Of a stretch of DNA of 64,000 nucleotides, positions 1 to 64,000 are shown piece by piece (position 1 is the stretch's first letter; each line of letters begins with the position of its first letter). The notes beneath the pieces were generated by a model that was not told the origin of the DNA, did no database searches, and saw only the letters and a list, made by a program, of their open reading frames with translations. The stretch spans positions 5,998,322 to 6,062,321 of the forward strand of contig NZ_CP036273.1 of assembly GCF_007747215.1 (NCBI RefSeq), written 5' to 3'. Source of the DNA: Urbifossiella limnaea (lineage in GTDB: Bacteria > Planctomycetota > Planctomycetia > Gemmatales > Gemmataceae). A program made the translations under genes and the position numbers.

Positions 1-50
1 GCCTGATCCTCTCGCCAGCCAAGTTACAAATTGCAAATTACCACCAACAA

Positions 51-686
51 CTATTCCTTGATCACCACGTCCTTGAACTCCACCTTGATGTTGTAGCTCT
101 GGAACCCGAGGTGCCCCTTCGCCCGCTTCAGGCCGGGGTGGTTCTTCTCGGCGCGGTCCTTGTGGTCGTCCAGGTTCGCCTTCACGAGTTCCTTGCCGTT
201 CTGCTCGACCAGCACGTCGCGCCCCTTGCACACCACGCGGACGTGGTTCCACTCGCCGATCGGGTTGTTCGCCTGCTGCTTCGCCGGCTGCACGTCGTAG
301 ATGGACCCGGTGTGCTGGTACGGGGCCAGCTTCGACTTGTACACCTTCTCCCAGCCCTCGTCGTCGATGAGCTGGATCTCCATGCCCTGGTACGCGGGGT
401 CGCCCTTGGCCGGCGTGCGGAGGCCGATGCCGCTGTTGCCGCCCTCCTTCGACCACCGGTAGCTGAACTTCAGCTCGAAGTCGCCGTACTCCTTGTCGGT
501 GAGGAGGTAGCCGCCGCCCCCGCTCTTGCACACGATGTTGCCGCCCTCGACGGCCCAGGCGTCGGCCTTGCCGGTGGCCTTCCAGCCGGTCAGGTCCTTG
601 CCGTTGAAGATCGGGGTGAAGCCGCCGGGCGGCTGGGCGGACGCGGTGCCGGCGGCGGCGACGAGGGCGACGAGCAGGTGGCGCAT
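51..686 (-). CDS. Secreted DUF1080 (3-keto-disaccharide hydrolase-like) protein
   Basis: A 211-residue protein with an N-terminal signal peptide (hydrophobic residues 5-17, Ala-rich cleavage region) followed by one DUF1080 fold. The family opening, [13 protein letters not shown], is at about 23-35, and the typical [11 protein letters not shown] and [13 protein letters not shown] stretches follow. Single-domain DUF1080 proteins are abundant in planctomycetes and are annotated as 3-keto-disaccharide hydrolases or concanavalin-like sugar binders, acting outside the cytoplasmic membrane. No catalytic residues can be assigned from sequence alone. It is transcribed divergently from panD. The first 50 bases of the window hold nothing recognisable. 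Confidence 0.88.
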
Positions 687-775
687 GGAAGGTGACTCCG
701 GGGGAGGGCTGGGGCACCCGCTCCAACGGGTGGCCCAGGAGTAGAATAGGGACGACCCCCGACGAGGACGCCGGC

Positions 776-1141
776 ATGCAGCGGGTGATGATGAAGTCGA
801 AGCTCCACCGGGCGACCGTGACCGCGGCCGACCTCCACTACGAGGGGAGCATCACGCTCGACGCCGACCTCCTGGACGCGGCCGACATTTTCCCGAACGA
901 GCAGGTCCACGTGTGGGACGTGACCAACGGGGCGCGGCTGGTGACCTACGCGCTGCGCGGCGAGCGCGGCAGCGGGGTGGTGCAGGTGAACGGCGCCGGG
1001 GCACACCTGATCCGCCCCGGCGACGTGGTGATTATTGCGACCTACGCGGTGCTGGAGGACCAGGAGGCGCGGGCGCACGAGCCGCTAGTGGTGCTCGTGG
1101 ACGCGAAGAACCGGCCGAAGGACATGCGGCAGATCGTCTGA
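776..1141 (+). CDS. panD: Aspartate 1-decarboxylase (pyruvoyl-dependent)
   Basis: Makes beta-alanine from L-aspartate for pantothenate and CoA synthesis. The ATG at 776 gives 121 residues and places the family N-terminus ([13 protein letters not shown]) at residue 1; the in-frame ORF reaches back to 692, but that extension has no family similarity. Lys9 and the self-processing Gly24-Ser25 bond in LHYEGS are present. Cleavage there gives a short beta chain and an alpha chain with an N-terminal pyruvoyl group. The C-terminal [20 protein letters not shown] stretch matches the family. No other pantothenate gene lies nearby. Confidence 0.96.
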
Positions 1142-1160
1142 AGCCGCTTGCGGCGATGCA

Positions 1161-2144
1161 CTACTTCACCGGCGGCAGCCCCAGCACCTCGACGGGGCGG
1201 CCGCCGGCCTCCATCACGGTGCCGGCGTCCTGGTGCTTCCACTTCAGGTAGCCCAGCGCCACCGGCGCCCCGAGCCGCGGCGAGTGACAGCTCGACGTCA
1301 CGACGCCGACCTCCTGCCCGTCGCGGAGCAGCTTCGTGCCCGGCGGCAGCGGCCCGCCCTGCAGCACCTTTACCGCCGAGAACGCCCGGTTGACGTGCCC
1401 CGCCCGGTCGCGGGCCATCACGATCGGCTCCTGCCCCAGGAAGCAGCCCTTCGCGTAGCTGACGGCGCGGGCCGCGTTGCCGACCTCCATCACGAACCGC
1501 GTCGCGTCGATGTCCGGGCCGAACACCGGCGTCCCGGCCTCGATCCGCAGCACCTCGAACGTCTCCGCCGTCCCGGGCACGGCCCCCGCCGCTTCGAGCA
1601 AGCCACGCAACCCCTCGGCCTTGTCTGCCAGGCAGACGAGATCGTAGCCGGGCAGCCCGAGCGGGTCGCGGCGGCGGACGCTGGCGACGAGGTGGCTGCC
1701 GAAGGTGCGTTCGACGTGGGCGAACTCCGGCAGGTCGGGCACGGCGTCGGCGAGTGCCTTTTCCAGCACGGCCTTCGCGGCGGGGCCGGCGAGGTGGAGT
1801 TGCGCGAAGTCGGCGGTGCGGTCGGCCAGCTCGACGCGCTCCGAGATGAGGTAGCGGTCGAGGTACTTCAGCAGTTCGCCGCCGCGGCCGGGCGTCGTCT
1901 CGACCCACAGGGCGTGTTCGGTGCCGAGGCGGACGTGGTAGACCCACGCGGCGAACTGTACCTTCGCCCGCGGGTCGCAGAAGTACGCCTCGCAGCCGCC
2001 GCCGAGCGGCAGGTTCTTGATGTCGTTCGTGGACAGGTTGCCGAGGAACATCGGCGCGTCGTCGCCGCCGGCGACGAGCTTGCCGGTCGCGGAGCGGTCG
2101 AACAGCGCGGCGGATTCGAGCGCGGCGGCGTAGTCGGGGGTCAT
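1161..2144 (-). CDS. ygfZ: YgfZ/GcvT-type folate-binding protein
   Basis: 327 residues with the GcvT-like folate-binding fold. The YgfZ signature K-G-C-F-L-G-Q-E is at 232-239, preceded by the ME.G..ARAVSYAKGC context. YgfZ-family proteins use tetrahydrofolate and support maturation or repair of certain Fe-S enzymes such as MiaB; they are not aminomethyltransferases of glycine cleavage. The conserved Cys of the signature favours YgfZ over GcvT. The gene ends convergently with panD (19 bp apart). Its start lies 15 bp downstream of the stop of the LarA-like gene at 2160, so the two probably form one transcript. Confidence 0.85.
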   Translation of the reverse strand: MTPDYAAALESAALFDRSATGKLVAGGDDAPMFLGNLSTNDIKNLPLGGGCEAYFCDPRAKVQFAAWVYHVRLGTEHALWVETTPGRGGELLKYLDRYLISERVELADRTADFAQLHLAGPAAKAVLEKALADAVPDLPEFAHVERTFGSHLVASVRRRDPLGLPGYDLVCLADKAEGLRGLLEAAGAVPGTAETFEVLRIEAGTPVFGPDIDATRFVMEVGNAARAVSYAKGCFLGQEPIVMARDRAGHVNRAFSAVKVLQGGPLPPGTKLLRDGQEVGVVTSSCHSPRLGAPVALGYLKWKHQDAGTVMEAGGRPVEVLGLPPVK

Positions 2145-2159
2145 GTCGGGTTCCGTGTG

Positions 2160-3353
2160 TCAGCCCACCGTCACCATCGCCTTGTGCGCGTCGGCGATGA
2201 CCGCGACGGCGTCCGCCGAGGCGGCCAGCCGCGCCGCCTCGGCGGGCGTGCGGAGCGGCGTGGCGAACAGCTCCTCGACCACGTCGTCGGGCAGGCCGCT
2301 CGCCAGGAACAGGCTCGCCCGTCGGGCCGCCCACGCCCACAGGGCACACGCCACGCGGTCCGGCGGGTTCAGCCGCGCCAGCTTCTTCGAGGCGCCTTCC
2401 GGGCCGTCGAGCGAGCGTAGGAGTGCCGCCCCCTCACCGAGCGCCGGCGCCGCGTCGCTCAGGACGGCGACGCGGCCGCCCTTCGACACGACCCGCGCGG
2501 CACACGCCGCCGCCTTCGCCAGGTCCAGGAAGCTGACGCGCTCCGGGCTGCCGGACACGGCCGCGATCACGGCCCCGACGCGCTCGGGGACGGTGCCGCG
2601 CCAGCGGGCGTCCTGCCGGCGCACGCCCTCGGCGGAACTGTCGAGCAGCCCCGCGACGACTTCCTGAACGGCGTCGCCCGCGCCTTCGATGACCTGCACG
2701 AGGAACGGCGTGCCGAGCAGCCACGCGACTTCCGTGGCTTCGGCCCGCAGGCCGGTCGGCTCGGCGTCGGGCGCGGCCTTCGCCTCAAGCTCGGGCGGCT
2801 CGACGGCTTCGCCCGACAGCCCGGGGAAGACCGCCGCCTCGGCGCCGGCGTAGCCGGTGAGCGGGTCGTACCCGCGGCCCGTGAGGATGATCGGCGCGTC
2901 GGCCTCGACCAGTGTGCGGTTCAGGTACACGCGCCGGCCGCCGCGGGTGGTGGCGAGGTAGGCGCGCCGCTTCTCGTCGGTCGGGTCGTGCGTCTCGGCG
3001 GTCAGGTCGGCGTACTCGTCCGGCAGGTCGTCGATCCACCCCTGCGGCGCGCCCGGCGGCGAAATGACGGTAACGGCCGCGGGCTCGATGCCAGCGGTGC
3101 GGAGGTGGTCGAGCAGCCCGGTAAGCAGTTCGGCCGCAGCCGGCAGGGCGGGGTCGAAGGCGACGGCGACGCGGTCGTCGGGCGTGAGGGCGCGGCGGAG
3201 CGGCTCGAACCCGAACGGCGCCTCGAGCGCGGCGCGCACGAGCTCGCGCGGCCCGGCCGTCGGCACCGACGGCACCGCTGCGGGGCGCACGGCGACGAGC
3301 TTGCCAGCGGGGATGTCGATGGTCCAGGTGCCGCGGCCGACGGGGAGGTCCAT
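2160..3353 (-). CDS. LarA-family (DUF2088) protein lacking the pincer lysine
   Basis: 397 residues resembling the nickel-pincer lactate racemase LarA: a DDRVAVAFDP segment at 59-68, an HDPTDEKRRAYL segment at 122-133, and a GYAGAEAAVFPG loop at 167-178. In true LarA the equivalent loop reads GYSGGxKxxxPG and its Lys binds the nicotinic-acid-derived Ni cofactor. Here that position is Ala173, and the His expected just before the loop is also absent. The fold is therefore supported but racemase activity is unlikely by the known mechanism. No larB, larC or larE homologue is nearby. It sits directly upstream of the YgfZ gene on the same strand. Confidence 0.72.
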   Translation of the reverse strand: MDLPVGRGTWTIDIPAGKLVAVRPAAVPSVPTAGPRELVRAALEAPFGFEPLRRALTPDDRVAVAFDPALPAAAELLTGLLDHLRTAGIEPAAVTVISPPGAPQGWIDDLPDEYADLTAETHDPTDEKRRAYLATTRGGRRVYLNRTLVEADAPIILTGRGYDPLTGYAGAEAAVFPGLSGEAVEPPELEAKAAPDAEPTGLRAEATEVAWLLGTPFLVQVIEGAGDAVQEVVAGLLDSSAEGVRRQDARWRGTVPERVGAVIAAVSGSPERVSFLDLAKAAACAARVVSKGGRVAVLSDAAPALGEGAALLRSLDGPEGASKKLARLNPPDRVACALWAWAARRASLFLASGLPDDVVEELFATPLRTPAEAARLAASADAVAVIADAHKAMVTVG

Positions 3354-3385
3354 GGGGGCATTCTACCGGGCGGGGCAGTCTTCGG

Positions 3386-3463
3386 GAGTCGTTGGGAGTC
3401 TGCGGGAGTCGAGGAGTAAGAACCTGGCCTTACTCCTCGACTCCCGCAGACTCCCAACGACTC
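3386..3463. repeat. Perfect 35-bp inverted repeat, 8-nt loop
   Basis: Arms at 3386-3420 and 3429-3463 are exact reverse complements; the loop is 3421-3428. The arms are internally repetitive, built from variants of GGGAGTC. It lies between two minus-strand genes, and the right arm runs two bases into the TGA of the chorismate-lyase-like gene. It may act as a terminator or mRNA-stabilising hairpin. It has no T-tract. No second copy was seen in the window. Confidence 0.9.
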
Positions 3464-3998
3464 ATCGCACCGGCGCCAGGATTTCCAACACTTCGACGGC
3501 CGGCCGGTCGCCGGTGTAGATGACGCCGAGGCGGCCGAACGTCTCACGACCGGGCGGGGCCGCGAACCAGTCGGCCATGCCGGCCGACAGCCGCACCCGC
3601 AGGTACCCCGCCGGCTCGATCCGCCGCAGCATGTCGTGCTCGATCAGCACCCGGCCGAGCGGCGTCTTGCCCTCGACGATGGCGTCGCGGACGGCCGGCG
3701 GGCATACCCCCAGGTCGATGCGAACGAGGCCGAACTGCACGACCCGGCCGCCGTCGCGCAGGGCTAGCAGAATCTTGCGGGCGTACTCGTCGCCGTCGCG
3801 GCGGCAGGCGAGGACGCGCACGTCCACGGGGCCGCCGTAGAACTCTTCCACCGTGACCGTCATGTGCTCGGTGTGGACGAGAAGCCGGTGGTACGGCTCG
3901 GGCACGTCCGCGGCCGACACGACCTCGGCCGCGGGGCGGTCGGGCGAGTCGGGGAACAGACGGTACAGGTGGTCGAGCGTGGGGCTACGGGTGAGCAT
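3462..3998 (-). CDS. Chorismate lyase-like (DUF98/UbiC-type) protein
   Basis: The ATG at 3998 gives 178 residues. The ORF can be extended to 4106, but that adds only Arg-rich residues encoded by a palindromic repeat. The sequence follows the chorismate pyruvate-lyase-like/DUF98 pattern: LLVHTEHMTVTVEEFYG near the N-terminus, then RKILLALRDGGRVVQFGLVRIDL, then a TPLGRVLIEHDMLRRIEP segment. UbiC-type enzymes convert chorismate to 4-hydroxybenzoate and pyruvate; several DUF98 members have no proven activity. No ubiquinone or menaquinone gene is adjacent. The fold is fairly sure, the substrate uncertain. Confidence 0.62.
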   Translation of the reverse strand: MLTRSPTLDHLYRLFPDSPDRPAAEVVSAADVPEPYHRLLVHTEHMTVTVEEFYGGPVDVRVLACRRDGDEYARKILLALRDGGRVVQFGLVRIDLGVCPPAVRDAIVEGKTPLGRVLIEHDMLRRIEPAGYLRVRLSAGMADWFAAPPGRETFGRLGVIYTGDRPAVEVLEILAPVR

Positions 3999-4065
3999 CG
4001 GCGGCCCGGTACGGGCTGGGGAGGGCGGCAGGGGATACAGTCGGGGCGGGCGGGGGCTTACAGTC

Positions 4066-4115
4066 TTCCGCCGCTTGCGGCGTAGCGCCGCGGCGCTACG
4101 CCGCAAGCGGCGGAA
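4066..4115. repeat. Perfect 50-bp palindrome of the CCGCTTGCGGC family
   Basis: Arms 4066-4090 and 4091-4115 are exact reverse complements with no loop. The core CCGCTTGCGGC recurs in palindromes at 10666, 17307, 22656 and 47768, and with C for T at 44628. It lies 4 bp past the ilvD stop, so it could serve as an ilvD terminator. Reading through it creates a false Arg/Ala-rich extension of the neighbouring gene. Confidence 0.9.
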
Positions 4116-4119
4116 CCCA

Positions 4120-5802
4120 TCACCCCGTCACGGCCCCCTCGGACGCCGACCGCACCAGCCTCGCGTACTTCGCCAGCACCCCGCGCTCGACGCGCAGCGG
4201 CGGCTTCACCCACGCGGCCCGGCGCGCCGCGAGCTCCGCGTCTGGCACGTTCAGCGTCAGCGCCTTGTTGTCGGCGTCGATCGTCACGCTGTCGCCGTCC
4301 TTCACCAGCGCGAGCGGGCCGCCCACCCACGCCTCCGGCGACACGTGACCCACCACCAGCCCGTGGGTGCCGCCGCTGAACCGGCCGTCGGTGATGAGCC
4401 CCACCACCTCGCCCAGGTCCTGCCCCATCAGGGCGCCGGTGATGCTCAGCATCTCGCGCATCCCCGGGCCGCCGACCGGCCCCTCGCCGCGGATCACGAC
4501 CACGTCGCCGGCCACGATCTTCCGCGCCGAGATCGCCTGGAAGCACGCCTCCTCGCCGTCGAACACCTTCGCCGGCCCGGTGATGCTCCGCTGCTTCAGG
4601 CCGGCCACCTTCGCCACGGCGCCCTCCGGCGCGAGGTTGCCGTGCAGCACGACGATAATGCCGTGGTCGAACATCGGGGCGTCGAACGGCTTCACCACCG
4701 TCTGCGGCACCGCGAACACGCTCCGCACGTCGGCCAGGTTCTCGGCGATGGTCTTCCCCGTGACCGTCGGGCAGTCGCCGTGCAGGTAGCCGGCGTCGAG
4801 CAGCGCCCGCATCACGGCCGGGGTGCCGCCGGCCTTGTACAGGTCGTGCATCACGTACTTGCCGCCCGGCTTCAGGTCGGCCAGGTGCGGCACCTTCGCG
4901 CCGATGCGGTCGAAGTCGGCGAGCGTCCAGTCCACGCCGGCCTCGCGGGCGATGGCCATCAGGTGGAGCACGGCGTTCGTGCTGCCGCCGAGCGCCAGCA
5001 CCAGGGTGTAGGCGTTCTCCAAACTCTTGCGGGTGATGAGGTCGCGCGGGCGGAGGTTGTTCTGGATGCACCCCACCAGCGCGCGGCCGGCGGCGAACGC
5101 CTCGCGCTCCTTGCCGGCACTCACGGCCGGCGTGCTCGCGCCGTGGGGGAGGCACAGGCCCAGCGCCTCGATCGCGCTGGCCATCGTGTTCGCGGTGTAC
5201 ATGCCGCCGCAGCTGCCGTGGCCGGGGCAGCTCTCGCACTCCACCTTCTTCAACTCCGCGGCGTCGATCTTGTTCGACTGCCGCTTCCCGACGGCCTCGA
5301 AGATGGACACGATGTCCACGTCCTCGCCGTGCGGCCCCACGCCCGGCAGGATGCTGCCGCCGTACACGAACACGCTCGGGATGTTCAGCCGGGCCATCGC
5401 CATGACGCAGCCGGGCATGTTCTTGTCGCACCCGCCGAAGGCCAGGAGGCCGTCGTGGTTCATCGCCCCGCACACCGTCTCGAGGCTGTCGGCGATGACC
5501 TCGCGGCTGACCAGCGAGTAGCGCATGCCGAGGTGGCCCATGCTGATGCCGTCGGACACGGTGGGGGCGCCGAACGTCTGCGGCACGCCGCCGGCGGCGC
5601 GGACGCCCTCGCGGCCCTTGAGCGCCAGCCGGTCGAGGTGCGCGTTGCACGGGGTGATGTCGCTGAACAGCGAGGCGACGCCGACCATCGGCTTGTCGAA
5701 GTCGTCGTCCTGGAAGCCGACGCCGCGGAGCATGGCCCGGTTGGGCGCCCGGCGGTCGCCGCCGGTGGTGGTCAGGCTCTTCCGCTCGAACGCCTCGGCC
5801 AT
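4120..5802 (-). CDS. ilvD: Dihydroxy-acid dehydratase
   Basis: Converts 2,3-dihydroxy-isovalerate and 2,3-dihydroxy-3-methylvalerate to their 2-oxo acids in Val/Ile/Leu synthesis. The ATG at 5802 gives 560 residues, the normal family length, and has an AAAGGGA ribosome site upstream. The longer ORF to 5952 adds non-conserved sequence. Three cysteines spaced 73 and 73 apart (C52, C125 in CDKNMPGC, C198 in PGHGSCGG) match the [2Fe-2S] type of the family. No other ilv gene is beside it. It is divergent from the Flp pilin genes across 260 bp that hold nothing else I can identify. Confidence 0.97.
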
Positions 5803-6062
5803 GTCGTCGTCCCTTTCACCCGGAGAACGGTCGCGCGCCGCAGGACGCGCACGACCGGAAGAGTTGTTATCCCCGGAACCCGGTGTTGCGGCTACGGGCG
5901 GAGCGGTTTTGCCGGTGCGATAAGGGCTGCGGGGCGCGCGGAAAATTCCCACCGCGCGCTTTGCACGGCTCCGAAAGGTGATCTAGGTACTTGTCGTCCC
6001 CGCGAGACCATCACCCTCCGGTCGAGCGGACACCCCGAGTCCCTGAGCCCGAGGAGTTCGAG

Positions 6063-6251
6063 ATGAAGAGCCTGACCCAGAGCCTGGTTTCGTTCCTGAA
6101 GAAGGAAGACGGCCCGACCGCGGTCGAGTACGCCGTGATGCTGGCCCTCATCATCGTGGTGTGCATCGCCGCCGTGACCACCCTCGGCAGCAACGCCAAC
6201 AGCACGTTCAGCTTCGTCGGCTCGGCCATCAAGCCGACCAGCGGCAGCTAA
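6063..6251 (+). CDS. Flp family type IVb pilin (copy 1)
   Basis: 62 residues. A short basic leader is followed by EDGPTAVEYAVMLALIIVVC, the Flp-pilin hydrophobic segment with the processing site just before it and the conserved Glu inside TAVEYA. Flp pilins are cleaved by a TadV-type prepilin peptidase and assembled by the Tad secretion system. The ATG at 6063 is preferred over the upstream start at 5991, whose added residues are charged and Pro-rich. No tad/cpa gene lies within the window. A second copy follows 247 bp downstream. Confidence 0.93.
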   Translation: MKSLTQSLVSFLKKEDGPTAVEYAVMLALIIVVCIAAVTTLGSNANSTFSFVGSAIKPTSGS

Positions 6252-6279
6252 GTGCCTGGCGGACCGTCGAAACCACACG

Positions 6280-6309
6280 CGAACCCCTGCCGACCTCGGC
6301 AGGGGTTCG
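6280..6309 (+). terminator. Hairpin terminator after pilin copy 1
   Basis: A 14-bp perfect stem (6280-6293 with 6296-6309) with a 2-nt loop, 28 bp after the pilin stop and followed by GCGTTT. The T-run is weak, but position and stem strength fit a terminator or 3' stabiliser that lets the pilin be expressed on its own. Confidence 0.7.
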
Positions 6310-6498
6310 GCGTTTACGGACCGTGGTACGCCACGCGTCGGTCGGCTGTCCATCTTCCCGACACCGCGCTCACGACATTGCCGGAAAAAATCGCCACTCC
6401 GCCGCGCACCAGTCGGAAGACGGTTCTACATCCTGGTAACGGACAACCGTCCGCCATCGTTCCGACCCCCGACCCACCCCACCCCGCCGGAGAGTGAC

Positions 6499-6687
6499 AT
6501 GCGCAAGGTGACCCAGACGCTGGTTTCGTTCCTGAAGAAGGAAGACGGCCCGACCGCGGTCGAGTACGCCGTGATGCTGGCCCTCATCATCGTGGTGTGC
6601 ATCGCCGCCGTGACCACCCTCGGCAGCAACGCCAACAGCACGTTCAGCTTCGTCGGCTCGGCCATCGCCCCGCCGAGCGGCAGCTGA
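6499..6687 (+). CDS. Flp family type IVb pilin (copy 2)
   Basis: 62 residues, differing from copy 1 only near the two ends (MRKVTQT against MKSLTQS, and APPSGS against KPTSGS). The central roughly 147 nucleotides appear identical to copy 1, including all third codon positions, while flanking sequence is unrelated. This indicates recent duplication or gene conversion. Its role is the same: major or minor pilin of a Tad-type pilus. An ATG at 6499 follows a CCGGAGAG ribosome-binding-like sequence. Confidence 0.93.
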   Translation: MRKVTQTLVSFLKKEDGPTAVEYAVMLALIIVVCIAAVTTLGSNANSTFSFVGSAIAPPSGS

Positions 6688-6707
6688 GTACCACCCGGTC
6701 GCCCGAG

Positions 6708-6732
6708 AGCCCACCGGCAACCCCGGTGGGCT
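6708..6732 (+). terminator. Hairpin terminator after pilin copy 2
   Basis: A 10-bp stem (6708-6717 with 6723-6732), 5-nt loop, followed by TCGTCGTT, 20 bp after the stop of pilin copy 2. It faces the 3' end of the convergent TlpA-type gene at 6744 and may serve both. Confidence 0.65.
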
Positions 6733-6743
6733 TCGTCGTTGAA

Positions 6744-7259
6744 TCAGCCCGCGTCGAGCAGCCGGCGGACGAGCTCGTCCAGGCCGCGGTCGGAGACGTG
6801 CTGGCTGGCGCTGTCCCAGACGAGGTCGCCGGCCCGGTCGAAGGCGACCTTGTGCGGGATGCCGCCGCGGAAGTGGAAGTGCTTGACGAAGTCGGCCCGC
6901 TCGTCGTTGTACTTCTTCCAGTGGTAGTTCGGGAACGCGGCCCCCTGGTCGCGGAGGAAGCCGATCACGGCCATGTCGTCCCGCGCCTTGTCGAGGCTGA
7001 CGGACACGCACACCAGCCCGCGGTCTGCGTACCGGCGGTGGAGCTCGACGAAGTCCGGGAACGAGTCGCGGCACGGGCCGCACCACGTGGCCCAGAAGTC
7101 GACCAGCACCACCTTCCCCTTCTGCGCCTTGATGGCCGCGTCGAGGGTGGCGAAGGTGGCGTCGGTCACCTCGACCGGGCCGGCCGCCGGCCGCGGCGGC
7201 GCGGGGTTGCACCCGACCACGACCCCGGCCGCGACCGCCGCCAGCACCCACGTCCGCAT
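6744..7259 (-). CDS. TlpA-family thioredoxin-like lipoprotein
   Basis: 171 residues. The lipobox VVGC places the lipidated Cys at 17. The thioredoxin fold contains WATWCGPC with redox cysteines C60 and C63, and a cis-Pro-type segment (GGIPHKVAF) near 133. Such proteins reduce or exchange disulfides on the outer face of the cytoplasmic membrane, often in cytochrome c maturation or stress handling; the partner is unknown. It follows a paralogue at 7272 with a 12-bp gap and is presumably co-transcribed with it. Confidence 0.9.
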
Positions 7260-7271
7260 CGCAGCCTCCGG

Positions 7272-7844
7272 TTACTTCTTGAGGAGCTCGGCGACCTTCG
7301 CCTCGACCTGCTCGGGCGTCGCGTCCGGGTTCGCGGCCGAGTCCCACACCCGCCGGCCGCCGCGGTCGAAGATCACCAGGTACGGCAGCAGCCGGGTGTC
7401 CTCGCCGAACGTCTTGTCCATCGCCGGGCTGTCGTCGGCCGGGTTGCGGAGCGTGACGTTGGGGAACGTCGCGCCCTGCTTGGTGAGGAACTCGAGCGCG
7501 GCGGCCCGGTCGTGGGTGCCGAGCTTCCCCATGTCCACGGACACGCACACGAGGCCGGCGGCGGCGTGCTTCTTGTGCATCGCCACGAGGTGCGGGAACT
7601 TCTTGACGCACGGCCCGCACCACGTTGCCCAGAAGTCCACGACCACGACCTTGTCCTTCTGCCCCGTCACCACGCTGACGAGCTCGTCGGCCGACACCTC
7701 GTTCAGCTCGACCGGCGGCGGGGCGAAGTTGCCGCGGTCGAACCGCCGGGTCGGCGGCGTGCCCGAGCCGGAACTGGGCGCCGGCGACCCGCCGCACCCG
7801 ACCGCCAGCCCGGCGAGCACCGCCAGGATGATCGCACTCCGCAT
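7272..7844 (-). CDS. TlpA-family thioredoxin-like lipoprotein
   Basis: 190 residues from the ATG at 7844, which a GGAGGA ribosome site favours over the GTG immediately before it. Lipobox AVGC puts the lipidated Cys at 17. A 30-residue Gly/Ser/Pro-rich linker precedes the thioredoxin domain, with WATWCGPC giving redox C76 and C79. It is paralogous to the downstream gene at 6744 (similar lipobox, redox motif and C-terminal helix), so the pair probably arose by tandem duplication. Likely an extracytoplasmic disulfide reductase; the substrate is not evident. Confidence 0.9.
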   Translation of the reverse strand: MRSAIILAVLAGLAVGCGGSPAPSSGSGTPPTRRFDRGNFAPPPVELNEVSADELVSVVTGQKDKVVVVDFWATWCGPCVKKFPHLVAMHKKHAAAGLVCVSVDMGKLGTHDRAAALEFLTKQGATFPNVTLRNPADDSPAMDKTFGEDTRLLPYLVIFDRGGRRVWDSAANPDATPEQVEAKVAELLKK

Positions 7845-7884
7845 CACCGCTCCTCCGCGAGGTCCGGGTATTGTACGCGCCCGG

Positions 7885-9558
7885 TCAGTACCCCTTCGCC
7901 GCGCCCTCGATGCGGCGGTCGGCCGCGCCCAGGAACCGGCCCGTGACCGGGTCCACGCGGATGCTGTGCGCGTCGCCCTGCCGCCCCGGGCTGACCCGGT
8001 GCCCCAGGTTCGTCAGCTCCTGCACCAGGGCCGGGTGCGTCGAGAAGCCCTCGAACCGCGCCACGTCCGGGAACCACTGGTGGTGCCACCGCGGGGCGTC
8101 CACCGCCTCCTGGACCGGCATGTCGAACTCGAGCACGTTCAGCACCACGCACAGCGACGTGTTGATGATCGTCCGCCCGCCGGGGCTCCCGGTCAGCAGC
8201 ACCGGCTTGCCGTCCTTCCGCACGATCACCGGCGTCTGCGAGCTCAGCATCCGCTTGCCGGGCGCCACGAGGTTCGCCGGCGTGCCGATCTGGCCGCTCT
8301 TCGTCGTCACGCCGGGCACCGGGTTGAAGTCGGTCATCTCGTTGTTGAGGATGTAGCCGCTCCCCTTCACGACCACGCGGCTGCCGAACGAGTGCTCCAG
8401 CGTGTACGTGTTGCTCACGGCCAGGCCGTCCTTGTCGATCACGCTGAAGTGGGTGGTGCTGTCCCCTTCCCCGGCCAGCGGGATTTCCGGCGCCACCTTC
8501 TCGCTCGGCGTCGCGGCCTTCATGTCGATCGTCGCGGCCAGCTTCTTCGCATACGCCTTCGTCGTCAGGTGCGGCGGAATGGTCGTGAAGTCGGGGTCGC
8601 CGAGGTGGCGGGCGCGGTCGGCGTAGCTCCGCTTCATCGTCTCGACGATCTGGTGGTTCGTCGCGGCCGACCACCGGCCCTGCTTCTTCAGGTCGAAGTT
8701 CTCCAGCACGTTGAGCATCAGACAGATGCCGACGCCGCCCGACGACGGCGGCGGCGGGCCGTACACGTCGTAGCCGCGGTAGTTGGTCGTGACCGGCGTC
8801 CGCTCCTTCGCCTGGTACTTGGCGATGTCGTCCTTCGTCATGATGCCGTTGCCGGCCTTCATCTCGGCGGCAAGCTTGTCGGCGGGGTCGCCGGTGTAGA
8901 ACTCGTCGGCCCCTTTCTCCGCGATCAGCCGCAGGGTGCGGCCGAGGTCCGGCAGCTTCATCGTGTCGCCGGGGCGCCAGTAGCCACCGCCCGGCTTGTC
9001 GTAGACGCGGTGGAACTCGGCGTTCGTCGTGGTCGGGCTGGCGAGCACCCAGCCGATGCTCCACGACAGGCCGTCCGTCACGGTGAAGCCCTTCTCGGCC
9101 AGCTCCACGGCCGGCATCACCACGTCCTTCCACGGCAGCTTGCCGTACTTCTTGTGGGCGAGGCCCAGCCCGCGGACGGTGCCCGGAACGCCGGACGCCT
9201 TGTGACTGAAGGCGCTCACGGTGCCGTCGGCGAACAGCTTCGGCCCGGCGGCGGCGGGGGCGGTCTCGCGGTACTCGACGCACGTCGGCGCCTGCCCCGG
9301 GGGCGCGATCATCATGAACCCGCCGCCGCCGAGGTTGCCCGCCTCCGGCCACGTCACCGCCATCGCCAGCGCCACGGCGACCGCGGCGTCGACGGCGTTG
9401 CCGCCCTTCTTGAGGATGGCCACGCCCACGTCGGCCGCGGGCGGCGACACGCACACGACCATGCCATTCGTCGCCTCGGTGGCGACGCGCGGCGCCGGCG
9501 GCTGGGCCGCGCCGGGGATGGCGACGAGGAGCAGGAGCAGAACGGGGGCGAGGCGCAT
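7885..9558 (-). CDS. ggt: Gamma-glutamyltransferase
   Basis: 557 residues with signal peptide (about 1-18), so exported. GGTs hydrolyse glutathione or transfer its gamma-glutamyl group. The precursor cleaves itself before a Thr that becomes the N-terminal nucleophile of the small subunit. That site is visible as STTHFSVIDKDG, with Thr368 the predicted nucleophile. The GNAVDAAVA motif is at about 53-61, the PPPSSGG oxyanion-type loop at 269-275 and the NNEMTDF region at 405-411. Large plus small subunit length is normal. A perfect hairpin separates it from metF. Confidence 0.95.
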   Translation of the reverse strand: MRLAPVLLLLLVAIPGAAQPPAPRVATEATNGMVVCVSPPAADVGVAILKKGGNAVDAAVAVALAMAVTWPEAGNLGGGGFMMIAPPGQAPTCVEYRETAPAAAGPKLFADGTVSAFSHKASGVPGTVRGLGLAHKKYGKLPWKDVVMPAVELAEKGFTVTDGLSWSIGWVLASPTTTNAEFHRVYDKPGGGYWRPGDTMKLPDLGRTLRLIAEKGADEFYTGDPADKLAAEMKAGNGIMTKDDIAKYQAKERTPVTTNYRGYDVYGPPPPSSGGVGICLMLNVLENFDLKKQGRWSAATNHQIVETMKRSYADRARHLGDPDFTTIPPHLTTKAYAKKLAATIDMKAATPSEKVAPEIPLAGEGDSTTHFSVIDKDGLAVSNTYTLEHSFGSRVVVKGSGYILNNEMTDFNPVPGVTTKSGQIGTPANLVAPGKRMLSSQTPVIVRKDGKPVLLTGSPGGRTIINTSLCVVLNVLEFDMPVQEAVDAPRWHHQWFPDVARFEGFSTHPALVQELTNLGHRVSPGRQGDAHSIRVDPVTGRFLGAADRRIEGAAKGY

Positions 9559-9588
9559 GAGAGGGGCTCCGTGGAAAGCGATTTACCC

Positions 9589-9670
9589 GGCGAGCCGGGA
9601 GCGTGAGCGACCGGAGTCCGACGCGGTACGAGATGCGTCGGACTCCGGTCGCTCACGCTCCCGGCTCGCC
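9589..9670. repeat. Perfect 36-bp inverted repeat, 10-nt loop
   Basis: Arms 9589-9624 and 9635-9670 are exact reverse complements. The arm contains GGGAGCGTGAGCGACCGGAG. It lies between the start of ggt and the stop of metF, both on the minus strand, ending 9 bp before the metF stop, so it could terminate metF transcription. The outer GGCGAGCC is shared in part with the hairpin at 24366, which is followed by GGCTCGCC. Confidence 0.9.
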
Positions 9671-9679
9671 AAGACGCAC

Positions 9680-10588
9680 TCACCCCGCCCGCAGCGCCGC
9701 CGAGTCGGCGACGCCGAGGTTGCTGTAGATCTGCCGGGTCGCGTCCGACTTGTTGAGCGTGTAGAAGTGGATGCCGCGGACGCCGTTGTGCAGCAGGTCG
9801 GCGCACTGCTCGGTGGCCCAGCTCACGCCCACCCGGCTCACCGCCTCGTCGTCGGCGCACCGGCCGACGGCCCGCAGCAGCTTCGCCGGAATCTTGGCCC
9901 CGAGCGCCAGCTCGGCCATCCGCACCATGCCCGCCTTCGAGCCAATCGGCATGATGCCGACCACGATCGGCACCGTGATGCCGGCCAGCTCGCACCGCTC
10001 GCGGAAGTCGTAGAAGTCGCGGTTGTCGAAGAACAGTTGCGTGCAGATGTAGTCGGCGCCGGCGTCCACCTTGGCCTTGAGGTAGTCCATCTCCTTGAGC
10101 CGGTTCGGGCAGCCGGGGTGCCCCTCGGGGAAGCCGGCGACGCCGACCCCGAACCCGCGCCGGTCGGGGGCGTTCGGCCGGCTGCGGATGAACCTCACCA
10201 GCTGCTCGGCGTACTGGAAGGCGTCGTCCTCGCGCTTGTAGCCGACCACCGTCTTGGGCGGGTCGCCGCCGAGGGCCAGCACGTTCTTGATGCCGCTGGC
10301 CGCGTACCGGTCGAGGATCGCGGTCATCTCGTCGAGCGAGTGGCACACGCACGTCAGGTGCGACACCGCGGTGAGGCTCGTTTCCTTCTGGATGCGCACG
10401 ACCAGATCGTGGGTGCGGTCGCGGGTGGAGCCGCCGGCCCCGTAGGTGACGGACACGAACGACGGCTGCAGCTCTTGCAGCGTGGCGATGTTGCGGAACA
10501 GTTCGTCGCTGGCCTCGTCGGTTTTCGGGGGGAAGAACTCGAAGCTGAACGTGGTGCGGTGCTGGGCGAAGATGTCCCGAATGTGCAT
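9680..10588 (-). CDS. metF: Methylenetetrahydrofolate reductase
   Basis: Reduces 5,10-methylene-THF to 5-methyl-THF for methionine synthesis, using FAD and NAD(P)H. The ATG at 10588 gives 302 residues and puts the family N-terminus (TTFSFEFFPPKTDEA, with the catalytic Glu in FEFFPPK) near position 12-26. Conserved segments VTYGAGGSTRDRT, HLTCV and ALGGDPP are all present, as is FDNRDFYDF. The upstream extension to 10708 comes from a palindromic repeat and is rejected. No metH or metE nearby. Confidence 0.96.
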   Translation of the reverse strand: MHIRDIFAQHRTTFSFEFFPPKTDEASDELFRNIATLQELQPSFVSVTYGAGGSTRDRTHDLVVRIQKETSLTAVSHLTCVCHSLDEMTAILDRYAASGIKNVLALGGDPPKTVVGYKREDDAFQYAEQLVRFIRSRPNAPDRRGFGVGVAGFPEGHPGCPNRLKEMDYLKAKVDAGADYICTQLFFDNRDFYDFRERCELAGITVPIVVGIMPIGSKAGMVRMAELALGAKIPAKLLRAVGRCADDEAVSRVGVSWATEQCADLLHNGVRGIHFYTLNKSDATRQIYSNLGVADSAALRAG

Positions 10589-10665
10589 GGCGGCGGTCCG
10601 TGCGCGGGGGTGCGTGTGGGGGGAGTTATACCAGAACGACGGCGCCGCGGGGGAGGGGGAAGTTA

Positions 10666-10717
10666 GGTTGCCGCTTGCGGCTTCGCGCTGGGCGACGCGA
10701 AGCCGCAAGCGGCAACC
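10666..10717. repeat. 22-bp inverted repeat of the CCGCTTGCGGC family
   Basis: Arms 10666-10687 and 10696-10717 pair perfectly around the 8-nt loop CTGGGCGA. It lies 4 bp after the stop of the GTPase gene at 10722 and before metF, consistent with a terminator for the long minus-strand operon that ends there. The arm contains GCCGCTTGCGGCTTCGCG, close to the copy at 22656. Confidence 0.9.
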
Positions 10718-10721
10718 GAGC

Positions 10722-13151
10722 TTACCGCACCTCCGGCAGCAGCGCCGGCACCCGCGGCACCACCGACCCCGCCGCCGGCGCCAGCCGCACGCCGGTTGCC
10801 GGCTCGGTGCCGAGCCGCGGCTCGCGCGCCAGCCGGTCGAACTGGAACGTCCGCGAGCCGCCCGCGTCCCACGTCAGTGTGAACGCCTGCGCCCCGGACC
10901 GCACCGGCAACTCCGCCCGCAGCGCGTCGCCGGGGCGATAGGTGAACGGCGGCGCGGCGCCGAAGGTGTACGCTGTCGTGAGGTCGCGCGGCACCGGCTC
11001 GCCGACCGGCGCGAACGTCCGCACCACCGGCTCGCCGCCGGCCCGCGGCGTCACCGTAACCGTCAACGGGCCGGCGGGCACCAGCGGCGGGTTCCGCAGC
11101 ACCAGCGGGATGGTGAGCTCCGCGCCGCGCAGGTCGAACGCGAACTCGGGCGCCCGCAGGAACGCCGCCAGCCCCGCGACTGGGTCGCCTGCGGCGCGCT
11201 CCTCCAGCTTCGCCAGCACGTGCAACAATCGGCCCCACTCCGCGAACGGCGGCGCCGACAAGCCCTCGGCGGCACGCGCCCAACCGGCCGGCGTGTCGTC
11301 GCCGTTCAGCCGCGCCGCCACGAGGGTGCGAACCGCCGCGGCGCCGCTGGCGAACGACTCGCGCACGCGGCCCGCCAGCACCGACCGCGCCGGGTCGGGG
11401 AAGCCGCTCAGCTCCCACTCGGGGTAGCCGCTCACGTCCGCGGGGTAGAGTTCGCCGCCGCGCGGGAAGCGCGTCCGCAGCTCGGCCAGTTGGCCGGCGG
11501 GGAACGCGGTCGCGTCGAGGCCGCTGCCCGGCGGCGGGATGAGCAGCGGGCGGCGCTCGGCGCTCGGCGTGAGGGCGAGGGCGTCGGCCAGGTCGCGGAG
11601 GTGGAGCAGCCGGCCGCGGGCGTACTCCCAGTCGCGGCGGGCCTGGTACACGCGGTCGTACTCGAACGGCACCCGGTACGTCACCGCGTCGCGCCCCGGC
11701 AGTGCCTCGCTCCCGGGCAGCGGCGACCCCAGCGCGAACGGCGGCTGCGTGCCGGCGTCCGCCAGCCGGTTCACGCGGTCGCGCCAGTCGCCGGCGAACG
11801 AACCGGTCAGCGTCAGCGCCGTCGCCTGGTTCAGGAGGCCGCGGTACCAGTCGTGCCACGCGGCCTCCGCGCCGCGGATGCTCGCCGCGTCGGCGAGCCA
11901 CTTGTCGCGCAGCCTCGCCGCCTCGGTGTCGCCCCAGGTGTACTCCGCGGGCAGGGCCAGCTCGCCGGCCAGCTTCGCGCGGACGCGTTCCAGTTCGTCC
12001 AGCGTCCGCGCCTCGGACGGGGCCGGCTGCGCGGCCAGCTTCGCCCGGTACGCCTGGTAGTCGTCCACCTCGCGCAGCCGGCCCTCGACGAAGGCTTGCA
12101 GGTCGGCCGGCAGCGCGAAGAAGCCGGGGTCGGCGCGGTACGACGCGAGGAGCCGCTTGTTCCGCGTCGCGGTCGGCTCGGCGAGCCGGACCGCCGCCGC
12201 GGGCTCGCCGCGGGCGTACAGCTTCACCCGCTCGGGCAGCTGCGGGTCGGCCGTCGCCGGCGCGAACACCGTGACCGCGACGGCACCCGCGAGCAGCGCC
12301 AGCACGCCGGCCGCGACCGCCCACACGGTGTGCCGCAGGCGCGTGTCGGACGCGCGGGCGCGGGTCCGGTGCGCGGCGGCGGCGCGGAAGGCGTCGTGGA
12401 ACAGCTCGGCGACGCCGAACGGCTCGGCCTCGGGCTTCGGGGCGTCGGCCAGCGGCGGGCGGCGGACGGCGGTGGCGTAGTCCTCCACGTCCACGCTGCC
12501 GAACGGCAGGGACGACGAGCCGTGCCCCTCGAACGGCAGCTGGTCGTCCACGAACTCCTCGAACTGCCGCCGCACCTTGGCCAGGTGCCAGCGCACCTCG
12601 GCCTCCCACGTCGCGGTGGTGTCGCCGGGCTTCGCCAGCAGGTCGCAGCGTGTGAGCACGACGAACACCGGCAGCCCGCCGACCTCGCGGTCGCGCAGCC
12701 GCCGGCCGTGGACCTGTTCGAGGAAGAACAGGAAGTCCTCGAACCGCTCCGCCCGGTCGTCGTCGTTCAGGGTGGCGTCGATGACGAGCACGAGCAGGTC
12801 GGAGCCGAGTACGGCCCGCGCCACGGTGCCGGTGACGCGGCGGGCCTCGAGCGCGTCGGCGGCCTTGAGCAGCGCCGTGGACGCCCGGCCGTCACAGTCG
12901 ATCAGCACGAAGTCGGTGGGCTCGGGGGTGCGGTACTGGACGCGGAAGGTGTTGACCTCGGTGCCCGCGGCCTTGAGGTTGCCGTCGGCGTAGACGGCGG
13001 CGCGGACCGGTTCGAGGTGGCCGGTGAGGTCGGCGACGGTGCCGCCGAGCGCGGCGGGCTGGGCGTCGGAGGCGCGGAGGAGGGCGCCGAGGAGGTGCGT
13101 CTTCCCGGACCCGGGGTGGCCGAACAGGAGGATTTGCGGCGGCGCGAGCAT
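10722..13151 (-). CDS. Membrane-anchored P-loop GTPase-like protein
   Basis: 809 residues from the ATG at 13151. An N-terminal GTPase-like domain has Walker A GHPGSGKT (11-18), a DCDG switch-II-like motif (85-88) and a TRCD base-recognition motif (167-170, in place of NKxD). One membrane helix follows at about 275-297. The remaining ~500 residues are helical then beta-rich near the C-terminus, probably on the outer side of the membrane, and I do not recognise them. It is the last gene after an ExbB-like, an ExbD-like and an unknown membrane gene on the same strand. The layout suggests a nucleotide-switched envelope complex. The domain order does not match TssM/IcmF. Confidence 0.75.
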   Translation of the reverse strand: MLAPPQILLFGHPGSGKTHLLGALLRASDAQPAALGGTVADLTGHLEPVRAAVYADGNLKAAGTEVNTFRVQYRTPEPTDFVLIDCDGRASTALLKAADALEARRVTGTVARAVLGSDLLVLVIDATLNDDDRAERFEDFLFFLEQVHGRRLRDREVGGLPVFVVLTRCDLLAKPGDTTATWEAEVRWHLAKVRRQFEEFVDDQLPFEGHGSSSLPFGSVDVEDYATAVRRPPLADAPKPEAEPFGVAELFHDAFRAAAAHRTRARASDTRLRHTVWAVAAGVLALLAGAVAVTVFAPATADPQLPERVKLYARGEPAAAVRLAEPTATRNKRLLASYRADPGFFALPADLQAFVEGRLREVDDYQAYRAKLAAQPAPSEARTLDELERVRAKLAGELALPAEYTWGDTEAARLRDKWLADAASIRGAEAAWHDWYRGLLNQATALTLTGSFAGDWRDRVNRLADAGTQPPFALGSPLPGSEALPGRDAVTYRVPFEYDRVYQARRDWEYARGRLLHLRDLADALALTPSAERRPLLIPPPGSGLDATAFPAGQLAELRTRFPRGGELYPADVSGYPEWELSGFPDPARSVLAGRVRESFASGAAAVRTLVAARLNGDDTPAGWARAAEGLSAPPFAEWGRLLHVLAKLEERAAGDPVAGLAAFLRAPEFAFDLRGAELTIPLVLRNPPLVPAGPLTVTVTPRAGGEPVVRTFAPVGEPVPRDLTTAYTFGAAPPFTYRPGDALRAELPVRSGAQAFTLTWDAGGSRTFQFDRLAREPRLGTEPATGVRLAPAAGSVVPRVPALLPEVR

Positions 13152-13174
13152 GGGGTAGCCCTTCAAATCCGAAT

Positions 13175-13303
13175 TTAACCACAGAGTCACAGAGGGCACA
13201 GAGGGAAGACAGAAAACCGAGTGAAGACGGGAATTTGTTTTCAAACCCTGCTTCGTCTCTGTCTTCTGTCTTTCCGCTGTGCCCTCTGTGACTCTGTGGT
13301 TAA
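13175..13303. repeat. Inverted repeat, CCACAGAGTCACAGAG family (copy 1)
   Basis: The left end reads TTAACCACAGAGTCACAGAG and continues with GGCACAGAGG; the right end is its reverse complement, ending GACTCTGTGGTTAA. The unpaired middle is about 50 nt. It sits inside the ExbB-GTPase operon, between the 224-residue gene and the GTPase gene. Related copies are at 18890 and 29514. Confidence 0.92.
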
Positions 13304-13317
13304 CCCTGCATTTCTCG

Positions 13318-13992
13318 CTACCTCGTCCCCGTGCCCAGCACCACCCGCACGCCGGCGCGATCGGCCCACTCGGTCACCTGCGACACGGTGCGACTCCGCT
13401 CGTCGGCGGCGCGGGTGCGGTCGGCCGGGTACACCACCACCAGCAGCACCTGCGCCCCCGCCGCGTCGCGCTTCTTCGCCTCCACCGCCGCCTTCACCTC
13501 GTCGAACGTCTTCAGCACCGGCTCGTCGCCGACGTAGTAGAACCGCCCGCCGGCCGGCTGCGCCGCGTCCCCGCCGAGGAACGTCACCCGCACCTGCGGC
13601 GTGCTGGCGTCCACCTCCGCCGGCTTCGGCGGGTCCACCTTCACCGGCGGCCGCTTGTCGTCCGCTTTCGGCGGGTCGCCCTTCCCCGTCGAGTCCGTCG
13701 GCGAGCCGCTCCCCTTCCCGACGCCGTCGCCGCTGCCGCCGCCGGTGCCGCGGTCCTTGAACACGATCCAGAACACGAGTACGGCGAGCGCGATGCCGCA
13801 GACGATCCGCAGGAGCTTCCTGGCCGGCTCGGGCGACGGCTTCTTGAACACCCACTTGTCGACGGCCCAGCCGAGGACGCCGCCGCCGGCGTAGCCGACG
13901 ACGTACCCGCCGGCGACGGCGAGGCAGCCGAGGGCGAACTCCTCGAGCCAGTTCCCCCCGCCGGCGAAGAACAGCGGTGTCGCCGCGAACAT
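13318..13992 (-). CDS. Membrane protein of unknown function in ExbB/ExbD-GTPase cluster
   Basis: 224 residues. Hydrophobic Gly-rich segments at about 15-45 and a membrane helix near 62-78 precede a low-complexity Gly/Ser/Pro linker. A C-terminal compact region follows (roughly 130-224), with FYYVGDEPVLKTFDEVKAAV and a VLLVVVYPADRT strand. The tail loosely resembles the corresponding part of the ExbD-like neighbour, which also has a tyrosine-rich strand and an ALxVxYP-like segment. I do not recognise the family. It starts 7 bp after the ExbD-like gene and is almost certainly co-transcribed with it. Confidence 0.7.
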   Translation of the reverse strand: MFAATPLFFAGGGNWLEEFALGCLAVAGGYVVGYAGGGVLGWAVDKWVFKKPSPEPARKLLRIVCGIALAVLVFWIVFKDRGTGGGSGDGVGKGSGSPTDSTGKGDPPKADDKRPPVKVDPPKPAEVDASTPQVRVTFLGGDAAQPAGGRFYYVGDEPVLKTFDEVKAAVEAKKRDAAGAQVLLVVVYPADRTRAADERSRTVSQVTEWADRAGVRVVLGTGTR

Positions 13993-13999
13993 TGGCGCC

Positions 14000-14509
14000 T
14001 CACGGAATGTCGAACCCGTACGGCACGTCCTGGAACCACGCCCGGTACGTCTCGACGTTCGCCCGCGTGGGGTAGCCCGACGCCCGCCGCGGGTACATGA
14101 TCAGGAAGTACGTGTCCTTCTCGCCGGCCAGCCGCTTCTGGTACGCGATCAGCTGCTCGGCCTGCGCCTGCCCCGCCACCTCCTGCCGGCCGGGGGCGTA
14201 GTAGTACAGCTTACCCGTGTCCGGGTCGATCTCCAGCACGCGAACGACGAGCCGCTCGCCGCGGTCCTTCTGGAACCGGTCGAGCCGCCGCTGCGCCTCG
14301 TCGCGCTCCTTCTGCGTCGCCGCCAGCTGCTTCCGCAGCTCGGCCACGTCCGTGGGCAACTCGGGTGCCTTCGGCGCGGGCTTCGTGTCGTCGTCGGCGG
14401 CGGGGGAGCTGACGAACGGCATCAGCAGGAAGATGCAGAACAGCAGGATGAGCACGTCGATGAGCGGGATGAAGAACCGGGTGACGGACCGGCGCGGCGG
14501 GGTGATCAC
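14000..14509 (-). CDS. ExbD/TolR-like membrane protein
   Basis: 169 residues from a GTG at 14509 that overlaps the upstream stop as GTGA, with GGAGG five bases upstream. A cytoplasmic Arg/Ser stub is followed by one membrane helix (FFIPLIDVLILLFCIFLLMPF, about 12-32) carrying the Asp (IDVL) that is the proton-pathway residue in ExbD/TolR/MotB. An Ala/Lys/Glu coiled segment and a small C-terminal domain follow outside. It lacks an OmpA peptidoglycan-binding domain, which argues against MotB or ZorB. Paired with the ExbB-like gene, it should form a proton-driven motor unit; the driven partner is unknown. Confidence 0.8.
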   Translation of the reverse strand: MITPPRRSVTRFFIPLIDVLILLFCIFLLMPFVSSPAADDDTKPAPKAPELPTDVAELRKQLAATQKERDEAQRRLDRFQKDRGERLVVRVLEIDPDTGKLYYYAPGRQEVAGQAQAEQLIAYQKRLAGEKDTYFLIMYPRRASGYPTRANVETYRAWFQDVPYGFDIP

Positions 14510-15045
14510 GCCACCTCCTCCGCGGCCGGCGGCTGCGGCGTCGGGTAGCCGGCCAGCGCGCGAATCAGGTCGCGGCCGACGCCGACGACCCACGTCGGGA
14601 GGATGTTCATCAGCGCCATGAACAGCCCGCTGCCGGTGGCGGTGATGGCCGGGGCGTACTTGCGGATGATGTCCTGCGGCGTCGGGTTCGAGCCGGGGGT
14701 GAACGAGCTGAACGTCTGGAGGATGGCGGCGACGGTGCCGATGAGGCCGAGCAGCGGGAACCACTCGGCGGCCTGCGCCAGGTGACTCAGCCAGCGGTCG
14801 GCGGCGGGGTCGAAGTCGCCGGCCGTCTGGCTCCACCGGAGGGCGCGCCAGGCGAAGATCAGCTGCACGACCAGCAGCGTGAACCCGAGCGCGATGATGA
14901 TCCAGTCGATGCCCGATTCCTGGGCGCGGGCGAGGTAGTCGCGGCGGGCGTCGGCGGGGATGGCGGCGAAGACGAGCGCCCCGGCCAGCGGCGGCACGGC
15001 GCAGAACGCCGCCGGCAGGACGTGGTGGATCCAGAACCGGCGCAC
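14506..15045 (-). CDS. ExbB/TolQ/MotA-like proton channel subunit
   Basis: 179 residues from a GTG at 15045 preceded by AGGAGT. It has three likely membrane helices, the last two in the family-typical block AEWFPLLGLIGTVAAILQTF and ATGSGLFMALMNILPTWVVG, where the conserved Gly-rich and Thr/Gly positions of ExbB/TolQ occur. It is short for the family. The 4-base overlap with the ExbD-like gene indicates translational coupling. Its start region overlaps the run-out of the thioesterase gene at 15055, so the operon probably continues from lepB. Confidence 0.82.
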   Translation of the reverse strand: MRRFWIHHVLPAAFCAVPPLAGALVFAAIPADARRDYLARAQESGIDWIIIALGFTLLVVQLIFAWRALRWSQTAGDFDPAADRWLSHLAQAAEWFPLLGLIGTVAAILQTFSSFTPGSNPTPQDIIRKYAPAITATGSGLFMALMNILPTWVVGVGRDLIRALAGYPTPQPPAAEEVA

Positions 15046-15054
15046 GTATTACTC

Positions 15055-15441
15055 CTACTCGGACCCGCTCAACCAGTCGGGCAGCGCTTGCAAGCGCCCG
15101 TCGCGGCCGACGCACGCCAGCGTGCTCGTCGCCTCGCAGATCACGGCACCGTCCCGCACCACCTCGTACCGGTGCTCCAGCCGCACCGGGCTGGCCCTCG
15201 TCACCGTCGTGCGGATGGTCAGCACGTCGTCGTAGTGCGCCGGCAGGCGGTAGCGCACCTCCAGCTTCGCCACCACCAGGAAGAACCCGGCGTCCTCCAG
15301 GTCCTTGTACGTCTTGCCGGCGTCGCGCAGGAGCTCCGTGCGGGCCTGCTCGAAGTACACGAGGTAGTTCGCGTGGTGGAGCAGGCCCATGCGGTCCGTC
15401 TCGGCGTACCGCACCCGGATCTTCACCTCGCCGGTCTGCAT
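15055..15441 (-). CDS. YbgC/FadM-family acyl-CoA thioesterase
   Basis: A 128-residue hot-dog-fold protein from the ATG at 15441 (a GTG at 15453 is possible). The YbgC signature is clear: RYAETDRMGLLHHANYLVYFE, with Asp as the catalytic residue in the DRMG segment. Members hydrolyse acyl-CoA or acyl-ACP and in Gram-negatives often accompany tol-pal genes. It is notable that an ExbB/ExbD (TolQ/TolR-like) pair follows 9 bp downstream, echoing the ybgC-tolQ-tolR order of Proteobacteria. The preceding gene is a signal peptidase. Confidence 0.92.
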   Translation of the reverse strand: MQTGEVKIRVRYAETDRMGLLHHANYLVYFEQARTELLRDAGKTYKDLEDAGFFLVVAKLEVRYRLPAHYDDVLTIRTTVTRASPVRLEHRYEVVRDGAVICEATSTLACVGRDGRLQALPDWLSGSE

Positions 15442-15454
15442 GTCGTTCGCCACG

Positions 15455-17248
15455 TTACCGGATGAACCCGACGCGGTTGTGCGGCCACGCCGGCCAGAAC
15501 ACGAACACCGCCTTCCCCAGCATCAGCCGCTCCGGCACCACGCCCCACGACCGGCTGTCCGAGCTGTGGGCGCTGTTGTCCCCCAAACACAGGTAGTGAC
15601 CCGGCTGCACGTAGTACAGGTCCGCCCCGCTGGCGTGGCCGCCGAACCGCGTGTAGTAAATGTCGCGCATCAGTTTCAGCCCGCGCACCGTCACCCCGCC
15701 CTTCGCGCCGACGCTCGCCGGGGCCGCCACGTCGTTCTCCTCCGTCCAGCCCTCCTTGTCCTCCTGCCCGGCCGCCACCGTGCTCGCCGGCGGGTAGTCG
15801 GCGTCGGTGCCGAAGTCGATCCGCTTGCCGTCCACCCACACCCACAGCCGGGCGTCCACGTTGGCGAACCGGAGCTTGTACTTTCCCGCCGTGATCTTCG
15901 TCGGCCGCTTGCCGAACGACTTGCCCGCCGGCCCGGTCGAGACGAGTTCCACCTCGCCGCCGGCGAACCGGGCCTGGAACCGCGTCTGCCCGCGGCTCAC
16001 CTCCAGCACCACCTCGGCGCCGGCCTGCACGTCGGCCTCGCACTCCAGGATCAGGTCGCCGACCCACGTCGTGTCCTGCGCCGACCGGTTGCCGCGCCGC
16101 TCGTGCGGCAGGGTCGTGGTCGGGTCGACGTCCAGGCCGTCGTTGTACCCCAGGAAGTTGTCCACCGGCCCGGCGGTCAGCGTCTCGAACGGGTCGGTCT
16201 GGTTCGGCCGCCAGTCGCCCCACGTCCAGTACTCGCCGGTCCGCTGCCAGTCGCCGACCTCCTTGCCGGCGTCGTCCTTCTTCTTCTCGCGCTTCCACAC
16301 GAGGTGCTGGTAGCGGATGAAGTCGAGGCTGTCGGCGGTGTGGCCGAACGCCTTCGGCTGGCTCGGGTTGTCGCCGTTCCACTTGCCGGTCGCCTCGGGG
16401 CGCGAGAACCAGCGCGGCGGCGTCTTCCCGGCGAGGTCCGGCGGCTGGTGGTCGTTGTCCCACACGACGCGGGCGCGGGCCAGCACTTGCTCCTCGGTCG
16501 GCCGCAGGATCTCGAACCCGCCGTTGCCGGGGGCGAACCCGGTCTGCCGGCTCTTCTCGAAGAAGTCCACGGCCTGGTCGTTGTTCGGGTAGCGGAAGTC
16601 GGTGGTCTGCGTGGACTCGCCGCCGCGCCACAGGTCGTTGGGGTCGTCCGGCCGCGGGTACAGGGGGTTGCCGCTGGCGTCCTTCGCGTCCGGCGGGTAG
16701 GTGAGGGTGGTGGTGGCGTACAGGTCGCCGCGGTGGATGCCCACGGTCTCGCCGCCGAAGGCCATACACCGCTTGATGTAGTTGGCCGCCTCCCACTTCT
16801 CCTGCGGGGCGCGCGGGAACTTGAACACGACCACGTCGCCGCGGGTCGGGCGGCCGGTGCCGTTGAAGTGGTAGATGGGCTTGAGCACCAGCACCCGGTC
16901 GCCGGTGCGCGGCTCGGGGACCGGCTTCAGGTCGGCGACGCGGCCGTGGTACCGGCAGTTCGGGCAGCAGTACCCGGCGGCGACGAGCTTGCGGCCGCTC
17001 CCCTGCTGGCCCTGCACCTCGTCGTGGGCGTTCATCGGGAACTCGTGCCCGCACTTCCCGCAGGTGATGATCTTCTGGATGCCGTACAGCGTCTCGGCCA
17101 TCGACCCGGTGGGGATGACGAACGCCTCGGTGACGAACAGCTTGAGCAGCAGCACCAGCACGACGACGAAGACGATGGTCTCGACCGCCTCGCGGGTGTG
17201 GTCGCGCGGCGGGGCGGGGGGCTTCGTCTTGGGGTCGGCGGGGGCCAT
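15455..17248 (-). CDS. lepB: Signal peptidase I with large inserts and zinc-ribbon motif
   Basis: 597 residues, more than double a typical bacterial type I signal peptidase. One membrane helix (about 23-40) leads into the catalytic IPTGSMAETL box with Ser49. A CGKC motif (63-66) and a later CCPNC pair form a four-Cys ribbon close after it. The catalytic Lys is in NYIKRCMAFGGETVGIHRGD and the C-terminal GDNSAHSSDSRSWG box is intact. A ~250-residue beta-rich insert lies between the Lys and GDNS boxes. ATG 17248 is used; the upstream extension arises from a repeat. A second paralogue lies immediately upstream. Confidence 0.92.
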   Translation of the reverse strand: MAPADPKTKPPAPPRDHTREAVETIVFVVVLVLLLKLFVTEAFVIPTGSMAETLYGIQKIITCGKCGHEFPMNAHDEVQGQQGSGRKLVAAGYCCPNCRYHGRVADLKPVPEPRTGDRVLVLKPIYHFNGTGRPTRGDVVVFKFPRAPQEKWEAANYIKRCMAFGGETVGIHRGDLYATTTLTYPPDAKDASGNPLYPRPDDPNDLWRGGESTQTTDFRYPNNDQAVDFFEKSRQTGFAPGNGGFEILRPTEEQVLARARVVWDNDHQPPDLAGKTPPRWFSRPEATGKWNGDNPSQPKAFGHTADSLDFIRYQHLVWKREKKKDDAGKEVGDWQRTGEYWTWGDWRPNQTDPFETLTAGPVDNFLGYNDGLDVDPTTTLPHERRGNRSAQDTTWVGDLILECEADVQAGAEVVLEVSRGQTRFQARFAGGEVELVSTGPAGKSFGKRPTKITAGKYKLRFANVDARLWVWVDGKRIDFGTDADYPPASTVAAGQEDKEGWTEENDVAAPASVGAKGGVTVRGLKLMRDIYYTRFGGHASGADLYYVQPGHYLCLGDNSAHSSDSRSWGVVPERLMLGKAVFVFWPAWPHNRVGFIR

Positions 17249-17306
17249 CACGGTCTCGCGGGGGACGGTCGGGGGACCGTGGGTATTCGCCGGCGGGGGC
17301 CACGGA

Positions 17307-17358
17307 TTGGCCGCTTGCGGCTTGGCGGCGTAGACACCGCTGTGCCGCAAGCAGCCAA
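17307..17358. repeat. Degenerate CCGCTTGCGGC-family inverted repeat
   Basis: Arms 17307-17321 and 17344-17358 match at 14 of 15 positions around a 22-nt middle. It lies between the two signal peptidase genes, both on the minus strand, ending 5 bp before the stop of the upstream one. Confidence 0.8.
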
Positions 17359-17362
17359 ACAA

Positions 17363-18847
17363 TTAGTGCAGCCACCTCAACCTGGCCCAGTCGAGCGTCT
17401 GGAACACCCGCTCCTGGCCGCCGGCGGTCACCCGGCCGGGCCGCAGCGGCTGGTGGACCAGAATCGGTTTACCGAGAAAGTCGCCCGCCGGCACGCCCGG
17501 GTGCGGCCACTCCCGGCTGTCCTGCGAGTTGCCGCTGTTGTCGCCGAGCACGAAGAACTCGTCGGCCCCCAGCCGGGCCGGGACGCGGGTGCCGTGCCGG
17601 CCGGCGTTCGTGTAGTGGATGTCGCGGAACAGCTGCACCCGCGTCACCACCAGCTTGCACCCGCGCGCCCCGAGCTGGAACGGCCGCCGCACCTCGCCGC
17701 GCTTCGCCTCCGCCGGCAGGTCCGCGGGCGGCAGCACGACCCGCCGGTCCACGGCGAGCGTGGCGCGGCGGTCGACGAAGGCGAACTCCACGGTGTAGCT
17801 CTTGCCCGGCTCCAGCCCCACCCCGCGCGACGCCGACAGGCCGCCGAGCTTGTCGTGGCTCAGCGCCGCCTTCCCCTCCGCCCGCGGGCCGACCGACACT
17901 TCCGCCGCCACCGCGTCCGTGCCGTCGAACAGCCGCAGGGCCAGCGTCGCGCCGGGCTGCGCCTCCTGGACCACGATGTCGCAGCGGGCGGAAAAATCGT
18001 GCGCGGCGTAGACGTTGCTGCGCGAGCGGGTGCCGCCGTCGTAGCCGTTGTCGGACGTGACCACGTCGCCGTTCGGGTCCGGGTTGTCGAGGTTGACGTG
18101 CCGGTATTCGAGCCGCACCTCGGCCTGCGGGGAGGCGGCCGCGTCGAGAATCAGTTGGCCGTTGTTCAGCACGCCGGCGTCGGCGGGGGCGGCGGGCGGG
18201 CCGTTCGGCGGGAGCCGGCCGTCGCGGTCGGGCGGGTAGACGTACCAGCGCGGCCCCCACCCGCCGGGCGGCGCGAACGCCAGGTCGAACACCCGCAGTT
18301 GCGTCTCGCGCACCTCGGCGAGCGCCTTCCGCAGCAGACCGCCGTCGGCGTACACCTCGCCGTCCTGAATCGTGATCTCCTCGCCGGGCAGGCCGAGGAC
18401 GCGCTTCACGTACGCCTTGTACTGGTCGGCGGCACAGCGGAACACGGCCACCTCCCAGCGGCGCGGCCGGCGGTGCGTGTACACGAGCTTGTCCACGAGG
18501 ACGCGGTCGCCGTTGACCGCGGGGGCGTCGGCGAGGTTCTGCTTCTTGCCGCAGTTGGGGCAGGGAATGTCGGCGTTGTGGCCGGCGCGCTCGCCGTTGG
18601 TGGGGAGGCCGACGCGGACGGGCGCGCCGCAGCGGGGGCAGTCGGCCTGGCGGTGGTTCCCCATGAGGGTGGGGGCCATGCTGCCGGTGGGGACGCCGAA
18701 CGGCTCGGCGACGACAACGCGGAACAGGACGAACCCGCACAGCACGAGCGCGGCGAGGTTGGCGAGCCCGCGCAGGTGCGACGGGCGCGGCGGTGGGCGG
18801 GAAGTCGGCGGCTCGTCGGGGGGTAGTTCGAGGGGGGCGTCGCTCAT
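17363..18847 (-). CDS. lepB: Signal peptidase I paralogue with zinc-ribbon motif
   Basis: 494 residues from ATG 18847. A cytoplasmic Pro-rich stub and one membrane helix (about 27-45) precede the catalytic VPTGSMAPTL box with Ser56. CPRC and CPNC pairs follow within ~35 residues. The Lys box is YVKRVLGLPGEEITIQDGEV and the C-terminal box is GDNSGNSQDSREWP. A long beta-rich insert separates them, as in the downstream paralogue, although overall identity is low. Both copies keep Ser and Lys, so both should be active. Different substrate sets are a reasonable inference. Confidence 0.92.
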   Translation of the reverse strand: MSDAPLELPPDEPPTSRPPPRPSHLRGLANLAALVLCGFVLFRVVVAEPFGVPTGSMAPTLMGNHRQADCPRCGAPVRVGLPTNGERAGHNADIPCPNCGKKQNLADAPAVNGDRVLVDKLVYTHRRPRRWEVAVFRCAADQYKAYVKRVLGLPGEEITIQDGEVYADGGLLRKALAEVRETQLRVFDLAFAPPGGWGPRWYVYPPDRDGRLPPNGPPAAPADAGVLNNGQLILDAAASPQAEVRLEYRHVNLDNPDPNGDVVTSDNGYDGGTRSRSNVYAAHDFSARCDIVVQEAQPGATLALRLFDGTDAVAAEVSVGPRAEGKAALSHDKLGGLSASRGVGLEPGKSYTVEFAFVDRRATLAVDRRVVLPPADLPAEAKRGEVRRPFQLGARGCKLVVTRVQLFRDIHYTNAGRHGTRVPARLGADEFFVLGDNSGNSQDSREWPHPGVPAGDFLGKPILVHQPLRPGRVTAGGQERVFQTLDWARLRWLH

Positions 18848-18889
18848 CGTGATCCCACGCCCCGGAACAGAAGCAGAAGCAAAATCCGG

Positions 18890-19020
18890 ATTAACCACAG
18901 AGTCACAGAGAGCACAGAGGGAAGACCAAAGCCGAGGAAGAACGAAAACTGTGATTTCAAACCATGGGTTGTCTCGGTTTTCTGTTTTCCTCTGTGCTCT
19001 CTGTGACTCTGTGGTTAATC
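18890..19020. repeat. Inverted repeat, CCACAGAGTCACAGAG family (copy 2)
   Basis: Outer arms ATTAACCACAGAGTCACAGA and its complement GACTCTGTGGTTAAT, extended inward by AGCACAGAGG. The middle is about 65 nt and unlike copy 1. Outside the arms, AGAAGCAAAATCCGG and CCGGTTTCCTGCTTC also pair loosely. It lies between lepA (stop 19041) and the signal peptidase gene at 17363. Confidence 0.92.
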
Positions 19021-19040
19021 CCGGTTTCCTGCTTCCCCCG

Positions 19041-20843
19041 CTACTCGTCCTGCTCCAGCACCGCCAGGAACGCCTCCTGCGGCACCTCCACCTGGCCGAT
19101 CTGCTTCATCCGCTTCTTCCCCTCGGCCTGCTTCGACCACAGCTTCCGCTTGCGGGTGATGTCGCCGCCGTAGCACTTCGCGGTCACGTTCTTCCGCATC
19201 GCCGCGATGTTCTCGCGGGCTACCACCCGCGCCCCGATCGCCGCCTGCAAGGCCACCTCGAACAGGTGCCGGTCGATCTCCTCGCGCAGCTTCTTCAGGA
19301 TCAGCCGGCCGCGCCGCTCGGCGCTCGACCGGTGGACCACCACCGAGAGCGCGTCCACCTTCTGGCCGTGCACGAGGATGTCCATCTTCACCAGGTCCGC
19401 GGCGCGGAAGCCGAGCACCTCGTAGTCCATCGTGCCGTAGCCGTGCGTGACGCTCTTGAGCTTGTCGTACAGGTCATAGATCACCTCCCCGAGCGGCATC
19501 TCGTACACGAGGATGACGCGCTGCTTGCTCAGGTACTCGGTGCGGACGAACGTGCCGCGGCGGTCGGTACACATCCCCATCAGGGCGCCGATGTTCTCGG
19601 CCGGGATCAGGAAGCTGATCTTCACGATCGGCTCGCGGAACTCCTCGATCAGCCCCGCGTCCGGCACGTCCTGCGGGCCGTGGACGGTGACGACGGTGCC
19701 GTCCCGCTTCAGCACCTCGAACGTCACGTTCGGCGCGGTTTGAACCAGGTTCAGCTCGCTGTCGCGCTCGAGCCGCTGCTGGATGATCTCGCGGTGCAGC
19801 ATCCCCAGGAAGCCGCAGCGGAAGCCGAACCCGAGGCCGTCCGACACTTCGGGCGTGAACGTGAACGACGAGTCGTTCAGCTTCAACTTGCCGAGCGCCT
19901 CGCGGAGGTCTTCGAACTCGTTGTTGTTGACCGGGAACAGGCCGGAGTACACCATCGGCTTCGGCTCCTTGTACCCGGCCAGCGGTTCGGCCGTGGGGTG
20001 GAGCGCGTCGGTCACCGTGTCGCCGATGTTGACGTTGTCGATGTTCTTGATGTTGGCGGTGAAGTAGCCGACCATGCCGGCGCCGATCTCGTCGATCTTC
20101 GTCATCTCGGGGCGGAACTGCCCCATGTCGGTGACGACGTACTCGCGGCCGGTCCGCATGAGCTTGATGCGCTGGCCGATCTTCAGGTTGCCGTCCATCA
20201 TGCGGACGTAGACGACGACGCCCTTGTAGGTGTCGAAGTGGCTGTTGTAGATGAGCGCCTTGAGCGGCGCCGCCGGGTCGCCGGCCGGCGGCGGCACGCG
20301 GTCGATGATGGCGGTGAGCAACTCGTCCACGCCGACGCCGGTCTTGCCGCTGACGCGGAGCACGTCGTCGGGGTCGATCATCAGCGCCTGTTCCATCTCG
20401 CCGATGACGAAGTCGGGCCGGGCGTGCGGCAGGTCGATCTTGTTGAGGATCGGGATAATCTTCAGCTGAGCGTCCATCGCCAGGAAGCCGTTGGCGACGG
20501 TCTGGGCCTGCACCCCCTGGAAGGCGTCGGCCAGGAGGATGGCCCCCTCACAGGCGGCGAGGCTGCGCGACACCTCGTAGTTGAAGTCCACGTGGCCGGG
20601 GGTGTCGATCAGGTTCAGTTCGTACTTCTGACCCTGGTGTTCGTGATAAATGGTGACCGGGTGCATGCGGATGGTGATGCCGCGCTCGCGCTCCAGGTCC
20701 ATGCTGTCGAGCGTCTGGGCCTTGATGTCGCGTTCCGAGACGGCCCCGGTTTTGAGGAGGAACTGGTCGGCCAGGGTCGATTTCCCGTGGTCGATGTGGG
20801 CGATGATGCAGAAGTTGCGGATGAGCGCGGTCGGGGTCGGCAT
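19041..20843 (-). CDS. lepA: Elongation factor 4 (LepA)
   Basis: 600 residues, the standard EF-4 length. The G1 motif AHIDHGKSTLADQ lies near the N-terminus, followed by RERGITI, the DTPGHVDF switch and NKID. The LepA-specific C-terminal domain is complete, ending near KCYGGDITRKRKLWSKQAEGKKRMK. EF-4 back-translocates or remodels stalled ribosomes. The ATG at 20843 is chosen; the ORF extends to 21008 through an unconserved Arg/Pro-rich stretch. Followed by two signal peptidases, echoing the lepA-lepB linkage of many bacteria. Confidence 0.97.
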   Translation of the reverse strand: MPTPTALIRNFCIIAHIDHGKSTLADQFLLKTGAVSERDIKAQTLDSMDLERERGITIRMHPVTIYHEHQGQKYELNLIDTPGHVDFNYEVSRSLAACEGAILLADAFQGVQAQTVANGFLAMDAQLKIIPILNKIDLPHARPDFVIGEMEQALMIDPDDVLRVSGKTGVGVDELLTAIIDRVPPPAGDPAAPLKALIYNSHFDTYKGVVVYVRMMDGNLKIGQRIKLMRTGREYVVTDMGQFRPEMTKIDEIGAGMVGYFTANIKNIDNVNIGDTVTDALHPTAEPLAGYKEPKPMVYSGLFPVNNNEFEDLREALGKLKLNDSSFTFTPEVSDGLGFGFRCGFLGMLHREIIQQRLERDSELNLVQTAPNVTFEVLKRDGTVVTVHGPQDVPDAGLIEEFREPIVKISFLIPAENIGALMGMCTDRRGTFVRTEYLSKQRVILVYEMPLGEVIYDLYDKLKSVTHGYGTMDYEVLGFRAADLVKMDILVHGQKVDALSVVVHRSSAERRGRLILKKLREEIDRHLFEVALQAAIGARVVARENIAAMRKNVTAKCYGGDITRKRKLWSKQAEGKKRMKQIGQVEVPQEAFLAVLEQDE

Positions 20844-21095
20844 GATGGGGGTATCGTAGCAGCGTTCGGAGAGCAGGGGTAGGGCGCGGGAGCGTCCGGA
20901 GGAGCCGGCGGCCGTAAGGCCGCGGGCGCGGAGGGGTTCGGGTTCACGTTCGGGGCGGGGTTCGCGGGGACGAACTTTTTTATGAGTCGGTGACATGTTT
21001 CCGCGCATCGACCCCCCTCGGCCGGAAACAATGATTCCGGCGAGAGCGTGGGTTGGGGTTGACTCCGCGGCGCGGGCCGGTATTGGGGCGGCACT

Positions 21096-22646
21096 ATGAA
21101 AACCACACTCGGCCTAGCCGCCGCCGCGGCCGTGCTCGCGGCGGTCGGGGCGGCGTACACGCAACCCGCCCCCGACCGGCCGGCGCTGCCGCCGGTCGTG
21201 CTCGACCCCGGCATCCGACTGCCGGCCCCGGCCCCGGCCGACATGGTGCCGCCGCCGGCGCTTCCGGCCGTGCCGCCGCCGCCGAAGGTGGAGTTGCCGC
21301 CGCTGCCGGTGGTGACCCCGGCGCCGCTGCCGGTGCCGATGCCCATCGTGCCCGCGGCGAAGGCCGAGCCGACGAAGCTGCCCGCGGTGCCGCCGCCGCC
21401 GGTGATTCCCCTTCCCGCCGTGCCGGCGCCGGTCGCCCAGCCCGCGCCGCTTCCGCCGCCGGCCGCGCTGCCGAAGGTACCGCCGCCGGTCGCGCAGCCG
21501 CTGCCGCTTCCGCCGCCGGCCGCGCTGCCGAAGGTGCCGCCGCCGGTCGCGCAGCCTCTGCCGCCGCCGCTGGCCGTCACGCCCACGACGCCGCCGACGA
21601 ACGGGGGCGTGGTCGTGCTGCAGGACGGCAAGGTCGTGGAGGGCCACGTCAGCCGGGCGGAGGGGAAGGTGATCGTGCGGCGGGCGTCGGTCGACCAGAA
21701 GTTCCCGACGGAGCAGGTGAAGTACGTGGCGGGGAGCAAGGACGAGGCGTACCGCCTGACGCTGAAGGACACCAAGGCCGACGACGCGGCCGCCCGGCTG
21801 CGGCTGGCCCGGTGGTGCATGTACAACGGGATGCGCGAGAACGCCCTGACCGAGGCGAAGGAGGTCGTGCGACTCGAGCCCGCGAACCGCACCGCGGCGA
21901 CGCTGGTGCGGACGCTTGAGGAGTCGCTGAAGCTGTACCCCGGCGACGGCACCACCCGCGTGTCGGCGCCCGCGCCGACGCCGGCGCTGCCCGCGGTTCC
22001 GCCGCCGCCGGTGACGACGGTGCCCGAGCCGGACGTGGCCCCGGAGGCAGCGGTGGCGTTCGGCCCGCGCGTGCAGCCGGTGCTGATGAACCAGTGCGCC
22101 ACCTGCCACGCCAGTTCCACGCACACGAGCGCGTTCAAGCTGACGGCGGTGCCGTCGAACGAGGTGAACGCCGCGGCGACGCGGGCGAACCTGCGGGCGG
22201 CCGCGGCCCAGGTGAAGAAGACGGAGCCGGCCGCGAGCCCACTGCTGCTGAAGGCGGTGACGGCGCACGGCGGCCAGGTGACGCCGGCGTTCGTGGACCG
22301 CGAGGCGGCCGCGTTCCGGATGTTGCAGGCGTGGGCGTTCCTGTCGGTGGGCGAGTTGGCCCCGCCGGTCGCCGCCGCGCCGCCGGTGGCGGCCCCGGTG
22401 CTGCCGCCGGCGCCGGTGTCGGACGTGCGGCCGACGCTGCCGCCGCCGCCGCCGCCCGTGCCCGCCCCGGCGCCGACGGTTCCGGCCCCGCCCGCAATCC
22501 CGCCGGCCGAGGGGAGCATCCCCCCGATCCCGCCGGCGAGCGACAACCCCGGCTTCGGCCGGACCGCCCCGCCGCCGATCCCGGTGGTGCCGGCGAAGGA
22601 CGAGTTCGACCCGGACAACTTCAACCGCCCCGGGCCAGGCCGCTGA
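21096..22646 (+). CDS. Exported proline-rich protein with one CxxCH motif
   Basis: 516 residues with a signal peptide (about 1-22). Residues 28-170 are Pro/Ala/Val-rich and contain tandem copies of a LPPPAALPKVPPPVAQPL-type unit, about 18 residues long. A ~45-residue segment at 170-215 (VVVLQDGKVVEGHVSRAEGK) looks like a small beta domain of the kind seen in planctomycete secreted proteins. A helical TPR-like stretch follows. Near 340 is CATCH, a c-type haem-binding motif within a planctomycete cytochrome-like region, and the C-terminus is again Pro-rich. Function unknown; envelope location likely. Confidence 0.75.
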   Translation: MKTTLGLAAAAAVLAAVGAAYTQPAPDRPALPPVVLDPGIRLPAPAPADMVPPPALPAVPPPPKVELPPLPVVTPAPLPVPMPIVPAAKAEPTKLPAVPPPPVIPLPAVPAPVAQPAPLPPPAALPKVPPPVAQPLPLPPPAALPKVPPPVAQPLPPPLAVTPTTPPTNGGVVVLQDGKVVEGHVSRAEGKVIVRRASVDQKFPTEQVKYVAGSKDEAYRLTLKDTKADDAAARLRLARWCMYNGMRENALTEAKEVVRLEPANRTAATLVRTLEESLKLYPGDGTTRVSAPAPTPALPAVPPPPVTTVPEPDVAPEAAVAFGPRVQPVLMNQCATCHASSTHTSAFKLTAVPSNEVNAAATRANLRAAAAQVKKTEPAASPLLLKAVTAHGGQVTPAFVDREAAAFRMLQAWAFLSVGELAPPVAAAPPVAAPVLPPAPVSDVRPTLPPPPPPVPAPAPTVPAPPAIPPAEGSIPPIPPASDNPGFGRTAPPPIPVVPAKDEFDPDNFNRPGPGR

Positions 22647-22655
22647 GTCGAGTTG

Positions 22656-22697
22656 CCGCTTGCGGCTTCGCGTCGCCCGACACGAAGCCGCGAGCGG
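22656..22697. repeat. CCGCTTGCGGC-family inverted repeat between convergent genes
   Basis: Arms 22656-22670 and 22683-22697 match at 14 of 15 positions with a 12-nt loop. It lies between the stops of the proline-rich gene (22646) and the GT39-type gene (22701), so it can serve as a shared bidirectional terminator. Confidence 0.85.
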
Positions 22698-22700
22698 TGG

Positions 22701-24260
22701 TCAGTCTGTCACGTCGAACACCACCAGACTCCCCGCCAGGATCGCGACCGGCTTTTGCTCCCGCAGCGCGGCATACGTGTCGGGGTCGGGCAGGTACAGC
22801 CCGCGCAGGTGGTTCACGCTCACGACCACGAACCGCCGCCCCGGCGGCAGCACGACATCGCTCGGCGGCCCGACGCGGCCGTACCCCGGCAGCGCCTCGT
22901 AGCGGATGCCATAGGCTTCGGGCCGGTCGGTGCCGAAGTAGCCGAGTTGCACCGCGGCCACGCCGTTCGCCGCCATCCAGTCGCGCAGAGCGGGCAGCCC
23001 CTGCCCCCAGTCGGCGTTCGAGTCCGCAAGGTAGCGCGTGCCATTGCCGCCGGCCAGCTCGTTGAAGTACGCCAGCGGGTACGGCTCCGCCTGCCGCGCC
23101 GCCACCGCTGCCCACACCAGGGCCGCGACCGCGACACAATTCCCGCGCCCCGCCACGAGCCGGCCGGCGATCACGTACAGGAACGGGATCGCCGGCAGGA
23201 CCACCCGCACGCCCAGATCGACCCGCGACCACGACGCGACCGCGACGAACGCCAGCGGCGGTACCACGAGCCACGTCACCCGCCACGCCCCGGACGCGAG
23301 TCCGCCGGCGCTGCCGAGCAGCAGCCCGAGCGGCAGCTTCAGCGCGACCGCCACGAGGAAGTAGTGCAGCCACCCGGTGCGCGACAGCTCACCGCACAGG
23401 TACATGACGCCGTCGCCGTGCTGCGCCCGCGTGAGCTGGAACTTCAGCCCGCGGCCCCACTCGCCGAAGTGGACGAAGCCGTAGGTCGCGGCCAGCGTCA
23501 CGAACGCGATCAGGCCCAGCCGGAACGCCAGGTCGAGCGCCGGCCCGAGGCGCTTCCCCGTGTCCGGCGCTCCTGTCAGCGCCAGCCGACCGCCGCGCAG
23601 CAGCACGACCACCCCCGCGAGCCCGAGCGCCCCCACCATCCCCAGCGCCGACAGCTTCGACCCCAGCATCAGCCCCAGGCTCATCCCCGCGCCGACCAGC
23701 AAGCCACGCGACGGCTTCGTGGCGTACTCCCACAGCAGGTACGCCGACAGCAGCGCGAAGAACGTCAGCCCCACGTCGGTGCTCAGGACGCACGCCAGCG
23801 ACACGAGCGTCGGGTCGGTGGCGGCGAAAGCCACGGCCGCGACGCCGGCCAGCCGCGAATCCCACAGTCGGTACGCCCACCACCCGGCGAGGAGCGCCAC
23901 GCCGGCGCCGAGGGCCAAGTTCATCCGCCGCGGCGCGGCCAGGAAGTCGGGGTACGTCACGCCCGGGGCGTAGCCCCACGCCAGCGCCACCTGCCAGTGG
24001 TCGTTCGTGTCGCGGGCCAACTGCCGCGGGAACTCGGGCGCGTCGCCCACGAGCAGCGGGAGCGCCCACCACAGCTTCAGCAGCGGCGGGTGTTCGGGGT
24101 TCAGCGCGAAGTCGCCGGCCACCCAGTAGCCGAAGCCGGCGGCGAGGTGCGCGACCTCGTCGAAGGTGGGGCCGTTGGCGGCGATGGCGCGCTCGCCCTG
24201 CCGCCAGAACCCGGCGACGAGCCCGGCCGCGGCGAGGAGGGCGAGTGCGTTACGGGTCAC
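22701..24260 (-). CDS. GT39/ArnT-type membrane glycosyltransferase
   Basis: 519 residues from a GTG at 24260 preceded by GGAG. The N-terminal membrane helix is followed by the family's first extracytoplasmic loop with an acidic pair (PTFDEVAHLAAG, D34/E35) and NPEHPPLLKL. About ten more hydrophobic segments and a soluble C-terminal domain follow. GT39/GT83-type enzymes move sugar from a polyprenyl phosphate to protein or lipid at the outer face of the membrane. Donor and acceptor are unknown. It is divergent from the DUF1549 gene with a small hairpin between them. Confidence 0.82.
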   Translation of the reverse strand: MTRNALALLAAAGLVAGFWRQGERAIAANGPTFDEVAHLAAGFGYWVAGDFALNPEHPPLLKLWWALPLLVGDAPEFPRQLARDTNDHWQVALAWGYAPGVTYPDFLAAPRRMNLALGAGVALLAGWWAYRLWDSRLAGVAAVAFAATDPTLVSLACVLSTDVGLTFFALLSAYLLWEYATKPSRGLLVGAGMSLGLMLGSKLSALGMVGALGLAGVVVLLRGGRLALTGAPDTGKRLGPALDLAFRLGLIAFVTLAATYGFVHFGEWGRGLKFQLTRAQHGDGVMYLCGELSRTGWLHYFLVAVALKLPLGLLLGSAGGLASGAWRVTWLVVPPLAFVAVASWSRVDLGVRVVLPAIPFLYVIAGRLVAGRGNCVAVAALVWAAVAARQAEPYPLAYFNELAGGNGTRYLADSNADWGQGLPALRDWMAANGVAAVQLGYFGTDRPEAYGIRYEALPGYGRVGPPSDVVLPPGRRFVVVSVNHLRGLYLPDPDTYAALREQKPVAILAGSLVVFDVTD

Positions 24261-24365
24261 GGCGGCTCCGGGGTGCGTACCCGCAGTGTAGAACAGGTCC
24301 GCCGCCGGTTCGGCGCTTGCTCCGGCTCTCGGGTCGTGGTACAAGCGTAGATAACCCGCCTGAAT

Positions 24366-24385
24366 CCGGGGGCTGACGCCCCCGG
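24366..24385. repeat. Short hairpin CCGGGGGC-TGAC-GCCCCCGG
   Basis: An 8-bp perfect stem with a 4-nt loop, followed by CTCGCC. It lies in the 145-bp divergent spacer between the GT39-type and DUF1549 genes, only 20 bp before the GTG of the latter. Confidence 0.75.
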
Positions 24386-24405
24386 CTCGCCAGAGATTCC
24401 CGCCC

Positions 24406-26547
24406 GTGACCGCCCGGCTCGCTGCCATTCTCGCGCTGATCGCGCTGCCGTCCGCGGCCCGGCCCGCCGACGCGCCCGCGTTCCACTTCGAGAACGACAT
24501 CCTCCCCGTCCTCGGCCGCTACGGGTGCAGCTCGTCCGGCTGCCACGGCAAGTCCGACGGTCAGGGCGGCTTCAAGTTGTCCGTCCTCGGCTCCGACCCG
24601 GACGCCGACTTCGCCGCGCTCACGAAGGAGGCCCGCGGCCGCCGGCTCATGCCGACCAGCCCCGACGAGAGCCTGCTGCTCCGCAAGGGCTCCGGCCGCA
24701 CGGCGCACGGCGGCGGCACCAAACTCCCCTTCGGCTCCGACGACTACCAAACCCTGCGCCGCTGGGTCGCCGCCGGGATGCCGTTCGGCGCGGCCGACGC
24801 CCCACGCGTGGTCGGGCTGCGCGTCGAACCGGCCGAGCGCGTCATGGGGGCGAAGGCCGAGCAGCAGTTGAAGGTGATCGCCCGCTACTCCGACGGCGGC
24901 GAGAAGGACGTGACCCGCCACGCCCGCTACCAGTCGAACCGCGAGGCGGTCGCGGCCGTGTCGGCCGACGGCCGCGTCAGCACGCTGGACGTGCCCGGCG
25001 AGGCTGCGGTGATGGCCGGCTACCTCGGCGAGGTCGGCGTGTTCCGCGCCGTCGTGCCGCGGCCGGGGCCGCCGGTCGCGACTGATTTTCCGCGCTTCAA
25101 CGCCATCGACGAACTCGTGGACCGCCGGCTCGCCAAGCTGAACGTCACCGCCTCGCCCGTGTGCGACGACGCCGAGTACCTCCGCCGCGTGTACCTCGAT
25201 CTGACCGGTACGCTCCCCACGCCCGCCGCCGCCCGCCGCTTCCTGGCCGACACCGCCGCCGACAAGCGCGCCAGGCTCGTCGAACAACTGCTGACGACGC
25301 CCGAGTTCGCCGACCTGTGGGCGATGCGCTGGGCCGACCTGCTCCGCGTGGACCGCCAGGCGCTCGGCCCCGAGCGCGCCCGCAGCTACTACGGCTGGGT
25401 GCGCCGCAGCGTGGCCGAGAACGTGCCGTTCGACCGCTTCGCCCGTGAGCTTCTGACCGCGGAGGGGCCGCTGGCCGAGGTCGGGCCGGCGAACTTCTAC
25501 CAGGTGGTGACCAAGCCCGGCGAGATGGCGTCGAACCTGGCCCAGGTGCTGCTGGGCGTGCGGATCGGCTGCGCCGAGTGCCACCACCATCCGTTCGACC
25601 GCTGGACACAGGCCGACTACGCCGGCATGGTCGGCTTCTTCACCCCGGTGAGCGCCCGCGGCGGCGCCGTCGCCGCCGGCCCCGCCGCGACGCTGAAGCA
25701 CCCGCGCACCGGCCAGCCGGTGTTCGCTCACGCCCTCGGTTCGACCCCGCCCGCGAGCGAACTCGCGGGTGATCGCCGCGAGGCGCTGGCCGACTGGATG
25801 ACGCGGCCGGACAACCCGTACTTCGCCCGCAACCTGTCGAACCGCGTCTGGGCCTGGCTGCTGGGCGTGGGCATCGTCGAACCCGTGGACGACGTGCGCG
25901 CCACAAACCCGCCGTCGAACCCCGAACTGCTCGACGCGCTTGCCCGCTTCACCGTCGAGAACAGGTACGACGTGCGGAAGCTGATCGCCTTCATCGCCGC
26001 GTCGCGGACCTACCAGGCGAGCAGCCGCCCGAACGCGACCAACGAGCGCGACGAGCGGAACTTTTCGCGGGCGCTGCTGAAGCGGCCCGAGGCCGAGGTG
26101 CTGCTGGACATGGTGAGCCAGGCGACCGGCGTCGGCGAGAAGTTCCAGGGTTCGCCGGGCGTGACCCGCGCCGTGCAACTGTGGGACAGCAAGGCCCGGC
26201 ACGACTTCCTGAAGCGCTTCGGCCGCCCGAGCCGGGTGACGGCGTGCGAGTGCGAGCGCACCCGCGAGCCGAGCGTCGCCCAGGTGTTGACGCTGTTGAA
26301 CTCGCCCGACATCCAGGCGAAGCTGAACCACGAGGCCGGCACCGTGGCGACGCTGGTTCGCTCACAGCCCGACGACGCGAAACTGACCGAGGAGCTGTAC
26401 CTGACGTTCTTCTCGCGCCGGCCGACGACCGACGAGACGGCCGTGGCGGTGGCCCACCTGCGCAAGCACGCCGCGGACCGCCGCCGCGGCGCGGAAGACC
26501 TGGCGTGGGCGCTGCTGAACAGCACGGAGTTCCTGTTCAACCACTAG
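24406..26547 (+). CDS. DUF1549/DUF1553 protein with N-terminal cytochrome-like and Ig-like domains
   Basis: 713 residues from a GTG. After a signal peptide (about 1-21), residues 25-125 hold a planctomycete cytochrome-like region with CSSSGCH (CxxxCH). An Ig-like BIG2-type segment follows at about 135-225 (RVEPAERVMGAKAEQQLKV). DUF1549 begins near 230 (FPRFNAIDELVD...) and contains RVYLDLTGTLPT and CAECHHHPFDRW. DUF1553 makes up the rest (NRVWAWLLGVGIVEPVDD, then a Cys-containing ACECERTREPS). In planctomycetes this protein typically pairs with DUF1501 genes, as here. Role unknown; export indicated. Confidence 0.92.
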   Translation: MTARLAAILALIALPSAARPADAPAFHFENDILPVLGRYGCSSSGCHGKSDGQGGFKLSVLGSDPDADFAALTKEARGRRLMPTSPDESLLLRKGSGRTAHGGGTKLPFGSDDYQTLRRWVAAGMPFGAADAPRVVGLRVEPAERVMGAKAEQQLKVIARYSDGGEKDVTRHARYQSNREAVAAVSADGRVSTLDVPGEAAVMAGYLGEVGVFRAVVPRPGPPVATDFPRFNAIDELVDRRLAKLNVTASPVCDDAEYLRRVYLDLTGTLPTPAAARRFLADTAADKRARLVEQLLTTPEFADLWAMRWADLLRVDRQALGPERARSYYGWVRRSVAENVPFDRFARELLTAEGPLAEVGPANFYQVVTKPGEMASNLAQVLLGVRIGCAECHHHPFDRWTQADYAGMVGFFTPVSARGGAVAAGPAATLKHPRTGQPVFAHALGSTPPASELAGDRREALADWMTRPDNPYFARNLSNRVWAWLLGVGIVEPVDDVRATNPPSNPELLDALARFTVENRYDVRKLIAFIAASRTYQASSRPNATNERDERNFSRALLKRPEAEVLLDMVSQATGVGEKFQGSPGVTRAVQLWDSKARHDFLKRFGRPSRVTACECERTREPSVAQVLTLLNSPDIQAKLNHEAGTVATLVRSQPDDAKLTEELYLTFFSRRPTTDETAVAVAHLRKHAADRRRGAEDLAWALLNSTEFLFNH

Positions 26548-26566
26548 GTGAGCGGCCGAAGAAGAT

Positions 26567-26670
26567 GGCCACAAAAAGACACGAAAAGACACAAAAATGA
26601 AGAACAGACGTAGAGTTCGAATTTGGTTTCCTGCCTAACTTTTTGTGTCTTTTCGTGCCTTTTTGTGGCC
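26567..26670. repeat. Inverted repeat, GGCCACAAAAAGACAC family (copy 1)
   Basis: Arms 26567-26597 and 26640-26670 pair at 30 of 31 positions around a 42-nt middle. It lies 19 bp after the DUF1549 stop and ends 28 bp before the DUF1501 start, both on the plus strand. It is AT-rich against its surroundings. Copies at 28071 and 43456. Confidence 0.93.
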
Positions 26671-26698
26671 AACTGTCTTTCCGCCGGGAGCCCTTCGC

Positions 26699-28063
26699 AT
26701 GCTCCACCGCCGCGACGCGATGCTCCGCCTCGGGCAGCTCGGTGGCGCCTGCGCGCTTCCGGGTCTTCTCCAGGCCCGTGCCGCCGCCCCGCGCGCCGGC
26801 AGCGCCGACTCGTGCATCTACCTCTTCCTCTGGGGCGGCCCCCCGCAGCACGACACGTTCGACCTGAAGCCCGACGCCCCCGCCGAGATCCGCGGCGAGT
26901 TCCGCCCCGTCCGCACCAACGTGCCCGGCATCGACGTCTGCGAGCAGCTGCCGCGGCTGGCCCGCCTCGCCGACAAGTACGCGCTCGTGCGGTCGCTGAC
27001 GCACCGCAGCGACAACCACGAGCCGAGCGTCTACCACATGATGACCGGCCGCGTGCCACCGCGGCAGTTCAGCGTGCCGAACAACAACCGCACCCGGGCC
27101 GACTTCCCGAACGTCGCCGGGGTGGTGTCGCACTTCACCCCGCCGACCGGGGTGCCCGCGGCGGTGACGGTGCCGCGGCCGATCGGGCACGACGGCTCGA
27201 CCTACGCCGGCACCCACGCCGGCTGGCTCGGCCCGCGCCACGACCCGTTCGAGCGCGCCCCCGCGAAGGAAACCCGCGAGGTGGCGACGCACGCGCTCGA
27301 CCCGCAACCCGAGTTGCCCGACACCCGCATCGCCGGCCGCTCCGCCCTGCTGACGCGCCTGCAGCACCAGGACGCCGCGCTGCAGCGCGGCCGCACGGCC
27401 ATCGACGAGAACCACGACCGCGCCCTGCGGATGCTGGCGACGCCGGCGGTGCGGCAGGCGTTCGAGCTCGGCCGCGAGCCGAGCCGCGTCCGCGACCGCT
27501 ACGGCCGCAACGAGTACGGCGAGAGCCTGCTCCTGTCGCGCCGCCTCGTCGAGGCCGGCGTCGGGCTGGTAACGATCAGCTGGATGTACATCTTCCCCGA
27601 CGGCAACGTGGCGAACGTGTGGGACAACCACAGCGGCCTGAACATCCACGGCGCCAAGACCGGCTACGACCTGCTCCGCGGCCCGACGTGCCTGCCGGCG
27701 CTCGACCGCGGGCTGAGTGCCCTCATCGAAGACCTGGCCGAGCGCGGCCTGCTGGAGCGCACGCTGATCGCCGCGGCGGGCGAGTTCGGGCGGACGCCGA
27801 AGGTGAACAAGGACGGCGGCCGCGACCACTGGGGCGCCTGCCAGAGCGCCCTGTTCGCCGGCGGCGGCGTCCGCGGCGGGCAGGTGATCGGCCGCAGCGA
27901 CCGCAACGCCGCGTACGTGGCCGACCGCCCGGTGAGCCCGGCCGACTTCCTGGCGACGCTGTACTCGGTGCTCGGGATCGACCCGCACGCCGAGCTCCGC
28001 GACCGCGAGAACCGCCCGTACACGCTCGTGGACGGCGACCCGATCGCGGGGTTGATGACTTAA
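26699..28063 (+). CDS. DUF1501 exported protein (copy 1)
   Basis: 454 residues from the ATG at 26699. An RRDAMLRLGQLGG leader resembles a Tat signal, with hydrophobic residues to about 30. The DUF1501 body shows SCIYLFLWGGPPQHDTFDLKP, then the RSDNHEPSVYHMMTG metal-site-like segment, and near the C-terminus AAGEFGRTPKVNKDGGRDHW. These features match the alkaline-phosphatase-like/sulfatase-like fold suggested for DUF1501. The upstream extension is encoded by the inverted repeat and is rejected. It sits between the DUF1549 gene and a second DUF1501 gene. Confidence 0.92.
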   Translation: MLHRRDAMLRLGQLGGACALPGLLQARAAAPRAGSADSCIYLFLWGGPPQHDTFDLKPDAPAEIRGEFRPVRTNVPGIDVCEQLPRLARLADKYALVRSLTHRSDNHEPSVYHMMTGRVPPRQFSVPNNNRTRADFPNVAGVVSHFTPPTGVPAAVTVPRPIGHDGSTYAGTHAGWLGPRHDPFERAPAKETREVATHALDPQPELPDTRIAGRSALLTRLQHQDAALQRGRTAIDENHDRALRMLATPAVRQAFELGREPSRVRDRYGRNEYGESLLLSRRLVEAGVGLVTISWMYIFPDGNVANVWDNHSGLNIHGAKTGYDLLRGPTCLPALDRGLSALIEDLAERGLLERTLIAAAGEFGRTPKVNKDGGRDHWGACQSALFAGGGVRGGQVIGRSDRNAAYVADRPVSPADFLATLYSVLGIDPHAELRDRENRPYTLVDGDPIAGLMT

Positions 28064-28070
28064 GAGGGAA

Positions 28071-28180
28071 TGGCCGCAAAAAGGCACAAAAGACACAAAA
28101 TGAAGAGAAAACGAAGACCGAGTTTGATCTGATTTTTCGGTCGTTCTTATTTTTGTGTCTTTTGTGCCTTTTTGCGGCCA
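28071..28180. repeat. Inverted repeat, GGCCACAAAAAGACAC family (copy 2)
   Basis: Left arm 28071-28101 starts TGGCCGCAAAAAGGCACAAA; the right arm ends at 28180 and pairs with a single one-base bulge. The middle is about 48 nt. It begins 7 bp after one DUF1501 stop and ends 21 bp before the next DUF1501 start. Confidence 0.93.
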
Positions 28181-28201
28181 ACCTGCATTGGAGCCCGACC
28201 C

Positions 28202-29506
28202 ATGTTCTGCGACGGCCTCTCCCGCCGGGACGCGCTCCGCGTCGGCTCCGCGGCGCTGTTCGGCTCGGCCGTCGGCCTGCCGCAGCTACTCCGCGCCGCC
28301 GACGGCGGCAGCCGCGACACGTCGCTCATCTTCGTGTTCCTCCACGGCGGCCTGTCCACCATCGACACCCTCGACATGAAGCCGGACGCGCCCGCCGAGT
28401 TCCGCGGCGAGTTCAACCCGACGCGGTCGAAGGTGCCCGGGATGGACCTGTGCGACCTGCTCCCGAAGTTGGGCCAGCAGGCCGACCGGTTCTCGCTGGT
28501 GCGCTCGTTCCGCCACCACAACTCGGACCACGGCCCGGCCGACCACTACATCCTCACCGGCTACTTCCCGCAGGCCGGGTTCAACCCGAACCTGTCGCCG
28601 AACAACCAGCGCCCGAGCATCGGCTCGATGGTGTCGCGGACGCTCGGCCCGCGCGGGTCGGTGCCGGCCTACGTGGCGCTACCGAAGTTCCACCCCAGCG
28701 GCGGCCCCGCGTACCTCGGCGCCAACCACGCCCCGTTCACCATCGACGCCGACCCGAACGCGCCGAACTTCAGCGTGCCCGACCTGATGCCGCCGGCCGT
28801 GGTCGCCGCCGACCGGCTGACCGACCGCCGCGCCCTCCTCGACACCGTGGACCGCTTCCACCGCGGCGCCGAGGCGCGGGCGAACCAGCACGCCGGCGCC
28901 GTGGCGACGTTCCGCGACCGCGCCTTCGACCTGATGACCTCCCCTGCCGCGAAGCGCGCCTTCGACATCCACGCCGAGCCCGACCGCCTCCGCGACGAGT
29001 ACGGCCGCAGCAGCCTCGGCCAGAGCTGCCTCATGGCCCGGCGGCTGGTGGAAGCCGGCGTGCGCTGCGTGACGATCGACCACAGCAACTGGGACACGCA
29101 CGACGGCAACTTCGCCACCCTCCGCGGGTCGCTGCTGCCGGGGTTCGACGCCGCGATCAGCACGCTGTTCCGCGACCTGGCCGACCGCGGCCGGCTCGAC
29201 AGCACGCTGGTGGTGGTGACGGGCGAGTTCGGCCGTACGCCGCGAATCAACAAGAACGCCGGGCGCGACCACTGGGGGCCGGCGTTCACCGTGCTGCTCG
29301 GCGGCGGCGGGTTGAAGGGCGGCGTGGTGGTCGGCCGCTCGGACGCGCGTGCCGAGCGCCCCGCGTCGGACCCGTTCGGCCCGGAGGACCTGTTCGCCAC
29401 CGTGTTCCACCAACTCGGCATCGACCCGAAGGCCGAGTTCCACACCCCCGACGGCCGCCCCGTCGCCGCGGTCAACAACGGCCGGCTGATCCCGGGGCTG
29501 ACATGA
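28202..29506 (+). CDS. DUF1501 exported protein (copy 2)
   Basis: 434 residues from the ATG at 28202, with a Tat-type leader (LSRRDALRVG, hydrophobic to about 27). The DUF1501 body has DTSLIFVFLHGGLSTIDTLD, a DHGPADHYILTGYF segment and GEFGRTPRINKNAGRDHWGP near the end. It is clearly paralogous to the preceding gene yet well diverged. The two, together with DUF1549 upstream and the Ig/PPC-like protein downstream, form the planctomycete surface-protein cluster. Substrate unknown. Confidence 0.92.
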   Translation: MFCDGLSRRDALRVGSAALFGSAVGLPQLLRAADGGSRDTSLIFVFLHGGLSTIDTLDMKPDAPAEFRGEFNPTRSKVPGMDLCDLLPKLGQQADRFSLVRSFRHHNSDHGPADHYILTGYFPQAGFNPNLSPNNQRPSIGSMVSRTLGPRGSVPAYVALPKFHPSGGPAYLGANHAPFTIDADPNAPNFSVPDLMPPAVVAADRLTDRRALLDTVDRFHRGAEARANQHAGAVATFRDRAFDLMTSPAAKRAFDIHAEPDRLRDEYGRSSLGQSCLMARRLVEAGVRCVTIDHSNWDTHDGNFATLRGSLLPGFDAAISTLFRDLADRGRLDSTLVVVTGEFGRTPRINKNAGRDHWGPAFTVLLGGGGLKGGVVVGRSDARAERPASDPFGPEDLFATVFHQLGIDPKAEFHTPDGRPVAAVNNGRLIPGLT

Positions 29507-29513
29507 AGACGGA

Positions 29514-29658
29514 GGATTCACCACAGAGTCACAGAGAGCACCGAGAGAAGCCGAAGACTGAGGGGAATCATGAACAGCGATTGGCGGCCGAATTCAAAGT
29601 GTCTTCCCCTCTGTCTACTGGCTTCTCTCGGTGCTCTCTGTGACTCTGTGGTGAATCC
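29514..29658. repeat. Perfect 39-bp inverted repeat, CCACAGAGTCACAGAG family (copy 3)
   Basis: Arms 29514-29552 and 29620-29658 are exact reverse complements around 67 nt. It starts 7 bp after a DUF1501 stop. Unlike other copies, the right arm is inside the apparent reading frame of the next gene: the frame from ATG 29570 translates it as the hydrophobic stretch LASLGALCDSVV. Confidence 0.95.
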
Positions 29659-31747
29659 CGCTTTTCTCCGCGCATCCCCACCCGTCGCCAGCTACGTGTT
29701 CCCGGCCGGCGGGCAGCGCGGCACCACCGTGGCGGTACGCGTCGGCGGGCTGTTCCTGCACGACAGGTGCGGCTTCGCCCTCAGCGGCCCCGGCGTCACC
29801 GCGCCGCCGACACTCACCCGCACGCCGCGAATCTGGTTCGAAGGGCCGGTCATACCGCTCCCCGATTCGCAACAGGCCGAGGACTACCCCGCCGACGTGG
29901 CGGGCCGCATCAAGCTCGCGCCGGACGCCGCCGTCGGCCCGCGCAAGGGTTACCTGTTCACGTCGCAGGGGGCCGCCGGCGGGCTCGTGTTCGTCGTCGG
30001 CGAGTTGCCCGAGGTCGTGGAGAAGGAGGCCGACGGCGAGCCGATCCCGGAGCGCGTCACGCTGCCGGTGACGGCCAACGGCCGCGTCTTCCCGCGCGAC
30101 GACCTCGACCTGTGGGAGTTCCCCTTGCCCGCCGGCCAGACCGTTACCGCGACCGCCGTCGGGAAGGCGATCAACTCGCCCGCGGCGCTGCGGCTCGACA
30201 TCCTGGACGCCGCCGGACGTGTCGTCGCGGAGCAACTCGACGTGGCGCCGCCGGGCGCCGACGCGGCCGCGCGCTTCACCGCGCCAGCAGCCGGCGTCTA
30301 CCGCGTCCGCGTCGCCGACGCCCGCGGTCAGGGCGGACCGGCGCACGTCTACCGGCTCACGATCACGACCGGGTTGAGCGCGGAACCGCGCCCGGCCGAC
30401 GGGTTGAAGGAGAGCGCTGACGCGGCCGCCACGCACGCCGCGCCGGTCGCACTCACGGGCCGCATCGGTTCGCCCGGCGCCGCGGCCGCGTGGAAGCTGA
30501 CGCTGACGAAGGGGAAGCGCACCACGTTCGACCTCGTGGCCCGGCGGGCCGGCTCGCCGTTGTGCGGCGTGCTGACCGTCACCGACGCCGCCGGCAAGGA
30601 GCTGGCGAAGGCCGAGCCCGCCGACGCCACCGCCGACCCGACGCTGACGTTCACTGCGCCGGCCGACGGGACGTACACCGTGCGCGTCGCCGAGCGCTTC
30701 CGCAGCCGCGGCGGGCCGGCGTTCACCTACCGCCTGAAGGTGACGCCGGACGCGGCCCCCGGCGTGACGCTCAAGCTGCCGGTTGACGGCAACTCGAAGC
30801 TGCCGGCCGACGCGCTCAGCGTCCCCCGCGGCGGCGCGGTCAAGCTGAAGGTGTCCGTCGGGCGCACGGGCGGGTTCACGGGGCCGGTCGAACTGACCGC
30901 CGAAGGGTTGCCGCCGGGTTTGACCGCGAAGTCGGTTACGGTTCCGCCCAACCAGTCGGCCGGCGAGCTGACCATCCAGGCGGACGCGACCGCGGTCGTG
31001 CGGCCGGCCCGCGTTGCGATCAGCGCCAGGGCCGGCGACGTGAAGGTCGAGCCGCTGGAGGTGTACGCCACGGCCGCGGTGCCGACGCCGTTCAAGCTCG
31101 TGGACGAGTACGTGATGACCTCGGCGCCCCGCGGCGAAATCTACCGCCGCACCTACCGCGTGCAACGCGACGCCGGCTTCGCCGGCCCCGTCCGCGTGTC
31201 GCTGGCCGACCGCCAGGCGCGGCACCTGCAAGGCGTCACCGGGCCGACGGTGGAGGTGCCCGCCGGCCGCGACGTGTTCGACTACCCGGCCTACCTGCCG
31301 CCGTGGATGGAGCTCGGCCGCACGTGCCGCGTCTGCGTCCAGGCGACGGGCGTGGTGAAGGACGCGGACGGCACCGAGCACCCGGTGGTGTTCAGCTCGA
31401 CGGGGCAAAACCAGCAGATGATCGTGGTCGTCGGCCCGGGCCGGCTCGGGTTGGAACTCGGCCGCGGCAGCGTCCGCGGCGGCGGCGAGGTGCGCCTGCC
31501 GGTCACCGTGACCCGGGGGCGCGACCTGACCGGGCCGGTGGTGGTGGAAGCGGTGGTGCCGCCGCACTGGTCGGGGGCGACGGCCGAGAAGCTGACGATC
31601 CCGGCGGGGTCGGGCGCGGGTGAGCTGGTACTGCGGTTCGCGCCGGGGGCGGGGCCGTTCAACCAGCCGCTGACGGTCCGCGCCACGCTCGCCGCGGGGC
31701 GGACGCCGGTGGTCGCGGAGGCGGCGCTGGACGTGGTGGCGCCGTGA
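29570..31747 (+). CDS. Large secreted Ig/PPC-type repeat protein
   Basis: 725 residues if ATG 29570 is used. The body starts at about 38 with VASYVFPAGGQRGTTVAVRV, the usual mature start of this planctomycete family. Two pre-peptidase C-terminal-type beta domains follow (about 160-265 and 290-395, each ending in YRLTI or YRLKV), then Ig-like domains (SVPRGGAVKLKVSV, RGGEVRLPVTV) to the C-terminus. The first 37 residues come from the inverted repeat. They are hydrophobic (CLPLCLLASLGALC) with Arg and Lys before them, so could act as a signal peptide. GTG codons at 29648 and 29651 are alternative starts that would leave no signal. Confidence 0.82.
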   Translation: MNSDWRPNSKCLPLCLLASLGALCDSVVNPAFLRASPPVASYVFPAGGQRGTTVAVRVGGLFLHDRCGFALSGPGVTAPPTLTRTPRIWFEGPVIPLPDSQQAEDYPADVAGRIKLAPDAAVGPRKGYLFTSQGAAGGLVFVVGELPEVVEKEADGEPIPERVTLPVTANGRVFPRDDLDLWEFPLPAGQTVTATAVGKAINSPAALRLDILDAAGRVVAEQLDVAPPGADAAARFTAPAAGVYRVRVADARGQGGPAHVYRLTITTGLSAEPRPADGLKESADAAATHAAPVALTGRIGSPGAAAAWKLTLTKGKRTTFDLVARRAGSPLCGVLTVTDAAGKELAKAEPADATADPTLTFTAPADGTYTVRVAERFRSRGGPAFTYRLKVTPDAAPGVTLKLPVDGNSKLPADALSVPRGGAVKLKVSVGRTGGFTGPVELTAEGLPPGLTAKSVTVPPNQSAGELTIQADATAVVRPARVAISARAGDVKVEPLEVYATAAVPTPFKLVDEYVMTSAPRGEIYRRTYRVQRDAGFAGPVRVSLADRQARHLQGVTGPTVEVPAGRDVFDYPAYLPPWMELGRTCRVCVQATGVVKDADGTEHPVVFSSTGQNQQMIVVVGPGRLGLELGRGSVRGGGEVRLPVTVTRGRDLTGPVVVEAVVPPHWSGATAEKLTIPAGSGAGELVLRFAPGAGPFNQPLTVRATLAAGRTPVVAEAALDVVAP

Positions 31748-31803
31748 CCCGTACGCCGGCAGTCGTGCGTTGCTCCCCTTCGGACTCCGCCGCGGGTGGT
31801 AGC

Positions 31804-31994
31804 CCCCTCACCCCGCGTGCTTCGCCGCGACCCTCTCCCGCGAGGGGAGAGGGTGGGCGTGGTCCGCGCCACGCACAGGCGGGCATCGACCCGCGGACGC
31901 ACGGGCGTGGTTGCCCGCCCACGACGGGGGCCGGGTGCCTCTCACCCTCTCCACTCGGGGGAGAGGGTCGCGGCGAAGCACGCGGGGTGAGGGG
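31804..31994. repeat. Large nested inverted repeat filling a gene-free gap
   Basis: The gap 31748-32063 (316 bp) has no convincing gene. Outer arms 31804-31839 and 31959-31994 are exact 36-bp complements starting CCCCTCACCCCGCGTGCTTC. Each side also carries its own small hairpin around CCCTCTCCC...GGGAGAGGG. The flanking GGTGGTAG and CCACCCACGAC bases pair imperfectly further out. It sits between a plus-strand gene and a convergent minus-strand gene, so a shared terminator role is possible. Confidence 0.88.
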
Positions 31995-32063
31995 GCGAAC
32001 CACCCACGACGAGAGCGAGCAGCCCCGCACGCCCGTGCCATAGCGATCGAGCCAACCGCCGGC

Positions 32064-32765
32064 TCACGCCGGCCGCTCGCCGGGGCGAGCGGTCAGCGCG
32101 CACGTGTACCGCCGGCGCGACGGCGTCAGGTTCCGCGCCAGCCGCTCGCAGCCGAAGCCCGCGGCCGCCGCCAGTTCCACCATTCGCCGTTCGTCGATCC
32201 GGTGCAGCACCACCCCGTCCGGGCTCCGCGCCGCCTTCCACAGGTGAACCAGCATCGCCGGCAGCACGCCGTTCCGCGTCGCCACCCACAGCGAGCGGCA
32301 GGCGTCCAGCGGCTTCGAGTAGCGCGTAGGGATCAGGTCGGCCAGCACCACCACGCCGCGGCCGTCGGGCTTCAGCAGCCGGCGGAACAGGGCCAGCGTC
32401 TCGGCCACGCCGGCGTCGCCGCCGAGGTACTGGACCACGCTGTTGGCGAAGATCAGGTCGTAGCTCGCCGCCGGCAGATGGGCCGCGCTGCCGTAGATGA
32501 CCGAGGGCAATCCCGCGGCGCGCGTGCGGGCCACGGCCACGGCGTGCGGGTCGGTGTCCATGCCGTCCACGCGGCCGGCACGGTCGGCGAGGCGGGCGCC
32601 GGCGTCGAAGTAGCCGCAGCCGAAGTCGAGGACGGCGCTGTTAGGCCCGAGCCACGGCAGGCCGCGGAGGTGGGCGACGATGTCGCGCACCCAGAGTTCG
32701 GCCATCCGCTCGTCGCGGCGGTTCCACCGGTGGTAGCCGAGCCAGGCGGGAACGACGGCGGGCAT
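32064..32765 (-). CDS. Class I SAM-dependent methyltransferase
   Basis: 233 residues from the ATG at 32765. Motif I is VLDFGCGYFDAG (about 46-57), followed by the acidic GMDTDPHAV loop. Post-motif segments SYDLIFANSVVQYLGG and LLKPDGRGVVVLADLIP match the Methyltransf_11/25 pattern. A small-molecule or lipid methylation role is possible; the substrate is unknown. It follows a GT87 gene on the same strand, which may hint at envelope glycolipid chemistry, but that is only context. Confidence 0.85.
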   Translation of the reverse strand: MPAVVPAWLGYHRWNRRDERMAELWVRDIVAHLRGLPWLGPNSAVLDFGCGYFDAGARLADRAGRVDGMDTDPHAVAVARTRAAGLPSVIYGSAAHLPAASYDLIFANSVVQYLGGDAGVAETLALFRRLLKPDGRGVVVLADLIPTRYSKPLDACRSLWVATRNGVLPAMLVHLWKAARSPDGVVLHRIDERRMVELAAAAGFGCERLARNLTPSRRRYTCALTARPGERPA

Positions 32766-32799
32766 GGATCGACACCGTGGGTTCCCGAACTGCTCGGCG

Positions 32800-33999
32800 T
32801 CAGGCCGCAAGCCGGGTGAGCGATTCTTGCCGGTCCACGGCTGCCGGTGCCGGCTTCCGCAACACCCGCGCCACGCCGGCCGCCGCCACCAGCGCCGCGG
32901 CAAGCGGCTGGATGCCGAGTCCGATCACCGGCCGGTGGACCGCGTACGGGAAGGCGAAGAGCACCACCGCCGCCAGGAACAACACCGCCCCTGCCACCGC
33001 CGACCGCCACGCCCAACGAGGCTGACCCGTGCGGTCGAGGAGTTCCCGCGCCAGCACCGGGGCGATGAGGATCAGCGTGCTCGACTCCACCGCGGGGCCG
33101 AACACCGTCATCCAGCACAGGCCCAGCGCCACGGCGTTCGTCGTGAGCGTCGGCCGGTCGGTGCCGCGCCAGCGCTGCCACGCCAGCACCACGGCGCACA
33201 GCGCGCCCGTGCCCGCCTGCACGAACAGGTACTGCGACCGCGGCACCGTCCAGCCCAGGTTCTTCAGCACGAGGTGGAAGTCCTGGTAGCCGCGCCAGTT
33301 CTCCCAGCCGGTGCGGTCGTCCCCCTTCATGTTCATCCACCACTCGGCGTACAGGCCGTTCACGTACTCCGGGCTCTGCAGCAGGTACGGCAGCGCCAGC
33401 CCGGCGGCGAGCGCGGCCACGAGCCCGACGCCGAACCGCACCGGCGCCGCGAACGCCAGCAGCATCCCGAGCGCCAGCGGGTAGCCCTTGAACAGCGCCG
33501 CCGCCGCGACGCACGCCCCCGCCACGGCCCACCGGTTCCCCAGCGCCAGCGCCCCCGCCGCGACCATCAGCCCCACCATGTGCGGGTTCGCCTGCCCGTT
33601 GCTGACGCTGCCGATCGCCAGCGGGAGCATCACGGCCAGCGCCGCCGCGACGGGTGCGTTCGGCCAGCTGCGGCGGAACCAGGCCGCGGCCCCGCCGAGG
33701 AACAGGGCGGCGCCGAGCAGGCGGAACAGCGCCCCGCCCGGCCCCCACGGCATCATCCCGAACGGCACGAACCCCGCGGCCACGGTCGGGCTGTAGCGGT
33801 AGTTGTCCACGTACGGCGCGAACACGCCGTAGAGCGGCTCCCCGGCCGCGAACCGCTCGCCGGCCCAGGCGTACGTCGGGTAGATGTTCGCCGACAGCGG
33901 CTTCAACACGGTGCGGACGCAGACGACGCCGAGGAGCACGACCCACAGCCCGACCGCAGTGCGAACGACGAGCTTCGAGCGGAGGCTGTCGGCGGGCAC
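32800..33999 (-). CDS. GT87 (DUF2029) membrane glycosyltransferase
   Basis: 399 residues with a GTG start. About ten hydrophobic segments run along its length. The GT87 opening is recognisable: [28 protein letters not shown], then [22 protein letters not shown]87 members use polyprenyl-phosphate-mannose donors in actinobacteria; the donor here is unknown. A second GT87 gene lies at 54891. The 272-bp divergent spacer to sucD holds no recognisable element. Confidence 0.85.
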
Positions 34000-34271
34000 G
34001 GCACGGGTCCGGGGTTGGCGTCGCGGGACGGCCGATTCCGTACCACGCAGGGCGAGATCGCCGCAACACCAAGCCCGGCCGAGGGGAACGCCCCGGGCGA
34101 CGCTCTAAAATTCTTTTGTGGCACCGACTCAATGCGTGCCGCGACCCCCAGGGGGGGAGCCGTGCACACAATGAATTCGGGCCGAGTGTTGAAGGTCGCC
34201 GCGTGGGGGTGCCTGTCCCGGCCGCCGGCCGTATCACACCCCCAACCGCCGCCGCCTCCCGGAACCTGCCC

Positions 34272-35186
34272 ATGAGCATCCTCGTCGACAAGAACACGAA
34301 GGTCATTTGCCAGGGGATCACCGGCAAGGCCGGCAGCCTCCACACGGATCAATCGCTCCTCTACGGCTCCCAGTTCGTCGGCGGCGTGACCCCCGGCAAG
34401 GGCGGGCAGACGTGGACCGGCGATAAGTCGGGCAGGAAGCTGCCGGTCTTCAACACCGTGGCCGAGGCCGTGAAGGCCACCGGCGCCGACGCCAGCATGG
34501 TGTTCGTGCCGCCCAGCGGCTGCGCCGACTCCATCATGGAAGCGGCCGACGCCGGCATCCGCCTCATCGTGGCGATCACCGAGGGCGTGCCGGTCCTCGA
34601 CATGGCGCGGGCGAAGCGCTACCTGAAGGCGAAGCCGAACGTGCGGCTGATCGGGCCGAACTGCCCCGGCATCATCACGCCGGGCCAGTGCAAGATCGGC
34701 ATCATGCCGGGCTACATCCACAAGCCGTGCGCCCCGGGCGAGGCCGGCATCGGCGTCATCAGCCGCAGCGGCACACTGACGTACGAGGCGGTGTTCCAGC
34801 TCACGAACCTCGGCTACCCGCAGTCCACGTGCGTCGGCATCGGCGGCGACCCGGTGATCGGGACGACGCAGATCGACTTGCTGGAGCTGTTCGAGAAGGA
34901 CCCGGGGACGCGGGCGATCCTGATGATCGGCGAGATCGGCGGGACGGCGGAGGAGGAAGCCGCGGCGTACATCAAGAAGCACGTGACGAAGCCGGTGGCG
35001 GCGTTCATCGCGGGCCAGACGGCGCCGCCGGGCCGGCGGATGGGCCACGCCGGGGCGATCATTAGCGGCGGCAGCGGCAGCGCGGCGGACAAGATTGCGG
35101 CGCTGAAGGCGGCCGGCCTGGCCGTGGCCGCGACGCCGGCCGACCTGGGCGCCGCGGTGGTGGAGGCGATGGGGAAGAAGAAGTAA
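34272..35186 (+). CDS. sucD: Succinate-CoA ligase, alpha subunit
   Basis: 304 residues. The Rossmann CoA-binding domain opens with [20 protein letters not shown]. The ligase domain follows, with the phosphohistidine at His259 in [10 protein letters not shown]. It catalyses the nucleotide-yielding step of the TCA cycle as a heterodimer with SucC. SucC normally sits immediately upstream in an operon; here the upstream neighbour is a divergent glycosyltransferase, so the beta subunit must be elsewhere. The gene ends 4 bp from the stop of the convergent membrane-protein gene. Confidence 0.96.
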
Positions 35187-35190
35187 CGCG

Positions 35191-36255
35191 CTACGGCGCC
35201 GGCCCGTCGAGCCAGTCCGGCAGGCGGGCCAGCACGTGGTGCCACGTCGCCGGGGTGAACTCGTTCGAGTGGTACGGCACGTACACCCAGACGAACAGCG
35301 TGTCGCCGCCGCCCCGGTACGAGTACCCGGACCGCTCCGCCGCCTGCTGAATCGTCAGGTCCCACACCTCGGTCAGGTTCGACGTGAACACCCGCTTCGC
35401 GTCCGGCCGGCCGAGCGTCCCCTTGTAGAACTTCTCGTCGAACCGGGCGAACCGCACCATCGGCGGGAACGGGTGGTCCTTGTTCTTGACCCGCAGCTGA
35501 ATCTCCTTCAACTCGTCGTCGAAGCCGTGGGCCGGCTTCTTCGGGTTCTCCGGGGCCACGCGGTCCTCGGGGCCGCCGCCGAGGAAGTCCTGGAGCGGCC
35601 GCGAGAAGTACCGCCCCGGCGGCTTCACCTTCCACAGCCACACGTGGTCGTGCGTGTCGGGGTGGTTCTCGACCAGGTACTCGTGGACCGCAGCGAACGC
35701 GTACGACGGCTGCCCCAGCGGCTTCGACAGGCCGGTGCCCAGGAAGTCCGGCTTGATGCCGAGCTTCCGGTCGAGCAGTTTCTGCACCGCTGGGTAGCTC
35801 ATGTACACGTCGGCGACGGCCTGGTCGCGGCGGAGGGCGCCGCCCTCGGCGTCGGCGCCCTCGACGCCGGGCGGCCGCAACCGCAGCGCCCGCACGACCG
35901 TCTCGTCGGTCACCTCGCCGGCCGTCATGACGGAGTGGACCTGGTCGCGCCACGCCCGCCACTCGGCCGACTGCACGGTCTCGGTGCGCGGCGGGGCGTC
36001 GTGCCACCCGGGCGGCGCGGCGTGCGACAGCGCCTCGTACTGGTAGGCGAGGCTGGCCAGAAGCAGGCCGAGGAAGCCGCCGGCCGCGGCGGTGCCGAGC
36101 CACCGGCGGGCGTGGGCCACGGCACCGACCGGCGCGGCAGCGGCGGCGGCCCGCCGGGCGGCGCGGAGAGTGTACGCGGCCGCGACCGCCGCGCAGACCG
36201 CGGTGGTCGCAGCGGTGAGCACCATCCCGGCGTACGCGAGGCGGTCGTGACTCAA
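35191..36255 (-). CDS. Membrane-anchored protein of unknown function
   Basis: 354 residues from a TTG supported by a GGAGG site five bases upstream; an ATG ten codons on is an alternative. Two hydrophobic segments (about 8-30 and 52-70) are followed by a ~280-residue soluble region, probably outside. It has aromatic-rich segments including HDHVWLWKVKPPGRYF and a C-terminal FVWVYVPYHSNEFTPATWHHVL stretch. I do not recognise a family. It follows the FGE-like fragment by 24 bp and the RyR gene further upstream, so the three may be one transcript. Confidence 0.72.
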   Translation of the reverse strand: MSHDRLAYAGMVLTAATTAVCAAVAAAYTLRAARRAAAAAAPVGAVAHARRWLGTAAAGGFLGLLLASLAYQYEALSHAAPPGWHDAPPRTETVQSAEWRAWRDQVHSVMTAGEVTDETVVRALRLRPPGVEGADAEGGALRRDQAVADVYMSYPAVQKLLDRKLGIKPDFLGTGLSKPLGQPSYAFAAVHEYLVENHPDTHDHVWLWKVKPPGRYFSRPLQDFLGGGPEDRVAPENPKKPAHGFDDELKEIQLRVKNKDHPFPPMVRFARFDEKFYKGTLGRPDAKRVFTSNLTEVWDLTIQQAAERSGYSYRGGGDTLFVWVYVPYHSNEFTPATWHHVLARLPDWLDGPAP

Positions 36256-36260
36256 TTCTT

Positions 36261-36265
36261 CCTCC
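36261..36265 (-). promoter_or_regulatory. Ribosome binding site GGAGG supporting a TTG start
   Basis: On the minus strand GGAGG is followed by five bases and then TTG at 36255. This strong Shine-Dalgarno site at ideal spacing is why the rare TTG is preferred to the ATG at 36225. Confidence 0.6.
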
Positions 36266-36279
36266 GGCGGGTCGGGCGG

Positions 36280-36789
36280 CTACGGGAATGTTCTCGCCAC
36301 CCGGAACCCGTAGTACAAGCCCTGCATCGTCGGCACGTCGTCGTGGCGGCGGGCGGCCCGCAGGCTGATGGCCATGAAGTAGAACGCCCCGCCGCGGAGG
36401 ACTCGCTTGGCCGAGGGGTCCACGGCCGGCTCCGGCCCGTCGGCCCCGACCCGGTCCGTCCGCTCGTGGCACCACGTGAAGGCGTTCCCCTGCATGTCGA
36501 ACAGGCCGAAGTCGTTCGGCTTGCGGGTGCCGACCGGGTGCGTCGCCTCGTCCGAGTTCCGCTGGTCGCCCGAGTTCTTCTCGTACCACGCGTACTCGCC
36601 GAGCAGCTCCTCCGTCTCGCCGTAGTACCGGCACGTCCGGGTGCCGGCCCGGTTGGCGTACTCCACTTCGGCGTCCGTCGGCAGCCGGTACCCGCTCAGC
36701 GAGGCACGAACGCCCCGTGAATCCTCCCCTCGACCGGAACGATCGTTGACACAATAGTCCGGGTACGGCCAACGCTCTACGGCCGGCAC
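36280..36789 (-). pseudogene. N-terminally truncated formylglycine-generating-enzyme-like (SUMF1/FGE) fragment
   Basis: The 169-residue frame holds only the C-terminal two-thirds of an FGE-sulfatase domain. It starts with GYRLPTDAEVEYANRAGT, where the usual Trp of AEWEYA is Val, and continues through KPNDFGLFDMQGNAFTWC and RVLRGGAFYF to YYGFRVART. The family's N-terminal part with the F.MG strand is absent. The ~30 residues before the match are unlike FGE, and an RyR gene ends only 10 bp upstream. A rearrangement that deleted the 5' half is the simplest reading. It could still make a short product from the GTG at 36789. True FGE oxidises sulfatase cysteines; many bacterial relatives are only binding domains. 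Confidence 0.65.
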
Positions 36790-36799
36790 CTGCGACGGA

Positions 36800-37096
36800 T
36801 CAGCCCGCGGGCGCCGGCGGCGTGATCGTGTACCCCAGGGCCAGCAGCGCGCGCAGCGCCCCGAGCGCCGTCTGCCGGTCGAACTCTTTCTCCGATTCGG
36901 ACAACTCCGCGTACGGCACCAGACTCGGGTGCGTCTTCGCCACGTCGTCGCGGGCCGGGCCGTACCTCCACCCCTGGGCCAACCGGCCGAGGGCCCACAC
37001 GTCGTGCGCGTGCGCGGCCAGACGCTCCGTGAGCGCCAGCACGTCCGGCGTCAGCGCCACCGCCGAGGTGTCGAGGGGGCGCGGGGTGTAGGTCAT
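36800..37096 (-). CDS. Stand-alone RyR (ryanodine receptor-type) domain protein
   Basis: 98 residues from the ATG at 37096, consisting of a single RyR domain. Matches to the family are PRPLDTSAVAL at 6-16, LAAHAHDVWALGRLAQGW at 26-43, YGPARDDVAKTHPSLVPY at 45-62 and LSESEKEFDRQTALGALRALLALGY through 89. No membrane segment, so not a channel. In animals the domain occurs as repeats in ryanodine receptors. In bacteria, RyR domains occur as small proteins and have been linked to nucleotide-based signalling and conflict loci. It is divergent from the TPR-SLOG-cyclase gene (133 bp apart), suggesting a shared control region. Confidence 0.88.
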   Translation of the reverse strand: MTYTPRPLDTSAVALTPDVLALTERLAAHAHDVWALGRLAQGWRYGPARDDVAKTHPSLVPYAELSESEKEFDRQTALGALRALLALGYTITPPAPAG

Positions 37097-37229
37097 GAGT
37101 CGGCTGTCGGTGGGGGTCGGGTCGGAATCGCCTGCTTCGAGGATACCCCCGCCGCTGGGCGGCCGAAGCCGAAAACGCGATGATTGCCCCGCCGGCCGCG
37201 TTCGCTGCCGCCCTCGCGGAGCCGCCGCC

Positions 37230-39182
37230 ATGACGCCCGACGAACTCCTCGGCGCGGCCGCGTCGGGGTCGATCCTCGAACAGTTCGCCGTCGCGCACCC
37301 CGACCGCTTCCCGGCCGCGTGGGACGCCGACCCGGCCGGCCCGCGGCTGTACCGGGCGTTCGCGGCCCGGCTCATCGCCCGCGGCCACCCGGCCCAGGGG
37401 CTCGGCCTCGCCGGCCGCGGCGTCGCCGCCTACCCCGGCGACGCCGAGCTCCGCTACCTCGTCGCCCTCGGCTTCGCCCGCGGCGGCAAAGCCCGCTCGG
37501 CCGGGCACGCCCTCGACCCGCTGCTCCGCGAACGGCTCGCCGGCCCGCCCGGTCTCGACCGCCTCAGCGCCGACGTGGTCGCCCTCCGGGGCCGGCTGCT
37601 GAAGGACCGCTACCGCCGCGACCCCGACCCAGCGCTCGCGGCCGAGAGCACCGGCTGGTACGAGGCCGCCGCCGCCCGCGCGCCCGACCCGACGTACCCG
37701 CTGGTGAACGCCGCGACCATGCGCCGCCTCGCGGGCGATCTCGCCGCCGCGCGCCGCCACGCCGCCGCCGTGCTCGCCGCCGTCCGCTTGACGGCCGACG
37801 ACTACTGGGCGCTGGCCACCGCCGGCGAGGCGGAGTTGGTGGCCGGCAACCTGGACGCCGCCGGCGCCCACTTCGACGCCGCCGTCGGCCGGATGATCAT
37901 CACCGAGGACTACGGCTCGCTGGCGGCGCTGATCGGCAACCTGCGGCTGCTCGCCGCGGCCGGCGTCGGCGGCGAACTCGACTGGATCCACGCCCGCCTG
38001 GGCAGCGTCGTCGTCTACTCCGGCCACCGCATCGACCCGCCCGGCGCCGCGGTCCGCTTCCCCGACGACCCCGCCCTCGTCGGGCGCGTCCGCGCCGCGG
38101 TCCGCGCCGAGCTGGCGGCGATGAACGCGCGGTTCGCGTTCGGGTCGCTGGCCGGCGGGGCCGACGTGCTGTTCGCGGAAGAACTCCTGAACCGCGGCGC
38201 CGACCTGCAAGTGGTTCTGCCGTGCGCCGCCGACGACTTCCGCCGCACGAGCGTGGACTACGACCGCCCCGAACTGCGGCACTGGGCCGACCGCGCGGCC
38301 GCTGTGCTCGGGCGACTACGGCCGGACCAGATCCACCACGCGACGGAAGAGCCGTACCTCGGCTCGGGGCAGCTGTTCGCGTACACGAACGAGGTGATCC
38401 AGGGCATGGCCCTGGTCCGGGCGGCACAGTTCGGCTTCCCGCCCGAGGCGGTCGTGGTGCTGGACCCGGCCGCCACGCCGAACGAGGGCGGAACGCGGCA
38501 CTTCCGCGACGTGTGGACGGCGGCCGGCCGGCCGTGCCGCACCATCGACCTGGAGGCCGTTCGCGGGTTCGCGGCGGCCCGATCCGGCCGGTCGGGCGAC
38601 GGCCGGGAGCCGCCGCCGGCCTCCCTGCCCCGCCCGATCCGGGCCATGCTGTTCGCCGACGTGGCCGCCTTCAGCCGGATGCGCGAGGAGTTCGCGCCGG
38701 CGTTCTTCACGCGGTTCTCCGACCTGCTCGCCGCCGCGCTGGCGGCCGCCGGCCCCGCGGCGCTCATGGCCAACACGTGGGGCGACGGCTTCTTCGCCGT
38801 CTTCCCCGGGGCGGTGGAGGCGGCCGAATTCGCGACCGATCTGCTGGCGCGGTTCGAGGCGGCGGCTGCCGACTGGCAGGCGGTCGGCTTCCCGGATCCG
38901 AACCCGCTGCGGGTGGGGCTGCACGTCGGGCCGGTGTTCGAGCGGGCCGACAACCCGGTGCTGAAGGGGCGGAACGTGTTCGGCCGGCACGTCAACCGCG
39001 CCGCCCGGATCGAGCCGGTGACGACGCCGGGCTGCGTCTACGCCAGCGAGCAGTGCGCGGCCCAGCTGGCGGTCCGCGACCCGGGCCGGTTCGCGTGCGA
39101 CTTCGTCGGCGTGGAGCAGTTGCCGAAGGGCGGCGGCCCGCTGCCGCTGTTCCGGGTGTCGCCCGCGGCGTCGCGTGGTTAG
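37230..39182 (+). CDS. TPR/TRAFs-binding-like + SLOG-like + class III nucleotide cyclase protein
   Basis: 650 residues from ATG 37230 (an ATG at 37095 is possible but adds low-complexity sequence). Residues about 50-245 are helical TPR-like repeats resembling the MAP3K TRAFs-binding/TPR-sensor type (LRGRLLKDRYRRD..., YPLVNAATMRRLAGD, DYWALATAGEAELVAGN). Residues about 258-440 look like a SLOG/LOG-type Rossmann fold: SGHRIDPPG, FGSLAGGADVLFAEELLNRG, VVLPC. Residues 470-645 are a class III cyclase with metal Asp477 and Asp519 and transition-state Asn589 and Arg593. The two purine-selecting positions, normally Lys and Asp, are Asn515 and Asn582. A cytoplasmic sensor-signal enzyme is the likely role. 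Confidence 0.85.
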   Translation: MTPDELLGAAASGSILEQFAVAHPDRFPAAWDADPAGPRLYRAFAARLIARGHPAQGLGLAGRGVAAYPGDAELRYLVALGFARGGKARSAGHALDPLLRERLAGPPGLDRLSADVVALRGRLLKDRYRRDPDPALAAESTGWYEAAAARAPDPTYPLVNAATMRRLAGDLAAARRHAAAVLAAVRLTADDYWALATAGEAELVAGNLDAAGAHFDAAVGRMIITEDYGSLAALIGNLRLLAAAGVGGELDWIHARLGSVVVYSGHRIDPPGAAVRFPDDPALVGRVRAAVRAELAAMNARFAFGSLAGGADVLFAEELLNRGADLQVVLPCAADDFRRTSVDYDRPELRHWADRAAAVLGRLRPDQIHHATEEPYLGSGQLFAYTNEVIQGMALVRAAQFGFPPEAVVVLDPAATPNEGGTRHFRDVWTAAGRPCRTIDLEAVRGFAAARSGRSGDGREPPPASLPRPIRAMLFADVAAFSRMREEFAPAFFTRFSDLLAAALAAAGPAALMANTWGDGFFAVFPGAVEAAEFATDLLARFEAAAADWQAVGFPDPNPLRVGLHVGPVFERADNPVLKGRNVFGRHVNRAARIEPVTTPGCVYASEQCAAQLAVRDPGRFACDFVGVEQLPKGGGPLPLFRVSPAASRG

Positions 39183-42070
39183 CCCCCCGGAACGGCGAGG
39201 CGCGCCCGCACGCGGTCGCGGCCGGCCGCCGCCTCCGCGCGCCCGGGGCTCACCGCCAGCGCCGCCTCGTAGTGCTCGAGCGACCCCTCCAACTCGCCGC
39301 GCTCCTCCAACTGCCGGCCGAGGGCGACGTGAGCGTCCTCGTGCCGCGGGTCGAGGCGGACGGCCGCGCGGAGCACCTCCCGGCACTCGCCCAGGCGGCC
39401 GTCGCGGGCCAGCGCCCGGGCCAGGAAGTAGTGCGCGGCCGCCGACCCCGGGCAGTCGGCGACGCCCTTGCGGAACGCCGCCGTCGCCCCGGGCCAGTCC
39501 TGCTCCGCCTCCCGCGAGAACCCGAAGCCGAGGTGCCCGGCCGGGTCGGCGGGCGCGGCCTCGATCGCCCGCCGGTAGAAGCCCACCGCCCGCGCCGGCC
39601 GGCCGCGCGCCCGCCACACGTCGCCGAGCCCGGACAGCGCCGTCGAAAACCCCGGCTGGAGCTCGACCGCCCGCGTGAAGCCGGCCTCCGCCGCGGCCAG
39701 GTTCACGAGCCGAACCGGCAGCGCCGTCGGCAGCCGGCGGTACCCGACTGCCCGCGCCGCCCGCAGCCGCGCCAGGTTGGTGTGGGCCGGGGCGTACGTG
39801 GCGTCGGCCGCCAGCGCCGCGCGGTACTCCGCTGCCTCGCCGTCCTGGTCGCCGAGCGCCGCCAGCACGGTGCCGCGGCCGGTGCGGGCGGCGGCGTACG
39901 TCGGCGACAGGCGGACGGCCTCGTCGTAGGCGGCGAGCGCCGCCGCCGGGTCGCCGCCGTCGCGGAGGGCCGCCCCGAGGTTGTGCCACGCCGCCGCCGT
40001 GCCCGGGCGCAAGGCCACGGCCGCCTGACAGGCGCGGGCGCGGCGGGCGGCCGTACCCGACCGCGACGGCAGCTCGAACTGCCCGAGGATCATCAGCGTC
40101 GGGAAGTCGCTCGGGCTGCGCCGCAGCGCCGCCTCGGCCGCCGCGGCGCGCGGCACCGGATCGACCATGCTCAAGCTGGCGATGGCCGCCACGAACCACG
40201 CCGGCTGCCGCGCCTCGTCCGCCCGGCGGAGCACCGCCGCCACCTCGTCCCACCGCCGGCCGACGACCGCTGCGCGGGCCGCGACCCGGAACTCGTCCGG
40301 GTCCACCCGTGCGAGCACGTCGGCCACCGCGGCCTGCGTGGCCGGCTCGTCCACGGCCGCCGCCACCCACCACGTCAGTTCGGCGACCAGCCGGGCCGAC
40401 GCCAGCGACCCTTCGACCGCCGCCGCCGCGTCGGCCGGTGGCGTGCGGCCGGGGTCGATGCCGAGCCCGGCCATCGCCTTCGCCATGGCCGCCGCCGCCT
40501 CCGCCTTCCGGTACTTGCTCCCCTGCACCTGCCAGCGGATGTCCTCGACGCGGTCGAGTTCGGGCAGCAGCCGCAGGTCGGCCCGGCAGCGGGCGAGGCG
40601 GGCCGCGGCCGGGCCGAGCCGGTCGGCGTCGGCGTCGCTGATCTGCCGCAGGAGGAGGTCGGCCCGCTCGGCGTCGGACTCCCGAACCGCGCTCTCGGCC
40701 GACGCCAGCAGCGCCAGCACCTCCTGGTCTCGGCGGGCCTCGGCGACGCGGCGGTCGGCGGCGGCCCGCTCGGCCTCGGCGGCGCGGCGGAAGTCCTCGG
40801 CCTGCCGCTCGGCGTCCAGTCGGTCCGCCTTCAAGACCAGCTCGCGGCGGTCGCGCTCGAGGGCGTCCTTCCACCACGCCCCGGCGGCCCCGCCGGCCAC
40901 CAGCACCGCGACCGCCGCCACCAGCGCCACCTGCACCCGCCGCCGCTTCCGCCGCTCGACCGCCCGCACCGCGGCGGCCGCCCGTTCCGCCTCCGCGGCC
41001 CGCAGCCGCTCCTCGACACCCGCCCGGTACGCCGCAACGAGCTCCGCCACGGCCGTCCCGTCGGCCGGCCGGTCGTCGACGGACGCGGCCAGGCAGCGCC
41101 GCGCGATGCCGACCAGTTCGGCGTCGGCGTCGCAGGTTTCGAGTTCCGTCAGGACGCTGGACGTGTCGCCGGCGGCGGCCTGAGCCAGGGTGCCGCCGAC
41201 GTCCGCACCGCGGAACGGGGAGCGGCCGACGAGCACCGCCGCGAGCACGCCGCCGAGCGCGAACACGTCGGTCCGTGCGTCGACCGGCTCGCCCCGGGCC
41301 TGCTCCGGCGACATGTACGCCGGCGTCCCCATCACGGCGCCGGCCTGCGTGTGGTCGTCGCCGAGCGTGGCGCGGACGGCGGAGTGCGGGCTGCGGAGCG
41401 TGGAATCGATGCCGGGGCCGCCCGCGAGCTGCGGCTCGACGATCGTCTCATCCCGCGTCTCGCTGCCCTCCTCCCGGTCGCGCGCCAGCCCCCAGTCCAT
41501 CACCTGGACTTCGCCGAACGCCCCGACCATGACGTTCGCCGGCTTCAGGTCGCGGTGGATCACGCCCTGGCTGTGCGCGAACCCGACCGCCTGGGCCACC
41601 TGTTCGACGACGCCGACGAACCGCGGCAGGTCGTGGGCCGGCGTCGGCCGGTCGGCGAGGAGGTCGGCGAGGGTGCGGCCGCGGACGCGCTTCATGGCCA
41701 GGAACGGGGCGCCATCGGCGAGCTCGCCGAGGTGGTACGCGGGCGGGATATTCGGGTGGGCGAGCCGGCCGGTGATGCGGGCCTCGCGCACGAACCGCCC
41801 AGCCGTCGCCGCCGCCGCCGGGCCGTGCAGCACGAGCTTCACCGCCACCTCGCGGCCGAACACCGGGTCCCACGCGGCGAGGACGCGGCCCATACCGCCG
41901 CGGGCGATCTCGCCGCGCACCTCGTAGCCCGGCACCTCGACCACCTCGGCCGGCACGGTGCCGACCGGTGCCGCCGTCGTGCTCTCGGGATTGCTGTTCG
42001 GCGGCACCGCGGTCGAGTCCGCCGTCGGAATCGGCCGTGGCGTCGCCGGCCGGGTGAGGTCGTCGGGCAT
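39179..42070 (-). CDS. PknB-type Ser/Thr kinase with membrane helix and TPR tail
   Basis: 963 residues from the ATG at 42070. The kinase domain covers about 48-345: ARGGMGRV loop (56-63), Lys78, HRDLKPANV (172-180), DWG (192-194) in place of DFG, and YMSPEQARG (252-260). A basic coiled segment and one membrane helix (379-399) follow. A coiled-coil and ~15 TPR-like helices to the C-terminus would lie outside if topology is standard. DWG and this architecture are common in planctomycete kinases. It overlaps the convergent cyclase gene by 4 bp, which may tie the two together, but that is only suggestive. Confidence 0.92.
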   Translation of the reverse strand: MPDDLTRPATPRPIPTADSTAVPPNSNPESTTAAPVGTVPAEVVEVPGYEVRGEIARGGMGRVLAAWDPVFGREVAVKLVLHGPAAAATAGRFVREARITGRLAHPNIPPAYHLGELADGAPFLAMKRVRGRTLADLLADRPTPAHDLPRFVGVVEQVAQAVGFAHSQGVIHRDLKPANVMVGAFGEVQVMDWGLARDREEGSETRDETIVEPQLAGGPGIDSTLRSPHSAVRATLGDDHTQAGAVMGTPAYMSPEQARGEPVDARTDVFALGGVLAAVLVGRSPFRGADVGGTLAQAAAGDTSSVLTELETCDADAELVGIARRCLAASVDDRPADGTAVAELVAAYRAGVEERLRAAEAERAAAAVRAVERRKRRRVQVALVAAVAVLVAGGAAGAWWKDALERDRRELVLKADRLDAERQAEDFRRAAEAERAAADRRVAEARRDQEVLALLASAESAVRESDAERADLLLRQISDADADRLGPAAARLARCRADLRLLPELDRVEDIRWQVQGSKYRKAEAAAAMAKAMAGLGIDPGRTPPADAAAAVEGSLASARLVAELTWWVAAAVDEPATQAAVADVLARVDPDEFRVAARAAVVGRRWDEVAAVLRRADEARQPAWFVAAIASLSMVDPVPRAAAAEAALRRSPSDFPTLMILGQFELPSRSGTAARRARACQAAVALRPGTAAAWHNLGAALRDGGDPAAALAAYDEAVRLSPTYAAARTGRGTVLAALGDQDGEAAEYRAALAADATYAPAHTNLARLRAARAVGYRRLPTALPVRLVNLAAAEAGFTRAVELQPGFSTALSGLGDVWRARGRPARAVGFYRRAIEAAPADPAGHLGFGFSREAEQDWPGATAAFRKGVADCPGSAAAHYFLARALARDGRLGECREVLRAAVRLDPRHEDAHVALGRQLEERGELEGSLEHYEAALAVSPGRAEAAAGRDRVRARLAVPGG

Positions 42071-42314
42071 CGGCCAGGCTCCGAGAGGGGCTGCCAGCCG
42101 AGGATACGCGACGCACACGAGTCGGGCAACCGGCCGTGGTATCGCCGGCATCTCGAACTCGACCGCCGGCCGGCCATTCGGCGCCCGCCCGTGGGCGCCG
42201 CGTGACCACCCCTTGAATATTTGCACGGCCCGGCGTCCACTGTCCACCGCCCCGCCGGTGCGCGGCACCGGGTTTGCCGCGACGGTCGCGTTCACCCGCA
42301 CCCGAGGTTCCCGC

Positions 42315-43445
42315 ATGACCCCGCTCAGCCGCCGGGCCTGGCTCCAGGCCGCCGCCGTCTCGCCCGTCCTCCTCACCGCCCGGCCCGCGCACGCCGCACC
42401 GGTCACGCCCGCCGAAAAGAAGGTCGTGATCGACAAGGCGCTGGCGTTCCTCAAGACGCGGCAGAAGGAGAACGGCGACCTGGCCCCCGACCCGCGCGCC
42501 GGCGGCCCCGGTATCACGGCGCTGGCCGTCGTCGGGCTGCTTCGCAACGGCGTCCCCGCCACCGACGACGTGGTGGCGAAGGGGATCAAGTTCCTCGAAA
42601 CGCACATCAAGCCGGACGGCGGCGTCTACGGGCAGGGGCTGGCCACGTACACCACGTCGCTGGCCATCCTGGCGTTCCGCGAGGCCAACACCGGCGGCCG
42701 GTACGACAAGGTGATTGCGGCCGCCAGCGGGTTCGTGAAGTCGCTCCAGTTCGGCGGCGAGCCGACCGACGTGCGGCACGGCGGGGCCGGCTACGGCAAC
42801 CCCGGCGGCCGCGACCGGCCGGACCTGTCCAACACGAACTTCATGGTTGAGGCGCTGCTCGCGGCCGGCGTCAGCCGCGACGACCCGTCGATCCGCAACG
42901 CCGTCGGGTTCGTGAGCCGCAGCCAGAACCTGGTGAGCGAACACAACCGCCAGCCGTTCGCCACCAAGACGACCGACGGCGACCGCGGCGGGTTCGTGTA
43001 CTCGGTCACCGAGCAAGACAACGAGAAGAGCGACAAGCGCACGCCGACCGGCGGCCTGCGGAGCGAGGGCGGCATGACGTACGCGGGCCTGAAGAGTTTC
43101 CTGTTCGCCGGGGTGGGGCGCGACGACCCGCGGGTGCGCGCCGCAGTGGCGTGGATCAAGCGGAACTACACGCTGACCGAGAACCCGGGGATGGGGCAGG
43201 CCGGGCTGTTCTACTACTACCACACGTTCGCCAAGGCGATGGACGCGCTCGGCGAGGAGGAGTTCGAGGACGCCCGGATGGTGAAGCACGAGTGGCGGCG
43301 CGAGCTGTTCGAGGAGCTGAAGCGCCGGCAGGCGGCGAACGGCAGCTGGGTGAACGAGAACCGGGCGTTCCTGGAGAACGCCCCCGAGCTGGCGACGGCG
43401 TTCGCCGTGCTCACCCTCAGCTACACGATCCGCCGCGCGGGGTAG
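42315..43445 (+). CDS. Exported terpenoid-cyclase/prenyltransferase-fold repeat protein
   Basis: 376 residues. A Tat-like leader (LSRRAWLQAAAVSPVLL) ends in AHA at about 28. The rest is an alpha-alpha toroid of the squalene-cyclase/prenyltransferase repeat type, with units such as GGPGITALAVVGLLRNG, TYTTSLAILAFREAN and NPGMGQAGLFYYYHTFAKAM. Related planctomycete proteins have no assigned reaction. No DxDD motif of true squalene cyclases is visible. It is divergent from the kinase gene with 244 bp between, in which I see no gene. Confidence 0.85.
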   Translation: MTPLSRRAWLQAAAVSPVLLTARPAHAAPVTPAEKKVVIDKALAFLKTRQKENGDLAPDPRAGGPGITALAVVGLLRNGVPATDDVVAKGIKFLETHIKPDGGVYGQGLATYTTSLAILAFREANTGGRYDKVIAAASGFVKSLQFGGEPTDVRHGGAGYGNPGGRDRPDLSNTNFMVEALLAAGVSRDDPSIRNAVGFVSRSQNLVSEHNRQPFATKTTDGDRGGFVYSVTEQDNEKSDKRTPTGGLRSEGGMTYAGLKSFLFAGVGRDDPRVRAAVAWIKRNYTLTENPGMGQAGLFYYYHTFAKAMDALGEEEFEDARMVKHEWRRELFEELKRRQAANGSWVNENRAFLENAPELATAFAVLTLSYTIRRAG

Positions 43446-43455
43446 GAGCCAAAGA

Positions 43456-43569
43456 GAATTGCCACAAAGAGGCACGAAAAGACACAAGAAGGAAGACTGA
43501 ACAAAACCAAGATTTGGTCTTGGCTTGGTCTTCCTTTTTGCGTCATTTCGTGCCTTTTTGTGGCAATTC
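43456..43569. repeat. Inverted repeat, GGCCACAAAAAGACAC family (copy 3)
   Basis: The left half reads GAATTGCCACAAAGAGGCAC and the right half GTGCCTTTTTGTGGCAATTC, pairing imperfectly inward through GAAAAGACAC and CGTCATTTC. An inner GGAAGAC/GTCTTCC pair also aligns. It lies between two convergent genes, 10 bp after one stop and 9 bp before the other. Confidence 0.88.
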
Positions 43570-43578
43570 CTCTCGGGC

Positions 43579-44568
43579 TTACTTCGCCGCTGGGAGCACG
43601 GCGATAGAGCCCGTCTCGCTCACGAACACCAGGTTCCCCGTCCGGTTGTCCTGAAACACCTCGACGCCGTACTTCGCGGCCTTGGCGAAATCCGTCTCGC
43701 CGGCCTTGCGGGCCTTCAGGTTCATCGCCGCGCGCCACGTCACGCCGCGCGTCTCGGCCTTGCCGGCCGGCGGCGCCGCCGCGATCGACCCCGTCTCGCT
43801 CACGTACAGCAGGTTGCCGGTCGTCTCGTCCACGAGTACCTCGACGGGCAGCTTGCGGGTCTTCTCGGTGAAGTCGGGCTCGTCCGACTTGCGGACGCGG
43901 AGGAACAGCCCGTGCGACGGCACCCAGCCCTTCGCCTTGGCCACGTCCGCCGAGCCCGGGCCGGCCGGCGTCGCCGCCACGGCGCCCACGTCGGTCACGT
44001 ACAGCAGCCCGCCGGTGTTCTCGTCGCGGTACACCTCGAGGCCGATCTTCTTGGCGTTCTCGAACGTGTCCTGGTCGAGCGCCCGCACCTTCAGGTCGAG
44101 GGCGTGGTGCCACTTCGGCGACTTGTCCGCGGTCAGGTTGCCCGGCGCCGGCGCGAGCGCGAGCCAGCCGCCCTCCGCGGCGTAGAGCAGCCGGTTGGTG
44201 CCGAGGTCGCGGTACACCTCGACGCCGAACGCCTTGGTCTTCTGCGTGAACTCGGGCTCGCCGGCCTTGCGCACCTTCAGGTCGAGGCCGGTCTGCCAGC
44301 GGCTCTTCTTGTCGGCGCCGACGGGGCCGCTCGGGGCCACGGCCAGGTGCCCGGCGTCCGAAATGGCGACGAGCGCCTTGAGGCCGTCGTCCTGAAACAC
44401 CTCGACGCCGATCTTGGCGGCCTTGGGCCAGTCGGGGTTGCCGCCGGGGCGGACGCTGAGGTCGTGGCCGTAGAGGAGCTTGGCGGCCGGCTCGCGGTCG
44501 CCGCCGCCCGGCTGGGCGGCGAGGGTGCCGGCGAACGCGATGGCGAGAAGCCCGGCGGCGGTTCGCAT
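43579..44568 (-). CDS. Exported five-repeat protein of unknown function
   Basis: 329 residues, signal peptide about 1-18. The mature part is made of about five repeats of ~60 residues with the pattern LDLKVRKAGE..F..K.K..GVEVYRD..TG.LLYVSETGSIA. Each combines a charged, probably beta, half with a hydrophobic LLYVSETG half. Repeat 5 ends at the C-terminus. No catalytic motif is seen. The pattern resembles small beta-propeller or beta-solenoid units of uncharacterised planctomycete proteins. A CCGCTCGCGGC palindrome sits upstream. Confidence 0.8.
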   Translation of the reverse strand: MRTAAGLLAIAFAGTLAAQPGGGDREPAAKLLYGHDLSVRPGGNPDWPKAAKIGVEVFQDDGLKALVAISDAGHLAVAPSGPVGADKKSRWQTGLDLKVRKAGEPEFTQKTKAFGVEVYRDLGTNRLLYAAEGGWLALAPAPGNLTADKSPKWHHALDLKVRALDQDTFENAKKIGLEVYRDENTGGLLYVTDVGAVAATPAGPGSADVAKAKGWVPSHGLFLRVRKSDEPDFTEKTRKLPVEVLVDETTGNLLYVSETGSIAAAPPAGKAETRGVTWRAAMNLKARKAGETDFAKAAKYGVEVFQDNRTGNLVFVSETGSIAVLPAAK

Positions 44569-44627
44569 GGGGAACCTCGGGGGTGGGTAGGGTCAGACGA
44601 CCGGCGGGGACGGTACTAACAAGATAC

Positions 44628-44677
44628 GTTGCCGCTCGCGGCTTAGCGCTGGGCAGCGCTAAGCCGCGAGCGGCAAC
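44628..44677. repeat. Perfect 23-bp inverted repeat, CCGCTTGCGGC-family variant
   Basis: Arms 44628-44650 and 44655-44677 are exact complements around GGGC. The core is CCGCTCGCGGC (C for T). It lies 7 bp after the stop of the adenylate-kinase-like gene and may terminate it. Confidence 0.9.
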
Positions 44678-44684
44678 CCAGGCG

Positions 44685-45896
44685 TCAGTGCCCGCGGCGG
44701 ATGTCCGACGGCTGGTAGCGCACCTCGATGCGGTACACCTTCTTCGTGCGGCAACAAATTTCCCACGTCTCGGGGTTCACCCGCACCGGCACGTCCATCT
44801 TGTGGATGTCCACCGACGTGTGGAACCCGCGCTCGGACATCACGTCGATCATCATCCGCAGTGCCAGCGGGTCGTCGAGCAGTTCGTCCTCGGTGTTGAA
44901 CCGGGCGTGGCCGGTGAACGCGTGGGCCTTCACCACCGGGATCAGCTTGTCGGTGATGAGCCGCACCACCTTTTCGAACAGGGGCCGGTGCTCCTCCTCG
45001 TAGCTGTCGAGCCGCTCGACCAGTTCCTGCCGGGCGTGAGCGGCCAGCTGGCTGGCCACCGGGATTGCCCGCACCAGGTCGAACACCTCCTGGCTCAGTT
45101 CCAGCGAGCTCTGGTAGCCGAACTCCTTCTCGATGTTCCGCTGCACCTCGGCCAGGTCGCCCTCGGCGTCGATGAAGTGGAAGTGAAAGATCTGCCGCAG
45201 CGACTGGAGGGCGGCGAACGTACTTTCGCTGAACGTCCGGTACCGGCCGCGGCACAGCTGCACGTCCAGGTCGGTCACCCGCTCCTCGAGCGGCTTGCCG
45301 ATGCCGGCCTCGCGGACGAGCTGGTTGTGCCGGCGGATCTCCTCGCCCCGCTTGATCTGCCGGGCGACGCTCACGTCCTCGCTGACGTACAACAGCGCGA
45401 TGCGGAACATCGGCTTGCGGAAGTCGCGGGCCTGCGGGGTGGCCCGGTGCTCGTCGTGCAGGCCGAGCAGCCGGTGGTAGAACAGCTTCAGGCACTCCAC
45501 CTGGACCTGCGTCCGCGGGAACCCGTCCACGACGACGCCGTCGTGATACTCGGGCTTGAGCAGCTCGTCGAACAGCAGGCCGATGACCTCGCGGTCGCCG
45601 ACCATCTTGCCGGCGTTCTTCAGCGCCACCGCCCGCGGCGACGTGAGGAGGCCGCTGATGACCACGGGGTCGGCGTCGATGCCGCGGAGGCGGGCGATGA
45701 ACGGGGTGTTCGTCCCCTTGCCGGCGCCGGGGGCGCCGCCGAGCCAGATGAACTCGCGCGGGAACTTCAGGTTCTCGGCCCCGTACTGCTGCTTCAGGTC
45801 GTCCCAGACGGCCTGGAAGATGAGCTGCGGGTCTTTGGGGTCGAGGTCGCCGGACGCCGCCGGGCGGGCCGGCGGGGGAGGGGGCGGTGGTGGCAT
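44685..45896 (-). CDS. Adenylate-kinase-like nucleoside monophosphate kinase with long C-terminal extension
   Basis: 403 residues, nearly twice a normal adenylate kinase. A Pro-rich N-terminus is followed by the P-loop GGAPGAGKGT (53-62) and DGFPRTQ at 124-130, the adenylate-kinase signature. RQIKRGEEIRRHN supplies the arginine-rich core. No four-Cys LID is evident. After ~240, a helical region and a compact beta segment (WEICCRTKKVYRIEVRY) form an unknown extension. It probably phosphorylates a nucleoside monophosphate, but the extension suggests a specialised role. It is divergent from the enolase-superfamily gene at 45974. Confidence 0.8.
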   Translation of the reverse strand: MPPPPPPPPARPAASGDLDPKDPQLIFQAVWDDLKQQYGAENLKFPREFIWLGGAPGAGKGTNTPFIARLRGIDADPVVISGLLTSPRAVALKNAGKMVGDREVIGLLFDELLKPEYHDGVVVDGFPRTQVQVECLKLFYHRLLGLHDEHRATPQARDFRKPMFRIALLYVSEDVSVARQIKRGEEIRRHNQLVREAGIGKPLEERVTDLDVQLCRGRYRTFSESTFAALQSLRQIFHFHFIDAEGDLAEVQRNIEKEFGYQSSLELSQEVFDLVRAIPVASQLAAHARQELVERLDSYEEEHRPLFEKVVRLITDKLIPVVKAHAFTGHARFNTEDELLDDPLALRMMIDVMSERGFHTSVDIHKMDVPVRVNPETWEICCRTKKVYRIEVRYQPSDIRRGH

Positions 45897-45973
45897 CTGC
45901 GCTCCGGAGCGGGGCCGGACCGTGCGGTCGTGAGTAGTGTACCCGAAACCCTCACCGCCGACGCCACCATCCC

Positions 45974-47230
45974 ATGCGTATTACCGCCCTCGAAACCGTC
46001 CACCTGCCGGACTTTCCGTCCCTGCTGTTCGTCGCCGTCCACACCGACGCCGGGCTGACGGGGTACGCCGACACCTGCTACGCCCCCGAGGCCGTGGCCG
46101 GGTACGTCCACGGGTTCGCCGCCCCGATGCTCCTCGGCCACGACCCGCGCGCCATTGAACTGCACTGGCGACGGCTCTACGAGGTCATCGCCCACACCGT
46201 CGGGAAAGGCGCCGAGTTGCGCGGGCTCTCGGCCATCGACGTGTGCCTGTGGGACATTCTGGGGCAAGCCGCGGGGATGCCGGTGTGGCAGCTCCTCGGC
46301 GGCGCGGCGCGGGACCGCATCCGCACCTACAACACGTGCGGCGGCCCCCACTACGGCCGCTCCGCCCGCGGCGGCACCGGCTACGGCACCGACGGCGCGC
46401 CCGCCGGCCGCTACGAGGATTTGGTCGCGTTCATGGAGCGGCCCGGCGAGCTGGCGCTGGACCTGCTCGAAGACGGCCTCACTGGCATGAAGCTGTGGCC
46501 GTTCGATTACTGCGCCCACCGCCCCGGCGGCTGGGACGAGTGGCGCACCTTCCGCGGCATGTTCGACCCCACCATCCGCACCCTCGGCGGCCACCGCATC
46601 GACGCCGCGGATTTGGACCGCGCGCTGGAGCCGTTCCGGCAGATTCGCAAGGCCGCCGGCGACCGAATGGACATCATGGTGGAGGGGCACGGGCTGTGGT
46701 CGCTGCCGGCGGCGAAGCAGATCGCGCGGGCGCTCGAGGAGTTCCGCCCCGCGTGGCTCGAAGACCTGATCCGCGCCGACGACCTGGACGCGCTCGCCGA
46801 CCTGCGCCGCGGCACGACGTGCCCGATCCTGGCGAGCGAGTACCTCGCTACGCGGTACGAGTACCGGCCGCTGCTGGAGAAGCAGGCGGCGGACATCGTG
46901 ATGATCGACCCGACGTGGGCCGGCGGCATCACCGAGTGCAAGAAGGTGTGTACCCTGGCGGAGGCGTACAAGCGGCCGGTGGCGATGCACGACTGCACCG
47001 GCCCGCTGACGCTGTACGCGGGGATTCACCTGGCAATCAACGCCACGAACGCGGTGTACCAGGAGAGCGTGCGGGCGTACCTGCGGGTCAACTACCCCGA
47101 CCTCGTGACCGAACTGCCGACGGTGGAAGCGGGTCACATCCTGGCGCCGACGGGGTCGGGGCTCGGCACGGCGCTGCTGCCCGACATACGCACGCGCCCG
47201 GGGGCGGACGTGCGGGTCACGCGGGTGTGA
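45974..47230 (+). CDS. Mandelate racemase/muconate lactonizing enzyme superfamily protein
   Basis: 418 residues. The capping domain (MRITALETVHLPDFPSLLFVAVHTDAGLTGYAD) is followed by the barrel, with AIDVCLWDILGQAAGMPVWQLLGG. The metal-ligand strands are DIMVEGHGLW, PAWLEDLI and PILASEYLATRYEY, each contributing an acidic residue. A late HDCTGPLTL strand supplies a His. These match sugar-acid dehydratases of the superfamily (mannonate or galactonate type), but which acid is used is not evident. The next gene encodes a short lactonase-like protein on the same strand. Confidence 0.9.
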   Translation: MRITALETVHLPDFPSLLFVAVHTDAGLTGYADTCYAPEAVAGYVHGFAAPMLLGHDPRAIELHWRRLYEVIAHTVGKGAELRGLSAIDVCLWDILGQAAGMPVWQLLGGAARDRIRTYNTCGGPHYGRSARGGTGYGTDGAPAGRYEDLVAFMERPGELALDLLEDGLTGMKLWPFDYCAHRPGGWDEWRTFRGMFDPTIRTLGGHRIDAADLDRALEPFRQIRKAAGDRMDIMVEGHGLWSLPAAKQIARALEEFRPAWLEDLIRADDLDALADLRRGTTCPILASEYLATRYEYRPLLEKQAADIVMIDPTWAGGITECKKVCTLAEAYKRPVAMHDCTGPLTLYAGIHLAINATNAVYQESVRAYLRVNYPDLVTELPTVEAGHILAPTGSGLGTALLPDIRTRPGADVRVTRV

Positions 47231-47268
47231 GCGCTCGCCGCGTCATTCGCTTCCATCGGAGTCCTCAC

Positions 47269-47763
47269 ATGCGCCCGCTCGGCGTCGCCGTCGTACTCCT
47301 CGTCGCCCCGGCCGCGGCGGCGCAGGACGTGCCACTCTCCCAGCTCCTCATCGACGGCGAGCACTGGACGAAGCTCGACGGCCCGTGGAACCACCTCTCG
47401 CGGGCCGAGGTCGCGGTCGCCACGGCGGGCGGAACGACCGAGTACAGCTGGAAGGCGGGCGAACTCTTCCTTCACGCCCGGCAGCTGCCGAACGGCGTGC
47501 GGGCACCCTACGCGCCGCTGCGGGTGCCGAGCGGCGGCCAACCGAAGGTGACCGAACTCGCCGCCGACCTCGACGGCCGCATCTACGCGGCGACGCCCGT
47601 CGGGGTGCAGGTGTTCGATCCCACCGGCCGGCTGTGCGGCGTGGTCGCGCCGCCGGTGTACGGCGCCGGCGTCGAGCTGGTGTGGTTCGCGGACGACCGG
47701 CTCGTCGTCGTGGTGAACGGCACCCGGTACGCGCGCCGGGTGCGGACGAGAGGGGCGAATTGA
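47269..47763 (+). CDS. Short exported SMP-30/gluconolactonase-like protein
   Basis: 164 residues with signal peptide (about 1-19) from the ATG at 47269. The mature sequence has strands typical of the SMP-30/gluconolactonase beta-propeller, clearest at AADLDGRIYAATPVGVQVFDPTGRLCGVV near 105-134. At this length it can hold only about two propeller blades, so it may be a truncated relative or part of an oligomer. It begins 38 bp after the MR/MLE gene; a lactonase next to a sugar-acid dehydratase would fit one catabolic pathway. Confidence 0.65.
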   Translation: MRPLGVAVVLLVAPAAAAQDVPLSQLLIDGEHWTKLDGPWNHLSRAEVAVATAGGTTEYSWKAGELFLHARQLPNGVRAPYAPLRVPSGGQPKVTELAADLDGRIYAATPVGVQVFDPTGRLCGVVAPPVYGAGVELVWFADDRLVVVVNGTRYARRVRTRGAN

Positions 47764-47767
47764 TCCG

Positions 47768-47810
47768 CCGCTTGCGGCGTAGCGGCGCCTGCGCCGCTAC
47801 GCGCAAGCGG
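47768..47810. repeat. CCGCTTGCGGC-family hairpin between convergent genes
   Basis: Left arm 47768-47788 and right arm 47791-47810 pair with a single one-base bulge around a CT loop. It lies between the stops at 47763 (plus) and 47816 (minus), a position suited to a shared terminator. Confidence 0.88.
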
Positions 47811-47815
47811 CCGGG

Positions 47816-49393
47816 TTATTCCACCTTCGCCCGCTTCACCAAATCATAGCTCTCGCCCGCCCGCACTTCCTCGTAGTCGCGCTCACCGCCCTTGCGGCGC
47901 GTGTCGTAGAACGCCGCCTTCGACGCCCCGATCACGTCGGCCCGGCTGCCGCGCACCACCAGCGCCGTCCCCTCGTCGATGCCGATGCCGAGGTACTGCG
48001 GGTACTCGGCCATCAGGCCCGTCATGTCGGCGGTGCGGTTCCGCTTGAAGAAGTGCTGGTCGACGGCGCACCCCGGCAGGAACGCCAGCCCGCGCTCGTA
48101 CCCCTCGGCCGCCATCACCGTGTTCCCGAGCGGGTGGCCGCGCGGCATGTACTCGCTCTGGATGCTCGCCCCCGCCGAGCTGCCGCCGATCGCGCCGCCG
48201 CGGGCCAGCACGGCGTGGAACCGCTTCTCGGTCAGCGTCCCCTCGTAGGCGTCCACGAACTTCCACTGCCGGCCGCCACTGAACCACACGCCCTTTGCCT
48301 TCACCAGCGCCTCGCTGAACGCCGGGTCGTCGGCCACCTTGCGGTCGCGGGTGTGCAACTGCGTCATCGCCGTCGCGCCGAACCGCTTCAGCGCCTTCGT
48401 CTCACCGATCTCGACCGGGAGCGGGTCTTCGAGCGCCGTGGGGATGACGACGAGCGGCGCGTCCGGCCCGCCGGCCAGCTCGATGAAGCGCTTCCAGATT
48501 TCCGGCCCGGCCCCGCCGCCGCCGACGATCACGAGCGCCCCCTTCGCCACCACCGGGTCGCGCGGCTTCGCCGGCGGGAACGGCTCCGCGGCGGCACGGT
48601 TCGCGGCCGCGCGGCGCAGCTGGGCCTGGTCGAACAGGCTCCCCGCCTTCGCCACTTGCACCGCGGCCGGGTGCCCCGCCCCCTTCGCCATCACGATCGA
48701 CACCGTGCCCTCGCCGATGACGCGGAACGTCCGCCCGCGGGCGACCACGGCCGTGCCCTCGTCGATGCCGAGGCCGACGAGCGCGGGGTTGTCGGCGATC
48801 ATCCCTTGCAGCCGGGGCAGGCGCTTCCGCTGGGTGAAGTGCTGGTCGATGACGAAGCCGGGGAAGAAGCCGAGGCCGGGGCCGATGTCGGCCTTGTCCT
48901 TGCCGCCGGTGATCATCGGGTCGGACTGGATCGCGGCCCCGGCCGACGTGCCGCCGACCACGCCTCCGCGGGCGTGCAACTCGTGGAACGCCTTCGCGGC
49001 GGCCGTACCTCGGTACGCGGCGGCGATCTTCGCCTGGTCGCCGCCGGAGAACCACAGCCCGGTGGCGTCGGCGAGCGGCGCCGCGAACGCGGGGGCGTCG
49101 GCGGTCGTGCGGTCGCGGGTGTGCAGCAGCGTGACCGACGCCGGGTTCAGCTTCTTCCACTCGCCCAGGAACGCATCGGCCTTCGCGGCGTCGTCGGCGT
49201 CCGCGCTCGCCGTCGGCACGACGACGATCTTCGCCTTCTCGCCGCCGGCCAGGTCGAAGAACGCCTTGCGAATGTCGTCGGTCAGCCGCCCGCCGCCGAC
49301 GACGACGAGCGGGCCGGGGAGCGTGGTCGGCGCCGGCAGCGGCGCCGCGGCGGCGGGGAGTGCGAGGAGGAGGACGAGCCAGGCGCGGCGCAT
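47816..49393 (-). CDS. Tandem-domain cyanophycinase-like S51 peptidase, exported
   Basis: 525 residues with a signal peptide (about 1-17) and two complete peptidase S51 domains fused head to tail (about 27-250 and 285-525). Each has a Ser nucleophile: GGTSAGA (Ser150) and GGSSAGA (Ser406). Each also has a DQHF motif and GLGIDEGTA or GIGIDEGTA. S51 enzymes include cyanophycinase (cleaves multi-L-arginyl-poly-aspartate) and peptidase E. Most are single-domain homodimers; here the dimer may be internal. Export suggests it degrades external material. No cphA is seen. Confidence 0.88.
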   Translation of the reverse strand: MRRAWLVLLLALPAAAAPLPAPTTLPGPLVVVGGGRLTDDIRKAFFDLAGGEKAKIVVVPTASADADDAAKADAFLGEWKKLNPASVTLLHTRDRTTADAPAFAAPLADATGLWFSGGDQAKIAAAYRGTAAAKAFHELHARGGVVGGTSAGAAIQSDPMITGGKDKADIGPGLGFFPGFVIDQHFTQRKRLPRLQGMIADNPALVGLGIDEGTAVVARGRTFRVIGEGTVSIVMAKGAGHPAAVQVAKAGSLFDQAQLRRAAANRAAAEPFPPAKPRDPVVAKGALVIVGGGGAGPEIWKRFIELAGGPDAPLVVIPTALEDPLPVEIGETKALKRFGATAMTQLHTRDRKVADDPAFSEALVKAKGVWFSGGRQWKFVDAYEGTLTEKRFHAVLARGGAIGGSSAGASIQSEYMPRGHPLGNTVMAAEGYERGLAFLPGCAVDQHFFKRNRTADMTGLMAEYPQYLGIGIDEGTALVVRGSRADVIGASKAAFYDTRRKGGERDYEEVRAGESYDLVKRAKVE

Positions 49394-49486
49394 AGGCGGG
49401 ACTCCGGCGGTGAGTGGTGTTGTAGGGGCGGTGGCGCGGCGAACCTGTAGAACACCCGCCGTCACACTCCCGCCCGAGGGCTCGCC

Positions 49487-49915
49487 GTGCGCCCGTTCCT
49501 GGACGAGTTTCGCAAGTTCATCCTCCGCGGCAACGTCGTCGATCTGGCCGTCGGCGTCGTGATCGGCGCCGCGTTCGGCAAGATCGTCGACTCGCTGGTC
49601 GCGGACATGTTCATGCCGGTGGTCGGCGTGCTGACCGGCGGGTTCAACGTCGAGGGGATGCACACCACGCTGTACGGCGACGCCGTGCTGAAGTGGGGGA
49701 AGTTCCTGCAGGCGGTCATCAACTTCGTCATCATCGGGTTCTGCATGTTCCTGGTGGTGAAGGGGGTGAACGCGCTGCACCAGCACCTGCTGAAGCAGGA
49801 GGCCGCCGCCCCGCCGCCGCTGCCGTCGCCGACGGAGAAGCTGCTCGCCGAGATCCGCGACCTGCTGAAGGAGAAGCCAGACTCACTCCGGCCGGCCCAG
49901 CTGCCGAACCCGTAG
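49487..49915 (+). CDS. mscL: Large-conductance mechanosensitive channel
   Basis: 142 residues from a GTG. The N-terminus FLDEFRKFILRGNVVDLAVGVVIGAAFG, with TM1 continuing from it, is the MscL signature. TM2 is at about 82-100 (VINFVIIGFCMFLVVKG) and a cytoplasmic charged helix ends the protein. It opens on hypo-osmotic stress to release solutes. Its last 33 bp overlap the 3' end of the ABC permease gene on the other strand. Confidence 0.96.
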   Translation: MRPFLDEFRKFILRGNVVDLAVGVVIGAAFGKIVDSLVADMFMPVVGVLTGGFNVEGMHTTLYGDAVLKWGKFLQAVINFVIIGFCMFLVVKGVNALHQHLLKQEAAAPPPLPSPTEKLLAEIRDLLKEKPDSLRPAQLPNP

Positions 49916-51544
49916 CACCAGGACCAGAAGCAGAACCGCGCACGCGGCGCCGACCGCGTACCAGTTCGCCGGCAGCAGGTCGTACTCGACGAACCCCGGC
50001 GCCTCGGCGGCGTGCAGCGCGGCAGCCACGGGGCTGATCGTCAGCGCGGCCTCGACGGCGGTGTGGCCGAACGGGGCGTCGCGGGCGAGCCACACCAGCA
50101 GCGGCCCGGCGCACACCGCCACGAGCACCACGTTCGCGGTCGCCATCGCCGCGGCTGTGGTCCGCGCCAGGCTACTCGCGGCGGCGCCGAGCAGCACCGC
50201 GAACACCGCCGTCCCGGCCAGACACGCCACCGCCCGCCGCGCCTGCGGGGCGAGTTCGGGGCTCACCGTCATCATCACCACGTACCCGGGCAGCGTGGCG
50301 CACATCAGCAGCAGGAGCGGCCACGCGGCACTCAGGAGCTTGCCGCGGAGGATGCGGCCTGGCGTCAGCGGCGTGGTGCGCAACAGCGTCCACCCGCCGC
50401 CCTCGCGCTCGCTGCTAATCAAGCCCGCCGCCAGACTCGGGGCGAACAGCAACAGCAGCGCCGTTTGCAGCAGCACGAGCGCGGCCCCGATGCGTCCCGC
50501 CCCCCAGTCCACGGCCCCGCCGGCCGCGACGTAGGTGAGCCCGAGCGACAGCACGGCGCACCCGGCGATGAGCCGCAGCGTCCAGTGCCCGCGGCCGAAC
50601 CGGCGGGTGCGGAACTCCTTCACCATGACCGGGTTCACCCACCGGCTGATGGGCCGGGCGCGGCGGTTCGGGTCGACGAGGAAGAACAGCCGCCGCCGCC
50701 GCCGCTCGCCGGCCGAGCGGTCCTCGGTCATCACGCCGGCGGCGCGGGCCACGTCGAGCGGCGACCGGGCCAGCGCGCGCACCGTGCTCGCGGCGCAGAC
50801 GCCGCTCACGACCGTTGCCAGCAGGAGGAAGCGCGGCACGGCCCCGGTCGCGGTGGCGAGCCCGTGCGAGCCGACGCCGCCCTGCCCGAGCACTTCCATG
50901 ATCGCGGGAATCGGCGACAGCGCCTTCACCCACGCGGCCGCGCCGCCGAGCAGGCCGGAATCGCCCTCGACGAGCCACGCCGGCGCGAGCGGCACGGCGC
51001 AGACGCCGATCGCCAGCGCGTACGCGGCGCGGAGCGCGGCGTCGGTCGAGCGCGCCCGGCCGCTCACCCACAGCGCCAGCGTGGCGAGTTGCAGCGCCGC
51101 GACGGCGAGAACGAGGTACAGGAGCGCGACGCCGCCGCGGACCGGCGCGCCGCCGAGGGCGTGGCACGCCGCCGCGGCGGGGGCGGTCATCAGGAGCAGC
51201 AGCGCGGTGAAGCCGAGGACGCCCCCGAGCTTGCCGAGGTAGATCGCCCACGGCGTCAGCGGCGAGTTCAGCAGCAGCGCCAGCGTCCCCTTCACGCGCT
51301 CGCGGACGATCGCCGTTGCGGGATAAGCGGGAACGAGGAACACGACGCCGGCCAGCAGCCCGTAGCCGAACACGCGCAGCACCTGCACCGAGCGCGCCCC
51401 GCCGACGTCGGTGACGCCGCCGGTCGGCCAGCGAACGAGCACGAGCGCGGCGCACGCCGCGGCCAGGAGCAGCTGCGCGGCGACGGCCTGGCGGGTGCGG
51501 AGGAGTTCGAGCAACTCGCGGCGGACGATCGGGTTGGTGGTCAT
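49883..51544 (-). CDS. ABC-2 type permease
   Basis: 553 residues with about twelve hydrophobic segments, arranged as two similar halves (NPIVRRELLELLRTRQ at the start, VNPVMVKEFRTRRFGRGHW in the middle). Each half opens with an amphipathic helix carrying RE or KEF, as in the NatB/GldF-type permeases. It starts by a 4-bp overlap (ATGA) with the ATP-binding gene, so coupling is tight. It probably exports a lipid, peptide or polymer, or acts in gliding/envelope functions. Substrate unknown. Confidence 0.88.
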   Translation of the reverse strand: MTTNPIVRRELLELLRTRQAVAAQLLLAAACAALVLVRWPTGGVTDVGGARSVQVLRVFGYGLLAGVVFLVPAYPATAIVRERVKGTLALLLNSPLTPWAIYLGKLGGVLGFTALLLLMTAPAAAACHALGGAPVRGGVALLYLVLAVAALQLATLALWVSGRARSTDAALRAAYALAIGVCAVPLAPAWLVEGDSGLLGGAAAWVKALSPIPAIMEVLGQGGVGSHGLATATGAVPRFLLLATVVSGVCAASTVRALARSPLDVARAAGVMTEDRSAGERRRRRLFFLVDPNRRARPISRWVNPVMVKEFRTRRFGRGHWTLRLIAGCAVLSLGLTYVAAGGAVDWGAGRIGAALVLLQTALLLLFAPSLAAGLISSEREGGGWTLLRTTPLTPGRILRGKLLSAAWPLLLLMCATLPGYVVMMTVSPELAPQARRAVACLAGTAVFAVLLGAAASSLARTTAAAMATANVVLVAVCAGPLLVWLARDAPFGHTAVEAALTISPVAAALHAAEAPGFVEYDLLPANWYAVGAACAVLLLVLVLRVRQLGRPE

Positions 51545-52503
51545 CGGGCCGCCTCGCCGTCGGCCTGCTGCGACACCGTCATGAAGGCGTCTTCCAGGTC
51601 CGTCTGCACCTCGCGGAACTGCGCAACCCCCACGCCCGCGGCCACAAGCGTGCCGAGCAGCGCGGCGAGTTCGTCGTCGGGCTTCGCGGTGCGGAAGCGG
51701 ACGGCGAACTCGGCCGGCGCCGGCGTCACGGCGTCGCCGACGTACCGCCGCACCACGTCGGCCGCCGCGGGCACGGCCTCGGCGCGGGTCAGCAGCACCT
51801 CCATCGTCCGCAGCGGGCTCAGCTGGCGGGCGATCTCGGCGAGGGTGCCGGCGGCGCGGAGCCTGCCGCGGGCGATGATGGCGACGCGGTCGCAGATGCG
51901 GGCCAGCTCGGGGAGGATGTGGCTCGTCACGATGAGCGTCTTGCCGCGGGCGGCGAGGCCGAGCAGCACCTGCCGCATCTCGATGCGGGCCTGCGGGTCG
52001 AGGCCGTTGGCGGGCTCGTCGAGGATGAGCGCCGGCGGGTCGTGCAGCAGCGTGCGGGCGATGGCCACGCGCTGCTTCATGCCGTGGCTCAGCGCCTCCA
52101 CGTACAGGTCGCGGAAGGTGCCGGCGCCGGCCGTCTCCAGCACCTCCTCGACGCGCTTCGGCCGGCCCTTCCGCGGCAGGCCGAACGCGGCGCCGAAGAA
52201 GTCCAGGTACTCGGCGACGCGCATGCCGTCGTACCCGCCGAACGTGTCGGGCATGTAGCCGATGAGGCGCTTGACGCGGCGTGGGTCGGCGGCGCAGTCG
52301 ATGCCGGCGACGGTGGCGGTGCCGCTCGTCGGGCGGGCGAGGCCGACCAGGATTTTGATGGTGGTCGTCTTGCCGGCCCCGTTCGGGCCGATGAACCCGA
52401 GGATTTGCCCGCGGCCGACGGAAATCGTCAGCCGGTCTAACGCCACGAACGAGCCGTACCGCTTGGTCAGCTCGCGCGTCTCGACGACCGCCCCGTCCGC
52501 CAT
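51541..52503 (-). CDS. ABC transporter ATP-binding protein
   Basis: 320 residues. Walker A is GPNGAGKTTT near 40-49; the signature is LSHGMKQRVAIA and Walker B ALILDEPANGLD. The Q-loop is at LIGYMPD. The C-terminal ~90 residues form the extension typical of ABC-2 export ATPases (NatA, GldA, DrrA). It pairs with the downstream permease and is preceded by the exported 787-residue protein, forming a three-gene export unit. Confidence 0.96.
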   Translation of the reverse strand: MADGAVVETRELTKRYGSFVALDRLTISVGRGQILGFIGPNGAGKTTTIKILVGLARPTSGTATVAGIDCAADPRRVKRLIGYMPDTFGGYDGMRVAEYLDFFGAAFGLPRKGRPKRVEEVLETAGAGTFRDLYVEALSHGMKQRVAIARTLLHDPPALILDEPANGLDPQARIEMRQVLLGLAARGKTLIVTSHILPELARICDRVAIIARGRLRAAGTLAEIARQLSPLRTMEVLLTRAEAVPAAADVVRRYVGDAVTPAPAEFAVRFRTAKPDDELAALLGTLVAAGVGVAQFREVQTDLEDAFMTVSQQADGEAAR

Positions 52504-52517
52504 GCCGGTCCCCCCGT

Positions 52518-54881
52518 TCACGGTCCGCCCGCCGTCCGGCCGACCACGTCCAGCCCCAGTTCCTCGATCTTCCACGGCACCGGCGCCGGCGCCGGGTCGG
52601 TGATCGACACCGTCAACAACAACCCCCCGTCGGCGTCCGGCCGTAGGTGCCGTGGGTCCGCGATCTGCACGCGGACCGGCTCGGCCGGCGCGTCGGCGAC
52701 GAACAGCGTCTCCGCCCCCACGCGCACCGCCACCCGCCGGCCCGGCGCGCGCACCCGCAACTTCAGAACAGCGCGTTCGACCTCCAGCGGCAGCACCGCC
52801 GCCGGCAACTGGAAGCGGAGCAGTTGCTCGGTGGGCGCCGAGGAGTCGAGCGTCGGGCGGCCCAGATCGGGGCGGCGGATCGGCACGAACGCGGCCGGCA
52901 CCGCCACCCGCGTCCCGGGGGGCGTCCGCTCGAACGCCAGCGGCGTGACCAGTAGCACCGTTCCGACCGCCCGGCTCCCGTCGCGGCCGGTGAACGGCAC
53001 ACCGGCGGCGTCGGCCCACGTCAGGAGCAGGTCGCGCCCGTCGAGGTGCGCCGGGAGCGGGCCGCCGAGCATCTGCCGGTACACCGCCTGCCGCCGTTGC
53101 TGGCGGTCGCTCAGAACCGCACCCGGCAGCAGTTGGCCGGGCGGCAAGTCGTCGTCGGTGACAAACGTGCCGTCGGCCGCGAACCGCGCCGCGAGCAACT
53201 GTCGCTGCGCGGAGAAGACCAGCGCGTCGGCCGGCGCCGACAGTCCCGGTGCGGTCAGGCGGCCTTCGACTCCCGCGGGGCCGAACCGCACCGCGGCCGT
53301 CACCGCCCCCGGCCGCGTGGTGGCGCGGAAGGCGCCGGTGCGCACGCCGGCCGGCAGGTCGAGCCCCTCGACGTGCCAGGCGTCGGTGTCGGTGACGACG
53401 CGGGTGCGCGTCTGCCCTTCGAGGCCGGCGGCGTCCAGGTCGAGGACGCCGCCGCGCGGCGCGGCCAGCGGCACCGGGCCGGAGTCGGGCTGGAACACGG
53501 CGAGCACACCGGACAGCGTGACCTCGTCGGTCCCGCTCACCGGCTCGGCCACGGCCACGGCGGCGACCGTCGGCGGCACGCTGCCGCGCGTCAGCTCCGC
53601 ATGCCCGACGAAGACGCCCGCCGCGCCCGCCGCCGCGACCGGAGCCAGCCAGCCGACCAGCTCGGGCCGCCGCGACCGGCGCAGGCCGACGCCGATGCCG
53701 GCGACCACGGAGAGGAACCCGCCGAGCACGACGGCCGCGGTGCCGCGGCCCATCACGGCGTACCCCACCTCGTCGTCGAGGAGCGGGCGGAGGGCGTCGG
53801 CTGGGAGCGGCGCCGGCCGGTTGGGCGGGTGCAATTCGGCCGCCAACTCCTGCACCGCGTCGGCGCCCGGCGGCGGCCCGGGGCGCGACAGCCCTTTCGT
53901 GCCCGCCGGCGGCGGCGGGGGTGGCGGCGGGGGCAGCCACCCGGCGGCACCAAGCGTGGTGACGAGGACGCGGCCGCGGCCGACGTTCCGGGCGAAGCCG
54001 GCCGGCCAGTCGTTCGCCACCGCGAACACCCGGTCGCCCACGGCCGGCAGGACGCGGACGTGTTCGACGGGCTGGTCGAAGTCCCGGTGTTGCGCCGCCT
54101 GACGGGGCGGGCCGAGGCGGACGCGCGTGAGGCCGACCCGGTCCACCACCTCGACCGGCCGGTCGTCGCCGAGCAGCGGCGCGACGCTGCCCCCATCGAC
54201 GAGGTCGAGGAGAACCCACAGCCGGCCGCCGCGCGCCACCCACTGCCGCAGCGCCCACCGGCCGACGGGGTCGGCCGCGAGTCGGTTCCCGGCCACGACG
54301 ACGTGATCGACCCCGTCGAACGCCTCCGGGGTCGGCGGCAGCGGCCCGTCGGGCGGCACCGTCAGTTCTTCCGGCAGCGTGGCGGCCTTCCGCACCAGCT
54401 TCACGAATGCGGCCGCGGCGGAGTGGTACGGCTCGTCGGCGATCAGCGCCGTCGTCGGCGTACGGGCGCGGAACGGCACCGGCCGCGCGCGAATCTTTTC
54501 CCCCTCGCCGGGCCGCAGCACCAGGGTTTCGGTGCCGTCGGTGCGGTCGTAGAGGAGCGACCGGACTTCGACGGCGTCGCCGGCGGGCGGCGCGGGGCCG
54601 AGGGGGAGCCACGCCGACAAGGCGGCCCGCGGCGGCACCCAAATGTCGCGCGCGAACCGCGCCCCGGGCCGTGCGTCGTACTCGACCACGACCCGGGCGT
54701 CGCGCGGCGTGTCGCCGGCGTTGGCGACGGTGAACCCGAGGGTGCCGCCGGTGTCGGTGAGGCGCGCGCGGCCGCCGACGGGCGTGAGCCCCTGAAGGCT
54801 GAGGGGGTGGTCCTGGGCGCGGCCGGCCGGCGCGACGAGGGCCACGACGACGGCGAGGGCGGCGAGTCGGGTCGCGGGCAT
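52518..54881 (-). CDS. Exported GldG/DUF4350-like protein of the ABC cluster
   Basis: 787 residues with signal peptide (about 1-22). After an Ig-like beta region (35-140), a glutaminase-like Rossmann segment runs about 145-260 (TALIADEPYHS, DHVVVAGNRLAAD, RQWVARGGRLWVLLD). Such modules sit in proteins that partner ABC-2 exporters, such as GldG. A Pro-rich run near 330 and two hydrophobic segments (about 395-450) follow. The rest is beta-rich without a known motif. It starts 9 bp after the GT87 gene and is followed 14 bp later by the ATPase gene. An accessory role to the exporter is inferred. Confidence 0.72.
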   Translation of the reverse strand: MPATRLAALAVVVALVAPAGRAQDHPLSLQGLTPVGGRARLTDTGGTLGFTVANAGDTPRDARVVVEYDARPGARFARDIWVPPRAALSAWLPLGPAPPAGDAVEVRSLLYDRTDGTETLVLRPGEGEKIRARPVPFRARTPTTALIADEPYHSAAAAFVKLVRKAATLPEELTVPPDGPLPPTPEAFDGVDHVVVAGNRLAADPVGRWALRQWVARGGRLWVLLDLVDGGSVAPLLGDDRPVEVVDRVGLTRVRLGPPRQAAQHRDFDQPVEHVRVLPAVGDRVFAVANDWPAGFARNVGRGRVLVTTLGAAGWLPPPPPPPPPAGTKGLSRPGPPPGADAVQELAAELHPPNRPAPLPADALRPLLDDEVGYAVMGRGTAAVVLGGFLSVVAGIGVGLRRSRRPELVGWLAPVAAAGAAGVFVGHAELTRGSVPPTVAAVAVAEPVSGTDEVTLSGVLAVFQPDSGPVPLAAPRGGVLDLDAAGLEGQTRTRVVTDTDAWHVEGLDLPAGVRTGAFRATTRPGAVTAAVRFGPAGVEGRLTAPGLSAPADALVFSAQRQLLAARFAADGTFVTDDDLPPGQLLPGAVLSDRQQRRQAVYRQMLGGPLPAHLDGRDLLLTWADAAGVPFTGRDGSRAVGTVLLVTPLAFERTPPGTRVAVPAAFVPIRRPDLGRPTLDSSAPTEQLLRFQLPAAVLPLEVERAVLKLRVRAPGRRVAVRVGAETLFVADAPAEPVRVQIADPRHLRPDADGGLLLTVSITDPAPAPVPWKIEELGLDVVGRTAGGP

Positions 54882-54890
54882 CGGGACGTT

Positions 54891-56171
54891 CTACGACGGC
54901 GACGGGTCGCGGGGCAGGCGTAGCGTCAGCGCGAACAGCCCCGCCAGGGCGTAGGTTTGCACCGACGCCACGAGCAGGTTCTCGGCCGGCGTCAGCGGGT
55001 CGTGGCGGTTCTTGATCATGGCGAACGCCCGCTCCGGCCCGAGTACCAGCTTCGACGCCTGCGTGTCCGGCAGCCACGCCACCGCCAGGCACGCCCACAT
55101 CGCCCACCGCCCCGGCCCGGCCGGCAGCCGCGCCACCAGCAGCCCCACAGGCACCGCCAGCAACAGGAAGTAGTGCGGCCAGCTCGTCGGCGCCAGCAGC
55201 AGCATCCCGGCACACGCCGCGGCGAAGGCGCGGTCGCGGCCGGTGGTCGTGCCGCGCCCGGCCCACGCCGCCCACGCCACGGCCCCGACCACGGCCAGTT
55301 GCGACGCGACGATCAACGCCCGCGCCAGAAGCGGGAACGCGGGCGCGGGGTCGATTCGGCTCTGCGGCGGCGGCGCGAGCGCCCGCAGCCAGTACGACTC
55401 GGCCGACAGGTTCCGCCACACGCCGGCGAACTCGCCGCTCACCACCGGGATCACCTCGGCGACGTACACCTGAAACGTCTCGCCCCCGAGTACGCCGGCC
55501 GCGACCGCGTTCATCACCCCGAACGCGACCACGGCCGCAACCGCGGCACGCCACCTGCCGGCGGCCACGAAGTACATCGCCACGAACGCCGGGAACAGCT
55601 TCACCGCCGCGGCGACGCCGACGCACGCCCCCGCGAGCCACGAAAGGTCGCGGCGGTCGGCGGCCCACGCGGCGGCGAGCAGGAACACCAGGAGCGCGTT
55701 GAACTGGCCGAACATCACCTGGTCGAACAGCGGGGCGCACGGCAGCCCGAGCGCGACGCCGATCACGACGCCGCGCCAGCCGGGCCGGTAGCCGAGTTCG
55801 CGCACGACGAGCCACACGGCGACACCGGCCAGCGGCAGGGTGGCGAGGTTCCACGCGAAGTGCGCGTCGGCCGGGGCGAGCGGCGCGAGCGGCAGCACCA
55901 GCAGCACCGACGCCGGCGGGTGCGCGTTGACGGCGAGGAACTCGTCGCGCGGGTCGGGGATGAGGCCAGTGTGCCGGAACAGGGCGGCGCGGAGGTCGCC
56001 GTACACCGGCAGGCCGGCGGCGTGGTCGCGGGCCGACAGCCAGTCCTGCACGAAGTCGCCGACGAACCCCGGCGGCGGGCGCACGACGGCGAGGTACGCC
56101 GGCCCGTACAGCAGCGCCGCGAGCGCGGCGGCCACGACCCAGAGCACAGTCCGGCGGGGCGACGTGGGCAT
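54891..56171 (-). CDS. GT87 (DUF2029) membrane glycosyltransferase (second copy)
   Basis: 426 residues with about ten membrane segments. The family pattern is visible: GFVGDFVQDWLSARDHAAGLPVYGDL in the first loop, NAHPPASVLLVLPLAPL next, and QFNALLVFLLAAAW. It is a diverged paralogue of the gene at 32800. Its start is 9 bp after the queC stop, so it lies in the same minus-strand transcript as the ABC genes. Donor and acceptor are unknown. Confidence 0.87.
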   Translation of the reverse strand: MPTSPRRTVLWVVAAALAALLYGPAYLAVVRPPPGFVGDFVQDWLSARDHAAGLPVYGDLRAALFRHTGLIPDPRDEFLAVNAHPPASVLLVLPLAPLAPADAHFAWNLATLPLAGVAVWLVVRELGYRPGWRGVVIGVALGLPCAPLFDQVMFGQFNALLVFLLAAAWAADRRDLSWLAGACVGVAAAVKLFPAFVAMYFVAAGRWRAAVAAVVAFGVMNAVAAGVLGGETFQVYVAEVIPVVSGEFAGVWRNLSAESYWLRALAPPPQSRIDPAPAFPLLARALIVASQLAVVGAVAWAAWAGRGTTTGRDRAFAAACAGMLLLAPTSWPHYFLLLAVPVGLLVARLPAGPGRWAMWACLAVAWLPDTQASKLVLGPERAFAMIKNRHDPLTPAENLLVASVQTYALAGLFALTLRLPRDPSPS

Positions 56172-56180
56172 GAGCGGCGG

Positions 56181-58235
56181 CTACGGTTGATAGGCCGTGG
56201 GGTCGGGGACGCCGGCCTCGGCGAAGCCCTTGCGGCGGAGCTGGCACGAGTCGCACCGGCCGCACGCCCGGCCGGCGGCGTCGGGGTCGTAGCAGCTGAG
56301 CGTGCCGGCGTAGTCCACGCCGAGCCGCACGCCCTCGCGGATGATTTCGGCCTTCGTCAGCTTCAGCAGCGGGGCATGGACGCGGAACCGACCCGCGCCC
56401 TCGGTGCCGGCCTTCGTCGCGAGGTTCGCCATGCCCTCGAACGCCGCCAGGAACTCCGGCCGACAGTCGGGATAGCCCGAGTTGTGGGCCAGCACGCCGT
56501 CGGCGACGAACGTCTCGGCCCCTGCCACCGACAGGTCGTACATGTGCTCGACCGGCGGTAGTTCCCGCACCGCGGCGACCTGGCAGAATGCCAGCGGCGA
56601 ACGAACCAGCGCGGCCAGCGCGGGCACGTCTGCGAACGCCGCCCGCTGCGCCCGCACTCCGGGGTCATACTTCCCACCGCGGTTGTAGACCGCCGTCTTG
56701 CCGCCCGCGGGGAGCGCGGCCGCGGCCACCGCCCGCCACAGGCCGGAGCACTTCCACAGGCCGGTCGCCTTGTCCCGTGCCGTCCGTGCCGCCGCGGCGG
56801 CGTAGTCTGCCCGCTTGTCCGGGTGCGCCAATGGGTACAACTCGACGAACCGGGCGAAGTCCCGGCTGCGGCCGAGGTAGAGCAACTTCTGCGCGTTCGG
56901 CCCGCGCTTCACGTTCGGGAAGATGCCGTCGAGGAGCAGGACGTGGTACAGGTCGTCGATCAGCGCGTGTGACTTCTGAGCCAGGACCGTCCGGCCCTTG
57001 AACACCCGGCTGCCGTCGCCGTCCCACAGCCCGGCCACAACGAGCCGCCGCTGCCGCTGCGACAGCCTCCAGAAGAACGTCGGAAACCGCTTCCGACCGG
57101 CCTTCGCCGTCCCGAACAGGCCGAGATGCCAGAACAGCGTGGCGAACACGGACGATGCCACCTGAAAGTCGAAGCGGTTCGCCGGCGACGGGCGGACGTT
57201 CACCCCGTACCGGGCAAAATACGCCGTCAGCCGTTCGGCCGCGCCGGGGATGCCGCCCACGGAGAAACTCAGCACCGGCCTCCGCGACGCGGGCTCCTTC
57301 CCACCCTCCGCCAGCCACAACCCCACGACGTAAAGGAACTCGTCGTCCACGGGGAAGCGGACCGGTAGCTGCGTCTTCCGGAGGCGGTTCGTGACGAAAT
57401 CGCCGTCGCGCACGATCGACGGCCGGGCAAACCGGGTAGCGCACGCGGCCGGCAGTTCGCTGATGTTGAGTTCCGCCAGGTCGGCCGCCCAGGCGTCGGC
57501 CGCGATCGACAAATCGTACGGGACGACGAGCGGCATCCCCGGTGTGATCGAGTCGCCGCGGACGGGCACGACCGCGGCCGTGTCCGGGTCGAGGGTGAAG
57601 AGCGAATGGTCCTCGGACACCGTGACCGTCTGCCCGCGGTCGAGCCGGACCTCGAACGCCCGGCGCGTCGCGGTCCAGTGGCGGGCGCGGGCGGTGACGG
57701 GGAACCACCCGAGCCGCAGCGAGGCGGGGTCGACCGCGATGGTCTCGTACTCGCGCGGCGGCAGGGCGTGCGCCTCGCGGATCGGCATCAGCCGCGCCCA
57801 CTCTCGGGTCCGCAGCCAGACGCGGGTATCGCCGTGGACGCTGTAATCGAGCACGTTGGCGCCGATGAAGATGTCGAACGCGCCGACCGTCTCGGCGTAT
57901 CCGAGGGCGAGGCCGAGTAGAATCGTGTTACGCGCCGGCACGTAGGTCACCGGCACGCCGTGGCCCATGTCGTCGGCGCTGCGGTCCTTCGGCACTGCCA
58001 CATCCGCCGTCAGCGCCGAGCCGCCGATCGCCCGCAGGTCCAGCTTCACGGTGCGGTGTTCGGCCACGCCGAGCGCCGCCGCCACCGCCGCAGCGCGCTC
58101 GAGCTCCACCTGGTGCCGCTGGCCGTAGTCCACGCTCAGGGCGTACACGTCGAAGCCGTCGGCCTTCGCGGCCGCAGCCGTGGTGGTACTGTCGAGCCCG
58201 CCGCTGAGGAGGACCACCGCCCGCGGCCGCGCCAT
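56181..58235 (-). CDS. queC: 7-cyano-7-deazaguanine synthase precursor containing an intein
   Basis: 684 residues from the ATG at 58235. Exteins total 230 residues, the normal QueC length. QueC converts 7-carboxy-7-deazaguanine plus ammonia and ATP to preQ0 in queuosine synthesis. The PP-loop SGGLDST is at 11-17, [10 protein letters not shown] at 98-107, and the C-terminal zinc cysteines in [18 protein letters not shown]. The conserved block [15 protein letters not shown] is split after Tyr131 by a 454-residue intein. Splicing would rejoin Tyr131 to Ser586 and restore the block exactly. It is divergent from queF with 75 bp between starts; no queD or queE is nearby. Confidence 0.95.
56481..57842 (-). 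mobile_element. LAGLIDADG intein in QueC (454 residues)
   Basis: Begins with Ser1 in SVHGDTRV (block A) and ends VADGVLAHN, followed by Ser+1 of the C-extein. Block B is [11 protein letters not shown], with Ser where the common Thr of TxxH lies and His79. Block F/G reads [21 protein letters not shown] with the penultimate His and terminal Asn. Two LAGLIDADG-type helices, [11 protein letters not shown] (171-181) and [10 protein letters not shown] (268-277), each carry an acidic residue, so a homing endonuclease is present and looks intact. The reading frame has no stop. Insertion is in the most conserved active-site block, as is usual for inteins. Confidence 0.93.
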
Positions 58236-58310
58236 CCTTCGCCCCCGCACTGGAACCGGGCCGCCCGCGCGACTATCCCTGAAGGGTAGCCCCGTCACCC
58301 CCGGACCGAC

Positions 58311-58679
58311 ATGGAACACACGGACACGCCGGCCGCCGACCAGCTCGAGACGTTCCCGAACCCGCGGCCGGGCCGCGAGTTCACCATCGAGATCGTCTGC
58401 CCAGAGTTCACCAGCGTGTGCCCGAAGACCGGCCAGCCGGACTTCGGCACGATCACCTACCGGTACGTCCCCGGCGACACCTGCGTCGAGCTGAAGTCGC
58501 TGAAGCTGTATTTACAGAAGTTCCGGAGCCGGGGCATTTTTTACGAGCAGGTGACGAACCAGCTGCTCGACGACTTCGTGGCGGCGTGCTCGCCGGTGCG
58601 GTGCGAGGTCGTCAGCCGGTGGACGCCGCGCGGCGGCATCTCCACGAACGTGACGTGCGTGTACGAGCGGGCGGCGTAA
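58311..58679 (+). CDS. queF: preQ0 reductase (NADPH-dependent 7-cyano-7-deazaguanine reductase)
   Basis: A 122-residue single-domain (type I) QueF that reduces the nitrile of preQ0 to the aminomethyl of preQ1, the step after QueC. The active-site Cys37 is in [15 protein letters not shown] with Asp44. The family motif ELKSLKLY is at 60-67. It is divergent from queC; the 75-bp spacer probably holds promoters for both. I looked for a preQ1 riboswitch there and see none. Confidence 0.97.
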
Positions 58680-58685
58680 CCACGA

Positions 58686-58901
58686 TTACCCCACCACGAT
58701 GGCGTTGTCCAGCCGCAGCGTGGGGACGACCTCACGGGCGCCGTGCAGCGCTAACTGCTTCACGTGGTAGGAATCCGCGCGGCCGCGGAGCGTGACGCGG
58801 TCCGAGCCGACTTCCACGGCCAGATCGCGGACCCGCCGGCTCGTGCGGGTCGTGACGCTCGCGAGGACGCGTTCGCTGAGGGTCGGCGGGGTCGTACTCA
58901 T
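58686..58901 (-). CDS. Small BON-domain protein
   Basis: 71 residues from the ATG at 58901 (an in-frame ATG at 58961 would add 20 residues). A single BON-like alpha/beta module: LSERVLASVTTRTSRRVRDLAVEVGSDRVTLRGRADSYHVKQLALHGAREVV, with the typical VTLRGRADSYHVKQLA turn. No signal peptide. BON domains bind phospholipids or polysaccharide; here the protein is just the domain. It ends 6 bp past the convergent queF stop. Confidence 0.78.
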   Translation of the reverse strand: MSTTPPTLSERVLASVTTRTSRRVRDLAVEVGSDRVTLRGRADSYHVKQLALHGAREVVPTLRLDNAIVVG

Positions 58902-58973
58902 AGCCGTGTGCGTCTCCTCGGCACGGCTGCCCGGGCGGCGGGCAGATTCGGTTAGACTCATGGCAGTAGCGTG

Positions 58974-59258
58974 ATGAGCAGCGAGGCCGCTCAGGCTGTG
59001 CAAACGGCGGACCAAGCCCCGGCCGGGCGGCGGGTACGATTCGAGGTGTGCTATTCCGTCGTCGTGCTGACTGTCCGCTGGCGGTCGGCCGCGCACGACA
59101 CCGGATCGGCGTGGGAGCGGCTGGGGCTGGGCATTCGCTACGCACTGGCCAGCCTGGCGCTCGGGCCGTGGGGGCTCCCCTGGGGGCCGATCTGGACGGT
59201 CGTGGCCGTGTGGACGAACCTCACCGGCGGTGTTCCGGACCAATCCGCGGACGACTGA
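58974..59258 (+). CDS. Small hydrophobic protein of unknown function
   Basis: 94 residues from the ATG at 58974. Residues about 55-85 form one or two hydrophobic segments rich in Gly, Pro and Trp (LGPWGLPWGPIWTVVAVWTN), preceded by a polar half with CYSVVVLTVRW. Similar small planctomycete proteins of the same shape exist from memory, but no function is known. It ends 18 bp before the remains of a kinase gene on the other strand. Confidence 0.6.
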   Translation: MSSEAAQAVQTADQAPAGRRVRFEVCYSVVVLTVRWRSAAHDTGSAWERLGLGIRYALASLALGPWGLPWGPIWTVVAVWTNLTGGVPDQSADD

Positions 59259-59276
59259 CCACAACCGCGTTCCCGA

Positions 59277-61000
59277 TCAGGGAACCGGCGGCGAGTTCAG
59301 GCCCGGGTCGAGTTCGCGGGCGCGGTTGAAGTCGGCCCGCGCGGCGTCGGCGCGGCCGAGCGGCTGGTACGCCAGCCCGCGGTTGTACACGCACCACGCT
59401 CGGCCGGGGCCAGCGCCGCGTAAGCCGCGACCGCCGCCAGCGCCCCCGCAGCGTCGCCGGTCCGCAACCGACACCCGCCGACGTGGTAGTTCGCTCACGG
59501 CGAGCCCGGGTCGAGCAGGGCGGCGCGGTCGAGGTGCGGCGCCGCCGCGGTCGGGTCTCCCGCCGCGATCCGCACGCGGCCGAGGGCCAGGTGGTCCCAC
59601 GCGGTGCGGCACGGGGTCGCGGCGGCGCGGCGGGTCGCTTCCTCGGAAGCGGGTGTGTCGCCGAGACACACAACTGTGCGGCACGGGCCAGGTCCAGTGC
59701 CGGCCGCGGGCCGTCGAGCCGGTCGGCACGCCTCTCGACGGCTGCTCCGCGAGGTGCCGGCGCAGGTCGGCGGCGACCGCGGCCGCGCTCGGGTAGCGGG
59801 CGGCGGGGTCGGCGGCGGTGCAGCGTGCCACCAGCGCCGCCGGCGACGGCGGCACGCGCGCCCAGTTCAGCGCCTCGCCGAGGACGTGGCCCAGCGCGAA
59901 CACTTCGCCGCGGGCGTCGACGGCGCGCGACACCGGCTCCAGCCACTTCACCGCCTCCACGGCCGCGGCCTGTTCGGGCGGCATGTACCCGGGAGTGCCC
60001 CGAGCACCAGCGGCGGCACGCCCCCGCCGCGAGCGGGGCGCGGGCCGGGTGGAAGTCAAGCAGCATCGGCGTGCCGTCGGCCGCGAGGAGGACGTTCGAC
60101 GGCTTCACGTCCAGGTGGAGCAGCCCGCGGTCGTGGGCGTACTGGAGCGCGTCGGCGAGGCACGCCACGACCCAGCACACGGCGTCGGTGTAGCTCGCCC
60201 GCTCGATCGCCGCCCACGCCGGGCCGCGTGGCGGCGCGGGGGCGGACGTGGGTTCGCGCAGCGCCGTGAGCAGGTCGGCGCCGCCGACGCGGCGCTCGGC
60301 GGCCTTCAGCGCCACGGCGAGGGTGGCGCCGCCGAAGTACGGCTGACACAGCCCGTCGAGCCCGACCTCGGCGAACCGGTGGGCGGCGTACAGCGGCACG
60401 ACGTGCGTGTGCCGGAGCCGCGCCAGCGACAGGTGCTCGTCGCCGCCGGCGGGGACCAGCTTCAGCACCACGGGCCGGTCGGCGAGCGCCGGTTGAACCG
60501 CGACGAAGACGGGGCCGACGGCGCCGCGCCCGGGCTCGGCGACGAGCCGGAACTCGCCGAGGACTTGGCCGGCGGCGGGGAAGAGCGGCGCCGGCGGGGG
60601 GCCGAGCGCGGCCTGGCAGCGGACGAGTGCCCGCACCTGCGCCGCCCACGCGGGGAGGAGCCGCCACGACGTCGGCATCGGTCGGCTCGACGTACTCGTC
60701 CCGGAGGGCGAGTTACTCGGCGATCAGTTCGAGGGCGGCGTCGGGGTCGGCGCGGAGGCGCGGGTGGCGGCGGGCGTAGTCGGCGGCGGTGGGCCGCGCG
60801 CCGGCGCGCCACCGGGCGACCATGTTCGCGGCGAACCGCCCGGCCTCGGACAGCGGCAGCCGGGCGGCGCGGAGGACGGGGGCGGTGGACGGCACCGAGA
60901 CGGAACTGGCCAGCTTCTTCGCCGGCGACCCGGGCAGCCGGCAGGGCGTCGAGCCGGGCGTCGTGACGACCGACGACGGCACCACGTCGACCGTCGGCAC
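59277..61000 (-). pseudogene. Decayed planctomycete Ser/Thr kinase gene
   Basis: A kinase-TPR gene split over all three minus-strand frames. The N-terminal RPTAADYARRHPRLRADPDAALELIAE segment (near 60715-60820) stops at a TAA that interrupts ELIAE*LALRDEY. The kinase then resumes in another frame (GEFRLVAEPGRGAVGPV, DVKPSNVLLAADGT). It shifts frame again near 60020 into GTPGYMPPEQ and DPAARYPSAAAVAADLRRHL. It shifts near 59660, meets a TGA at about 59496 after HLDRAALLDPGSP, then continues to ELDPGLN at 59277. HRD is degenerate (HLDVKPSN). At least three frameshifts and two stops argue for a pseudogene, unless the assembly is poor here. Confidence 0.75.
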
Positions 61001-61592
61001 CGACGTGGCGAGCGGCGAGGCACGGCTGTTCGCGCCGGACGGTCGCGGCCGCGGCCGACTCGGCCGTCACGGCAGCGTCGGCGCCCCGCCGTTCGAGGGC
61101 TCGTCGCTCACTGGGGCCGACGCGACGGCGGTCGAAGCGGCACTCACCGCCGCGACCTACGACGGCACCGGCACTCTCAGCACGCTCTCGACCACGCCCG
61201 GCGGCGCGCCCACGTCCGACGACGCGGACGTGACCGTGTCCGTGGACATCGACACCGCGACCATCACGGCCGCGGACGACGCCCCGCTGCGGCTGCTGAA
61301 CGTGACCGGCACCGTGACGCTGACCGTCGGCGACGTGGCGCCGGTGCGTTACGCCTTCACCGGGACCCTGAGCCTGGCCGGCGGCACCGCCGACGCCCCG
61401 CGCGGCGGCCTCACCATTCGCGCCACGCCGACCGGCAGCGCTACCGACTACACGCTCGACGGCGTGGTCGCCGACGACACCGTGACCGTGAGCTGGCTCG
61501 TGGTGTCCGACCGCTCGACCGGTTCGGGCGGCAGCATCCTCCAGGTCCGCACGGTACGCGCCGCCGACCCGCTAACGCTGACCCAGGCGTGA
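60789..61592 (+). CDS. Possible beta-rich secreted-type protein, start uncertain
   Basis: The ORF opens at 60789, but its first ~100 codons are antisense to the decayed kinase and look non-coding. Residues about 105-267 are credible: Thr/Asp/Gly-rich beta sequence such as TITAADDAPLRLLNVTGTVTLTV and GGLTIRATPTGSATDYTLDGV, the style of an extracellular domain. In-frame GTGs at 60963 and 61005 are possible starts. No signal peptide is seen. It could be a 3' remnant of a larger gene. It ends 72 bp before the metalloprotease-like gene. Confidence 0.4.
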   Translation: MGRAPARHRATMFAANRPASDSGSRAARRTGAVDGTETELASFFAGDPGSRQGVEPGVVTTDDGTTSTVGTDVASGEARLFAPDGRGRGRLGRHGSVGAPPFEGSSLTGADATAVEAALTAATYDGTGTLSTLSTTPGGAPTSDDADVTVSVDIDTATITAADDAPLRLLNVTGTVTLTVGDVAPVRYAFTGTLSLAGGTADAPRGGLTIRATPTGSATDYTLDGVVADDTVTVSWLVVSDRSTGSGGSILQVRTVRAADPLTLTQA

Positions 61593-61663
61593 GCGGCGAA
61601 TCGCGTCGGCCGGGTACCGCGGCTACAATGCGCGGCACCCGCCCCCCTTCGCCCCGGAGCGCC

Positions 61664-63490
61664 ATGCACACCCGTCCGCGCGTCGCCCTGGAAGTGCTCG
61701 AAGCCCGCGAGGTGCCGGCGGTCAACGTCGTCGTCGATTACTCGTTCGACGCCTCCGGCTTCTTCGCCGACGCCACCCGCCGGGCCGTCGTGGAGCAGGC
61801 CGCGGCCGACCTCGGCGCCCGCCTCGACACGCCGCTCGCCGCCGTCGATCCGAGTGGGAACAGTTGGACCGAGATCTTCACGAACCCGGCCACCGGCGGC
61901 ACCGGCCGCGTCAGCAACGCCGCGCTCCCGGCGAACACGCTCGTGGTGTACGTCGGCGCCCGCGAGCTGGGCAGCAGCACCATCGGCTCCGGCGGCCCCG
62001 GCACGTTCTCGGCGTCGGGCTCGTCGGCATTCCGGACGCTGCTGCGCACCCGCGCCCCGAACGGCTCCACCGCCTGGGGCGGCAGCGTCGCCTTCGACGC
62101 CAACACGAACTGGTACTTCGGCACGAGCGCCGCCGGCATCGGCCGCACCCAGACCGACTTCTACTCCGTCGCCGTCCACGAGATCGGCCACGTCCTCGGC
62201 GTCGGCACGTCGTCGCGCTGGACGGCGCAGATCAGCGGCGGCACCTTCGTCGGCCCGAACGCCGTCGCGGTGTACGGCGGGCCGGTGCCGCTGGCGTCGG
62301 GCGGCGCCCACTGGCGCGACGGCGTCACCGTGAACGGCCAGCCTGCGAGCCTCGACCCGACCACGACCACCGGCACCCGCATCCCGTTCTCGGCGCTCGA
62401 CTTCGCGGCGCTCGAAGACATCGGCTGGACGGTCGGCGACGGCACCACGACCACCCCGGTGACGACGCAAGCGACGACCCGCCCGTGGGCCGGCACCTGG
62501 ACCTCGCTCGCCGGCCGCGACGTGGTCGTCCTCAGCGGCGTGACCGCCGGCACCGCCCGCGCCTTCGTGGCGAACGCGGCCGGCACCCTCACCGCGGTCG
62601 GGCCGACGATCACGCCGTTCGTGGGCGGCTCGGTGGTGCGTGCCACGGTCGGCGACTTCAACGGCGACGGCACCGCCGACCTGGCGTTCGCCACCGGGCC
62701 GGGTTCGACCGCGGCGGTGCGGATCCTGAACGGCCGGACCGGCGCCGACCTGGGCGGCCTGACGACGGTGCTGGACGGCTTCGGCGGCGGCGTGTACGTC
62801 GCGGCCGGCGACCTGGACGGCGACGGCCGCGACGAGCTGGCCGTGTCCGCGGACGCCGGCGGCGGCACCCGCGTCACCGTTTTCCGCGTGGCGCGCACGC
62901 TCACCGCGGCGGCCGACTTCATCGCGCTGGACGACCCGAACTTCCGCGGCGGCAGCCGGGTGGCGGTCGGCGACGTGAACCGCGACGGCACGGCCGACCT
63001 GGTGGTGGGGGCCGGCATCGGCGGCGGCCCGCGGGTGGCGGTGTACGCGGGCAAGTCGGTTCTGTCTGGCTCGCCGTCGCGGCTGATCCCCGACTTCTTC
63101 GCGCTCGACTCGTCGCTGCGGAGCGGCGTGTTCATCACGGCCGCGGACCTGGACGCGGACGGCTACGCGGACCTGGCCTACGGCACCGGCGACACCGGCG
63201 GCCCGCGGTTACGGATCGTGTCGGGGGCGGTACTGGTGGCGAACCCGGGCGTACGGGCCGACCAGTTGCCGGCGGTGGCCGACTTCTTCGCGTTCGACGA
63301 GACCGACCGGAGCGGCCTGCGGGTGGCCGCCCGCGACCTGACCGGCGACGGCCGCGCCGAGCTAGTGGTGGCGAGCGGCGCGAAGGCAGCGGCGCGGGTG
63401 CGGGTGCTGTCGCTCGCGGGCCTGGCGACGGCGCCGACGTTCGACCCGTTCAACGGCGTGGCGGCGCTGGACGGCGTGTACGTGGGCTGA
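61664..63490 (+). CDS. Secreted matrixin-like and FG-GAP repeat protein
   Basis: 608 residues from ATG 61664 (ATG 61628 is possible). It opens PRVALEVLEAREVPA, the LExLExRxxPA-type N-terminal motif of large planctomycete surface proteins, in place of a standard signal peptide. A metalloprotease-like domain contains HEIGHVLGVG (172-181); the position of the third matrixin His is Thr182, so the zinc site may be incomplete or completed elsewhere. From ~330, five FG-GAP/VCBS repeats carry DxDxDG-type calcium loops (GDFNGDGTADL, GDLDGDGRDEL, GDVNRDGTADL, ADLDADGYADL, RDLTGDGRAEL). Probably an adhesive or degradative surface protein. Confidence 0.88.
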   Translation: MHTRPRVALEVLEAREVPAVNVVVDYSFDASGFFADATRRAVVEQAAADLGARLDTPLAAVDPSGNSWTEIFTNPATGGTGRVSNAALPANTLVVYVGARELGSSTIGSGGPGTFSASGSSAFRTLLRTRAPNGSTAWGGSVAFDANTNWYFGTSAAGIGRTQTDFYSVAVHEIGHVLGVGTSSRWTAQISGGTFVGPNAVAVYGGPVPLASGGAHWRDGVTVNGQPASLDPTTTTGTRIPFSALDFAALEDIGWTVGDGTTTTPVTTQATTRPWAGTWTSLAGRDVVVLSGVTAGTARAFVANAAGTLTAVGPTITPFVGGSVVRATVGDFNGDGTADLAFATGPGSTAAVRILNGRTGADLGGLTTVLDGFGGGVYVAAGDLDGDGRDELAVSADAGGGTRVTVFRVARTLTAAADFIALDDPNFRGGSRVAVGDVNRDGTADLVVGAGIGGGPRVAVYAGKSVLSGSPSRLIPDFFALDSSLRSGVFITAADLDADGYADLAYGTGDTGGPRLRIVSGAVLVANPGVRADQLPAVADFFAFDETDRSGLRVAARDLTGDGRAELVVASGAKAAARVRVLSLAGLATAPTFDPFNGVAALDGVYVG

Positions 63491-63563
63491 GGCCCGCGTC
63501 GTATCATGGCCGCAGGAGGTGGCCTGTGCCCGCTCACGACCGGACCGACACCGACACATTCGC

Positions 63564-63941
63564 ATGACCCGGGTCGCCGTCGTCCGCCGGTGGGTGCTCG
63601 GGCTGGCGTTCGTCGCCGCCGGGGTCAACCACTTCGTTCAGCCCGACTTCTACACCCGAATCATGCCGCCGTGGCTGCCGTGGCACGCGGAACTCGTGCT
63701 CCTCAGCGGCGTCGCCGAGGTCGCGCTCGGGTTGCTGGCGCTGCCGTCCCGCACCGCACCCGCCGCCGGGTGGGGGCTCGTCGCGCTCCTCGTCGCCGTC
63801 TTCCCGGCGAACGTCCACATGGCGCTGCACCCGGAGCTGTTCCCCGAGATTCCGGCGTGGGTGCTGCTGGCGCGGCTGCCGTTCCAGGGCGTGTTTATGT
63901 GGTGGGCGTACCGCTGGACGCGCCCCGCGGGGGGCACCTGA
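63564..63941 (+). CDS. Small DoxX-like membrane protein
   Basis: 125 residues with four hydrophobic segments (about 5-22, 40-60, 66-85, 97-118). The start WVLGLAFVAAGVNHFVQPDFYTRIMPPWLP matches the DoxX/DUF417-type opening with its loop GVNHFxxPxFY. Such proteins are thought to be membrane redox or stress components; the role is uncertain. Its TGA overlaps the ATG of the next gene by one base, so the two are co-translated. Confidence 0.78.
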   Translation: MTRVAVVRRWVLGLAFVAAGVNHFVQPDFYTRIMPPWLPWHAELVLLSGVAEVALGLLALPSRTAPAAGWGLVALLVAVFPANVHMALHPELFPEIPAWVLLARLPFQGVFMWWAYRWTRPAGGT

Positions 63942-64000
63942 TGCGCGTGTCCGTCGCGCTCTGTACGTACAACGGCGAGCGGTTCCTACCGGCGCAGCTC
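63941..64000 (+). CDS. Family 2 glycosyltransferase, 5' fragment
   Basis: The first 20 codons reach the end of the window. MRVSVALCTYNGERFLPAQL is the standard GT2 nucleotide-sugar-binding start (S-V-x-x-C-T-Y-N-G). Nothing more can be said. The TGATG junction with the preceding gene suggests an operon. Confidence 0.75.
   Translation, partial: MRVSVALCTYNGERFLPAQL

What the first reader, a model, noticed from the sequence alone, without database searches (positions are those of the whole stretch)
36800..39182. Divergent RyR protein and TPR-SLOG-cyclase: candidate nucleotide-signalling system
A stand-alone RyR domain gene starts 133 bp from, and opposite to, a gene that fuses a TRAFs-binding-like TPR region, a SLOG/LOG-like Rossmann domain and a class III cyclase. 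RyR and SLOG-type domains recur in bacterial nucleotide-based conflict and signalling loci. Here sensor (TPR), nucleotide handler (SLOG) and second-messenger maker (cyclase) are in one chain, with a possible binder or effector (RyR) alongside. I have not seen this exact combination described.
Basis: partly seen in the sequence, partly recalled or inferred. Interest (0 to 1): 0.85.

Follow-up and report, generated by a model that had tools for sequence, protein, structure and literature searches.

The report
RyR gene paired with sensor-cyclase gene
Two neighbouring bacterial genes, one like the ligand-binding domain of animal ryanodine receptors and one joining an ASK1-like sensor, a nucleotide-binding SLOG domain and a cyclic-nucleotide-making enzyme, turn up together or fused in several other genomes, which points to a signalling system that reads NAD-derived nucleotides and could be tested directly.

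Summary
Window 36800-37096 (-) encodes a 98-aa RyR domain (Pfam 5e-33). Starting 133 bp away and divergent, 37230-39182 (+) encodes a 650-aa protein: TPR-S (Pfam 1e-9; best fold match ASK1's central regulatory region), a YpsA-like SLOG domain (invisible to Pfam, clear by predicted fold) and a class III cyclase with both metal aspartates. The pairing is not chance. Of 13 strong RyR loci in 298 genomes of the class, 10 lie within 2.5 kb of, or are fused to, a TPR-S domain (expected 0.02). Two other genomes carry RyR-cyclase single-chain fusions. In the same genome a larger locus (NUDIX, NUDIX-TCAD9, TPR-S, truncated RyR | LysR, 86%-identical cyclase) shares the window's intergenic DNA, so the window pair is a condensed copy of a conserved operon. 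All four ligand/catalytic residues of the phage cADPR glycosidase RyDEP are kept. Best reading: an ADP-ribose-type ligand sensed by TPR-S/SLOG controls the cyclase, and RyR binds or cleaves that ligand as the off-switch. Ligand, direction of control, cyclase product and any anti-phage role are inferred, not shown. TPR-S and RyR are known families; the RyR/TPR-S module with interchangeable nucleotide-making outputs is a new variant.

The parts
36800..37096 (-). RyR-domain gene (98 aa). H31, W34, H56, D73 correspond to RyDEP H75, W78, H100, D117
   Evidence: Pfam RyR 4.8e-33; alignment with RyDEP from phage DyoEdafos
37097..37229 (.). 133-bp divergent intergenic region
   Evidence: Gene starts
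37137..37201 (.). 65 bp, 88% identical to the LysR/NUDIX divergent intergenic region elsewhere in the same genome (L029 10787-10851); presumed shared promoter/operator
   Evidence: blastn 87.7% over 65 bp, E 5e-17; alignment
37230..39182 (+). TPR-S - SLOG - class III cyclase gene (650 aa)
   Evidence: 86%-identical paralogue in the same genome with dN/dS 0.28 overall
37230..37964 (+). TPR-S / ASK1-type TPR region (residues 1-245)
   Evidence: PF20308 at residues 69-164; ASK1 5ulm Z 20.2 over 238 residues, range 2-325
38001..38567 (+). YpsA-like SLOG domain (residues 258-446)
   Evidence: Model m8beb94dccca5, pLDDT 82; YpsA Z 17.3, DprA, TRPM2 chanzyme, LOG
38625..39164 (+). class III nucleotidyl cyclase domain (residues 466-645): metal Asp D477 and D519, R593 kept in 22/22; base-specifying positions N515 and N582 instead of K and D
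   Evidence: PF00211 5.8e-7; fold match Ma1120 Z about 16.8; residue table
36280..36789 (-). C-terminal fragment of an FGE-sulfatase (FGS) domain, 10 bp after RyR on the same strand; membership uncertain, possible remnant of a conflict operon
   Evidence: PF03781 9.8e-23, profile positions 105-255 only; 42% identical to the FGS domain of the 1713-aa protein downstream of RyR in G291

Best explanation
A two-gene remnant of a larger conserved operon that relays an NAD-derived nucleotide signal into a cyclic mononucleotide. Proposed working: (1) a stress or invader makes an ADP-ribose-type ligand (cADPR isomer, ADPR or relative), probably through a TIR-type enzyme elsewhere in the genome; (2) the ligand binds the YpsA-like SLOG domain and/or the ASK1-like TPR-S scaffold of the 650-aa protein; (3) the C-terminal class III cyclase is switched on and makes a cNMP of unknown base; (4) the RyR protein binds the same ligand and probably cleaves cADPR isomers to ADPR, setting the threshold and switching the system off. 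In the full operon NUDIX proteins could destroy the ADPR, and a LysR regulator controls the divergent promoter. Shown here by computation: the domains, the intact key residues, the recurrent RyR/TPR-S linkage and fusions, purifying selection on the cyclase, and the relation of the window to the larger operon. Inferred: the ligand, the direction of control, the enzyme activity of RyR, the cNMP product, the regulator's action, and any role in phage defence.
For: Domains and folds. RyR keeps all four RyDEP ligand/catalytic residues, as do all the other strong RyRs aligned; RyDEP is shown to bind and cleave 2'/3'cADPR (PMC13232231). YpsA-like SLOG domains include cADPR sensors such as ThsA (PMC9503650, PMC11204291), and the fold list includes ADPR-bound TRPM2. 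RyR-TPR-S linkage: 10 of 13 strong RyR loci against 0.017 expected; genome co-occurrence p = 8e-13. Single-chain RyR-TPR-S-SLOG-cyclase in G152, a degenerate RyR-cyclase fusion in G291, and a TPR-S-RyR fusion in G137. The linkage is scattered over the cyclase tree (6 changes, at least 4 forced). Operon with NUDIX, NUDIX-TCAD9, TPR-S, RyR and LysR in the same genome; matching gene sets in G245, G152, G130, G137, G254 and G126. Cyclase is the most constrained domain, dN/dS 0.11.
Against: I know of no assay of a chromosomal bacterial RyR like this one. Most tested phage RyDEP relatives bind but do not cleave cADPR (PMC13232231), so hydrolysis may be absent. Most cyclase homologues lack RyR nearby (13 of 19 loci; none in three Arenicella genomes). 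No TIR or other ADPR-making enzyme was found among the window neighbours scanned. RyR follows TPR-S even without SLOG or cyclase, so the ligand could belong to TPR-S and the cyclase could be downstream in another way. The cyclase base-specifying pair is N/N, so the product is open.
Confidence: 0.45

Rival explanations
1. RyR is the receptor or effector side: the cyclase makes a cNMP and the RyR protein binds that product and carries the response.
For: RyR pockets bind adenine nucleotides (RyR3/RyDEP); RyR and cyclase sit side by side.
Against: RyR is linked to TPR-S proteins that have no cyclase (own L029, G130, G106, G204, G254, G137), so its partner is not the cyclase product. It is a lone 98-aa domain with no effector part. 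Its conserved residues match a cADPR pocket.
Confidence: 0.15
2. RyR is a co-sensor, not an enzyme: it captures the NAD-derived ligand and presents it to, or shares it with, TPR-S/SLOG to activate the output. In the fusions it acts in cis.
For: RyR sits N-terminal to TPR-S in the G152 fusion and C-terminal in G137; most tested phage RyR proteins bind without cleaving.
Against: The catalytic pair H/D is kept in all strong RyRs, and NUDIX enzymes that could consume the ADPR product are neighbours in several loci.
Confidence: 0.25
3. An ordinary physiological signalling pair, not immunity: the cyclase answers metabolic NAD/ADPR state, and RyR is a housekeeping binder.
For: The window neighbours scanned (succinyl-CoA ligase, GT87, kinase-TPR) are not a defence island, and PADLOC has no model for either protein.
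Against: Patchy distribution (14 and 25 of 298 genomes); related RyR loci sit with ThsB-type TIR, TIR-STAND, VMAP-C/MoxR and DUF4062 genes; own copies duplicated and IS-damaged.
Confidence: 0.3
4. Chance neighbours: the RyR and cyclase genes are adjacent without functional link.
For: Divergent orientation; most cyclase homologues lack RyR.
Against: Observed 10 linked of 13 against 0.017 expected; fusions; the same intergenic element and both genes retained from a larger operon.
Confidence: 0.03

Closest known systems
RyDEP, phage RyR-domain cADPR glycosidase/sponge (PF02026; PMC13232231)
   Same: Same Pfam family and the same four ligand/catalytic residues at the same spacing
   Different: Chromosomal and operon-linked with TPR-S, SLOG, cyclase and NUDIX rather than phage anti-defence beside NAD-rebuilding genes; 38% identity over 69 residues; activity untested
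TPR-S (PF20308) prokaryotic conflict systems and the metazoan ASK signalosome
   Same: TPR-S above the Pfam cut-off; best fold match is ASK1's central regulatory region
   Different: Followed by a YpsA-like SLOG and a class III cyclase instead of a kinase; partnered with RyR. The 2020 paper that, as I recall, defined TPR-S and predicted NAD-derived ligands was not held, so overlap with it could not be checked
Thoeris (ThsB TIR + ThsA SIR2-SLOG)
   Same: SLOG domain as a likely cADPR-type receptor that gates an enzyme in the same chain
   Different: Output is a cyclase, not SIR2; no TIR partner among the window neighbours scanned; RyR present
Pycsar (PycC cyclase + PycTM/PycTIR)
   Same: Class III cyclase in a presumed signalling system, with non-K/D base-specifying residues
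   Different: No PADLOC match, no PycC among PDB sequence hits, no cNMP receptor/effector partner found; cyclase fused to TPR-S and SLOG

Membership tests
RyR/R12 domain family (PF02026, RyDEP) | Pfam score over the curated cut-off | tested here: met
   113.7 bits against 27.4
RyR/R12 domain family (PF02026, RyDEP) | His-Trp-His-Asp ligand/catalytic set of RyDEP (H75, W78, H100, D117) | tested here: met
   H31, W34, H56, D73
RyR/R12 domain family (PF02026, RyDEP) | Cleavage or tight binding of 2'/3'cADPR | not testable with these tools
   Needs purified protein
TPR-S conflict proteins (PF20308) | TPR-S domain over cut-off, ASK1-type fold | tested here: met
   39.4 bits against 27.6; 5ulm Z 20.2
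SLOG superfamily | SLOG/DprA/LOG Rossmannoid fold | tested here: met
   YpsA Z 17.3, DprA 12.1, LOG 8.6, standing above unrelated folds; no Pfam SLOG model reaches cut-off
LOG-type phosphoribohydrolase | PGGxGTxxE catalytic motif | tested here: not met
   Corresponding stretch reads NEGGTRHFRD by inspection
Class III nucleotidyl cyclase | Two metal-binding Asp and transition-state Asn/Arg | tested here: met
   D477 and D519 22/22, R593 22/22; N589 is N in 12, S in 9, T in 1
Class III nucleotidyl cyclase | Canonical adenylyl (K/D) or guanylyl (E/C) base-specifying pair | tested here: not met
   N515/N582; N in 18/22 and 12/22 homologues
Thoeris | Adjacent ThsB TIR and ThsA SIR2-SLOG genes | tested here: not met
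   No TIR or SIR2 among the neighbour proteins scanned
Pycsar | PycC-family cyclase with PycTM or PycTIR effector | tested here: not met
   No PADLOC match; no PycC in the PDB sequence search
Anti-phage defence system | Protection against phage | not testable with these tools
   Needs a phage challenge

The most novel reading that the evidence does not exclude
A bacterial NAD-derived-nucleotide-to-cNMP relay: an ASK1-like TPR-S plus SLOG receptor gates a nucleotide-messenger synthase (class III cyclase here, RelA/SpoT-like synthetase in a related locus), and a host-encoded RyR glycosidase serves as the built-in signal eraser. This would be a host function for bacterial RyR domains and would tie RyR, cADPR-type ligands and ASK1-type scaffolds into one prokaryotic system.
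Probability: 0.35. Interest if true: 0.85.

Novelty: new variant of a known kind. Interest (0 to 1): 0.66.

Why it matters
RyR domains were tied to cADPR cleavage only in 2026, in phages. Here chromosomal RyRs are shown to travel with, and be fused to, an ASK1-like TPR-S scaffold and a SLOG domain, so the ligand of TPR-S, the role of bacterial RyR domains and the old question of cADPR and ryanodine receptors can be tested with two proteins. A relay from an NAD-derived signal to a cyclic mononucleotide, with interchangeable messenger synthases, would also link two classes of nucleotide signalling that are treated apart.

Tried and rejected
Pfam scan of 18 middle domains found no SLOG family, and a profile search of PDB sequences with them gave only chance hits; fold comparison resolved it. 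I first read four 'cyclase-profile' hits next to RyR (L077, L078, L080, L081) as cyclases; Pfam showed they are TPR-S proteins, which moved the link from cyclase to TPR-S. Looking for RyR in Arenicella genomes that carry the cyclase gave nothing; among 369 genomes of that class only 3 have RyR, so generality beyond the planctomycete class is weak. NCBIfam gave no match for either window protein and PADLOC none. The window's shared intergenic motif was not found in the other operons, so it marks common descent of the two own-genome loci, not a general operator. The key papers of 2015 and 2020 on SLOG and TPR-S were not held. The fold comparison covers only Foldseek's top chains; families not listed there are not excluded.

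Full report
WHAT IS THERE. The RyR gene lies at 36800-37096 (-), 98 aa, Pfam PF02026 at 4.8e-33. The second gene lies at 37230-39182 (+), 650 aa, with 133 bp between the start codons. Longer in-frame starts exist for both, but the domain edges and the N-termini of homologues favour these starts. The long chain has three parts. Residues 258-446 have no Pfam match. Folded alone with three Arenicella homologues (pLDDT 82, pTM 0.83), this part is SLOG: YpsA Z 17.3, DprA 12.1, ShosA 11.7, ADPR-bound TRPM2 chanzyme about 10, LOG 8.6, with most unrelated folds near Z 5 (Foldseek YpsA E 2.8e-6). Residues 466-645 are a class III cyclase (PF00211 5.8e-7; Ma1120 Z 16.8).

CATALYTIC STATE. Over 22 homologues the metal aspartates D477 and D519 and the arginine R593 are invariant; the transition-state Asn is N or S in 21 of 22. 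The base-specifying Lys/Asp pair is replaced by Asn/Asn (N515, N582), so the base of the product cannot be read from sequence. The genome holds an 86%-identical paralogue. Between the two copies dN/dS is 0.40 for the TPR part, 0.23 for SLOG and 0.11 for the cyclase: the cyclase is the most constrained, as expected of a working enzyme, and the sensor evolves fastest. The SLOG domain lacks the LOG motif PGGxGTxxE, so a binding role is more likely than base release (inference).

RyR RESIDUES. RyDEP of phage DyoEdafos cleaves 2'/3'cADPR using H75 and D117, with W78 stacking on adenine and H100 on the phosphates (PMC13232231). I fetched that phage gene and aligned it: P0001 has H31, W34, H56, D73 at exactly the same spacing, and all the other strong RyRs in the sample keep all four. 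The paper also found that the other phage relatives tested did not cleave, and most bound, so cleavage is possible but not certain here.

LINKAGE. In 298 genomes of the class, RyR occurs in 25, TPR-S in 29 and the TPR-S-SLOG-cyclase chain in 14. Of 13 strong RyR loci, 10 are within 2.5 kb of, or fused to, a TPR-S domain against 0.017 expected. Twelve of the 13 genomes also have TPR-S at E <= 1e-6, p = 8e-13. Partners are diverse: the cyclase chain (own, G181, G291, G245); the RyR-TPR-S-SLOG-cyclase fusion of G152 (Pfam RyR 1e-32, TPR-S 3e-16, cyclase 8e-10); TCAD9-TPR-S (G130); DUF4145-TPR-S (G106, G204); TPR-S of 360 aa (G254); and NUDIX-RelA/SpoT-TPR-S with a weak SLOG hit (G156). A weaker TPR-S-RyR fusion occurs in G137. 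So RyR tracks TPR-S, and the messenger-making output is interchangeable. Six of 19 cyclase loci in the class have RyR nearby or fused, scattered on the tree (6 changes, at least 4 forced). RyR is therefore recurrent but optional, and three Arenicella genomes with the cyclase have none.

THE PARENT OPERON. At 1.00-1.02 Mb of the same genome (L029) a minus-strand operon runs NUDIX - NUDIX-TCAD9 - TPR-S - RyR, with RyR cut short near an IS. Divergent from it are a LysR gene, a 1347-aa protein, the cyclase paralogue and a DUF4062 protein. The RyR stump is 82% identical in DNA to the window RyR, and 65 bp of the LysR/NUDIX intergenic region is 88% identical to the window's RyR/cyclase intergenic region. 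The window pair is thus best read as a condensed copy that kept RyR, the promoter region and the cyclase chain. Homologous LysR, NUDIX, TCAD9 or TPR-S genes recur, in differing subsets, at G130, G137, G245, G152, G126 and G254. One NUDIX copy carries an intact Nudix box (GGHVEGGESIRECCVREVEEELGL, by inspection). RyR (cADPR to ADPR) plus NUDIX (ADPR to AMP and ribose phosphate) would make a coherent breakdown route; this is inference.

MECHANISM. I favour: NAD-derived ligand, then SLOG/TPR-S, then the cyclase, with RyR as eraser or sponge of the ligand (confidence 0.45 for the whole; the existence of a functional RyR/TPR-S module is far better supported). Co-sensor and cNMP-receptor roles are the main rivals. 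Immunity is suggested by company at related loci: ThsB-type TIR plus RyR elsewhere in the same genome (L030), DUF4062-VMAP-C and MoxR-type AAA after RyR in G291, TIR-STAND beside tandem RyR in G065. It is not shown, and the window neighbours scanned are not a defence island.

KNOWN OR NEW. Each domain is known. TPR-S is a Pfam family; from memory it was predicted to sense NAD-derived signals and is related to ASK1's TPR region. RyDEP gives the RyR chemistry. I found no held paper that pairs RyR with TPR-S, but the two papers most likely to mention it were not available. Hence 'new variant of a known kind'.

Noticed in passing
L030 3366-5449 (same genome, C1 about 4.59 Mb): A ThsB-type TIR gene, a 388-aa membrane protein and a 118-aa RyR protein with all four RyDEP residues lie in a row: a Thoeris-like locus with its own RyR.
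   Followed up: partly
L078 10567-12603; L091 4395-6254; L101 1498-3207; L100 5196-7667: TrkA_N (RCK) channel-like membrane proteins carry a C-terminal RyR domain, one beside a TIR gene: bacterial channel-RyR fusions.
   Followed up: partly
L083 3949-6710: A NUDIX-RelA/SpoT-TPR-S protein (weak prokaryotic TRPM-type SLOG hit) overlaps a RyR gene by 4 bp: an alarmone synthetase in place of the cyclase.
   Followed up: partly
L086 1207-8694; L088 4288-8896; L092 3171-10661: About 870-aa proteins with tandem C-terminal RyR repeats sit beside 'VTGHR' proteins, some with SLATT-type hits (two of the three also match the TPR-S-SLOG-cyclase profile weakly) and, in L086 and L092, TIR-type genes.
   Followed up: partly
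window 36280-36789: A truncated FGE-sulfatase domain starts 10 bp after RyR; related FGS domains lie downstream of RyR in G291, so it may be a remnant of a larger conflict operon.
   Followed up: partly
window 35191-36255: A 354-aa protein with a hydrophobic N-terminus and no Pfam or PADLOC match, on the same strand as RyR and the FGS fragment.
   Followed up: no
L037 8214-12601 (G126): The TPR-S-SLOG-cyclase gene is divergent from a TCAD9-TPR-S gene, with LysR and NUDIX genes alongside, but RyR lies elsewhere next to a second NUDIX-like gene.
   Followed up: partly
L099 6216-6497 (G374): A strong stand-alone RyR gene in a gammaproteobacterial-class genome among metabolic genes, with no obvious TPR-S neighbour.
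   Followed up: no
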